This document shows positions 1 through 10,987 of a DNA stretch of 10,987 bases, piece by piece (within the stretch, counting starts at the first letter, position 1; each line of letters begins with the position of its first letter). Under the pieces are notes generated by a model, which had not been told where the DNA came from, made no database searches, and was given only the letters and a program-made list of their open reading frames with translations. The position numbers and the translations under genes are program-made. This stretch comes from Nitrospira defluvii (GTDB lineage: Bacteria; Nitrospirota; Nitrospiria; Nitrospirales; Nitrospiraceae), in the NCBI GenBank assembly GCA_016199015.1, contig JACQHN010000442.1, positions 1 to 10,987 of the forward strand. Reading direction: 5' to 3'.

Positions 1-316
1 GCAGGATGCCGTGGTCGCCATGGAGCATGAAACGCAGGCGGTGGAAGCCGGATCCGCTTCGGCCCTCCGGACCGGCGACGTGTTCGCTGAAATTTCAGAC
101 ATTGCGAAACGGTCTTCCGAGTTGGCCCAGAACATCGCGAGCGCGGCGTCCGAACAGACCGCCTCGACGGAAAAAGTCGGTCGAGCCATTAAGGAGTTCA
201 CCGGCGGCGCCGTGGCGACGCAGAAGCAGACAGACTCAACACGACTCACGATCGAGGACATGGCAAAATTGGCCGAAGGTCTCAACTCGTCGGTCGCTCA
301 GTTCAAACTTGCGTAG
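1..316 (+). CDS. Methyl-accepting chemotaxis protein, C-terminal fragment (5' end outside window)
   Basis: The reading frame is open from base 2 and ends at TAG 314-316, so this is the tail of a longer gene. The roughly 104 visible residues are helical. They carry the heptad-like pattern of the descending arm of an MCP cytoplasmic signalling hairpin, including EISDIAKRSSELAQNIASA followed by SEQTASTEKV. The final residues (SSVAQFKLA) form a typical MCP terminus, and no CheR-binding pentapeptide (NWETF-like) is present. Known family role: a membrane receptor relays ligand state to a CheA/CheW array. The hairpin tip and sensor region lie upstream and are not visible. Its position directly before the CheA gene, 52 nt from its chosen start, suggests it is the dedicated receptor. 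The ATG at 11 is internal, not the start. Confidence 0.9.
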   Translation, partial: QDAVVAMEHETQAVEAGSASALRTGDVFAEISDIAKRSSELAQNIASAASEQTASTEKVGRAIKEFTGGAVATQKQTDSTRLTIEDMAKLAEGLNSSVAQFKLA

Positions 317-368
317 AGCACCTCTTGAAGAGCGGTCATGAGTGTCCGCTCGGATGTTGAGTGGGTCA

Positions 369-3300
369 ATGAGCTCTGACTTTGATCGCGATCAGCTGCT
401 GGACATTTTCGTCGCCGAAGCCGGTGACGATATGAAACGGTTCTGGAAGGCGTTGCATCCTGAGGGGAAAGCGCATCCTGAACCAGGCGAAGTGGCCGAG
501 TTTCATGCAGTCGGCCACAAGTTGAAGGGCGCGGCGCTGCTGTATGGATTTGCCGGGCTCGGCCAACTTGGGGCGTTGCTCGAAGAGACATTGGAACAGG
601 TGCAGGAGATTCCTGCCGAACGATGGCCCGCCGTCCTTCAATTGATTCGGGACATCGTGGCCTCTTTTCGGAGTCAGGTGGAGCAGATTGGACGCGGCGG
701 AGGCGAGGACCCATCCGTTGTTGAGAATTTCGTCCGACGATGTGGTGAGTTGGTGCCGGCTGGTTCGGCCGAGGTCTCTGCCGACTCTGGTGAAACCTTG
801 GATAAACCGGCGGAAGACTACCTGATTCCCGGTCTCGACGAGGAAGTCCTCTCCTACTTTTCCCCAGAAGCCGAAGAGTATCTCAACACCATTCAGACAC
901 TTCTGCAGCGGTTGGAAGCCGACTCGCAGGATCCCGAGACGATTCACCAATTGTATCGGGTCGCTCATACCCTGAAGGGGTCGGCCTATACCGTCGGGTT
1001 TCAGGTAGTTGGAGATATCGCCCATCCGATCGAAGCCTGCATGATCGCCGTTCGGGAAGGGCGTGCGGCCATCGCTCCACATTGGATCACCGTGATCCGG
1101 CATTCTGTTGAGGTGATCCGCTCCCTTATGGCGCGAGACGCGCAATTGGGACCTCGCTTACAGCAGGAGGTTCCTCGCATCAAGACATTGCTTTGGGAGT
1201 TGGAGGAAGGCGTGGGTCAAGCCCCGGCCGCAGCACCTGCGTCCGATCACCTTGAGGCGACACCGGTGCAAGAGGTGATGCCACCCGCCACGTCCGTCGC
1301 CACCACAACCGTTCAACCTGTGAGCGCGACCCACTCAAGCGTGCTCACGGAAGACTATCTGATTCCAAACCTTGATCCCGAAGTGATGTCGTATTTCGCG
1401 CCGGAAGCCCAGGAGTATTTGGAGAATCTAGAGGCTGATCTGTTGCGGGTTGATAAGGGTGCAGCCGATCCGGAGACGATCCATCAACTGTTTCGTACGG
1501 CCCATACGCTCAAAGGGTCGGCCTATACCGTGGGATTCCAGGCGATTGGGGATCTGACGCACCACATTGAAGACTTCATGGGGACTGTCCGCGAGGGGCA
1601 CCTTCAGCTTCTCCCCGGTCACACGGATGTGCTGTTGCGCGCGATCGATGTCATTCGTGCCCTGATGCGACGTGATCCCTCGATACTGAGTCGTACGCGA
1701 CAACGATTTGCCGCGTCGCTACAGGAGCTGAAGCACCTAGGCCAAACCCAATCGGCGCCCGACGAAACACAGCAGGCTGTGCAGGTGTCTTCTGAGGCTG
1801 CCGCAGTTGAAGACGTGAGCGAAGCCGTCGGTGTCGAGTCGTCCCAAAGCGTGGCGGGTAAAGCGGGTGAAGAGCGTGAGGTGATCCGGGTCAGCCGTGA
1901 TCGCTTGGAGCGCCTGCTGAATCTGGTCGGCGAATTGGTCATCGACCGCGGACGCCTCGAGCAGCGGCTTCGGACTTTGGATCAACTGGCCTCCCAAGTC
2001 GTGGCCAACAAGAGCCGGTTGATCGACGCGGTTCGAACATTCGAGGACAAGCACACGTTCTCCTTTCAGCCGTCGCCCACATCATCAAGCGAAGAGCTGC
2101 CACAATCCCTTGCTGGGGTCAGTGATTTCGGAAGTTTGGAGTTCGACAAATACGACGACTTCAACATTTTGGCTCGGCGCATCAGCGAGGTGACGGCAGA
2201 CATTACCGAATCCATGTCGCAGTTGACCGGATCGATCCACCGCGCACAAGACGACATGGGGCAGTTGCAGCAACTGACGTTGGGCATGCGTGACGAAATC
2301 GCCCGTGCTCGAATGGTGCCGATCGGGACGCCCTTTACTCGGTTCCGCCGTGCCGCGCGTGAGATGGCCCGTGCCACAGGCAAGGAAGTCAACCTGGTCA
2401 CGTCCGGTGAACACACCGAAATCGACACCGGAGTGGTCGAACGCCTCGTCGATCCACTGGTGCACCTGGTGAGGAATGCGGTCTACCATGGGATTGAGCC
2501 CTCAGGCACCCGTCTCAGCCAAGGCAAACCGGCAGTCGGCACGATTTATCTTCACGCGGCGCATCGAGGAAACTCGGTGCTTATCGAAGTGGAAGACGAT
2601 GGCGCGGGTCTCGATATCGCGAAGATCAAGGTCAAAGCCATCAAGCTGGGGCTCGTGAGGCCGGATGTCGCGGAATCATTGCCTGAGAGCGAAGTCATCA
2701 AATTTATTTTTCTGCCTGGATTCTCCACCGCGGATAGCGTCGGCGATCAAGCGGGTCGGGGTGTCGGAATGGATGTGGTCAAGCGTGTCATCGAGACGAT
2801 GAACGGCCACATCGAAGTGGAATCGGTCCGCGGGCAGGGCACCAAGTTTACGATGCATCTCCCGCTCACCCTCCTGATCGCGACCGCCTTGCTCGTCCGA
2901 GTCGAAAAGGATCGCTATGCGATCCCGCTTCCCAGCGTGCGCGAGGTGACGATGTCGACCGCGTCGACGATCCAGCAGATGGGAGATCGCTCCGTGATGC
3001 AGATCGGCGACGAGGCTATCGAGGTGTTTCCGCTCGGGAGTCTCATTCGTCGGGAGTCTGGCACCATTGATGGTTCCAAGCCTGTGGTGGTCGTCCGGAC
3101 ATCGACCGGAGCGCTCGGCTGTGCCGTCGATGAGTTACTGGGCCGGCAAGAAATTGTCATTAAGTCGTTAGGGGCCTTGAAGCCGTATGAGCGTTCGGTG
3201 TTCGGGGGGGCCACCATTGATCCCGAAGGACGCATCGTGCTGGTGCTGGATGTGAGCCGGCTGACGACGCGTGAATATCATGAAGCGATCTCAACAGGAC

Positions 3301-3749
3301 AGAGCGGTCTTGCGTCGTCGCCGGACGGACCGGTGCAGGATGCCCCAGCGCAGCTCTCGGATACACGTTTGCCGCTGTTGTTGATCGACGACTCGCTGAG
3401 TATCAGAAAATTCGTGGGACGCATGCTTGAAGCGGCCGGCTACACCGTCGATACAGCAACGGATGGAGAGGAAGGATGCCGCAAAGCATTGATGCAGAAC
3501 TATCAGCTCATTATCACTGATCTCGAAATGCCGAAGCTGAATGGGTATGAAGTGATTCAAGCGCTCCGCGCGAGGCCACAGACACACACGACGCCGATTC
3601 TGGTGATGACCACACGGGCGGGCGAAAAACATCGCCAAATGGCCGTCAGTGTGGGCGCGTCTGGCTACATTGCCAAACCGGTCGAAGAACGGGCCTTGAT
3701 CCAAGAAGTCCAGAGATGGACGGGCCGCGAAGCCGGAGTGAGAAAATAG
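369..3749 (+). CDS. cheA: Hybrid chemotaxis histidine kinase CheA with three Hpt domains and a C-terminal receiver
   Basis: The product is 1126 aa from ATG 369. Three Hpt (P1) domains carry phospho-accepting His at H50 (HKLKGAA), H200 and H379 (both HTLKGSA). A P3 dimerisation region spans about 504-650. The HATPase domain has N box N703 (HLVRN), G1 D743-D744-G745 and G2 GRGVGM (796-801). A CheW-like domain follows at about 838-965, then a receiver with D1007/D1008, phospho-acceptor D1051 and K1103. The P3 insert contains LEFDKYD, a motif I associate with ChpA/PilL-type kinases. A P2 CheY-binding domain is not apparent. Known role: ATP-dependent autophosphorylation in a receptor array, then transfer to receivers. 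The second and third Hpt domains are a recent duplication. Start choice: ATG 369 begins directly with the usual MSS-DFDRDQLL start of such kinases; GTG 342 (1135 aa) and ATG 354 are alternatives, and no site has a strong ribosome binding site. The hybrid architecture and multiple Hpts fit Pil-Chp or Frz-type systems rather than flagellar CheA. Confidence 0.95.
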   Translation: MSSDFDRDQLLDIFVAEAGDDMKRFWKALHPEGKAHPEPGEVAEFHAVGHKLKGAALLYGFAGLGQLGALLEETLEQVQEIPAERWPAVLQLIRDIVASFRSQVEQIGRGGGEDPSVVENFVRRCGELVPAGSAEVSADSGETLDKPAEDYLIPGLDEEVLSYFSPEAEEYLNTIQTLLQRLEADSQDPETIHQLYRVAHTLKGSAYTVGFQVVGDIAHPIEACMIAVREGRAAIAPHWITVIRHSVEVIRSLMARDAQLGPRLQQEVPRIKTLLWELEEGVGQAPAAAPASDHLEATPVQEVMPPATSVATTTVQPVSATHSSVLTEDYLIPNLDPEVMSYFAPEAQEYLENLEADLLRVDKGAADPETIHQLFRTAHTLKGSAYTVGFQAIGDLTHHIEDFMGTVREGHLQLLPGHTDVLLRAIDVIRALMRRDPSILSRTRQRFAASLQELKHLGQTQSAPDETQQAVQVSSEAAAVEDVSEAVGVESSQSVAGKAGEEREVIRVSRDRLERLLNLVGELVIDRGRLEQRLRTLDQLASQVVANKSRLIDAVRTFEDKHTFSFQPSPTSSSEELPQSLAGVSDFGSLEFDKYDDFNILARRISEVTADITESMSQLTGSIHRAQDDMGQLQQLTLGMRDEIARARMVPIGTPFTRFRRAAREMARATGKEVNLVTSGEHTEIDTGVVERLVDPLVHLVRNAVYHGIEPSGTRLSQGKPAVGTIYLHAAHRGNSVLIEVEDDGAGLDIAKIKVKAIKLGLVRPDVAESLPESEVIKFIFLPGFSTADSVGDQAGRGVGMDVVKRVIETMNGHIEVESVRGQGTKFTMHLPLTLLIATALLVRVEKDRYAIPLPSVREVTMSTASTIQQMGDRSVMQIGDEAIEVFPLGSLIRRESGTIDGSKPVVVVRTSTGALGCAVDELLGRQEIVIKSLGALKPYERSVFGGATIDPEGRIVLVLDVSRLTTREYHEAISTGQSGLASSPDGPVQDAPAQLSDTRLPLLLIDDSLSIRKFVGRMLEAAGYTVDTATDGEEGCRKALMQNYQLIITDLEMPKLNGYEVIQALRARPQTHTTPILVMTTRAGEKHRQMAVSVGASGYIAKPVEERALIQEVQRWTGREAGVRK
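813..1061 (+). repeat. Tandem Hpt duplication, copy 1 (second Hpt domain of CheA)
   Basis: The 83 codons from EDYLIP to VREG encode the second Hpt domain, with H200 in HTLKGSAYTVGF. Aligned without gaps to 1350-1598, I count 54 identical residues of 83 (65 percent). Both copies are exactly 249 nt. Copies differ most in the second half of the first helix and just after the GD of the third helix. Confidence 0.9.
1350..1598 (+). repeat. Tandem Hpt duplication, copy 2 (third Hpt domain of CheA)
   Basis: The 83 codons encode the third Hpt domain, with H379 in HTLKGSAYTVGF, and pair without gaps with 813-1061. A linker of about 96 residues rich in Ala, Pro, Thr and Val separates the copies. The first Hpt domain (H50) is clearly more divergent, so the duplication involves only the second and third domains. 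Confidence 0.9.
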
Positions 3750-3796
3750 GAACGGTTTGCTGATTCTCTGCTTCGCTGTCAGAATGAAGGTCAACC

Positions 3797-4369
3797 ATGA
3801 GCCTCCGAGGACATAAGACTGCAGCCGCGACGAGTGGACAGACGGTCAGGTTTTTGGTGGCACTCGTCGGACCTATCCATGTCGCCTTTCCGGCTCACTG
3901 GGTTCGCGGCATCATCACGCTTGCCGAAGCAGGGCGTGAGGGACTCGTCACCTGGGCCAACTCCTCCTATGAGAGGACCGACCTCGCCGGCCGGCTCACC
4001 ATCGGAGCCCAAATGACAACGGCTGAAACACGGATCATTCTGTACGGCAATGATCAGCGATCTCGATCATTTATGGTAGACGGAGTGTTGGGCCTTGTGG
4101 ACGTCGATCGGTCGCAGGTTCAGCCACTCCCACCACAGTTTCGAGGAGGGGAGCGCGACCGACTGCTCGGCCTTTTTTCAGGTACGGCCTATGTCGCACT
4201 CATTGCCAATCCTTTCTGGGTGCTTGAACTCCCACCTCGCAAGAATGCCCTGGATGCCTTCGTCTTTCAGGCCTCTGAACGCCGAGCGGGAGAGTTTGAC
4301 TCCAGGCTTCGCCTGTCGTCCGCCACCCACGAAGACGCCGTCCCGACACCAGCGGGTCATAAGACGTAG
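3797..4369 (+). CDS. Divergent CheW-like adaptor protein (first copy)
   Basis: The product is 190 aa. GAAGG at 3786-3790 lies 6 nt before the ATG and supports this start. Residues from about 17 fit the CheW beta-barrel fold: FLVALVGPIHVAFP matches the first CheW strands (FxLxxxxYAIP), TRIILYG matches the mid-domain strand, and FMVDGVLGLVDV matches the usual LLVDxVxEV segment. FSGTAYVALIANPFWVLEL then ends the domain in place of the usual VLDL strand. The normal GxINLRGxVIPVxDL segment is altered to about WANSSYERTDLAGRL. A variable tail of about 35 residues follows. Known family role: CheW couples MCPs to CheA. Here it is inferred to be an adaptor of this array, supported by its place between CheA and a second CheW-like gene 16 nt downstream. 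The divergence could mean altered partners. I am fairly confident of the family and less so of its function. Confidence 0.8.
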   Translation: MSLRGHKTAAATSGQTVRFLVALVGPIHVAFPAHWVRGIITLAEAGREGLVTWANSSYERTDLAGRLTIGAQMTTAETRIILYGNDQRSRSFMVDGVLGLVDVDRSQVQPLPPQFRGGERDRLLGLFSGTAYVALIANPFWVLELPPRKNALDAFVFQASERRAGEFDSRLRLSSATHEDAVPTPAGHKT

Positions 4370-4385
4370 AAACCGAGGTTGACCC

Positions 4386-4865
4386 ATGTTACGCGCTCAG
4401 TTACGCAGGCAGGCCCAAGTGGGGACGAAGGGTACCGCGGAGGCGCGGATGCAGGGCCTGGTCGTGTTCTCAGTGGCAGGGCAACGGCTCGCCGCCAGGA
4501 CTGACGAGATTGGCGGCGTCATGCCATGGCCTGGCGCGACCGCCGTCCCCAGTGACACGCCGTTCGTCGCCGCGCTCGTCCGTCAAGAGAAGCGTTGCCT
4601 CCCAGTGTTCGACTTGGCGGCAAAGTTTAACCGTACCATGCACGAGAATGAGCTGTTGTGTCTGATCGTCAAACACATCGATGGCCCTCTCGCAATTTGT
4701 ATCGATTCCCAGGTTCCATCACTTCACATGGTGGCCCGCTCATCAATGCACTATCGAGTCGGGAGCGACCCCGACATCGCCGGGACGTGCGTGGCCGACG
4801 AGGAAGAACTTCCCATCATCAACCTGACGACCCTTGGGGTCTCATCGATCCGTCCCGCGAGATGA
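4386..4865 (+). CDS. Divergent CheW-like adaptor protein (second copy)
   Basis: The product is 159 aa. The CheW core starts at about residue 22: LVVFSVAGQRLAAR (first strands), FVAALVRQEKRCLPVFDLA (equivalent of the INLRGxVIPVIDL segment), LLCLIVKHIDGPLAICID (mid-domain strands and the VD-type segment) and ELPIINLTTL (final strand). The residues preceding it are basic. It has little similarity to the neighbouring adaptor beyond the fold. ATG 4386 is preceded by GAGG at 4375-4378 (7-nt spacing). An internal ATG at 4449 has GGAGG 5 nt upstream and would give a 138-aa protein starting exactly at the CheW core, so the true start is uncertain. Inferred role: a second adaptor in the same CheA array, perhaps for another receptor set, like the multiple CheW-like proteins of Pil-Chp systems. 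Confidence 0.8.
   Translation: MLRAQLRRQAQVGTKGTAEARMQGLVVFSVAGQRLAARTDEIGGVMPWPGATAVPSDTPFVAALVRQEKRCLPVFDLAAKFNRTMHENELLCLIVKHIDGPLAICIDSQVPSLHMVARSSMHYRVGSDPDIAGTCVADEEELPIINLTTLGVSSIRPAR
4439..4443 (+). promoter_or_regulatory. Possible internal ribosome binding site for ATG 4449
   Basis: GGAGG sits 5 nt before an in-frame ATG at 4449. It is a better Shine-Dalgarno match than GAGG before ATG 4386, and the CheW core begins at this ATG. It may instead be a by-product of the Ala-Glu-Ala codons there. Confidence 0.3.
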
Positions 4866-4890
4866 GCCCTGCATCGTCTAGAGGAACGAC

Positions 4891-6372
4891 ATGCCAAAGA
4901 TTTTGATTGCCGATGACAGTATCGCAGTTCGCAAGGTGGCCGAGCGTCTCCTGACCGAGGCAGGAATGGGCGTCACCCTGGCTGCCAACGGCTCCGAGGC
5001 TCTGGCGCTCCTCAGTAAGGATCGTCCGGATTTAATCGTGTCCGACGTCATTATGCCGGACAAAAGCGGCTATGAGGTCTGTGCATTCATCCGGGCGCAG
5101 GCAAACCTCGCGGACATTCCCGTGCTCTTGATCAGCGGGATTGTGAACGACGAAGTATCTCGGCAGGCGGAATCTTGCAAGGCCGATGGGGTATTGAAGA
5201 AGCCGTTCCAGGGAACGTCGCTGAAAGATCGGGTGTTGGATTTGCTCATGAAGCGGCAGCCCAAACCCGCGTCGGATCCCCAACCGTCTCCAAGTCCGGC
5301 CTATGCGGAGAAGTCCGTCATTGAGGAGCACCCTGTCGCGCCGATCGCATGCACGCCCGAAGATGCTGAACGCACTCTTGTGACAAACCAGGAATGTCAG
5401 CAACAGAACGAATCTGCCATGATCAGTCTTCCAGAGCCGGACTTGATGTCGCTTTCGGCGGACAGCCACGAGGTCGTGGCGCCCATGGCAGATCATCCGC
5501 CTGTTGCGTCGAGTGTCTTGCAGGAAGTCAACGATCGACACGCGGAGGTTCTGGCACAGCGCGATGCTCGAATCACAGCACTTGAGGAACAACTTACCTG
5601 TGAACGTCAACAGAGTCATGAGCAGATACAGCAGATGCAGAGTGCGCTGGCTGAACAACGCCTGCAGGTCGCAGACTTATCCTCACGCACTGGAGCACTC
5701 GATCAGGCACTGACGGAGGAACGTGCGCAGCGGGCGACCCTTACGGAACAATTGGAAGACATATCGAGACAGGCTCATCGGGTCGATGAGCTGGAAACCG
5801 CCTTGGCCGAAGCTCGTCATGGAACGGAGGAACTCTTACAACAAGTCTCGGACAATGCCAGCAACGCTGCTCGTATTCTGGAATTGGAGGCGCATCTTGC
5901 GGCAGAGCGTGGCGCCGCTACTCAATTGGTCCAGCAGATCACCACACTTGAACATATCGAAGGCCGCGCGCATGAGCTCGAAACGACCCTCGCGAGCGAG
6001 CGCGAGGAGACGGAGGCTTGCCGAAAGCAAAGCGCCGCATTCGAGACGCTCGCTGCCCGAGTACCGGCCCTTGAAGAGGTCCTTGGGCAGGAGCGCGCGC
6101 GCATTGCGGAACTCGATGGCCTACTCGCGACGGAGCGGGAGGCGGCAGTGTTGGTGATGACACAGGTCAAACAGCTGGAAACGGCCGTTCAGCGTGCCCA
6201 TGAGCTCGACCTCGCATTAGCCGATGAGCGGGAGCGTTCAATGCAATTGATGAAACGTGCGACGGAAGCTGAGCATATGGCGGAACAGTCCAATCGGCGA
6301 TTTGAAGATATGGCGCGGAAGCTGGGCGAGATCGCGGGACTCGCCTCCCAACTCGGGAATGGAAAACGCTAG
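4891..6372 (+). CDS. Response regulator: receiver domain fused to a long repeated coiled coil
   Basis: The product is 493 aa. GAGGA at 4881-4885 (5-nt spacing) supports the start. Residues 1-125 are a receiver with the full active site: acidic pair D8/D9, phospho-acceptor D52 (SDVIMPD), S82 and K104 (KKPF). A Pro/Glu-rich linker runs to about 230. Beyond it lies an almost uninterrupted coiled coil rich in Leu, Glu, Ala, Arg and Gln. Residues 270-469 consist of six 31-residue units with a 14-residue insertion. No DNA-binding, enzymatic or membrane segment is visible. Expected role: it accepts phosphate from CheA and acts by oligomerising or recruiting partners. The layout resembles FrzS and AglZ of Myxococcus, receiver-coiled-coil proteins in motility and polarity control; this is an architectural analogy, not shown homology. 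Unlike FrzS, whose receiver is degenerate, this one appears phosphorylatable. The gene starts 25 nt after the second CheW-like gene. Confidence 0.88.
   Translation: MPKILIADDSIAVRKVAERLLTEAGMGVTLAANGSEALALLSKDRPDLIVSDVIMPDKSGYEVCAFIRAQANLADIPVLLISGIVNDEVSRQAESCKADGVLKKPFQGTSLKDRVLDLLMKRQPKPASDPQPSPSPAYAEKSVIEEHPVAPIACTPEDAERTLVTNQECQQQNESAMISLPEPDLMSLSADSHEVVAPMADHPPVASSVLQEVNDRHAEVLAQRDARITALEEQLTCERQQSHEQIQQMQSALAEQRLQVADLSSRTGALDQALTEERAQRATLTEQLEDISRQAHRVDELETALAEARHGTEELLQQVSDNASNAARILELEAHLAAERGAATQLVQQITTLEHIEGRAHELETTLASEREETEACRKQSAAFETLAARVPALEEVLGQERARIAELDGLLATEREAAVLVMTQVKQLETAVQRAHELDLALADERERSMQLMKRATEAEHMAEQSNRRFEDMARKLGEIAGLASQLGNGKR
5698..6297 (+). repeat. 31-residue (93-nt) coiled-coil repeats, six units
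   Basis: Six units of exactly 31 residues begin at codons 270, 301, 332, 363, 408 and 439 of the receiver-coiled-coil gene. Each starts L-[E/D]-x-x-L, followed by Glu-Arg or a close variant at unit positions 8-9. Arg occupies unit position 28 in units one to five. A 14-residue insertion (codons 394-407, 6070-6111), itself starting LEEVLGQER, separates the fourth and fifth units. A looser related segment precedes at codons 231-269. The repeat is clear in protein; the DNA copies have diverged. Confidence 0.85.
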
Positions 6373-6419
6373 CAGGCCTTCACCCGCCCACCTTTCCGGG
6401 CGAGTACATGAGTCAGGGC

Positions 6420-6423
6420 AGGA
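6420..6423 (+). promoter_or_regulatory. Ribosome binding site deciding GTG start 6431
   Basis: AGGA lies 7 nt before GTG 6431, within a purine-rich stretch that also includes AGGG at 6415-6418. The upstream in-frame ATG at 6359, which would overlap the previous gene, has no comparable site. Confidence 0.5.
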
Positions 6424-6430
6424 TGCCACC

Positions 6431-7378
6431 GTGTCGACCGAATCAGAACAAACCGAAGACGATTTTCAGAAGGAACTGGTTGAACTCTTCGGCCAAGAAG
6501 CCCAGGAGTGGCTCATTCAAATCCATTCGGCACTGACCGAACTTGAAAATCAGCCTGATCTCGATCGCCATACCCAACTCGTGGATGCAGTCGTACGAGG
6601 CATTACCAGTCTCGGCGGCTCTGCAGCCACGGTGAATCTCTCCGATGTGGAACGTGCCACCTTCGCATTGCTCCCGTTCATTGACACTCTCAAAGACCGG
6701 ACCACGGCCACGAGGCAGGATTACGCCACTGTCCGCGAGCAGTTCCGCATCGTCATGACGTCCGTGACGACGGCGACTGGCATTACACTTGATCTTGGAC
6801 TCTCCCAGGAGGCGCCACCGCAATCCGAACCGGCGGCCGATCTCCTGACGCTCCTGAATGCGCTCCGAGCCCTTCAGGATGACTACGCTGTGAGTGGACT
6901 TTCCCCCCGTAGTCTTATTCCCCACGTCATGCAGCGTCTGGAGTACGAGGCCAGGCAAGGGGCTGAGCAGATTCAGGCGACCAGCTTTCATCAGATGCTG
7001 CGAGATCTACAAGTGGCTGATGCGCAATGCTTGGAATCCCTACGACAACAATTGCCGGACGTGGCTCAGCACCTGAGCCGACTCCGCACGGAAGGATTGA
7101 CCGCACTGGAGCCTAGCAATATGCTGGGCGGATGTATCCAGAACATCGAACACCTTCAGGGGATTGCCAAGCAGGCGCAGGTCACCCCACTGGTTACCTT
7201 TCTGGCCGGTCTCCAAAGTTTTCTTTCGCTCATCGTTCAGCATCGCATCGTCATCACTTCGCAGCGGGTGCATTCGGTGGAAACACGAATCCGTGCCGTG
7301 CTGGTCACCATCGGGGAATGGATCACTGCAGGAGAGCAGGAACGGGATGCGATGGGCGGACTGCTGCCGGTGGTTTAA
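6431..7378 (+). CDS. Hpt-like protein with Thr at the phospho-His site plus a helical C-terminal domain
   Basis: The product is 315 aa from GTG 6431. ATG 6359 would add 24 residues and overlap the receiver-coiled-coil gene by 14 nt. Residues 10-110 match the Hpt domains of the upstream CheA: FGQEAQEWLIQIHSAL aligns with the first helix, and SLGGSAATVNL aligns with TLKGSAYTVGF. In that alignment the phospho-accepting His is T59 and the following Lys is G62, so ordinary phosphohistidine transfer is not expected. Residues 137-315 form a helical region that I cannot name, ending with ERDAMGGLLPVV. The whole chain is paralogous to the C-terminal half of the HD-GYP protein downstream. Thr and Ser versions of Hpt domains are known in Pseudomonas ChpA (Tpt/Spt). 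Role here is inferred: a docking, buffering or Thr-phosphorylated partner of the CheA or a receiver. No signal peptide or membrane segment is seen. Confidence 0.75.
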   Translation: MSTESEQTEDDFQKELVELFGQEAQEWLIQIHSALTELENQPDLDRHTQLVDAVVRGITSLGGSAATVNLSDVERATFALLPFIDTLKDRTTATRQDYATVREQFRIVMTSVTTATGITLDLGLSQEAPPQSEPAADLLTLLNALRALQDDYAVSGLSPRSLIPHVMQRLEYEARQGAEQIQATSFHQMLRDLQVADAQCLESLRQQLPDVAQHLSRLRTEGLTALEPSNMLGGCIQNIEHLQGIAKQAQVTPLVTFLAGLQSFLSLIVQHRIVITSQRVHSVETRIRAVLVTIGEWITAGEQERDAMGGLLPVV

Positions 7379-7495
7379 CCAATAGCACACCTCCCCGGTG
7401 CCTTCGTTCCGGCTCGTTGCTAATATGTCGAATCCTCGGGGAGTGTCCCTACGGCCGCTCACGAAGTGCGGCGACGGCTGTTTGACGACGAATTT

Positions 7496-7511
7496 AGGCA
7501 CGAAAGACGCT
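7496..7511 (+). promoter_or_regulatory. Weak sigma-54-like -24/-12 element
   Basis: AGGCACG, four bases, then ACGCT resembles TGGCACG-N4-TTGCW. The GG and GC are 10 nt apart as required, but the TT before GC is missing. Transcription would start near 7522, about 55 nt before the HD-GYP start. A chance match is quite possible. Confidence 0.2.
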
Positions 7512-7567
7512 GTGGTATGGATGGGAGAGGCCTGCTACATGAGCTAACGTGTGCAGGCTGGAAGGAA

Positions 7568-7573
7568 AAGGAG
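7568..7573 (+). promoter_or_regulatory. Ribosome binding site deciding ATG start 7578
   Basis: AAGGAG lies 4 nt before ATG 7578 and favours this start over the in-frame GTG at 7551, which has no purine-rich site at the right distance. Confidence 0.6.
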
Positions 7574-7577
7574 CGCA

Positions 7578-9665
7578 ATGGGGGAGACGGAACAGAATCG
7601 CTACCGGCAGGCCGAAGAGGCACTCATGCAGGTGGCCGCCGCCGTTCAGCGACAGGAGCGGGTAGATCTCACAGAGATGACCCATCTTGCCGGAACTATA
7701 GTCGATTCGATTCAAGAAAGCGATCAGTTGGTCGTCGAGGCGCTCTCAAGTCCCGCAGGCATCCCGCTGGTGACGAATCTCGTCAATGTCAGCATTCTGG
7801 GCACGAAGGTCGGCATTGGCCTCGGTTACTATGGCGCGGAATTGCGACGATTGGCATTGGCCGGCCTGGTGCACGACATCGGTATTTTCGCTGTGCCGCA
7901 GAACCTGCTCACAAAAACCGGACGCCTGTCCCCTGATGAGCGAGCCCTGGTCGAGCAACATCCGCGTCTGGGGTGTGGGGTGATTGAGCGTCTCGGATCG
8001 GAGTACGCCTGGTTGGCTGAAGTCGTGCTGCAGGCCCATGAGCGGGGGAGGGGACAGGGGTATCCCAATCGCTTGAAGGGCCGAGAGATCAACGAGCTGG
8101 CGCAAATCATCGGCCTCGTTGATATTTTCGATGCCCTTGTCAGTCCCCGTCCCTATCGTCGGCGCCTGCTGCCGCACGAAGCCATCCGCGAGTTGCTGAA
8201 CACCGAACGCACTGCGTTTCCACGTGAAATCATGAAAGGGTTGGTCGAGCAGTTGTCGGTCTATCCTTTGGGGACGAAGGTCCGGCTGAACAGCGGAGAG
8301 GAAGGAGTGGTCGTCCGCATCACGCCCTCGCACCCCTCGCGCCCGGTTCTTCGCGTGACTGGGGAGCAAGAGGAGTCCGTGACCGCTGTGCCGCGCTATC
8401 TCGATCTGAGTGTGTTGCCCCATGTGTCCGTAGCGGACACGGTTGATCCACCGGCGCTGGAGCGGATCACCTTCCCGTCTTCCCCGCCATCTGTTGAAGC
8501 GGCCGCGTCGTCTACCAACGCATCGGAGCAGTTTGCCGCTTTACTCGAGAGCCTTGATGCGATTGCTGGTGTGATTCAGGCTGCGGTGGAAAAGTCCCCG
8601 GCTCCTGCCTTCATCGACCATGCTCCGTCGGTCGTCGATCCTTCTGAACAGGCGACGCATGTAAGACGGGAAATTCTTGGCTTGTTCGTGCTGGAAGCTC
8701 GTGAATGGCTCAACCAAATTCAGACGGCTCTAGAGCGACTGGATACGACGAGCGAGCAGCCTCGCCGTGCCAGGCTGGCTACGATTCTGTGGCAGAGTGT
8801 GAGCAACCTCGCCCGCTCCGCTGCGACCGTCGGCCTGACGGCCGTGGAGGACATGGCCACGACACTTCTTCCGATCCTCCAGGCGGCGGTTAAGCATGAG
8901 CGGACTGTGGCGGCCCATCATGTGGCTTCGCTTCGGGAAGGTCTTTTGCTGATCACCAAGACCGTGCATGAGCTCGAACAGGTCGAGGCCATGCCGAATG
9001 AAGGCGCCGTCCCAGCTTCATCCACACCGGAGCGCATGCAAGGCGAGGAGTCGCTTCAATCGATGAGCGCGGAAGCCTCTCTCCCAACGGAGCCCTCCGA
9101 CCAACAGGAAGCTCATGGCGTGGTACCCTCCGCCCCCATTCTCGATGCCTTACGACAATTGCATGTGGCGCGAGGGCGGTCGGTTCAACCTGTGCGCGAT
9201 GTGCTGGAGACGGTCATTCAATGGTCTGAGCGTAAGATGGAACGCAATGCAGAGGTCGTGGATGCCCGAACCATCGGTCGCATCTTGAAAGACTTGGATG
9301 AGCTGGATGAACAATTTCTCGCGCACATGCAGACGCATGTTCCGGCTGTTCTCGCCACGCTCGGTCACATCGATCGTGCCAGCGAGGAGTGCGCCCTTCC
9401 TCCCCAGGCGTTGGAGCCTGTCTTTGATGAAATCGACATTCTTTCTGACGCGGCAGAACGGGTCTCAGCCGCAAATATCGCCCTGTTTTTAAACGGCTTG
9501 CGTATATTTCTCCGTGTCACGGTCCACCAGAAACCTTCTGCTGTGCGCGAACGATTGGATGCCGTGAAGGAACGGTTGGTCGCTCTGGTTCCGTTGGCCC
9601 AACAGTGGGTCGATATCGGCCGAGTGGAACGAGCGGCAATTTTCGACATTCTCCCCTTGGCGTAG
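7578..9665 (+). CDS. HD-GYP domain protein fused to a Ser-type Hpt-like module
   Basis: The product is 695 aa. The HD-GYP domain spans about 58-230, with H99-D100 (HDIG), H128 (QHPRLG), H154 (AHER), GYP 161-163 and D182 (LVDIFDAL). Known family role: hydrolysis of cyclic di-GMP to pGpG or GMP at a two- or three-metal site. Two usual ligand positions differ: the first His is N67 (TNLVNVS) and the first His of the HHE motif is A153; the Lys after HDIG is Ile. Activity is therefore uncertain. A beta-rich extension follows (LSVYPLGTKVRLNSGEEG, about 226-285), as in related HD-GYP proteins. After a linker, 362-460 is an Hpt-like domain whose His position is S409 (SNLARSAATVGL). An acidic, Ser/Pro-rich linker and a helical domain (519-695) complete the chain. 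The 362-695 region is paralogous to the gene just upstream. The fusion suggests that the chemosensory kinase cluster influences c-di-GMP levels (inference). Confidence 0.85.
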   Translation: MGETEQNRYRQAEEALMQVAAAVQRQERVDLTEMTHLAGTIVDSIQESDQLVVEALSSPAGIPLVTNLVNVSILGTKVGIGLGYYGAELRRLALAGLVHDIGIFAVPQNLLTKTGRLSPDERALVEQHPRLGCGVIERLGSEYAWLAEVVLQAHERGRGQGYPNRLKGREINELAQIIGLVDIFDALVSPRPYRRRLLPHEAIRELLNTERTAFPREIMKGLVEQLSVYPLGTKVRLNSGEEGVVVRITPSHPSRPVLRVTGEQEESVTAVPRYLDLSVLPHVSVADTVDPPALERITFPSSPPSVEAAASSTNASEQFAALLESLDAIAGVIQAAVEKSPAPAFIDHAPSVVDPSEQATHVRREILGLFVLEAREWLNQIQTALERLDTTSEQPRRARLATILWQSVSNLARSAATVGLTAVEDMATTLLPILQAAVKHERTVAAHHVASLREGLLLITKTVHELEQVEAMPNEGAVPASSTPERMQGEESLQSMSAEASLPTEPSDQQEAHGVVPSAPILDALRQLHVARGRSVQPVRDVLETVIQWSERKMERNAEVVDARTIGRILKDLDELDEQFLAHMQTHVPAVLATLGHIDRASEECALPPQALEPVFDEIDILSDAAERVSAANIALFLNGLRIFLRVTVHQKPSAVRERLDAVKERLVALVPLAQQWVDIGRVERAAIFDILPLA

Positions 9666-9666
9666 C

Positions 9667-9705
9667 AGGGGAGGAGAACGTGGCGTCAGCTTCGGTTCTG
9701 CCCCT
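9667..9705 (+). terminator. Possible stem-loop after the HD-GYP gene
   Basis: Immediately after TAG 9663-9665, AGGGG (9667-9671) and AGAAC (9675-9679) can pair with GTTCT (9695-9699) and CCCCT (9701-9705). This gives a bulged 10-bp stem with a 15-nt loop. No T run follows, so it is at best a weak intrinsic terminator. Confidence 0.3.
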
Positions 9706-9834
9706 CTCGGCGTCTCACGAATTCTTACCGGTTTACACCTGATCAGTCGCGTACCCTGCTGACAGCTCGCGATTCGCTTCGCCTAATCCTTGAGCAGATT
9801 GCGTGTACCCCCGCGCAGCCCCATCATCGGTTGC

Positions 9835-9905
9835 CTATCCACACGGTTGCGCACAGCCCGTCCACAGTTCTTGTGGACAGATGAACATGTGGATCTGTTC
9901 AAGAA
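9835..9905. promoter_or_regulatory. TCCACA/TGTGGA cluster with nested inverted repeats (operator or DnaA-box-like)
   Basis: Four hexamers occur within 56 nt: TCCACA at 9838-9843 and 9861-9866, TGTGGA at 9872-9877 and 9888-9893. The first lies in CTATCCACA, one base from the E. coli DnaA box TTATCCACA; the others match 6-7 of 9. The middle pair is a perfect 7-bp inverted repeat (GTCCACA 9860-9866, TGTGGAC 9872-9878). A second overlapping dyad pairs TTCTTG and ACAG (9868-9880) with CTGT and CAAGAA (9895-9905). The region is not AT-rich and no dnaA is seen, so an operator is as likely as an origin element. Confidence 0.4.
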
Positions 9906-10007
9906 TGACCGTACGAGGGAACTTGATGACATGCCTCACAGGTATTTGTTCGCGCGACATGCATTTTCCCTTGCGGTTGAGGTTGGGATTGTACGACCAT
10001 CACGGCC

Positions 10008-10532
10008 ATGCCAAAACTCGTGACAGTCAAACAACAAGAAGGGCAGGACGCAAAAGCGACCGCCTACGTCAAAGCCTACATTTTATTTCCAGCCGGTATT
10101 CTCGGCTTGGTCTCCATGGTCGGTGGCGTCGGCGCCTTGGGGTACCAACTCATTGCCACCGACACCTACACCTGGGAAACCTTTCTGCAAAGTTCAGGGT
10201 TGTTAGTGCTGGGAGGGGTGCTTGGCTGGTTGCAGACGACGTATCACCGGTGGATTCTGCGCCATCGCCCTGAGGTCTTCGCTGCACGCATGCGGCAGCC
10301 GACGCTCAAGAAGGGTGGACGTCTCAAGCGTCAGGGCGGGTCGGAGCAGGACTCGCCCAGCGGGTCGCCTTGGGCTCCTGTCGCCTACATGGCCGGCCTG
10401 GCGCTGCTCCTGTTTGGATCCACGGTCGGCGTGGTCTATGGCGCGGTGTATCCGGTCGCTGCGTATTTCCTGCCCTGGGCAGGGTTTTTTTGGGCGAAGC
10501 TGTTCTTTTGGCGCACGGTCCTGAAAAACTGA
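10008..10532 (+). CDS. Small four-helix membrane protein of unknown function
   Basis: The product is 174 aa and I do not recognise its family. A short polar N-terminus is followed by predicted membrane segments at about 24-49 (LFPAGILGLVSMVGGVGALG) and 59-79 (rich in Gly and Leu). A basic Ser/Gly/Lys/Arg loop spans about 80-121, then two further hydrophobic segments at about 124-147 and 149-170, the last rich in Trp and Phe. No catalytic motif is visible. ATG 10008 is the only plausible start, because an in-frame stop lies at 9978-9980. No Shine-Dalgarno sequence is apparent, so translation could be weak or leaderless. The gene converges on lpxD with only 18 nt between stops. Any link to the envelope rests on this neighbourhood alone. 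Confidence 0.75.
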   Translation: MPKLVTVKQQEGQDAKATAYVKAYILFPAGILGLVSMVGGVGALGYQLIATDTYTWETFLQSSGLLVLGGVLGWLQTTYHRWILRHRPEVFAARMRQPTLKKGGRLKRQGGSEQDSPSGSPWAPVAYMAGLALLLFGSTVGVVYGAVYPVAAYFLPWAGFFWAKLFFWRTVLKN

Positions 10533-10550
10533 CGATCAGGCGAACGGGTA

Positions 10551-10987
10551 TTACTTGCGGCGGGGTTTGCGGGGCCTGATGGGTTGCCGGGCCTGTTCGA
10601 GGGTGGTAAGTCGTTCCTCCAACTCGCGAACGCGTTGGCGCAACTCGGGCAACTGCGGAATCACCGCCTGCGCTTTCAGAAACGTGGCATGCGGCATGAC
10701 TGGGGCGCCGGACACGACCTGGTTGGGCTCAAGGCTTCTGGTCACCCCGGACTTCGCCGCAATCATCACTTGATCGCCGATCTGCAAATGATCGGCGAGA
10801 CCGGCCTGGCCGCCGACCATCACGTAGCGCCCCAACGTCGTGCTTCCCGCAATTCCCACCTGCGCGACCAGGATGTTGTGCTCACCCACCACCACATTGT
10901 GGGCGATCTGCACGAGGTTGTCGATCTTGGTACCGCGCTTGATGACGGTGTCCCCGAACGTGGCGCGATCGACAGTCACATTGGCGC
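10551..10987 (-). CDS. lpxD: UDP-3-O-acylglucosamine N-acyltransferase LpxD, C-terminal fragment
   Basis: About 144 codons are visible on the minus strand. The frame is open to the window edge, reading [12 protein letters not shown], so the start lies beyond 10987; the GTG codon at 10979 is an internal Val. The chain shows left-handed beta-helix hexapeptide repeats (for example VVVGEHN, TTLGRYV, LQIGDQV). It includes QIAHN, whose His (codon 10899-10901) matches the catalytic His of E. coli LpxD, and a second His in GLADHLQIG. Known reaction: transfer of a 3-hydroxyacyl chain from acyl-ACP to UDP-3-O-acylglucosamine, the third step of lipid A synthesis, in the cytoplasm. The C-terminal helix ([19 protein letters not shown]) ends in a basic tail, [10 protein letters not shown]. 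Other lipid A genes, if clustered, would lie beyond the right edge. Confidence 0.9.

Follow-up and report, generated by a model that had tools for sequence, protein, structure and literature searches.

The locus considered here raises the question of whether a hybrid CheA with three Hpt domains, its receptor and adaptors, a receiver-coiled-coil protein (RCC) and two Hpt-like proteins (TPT and HDS, the latter with an HD-GYP domain) constitute a single chemosensory pathway and, if so, what the Hpt-like and HD-GYP parts contribute to it. The window (the whole stretch of DNA analyzed, 10,987 nucleotides) is the entire contig C354 of a 67%-complete Nitrospira MAG assembled in 600 contigs.

A conserved gene cluster in one Nitrospirota family

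The seven same-strand genes recognized in the first-pass annotation are all open, lie on the plus strand with intergenic gaps of 16 to 199 nt and encode the domains assigned to them (Table 1); the receptor gene, although it does carry the MCP signalling domain, is merely a 3' end truncated by the contig end. The start of CheA is either ATG 369 or GTG 342, and the start of TPT, judging from the spacing in relatives, is favored to be GTG 6431; an alternative in-frame ATG at 6359 would overlap the RCC stop. The cluster is followed by genes for a small hydrophobic protein and LpxD on the opposite strand. The small protein, encoded at 10008-10532, has hydrophobic stretches visible by eye and matches no Pfam family over the cut-off; an ORF of the same size occupies the matching place in N. 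defluvii (L009 19790-20314). Scans of the window for promoters and terminators gave no excess over shuffled sequences, and those for Rfam families and tRNAs found none.

Table 1. Protein-coding features of the cluster in the window
Feature	Coordinates	Strand	Remarks
MCP receptor, 3' end (last 104 residues)	2..316	+	MCP signalling domain; remainder on another contig
Hybrid CheA: Hpt1, Hpt2, Hpt3, dimerisation, HATPase_c, CheW, receiver	369..3749	+	Start at ATG 369 or GTG 342
W1, divergent CheW-like	3797..4369	+	27.8 bits; 45/45 loci
W2, divergent CheW-like	4386..4865	+	40.8 bits; 45/45 loci
RCC, intact receiver and ~290-residue coil	4891..6372	+	Receiver DD, phospho-Asp, Ser, Lys
TPT, pseudo-Hpt (Thr for His) and helical C-terminal domain	6431..7378	+	
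HDS, degenerate HD-GYP, small beta domain, pseudo-Hpt (Ser for His) and TPT-like C-terminal domain	7578..9665	+	

The best relatives of the window among named records are Nitrospira; its CheA shares 94% identity with that of Nitrospira sp. nzgw278, and the cluster is also present in the complete genome of Ca. N. defluvii. A second contig from this assembly, C213 (G000; L104 2806-3047), overlaps positions 1-242 of the window at 92.6% identity and encodes CheY, a canonical CheW and the front of the receptor, i.e., the upstream part of the cluster, of which it is probably a strain variant; this level of identity suggests that the assembly mixes strains.

In relatives, the cluster consists of nine genes in the order CheY, CheW, 4HB receptor, CheA, W1, W2, RCC, TPT, and HDS. 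A scan with six peptides of the window CheA, which thus favored near relatives, yielded 68 loci; two with CheA scores below 350 bits (L071 and L073) were left out, and of the remaining 66 the count used the 51 in which downstream sequence extends for 7.5 kb or more. In all 45 of these with a close CheA (at least 900 bits; labeled Nitrospira, Nitrospirae, Nitrospirota or similar, with one Nitrosospira), W1, W2, RCC, and TPT are found 3' of CheA on its strand. HDS is present in 40 of the 45, namely in 35/35 loci with CheA scores of at least 1350 bits and in 5/10 below that score (a short ORF matching the HDS query was also scored as TPT in this count). The six remoter CheA loci, from other or unnamed phyla, showed no W1, W2, RCC, TPT, or HDS at the thresholds used. 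CheY and the receptor were found upstream in all 41 loci with enough upstream sequence. In the genus of the window, full-length HDS is encoded in 28 of 29 genomes, the exception being the fragmented G019.

Among 245 genomes sampled across the phylum, full-length TPT (at least 177 bits) was detected in 67 of the 71 members of the window's family (f1) and in none of the 174 others, 20 of which had partial Hpt matches only. A fused HDS, recognized by a second profile match within a frame of 616-776 aa, is encoded in 37 of the 67, including all 17 drawn from the genus of the window; the 20 fused copies outside the genus are profile calls alone, with their HD parts unread. TPT and fused HDS share a strand and are no more than 4 kb apart in 36 of these 37 genomes, and they are on two contigs in G207. 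In 24 of the remaining 30 TPT-encoding genomes, an unfused HD-GYP-like gene is located at most 1 kb from TPT; of the other six, four have only a remote paralog and two have none at E <= 1e-45. TPT is therefore accompanied by an HD-GYP-like gene in 61 of the 67 genomes (adjacent in 60 and split over two contigs in one), a count that leaves out G107, whose TPT fragments contain a stop. On the tree, the fused and unfused states switch three times, with 23 of 81 inner branches open and some branches long. The view of the locus as one conserved module is borne out by these counts, and a prevalence of related CheA genes lacking the last two genes, which was named beforehand as the pattern that would speak against it, was looked for in related genomes and not found.

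In part of the family, a gene for an AAA_22 ATPase separates TPT from the HD-GYP gene (L019 16889-17719, L031 16887-17729, L040 16789-18147, L123 12321-13121); the nearest NCBIfam model for the first three is TIGR03015 (XrtA-associated ATPase), below its cut-off. In G228 (L124 4487-8528), TPT is followed not by an HD-GYP gene but by three ORFs with no Pfam match at E <= 0.01.

The degenerate HD-GYP domain of HDS

HDS matches HD_5/HD in Pfam, and its HD-GYP domain spans residues ~63-232. Alignments with PmGH (4mcw) and with further Nitrospira HD-GYP proteins served to map the residues of this domain; the H189 position was set from the spacing, and alignment with homologs that retain this residue confirmed it. 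Five of the eight metal ligands of PmGH (H221, D222, H250, H277, and D305) are retained, and three are lost: E185 is replaced (mostly by Pro), H189 by Asn in 43/43 copies, and H276 by Ala in 43/43, so that four of the essential ligands H189, H221, D222, H250, H276, and H277 are kept. Both H189 and H276 are lost in all 28 HDS copies from the genus, and in the unfused HD-GYP neighbors H189 is Asn in 24/24 and H276 is Ala in 20 and Val in four. In contrast, the c-di-GMP recognition residues, as defined in PmGH, are preserved, with GYP and R314 in 43/43 copies, Arg at K317 in 43/43, and Ile (41) or Val (2) at I294. According to the mutant data reported for PmGH, hydrolysis is abolished by Ala at H189, H276, or K225, while Ala at GYP, I294, R314, or K317 reduces activity little (PMC4159591).

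The loss is not a general trait of Nitrospira HD-GYP proteins: in a control sample of 11 drawn from well over a hundred listed places (several of them orthologous pairs), nine keep H189, H276, and H277, and the two exceptions represent a single remote HDS paralog in two genomes. The K225 position is occupied by Leu (23) or Ile (20) in HDS, which is no argument for inactivity because only 2 of the 11 control proteins have Lys there. A remote paralog of the HDS HD-GYP domain, present elsewhere in several genomes (L103, L120, and L150-L155), carries Met at K225, Glu at H276, and Asn at H189. The proteins L102, L112, L113, L115-L117, and L119 have Glu, Tyr, or Leu at the K225 position, and in L113 and L117 the HD histidine is replaced by Leu; many Nitrospira HD-GYP proteins thus look catalytically odd.

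No part of HDS is as well conserved as the HD-GYP domain, whose median identity to the window across 32 relatives is 72%, compared with 42-44% in the remaining folded parts. This conservation and a low dN/dS, which reflects purifying selection, argue against a vestigial domain. In the predicted structure of HDS (pLDDT 73, pTM 0.44), DvhD of Desulfovibrio vulgaris (9RBZ) is among the nearest solved structures. DvhD is described as a degenerate HD-GYP protein, solved in complex with c-di-GMP, that acts as a receptor without hydrolysis; like HDS, it has the HD-GYP fold with metal ligands lost, but neither the HD pair nor the double His is left in DvhD (PMC13090378), whereas HDS retains HD and one His. 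DvhD controls an adhesin protease, unlike the role proposed here for HDS. The lost ligands, the preserved contacts, the high conservation and the DvhD precedent together suggest that HDS is probably a c-di-GMP receptor rather than a phosphodiesterase. A purely structural domain that leaves the nucleotide unbound is the less likely reading, with perhaps a modest chance of being right: binding by HDS is a prediction, and GYP, R314, and K317 are reported as dispensable for PmGH activity (PMC4159591), but such a domain would hardly be expected to keep its nucleotide contacts while losing catalytic residues or to be so much better conserved than its neighbors.

The type of array and its likely output

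In composition, the cluster resembles the Pil-Chp system of Pseudomonas aeruginosa, with which it shares a multi-Hpt hybrid CheA ending in a receiver, multiple CheW-like proteins (two in the window and a third upstream), and a free CheY-like regulator. In an alignment of 55 CheA rows, the phosphorylatable His is kept in every row covering the site (51/51 in Hpt1, 46/46 in Hpt2, and 54/54 in Hpt3). Pil-Chp also has phosphate-inert Xpt domains, proposed in a review of that system to act as scaffolds in ChpA (PMC12632253). Unlike in Pil-Chp, the full N. defluvii receptor, the sole one scanned, has the architecture 4HB_MCP-HAMP-MCPsignal, with neither a PilJ-type ligand domain nor any further Pfam domain at E <= 0.01; a scan of the cluster genes and their neighbors found no CheR or CheB homolog (PilK/ChpB), no pil genes lie alongside the cluster, and it adds the receiver-coil and pseudo-Hpt/HD-GYP proteins. 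Since the receptor is not of the PilJ type, the cluster is set apart from Pil-Chp proper, and the likeness is one of composition.

A windowed test finds a heptad period of 3.5 residues in the RCC coil (z 5.6 relative to 200 shuffles), which has a single proline in 289 residues; global, unwindowed heptad power has no 3.5 peak. FrzS and AglZ of Myxococcus xanthus likewise consist of a receiver followed by a coiled coil. FrzS, reported to serve surface motility beside a chemosensory pathway (PMC1974792), has a receiver without the phospho-Asp, whereas RCC retains this residue in 55 of 57 aligned rows, the other two being fragments. With its receiver intact and a coil able to build or reach a polar site, RCC would be the likely spatial output of the array.

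Pili and flagella were compared through PilT as the only pilus marker and FliF and FliG as flagellar markers in the 79 genomes that bear the cluster (29 from the genus of the window, identified by the long hybrid-CheA frame, and 50 other family members, identified by TPT). PilT scored over the cut-off in all 79, and FliF was found in 73, being absent from G008, G228, G143, G149, G161, and G187, which represent five genera; G143 is a single-contig assembly, and G008 lacks FliG as well. Pili are thus the more constant companion of the cluster. The four family members without the cluster (G155, G159, G107, and G091) lack FliF; PilT is missing as well from two of them and decayed in one, and G091, an exception to the pattern, keeps it. 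These four are small-genome members, and G107 holds decayed pieces of TPT and pilT.

The observed co-occurrence favors a pilus or polarity output over a flagellar one. If the array instead steered the flagellum, with PilT present through shared ancestry only, the high frequency of FliF in cluster-bearing genomes, its absence from the four others, and the four flagellated genomes in which the cluster CheA is the sole CheA found would be accounted for; this last observation counts in favor of a flagellar role. We nevertheless regard flagellar control as unlikely, given the six cluster-bearing genomes, one of them in a single contig, that lack FliF while none lacks PilT, and given the flagellum-less Nitrospira NS4, which according to its description has retained mcp, cheWY, and genes for pili (PMC12542776).

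Pseudo-Hpt domains and a proposed docking model

The Hpt-like match of TPT, at 17.3 bits, falls under the Pfam cut-off of 24.6, and the Pfam scan of HDS found no Hpt domain. Pairwise hhalign comparisons nevertheless relate the C-terminal half of HDS to TPT (E = 1.1e-35 for the Hpt-like halves and 6e-39 for the C-terminal domains) and the pseudo-Hpt domains to CheA Hpt2 (5.7e-11) and Hpt3 (1.3e-10), in agreement with the shared Hpt ancestry proposed on first pass. The C-terminal domain that follows is unsupported as an Hpt (best hhalign E = 4e-4, probability 35). A fold search with the whole TPT molecule gave no match with E <= 0.001, and on realignment designed four-helix bundles scored at least as well as CheA P1, so that the argument for an Hpt fold in TPT rests on the sequence profile.

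Alignment A1 comprised all 47 TPT relatives and 32 of the 42 HDS halves, and alignment A2 comprised 32 of the 42 HDS relatives. At the phospho-site, no His was seen in 48 TPT or 43 HDS rows: TPT has Thr in 45 and Ile or Met in three, and HDS has Thr in 24 and Ser, Asn, or Gly in 19. The labels "Thr-type" and "Ser-type" Hpt, as used in the first-pass annotation for phospho-accepting domains, do not survive this drift to residues such as Ile, Met, Asn, and Gly among orthologs, on which ground Thr/Ser phosphotransfer was rejected as their basis. That TPT and HDS are genuine Thr/Ser phosphotransfer modules extending the CheA relay is accordingly quite improbable, even though Thr is the most frequent residue at both sites and the Pil-Chp review includes Thr/Ser "Xpt" domains among those of ChpA (PMC12632253). 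On sequence grounds, the Hpt-like parts of both proteins are probably phosphate-inert docking modules similar to FimL. FimL is not known to have a phosphorylatable His or to be fused to, or encoded with, an HD-GYP protein. It is described as related to the Hpt-bearing end of its kinase, as TPT is here, and as holding the response regulator PilG at the poles (PMC10519157). The suggestion that the HD-GYP part of HDS adjusts c-di-GMP fares worst: an active phosphodiesterase under array control, through which the pathway would lower c-di-GMP, is very improbable, for although HD, GYP, and most metal ligands are still there, H189 and H276 are gone from all aligned fused and unfused copies, are kept in nine of the 11 other sampled Nitrospira HD-GYP proteins, and are each indispensable in PmGH according to its mutants (PMC4159591).

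In the model that combines these features, the membrane receptor, the CheW proteins, and the hybrid CheA would put phosphate on the three His-bearing Hpt domains, from which, by analogy with the family, it would pass to the free CheY, the CheA receiver, and RCC. TPT and the C-terminal half of HDS would be copies of the kinase Hpt that kept the fold and, as judged from their sequences, lost the ability to carry phosphate; most likely they would hold a receiver (of RCC or CheY) in a FimL-like manner that does not involve phosphorylation. The HD-GYP domain of HDS is predicted to bind c-di-GMP without cleaving it, which would make docking dependent on c-di-GMP. Taken as a whole, this model, in which a Pil-Chp-like array serves cell polarity or surface movement by type IV pili, has about an even chance of being correct. 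More tentative is the reading in which HDS, combining an inert Hpt copy with a dead HD-GYP domain, serves as a c-di-GMP-gated docking hub, so that the polar receiver output is held or released by the level of c-di-GMP and not by phosphate transfer.

The role proposed for HDS, that of a partner in pilus polarity that binds c-di-GMP but has no catalytic activity, has a counterpart in FimX, which is a degenerate GGDEF-EAL protein. HDS belongs to the HD-GYP family instead and is fused to a pseudo-Hpt, and its link to the pilus is conjectural, whereas FimX is described as part of the c-di-GMP control of the pilus in Pseudomonas, acting at the pilus extension complex (PMC12632253). The earlier impression that no named system has this gene set therefore needs to be divided: the kind of array is known, resembling Pil-Chp with FimL and FimX functions, but the assembly of receiver-coil, pseudo-Hpt, and dead HD-GYP proteins looks new by composition, and none of the literature matches listed describes a set of a receiver-coil protein, two pseudo-Hpt domains, and an HD-GYP fusion.

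Nitrospira live in flocs and biofilms as major oxidizers of nitrite and complete oxidizers of ammonia, and their surface sensing and movement are little described in the literature found. The presence of the cluster in 67 of the 71 family genomes drawn makes it probably central to the Nitrospira lifestyle. It offers a clean case for studying the role of phosphate-inert Hpt-like domains in pilus-type kinases and the coupling of c-di-GMP to a chemosensory array, with small soluble domains that are directly testable. Should the docking-hub reading of HDS be true, a chemosensory pathway would have made two noncatalytic regulators from its own relay parts.
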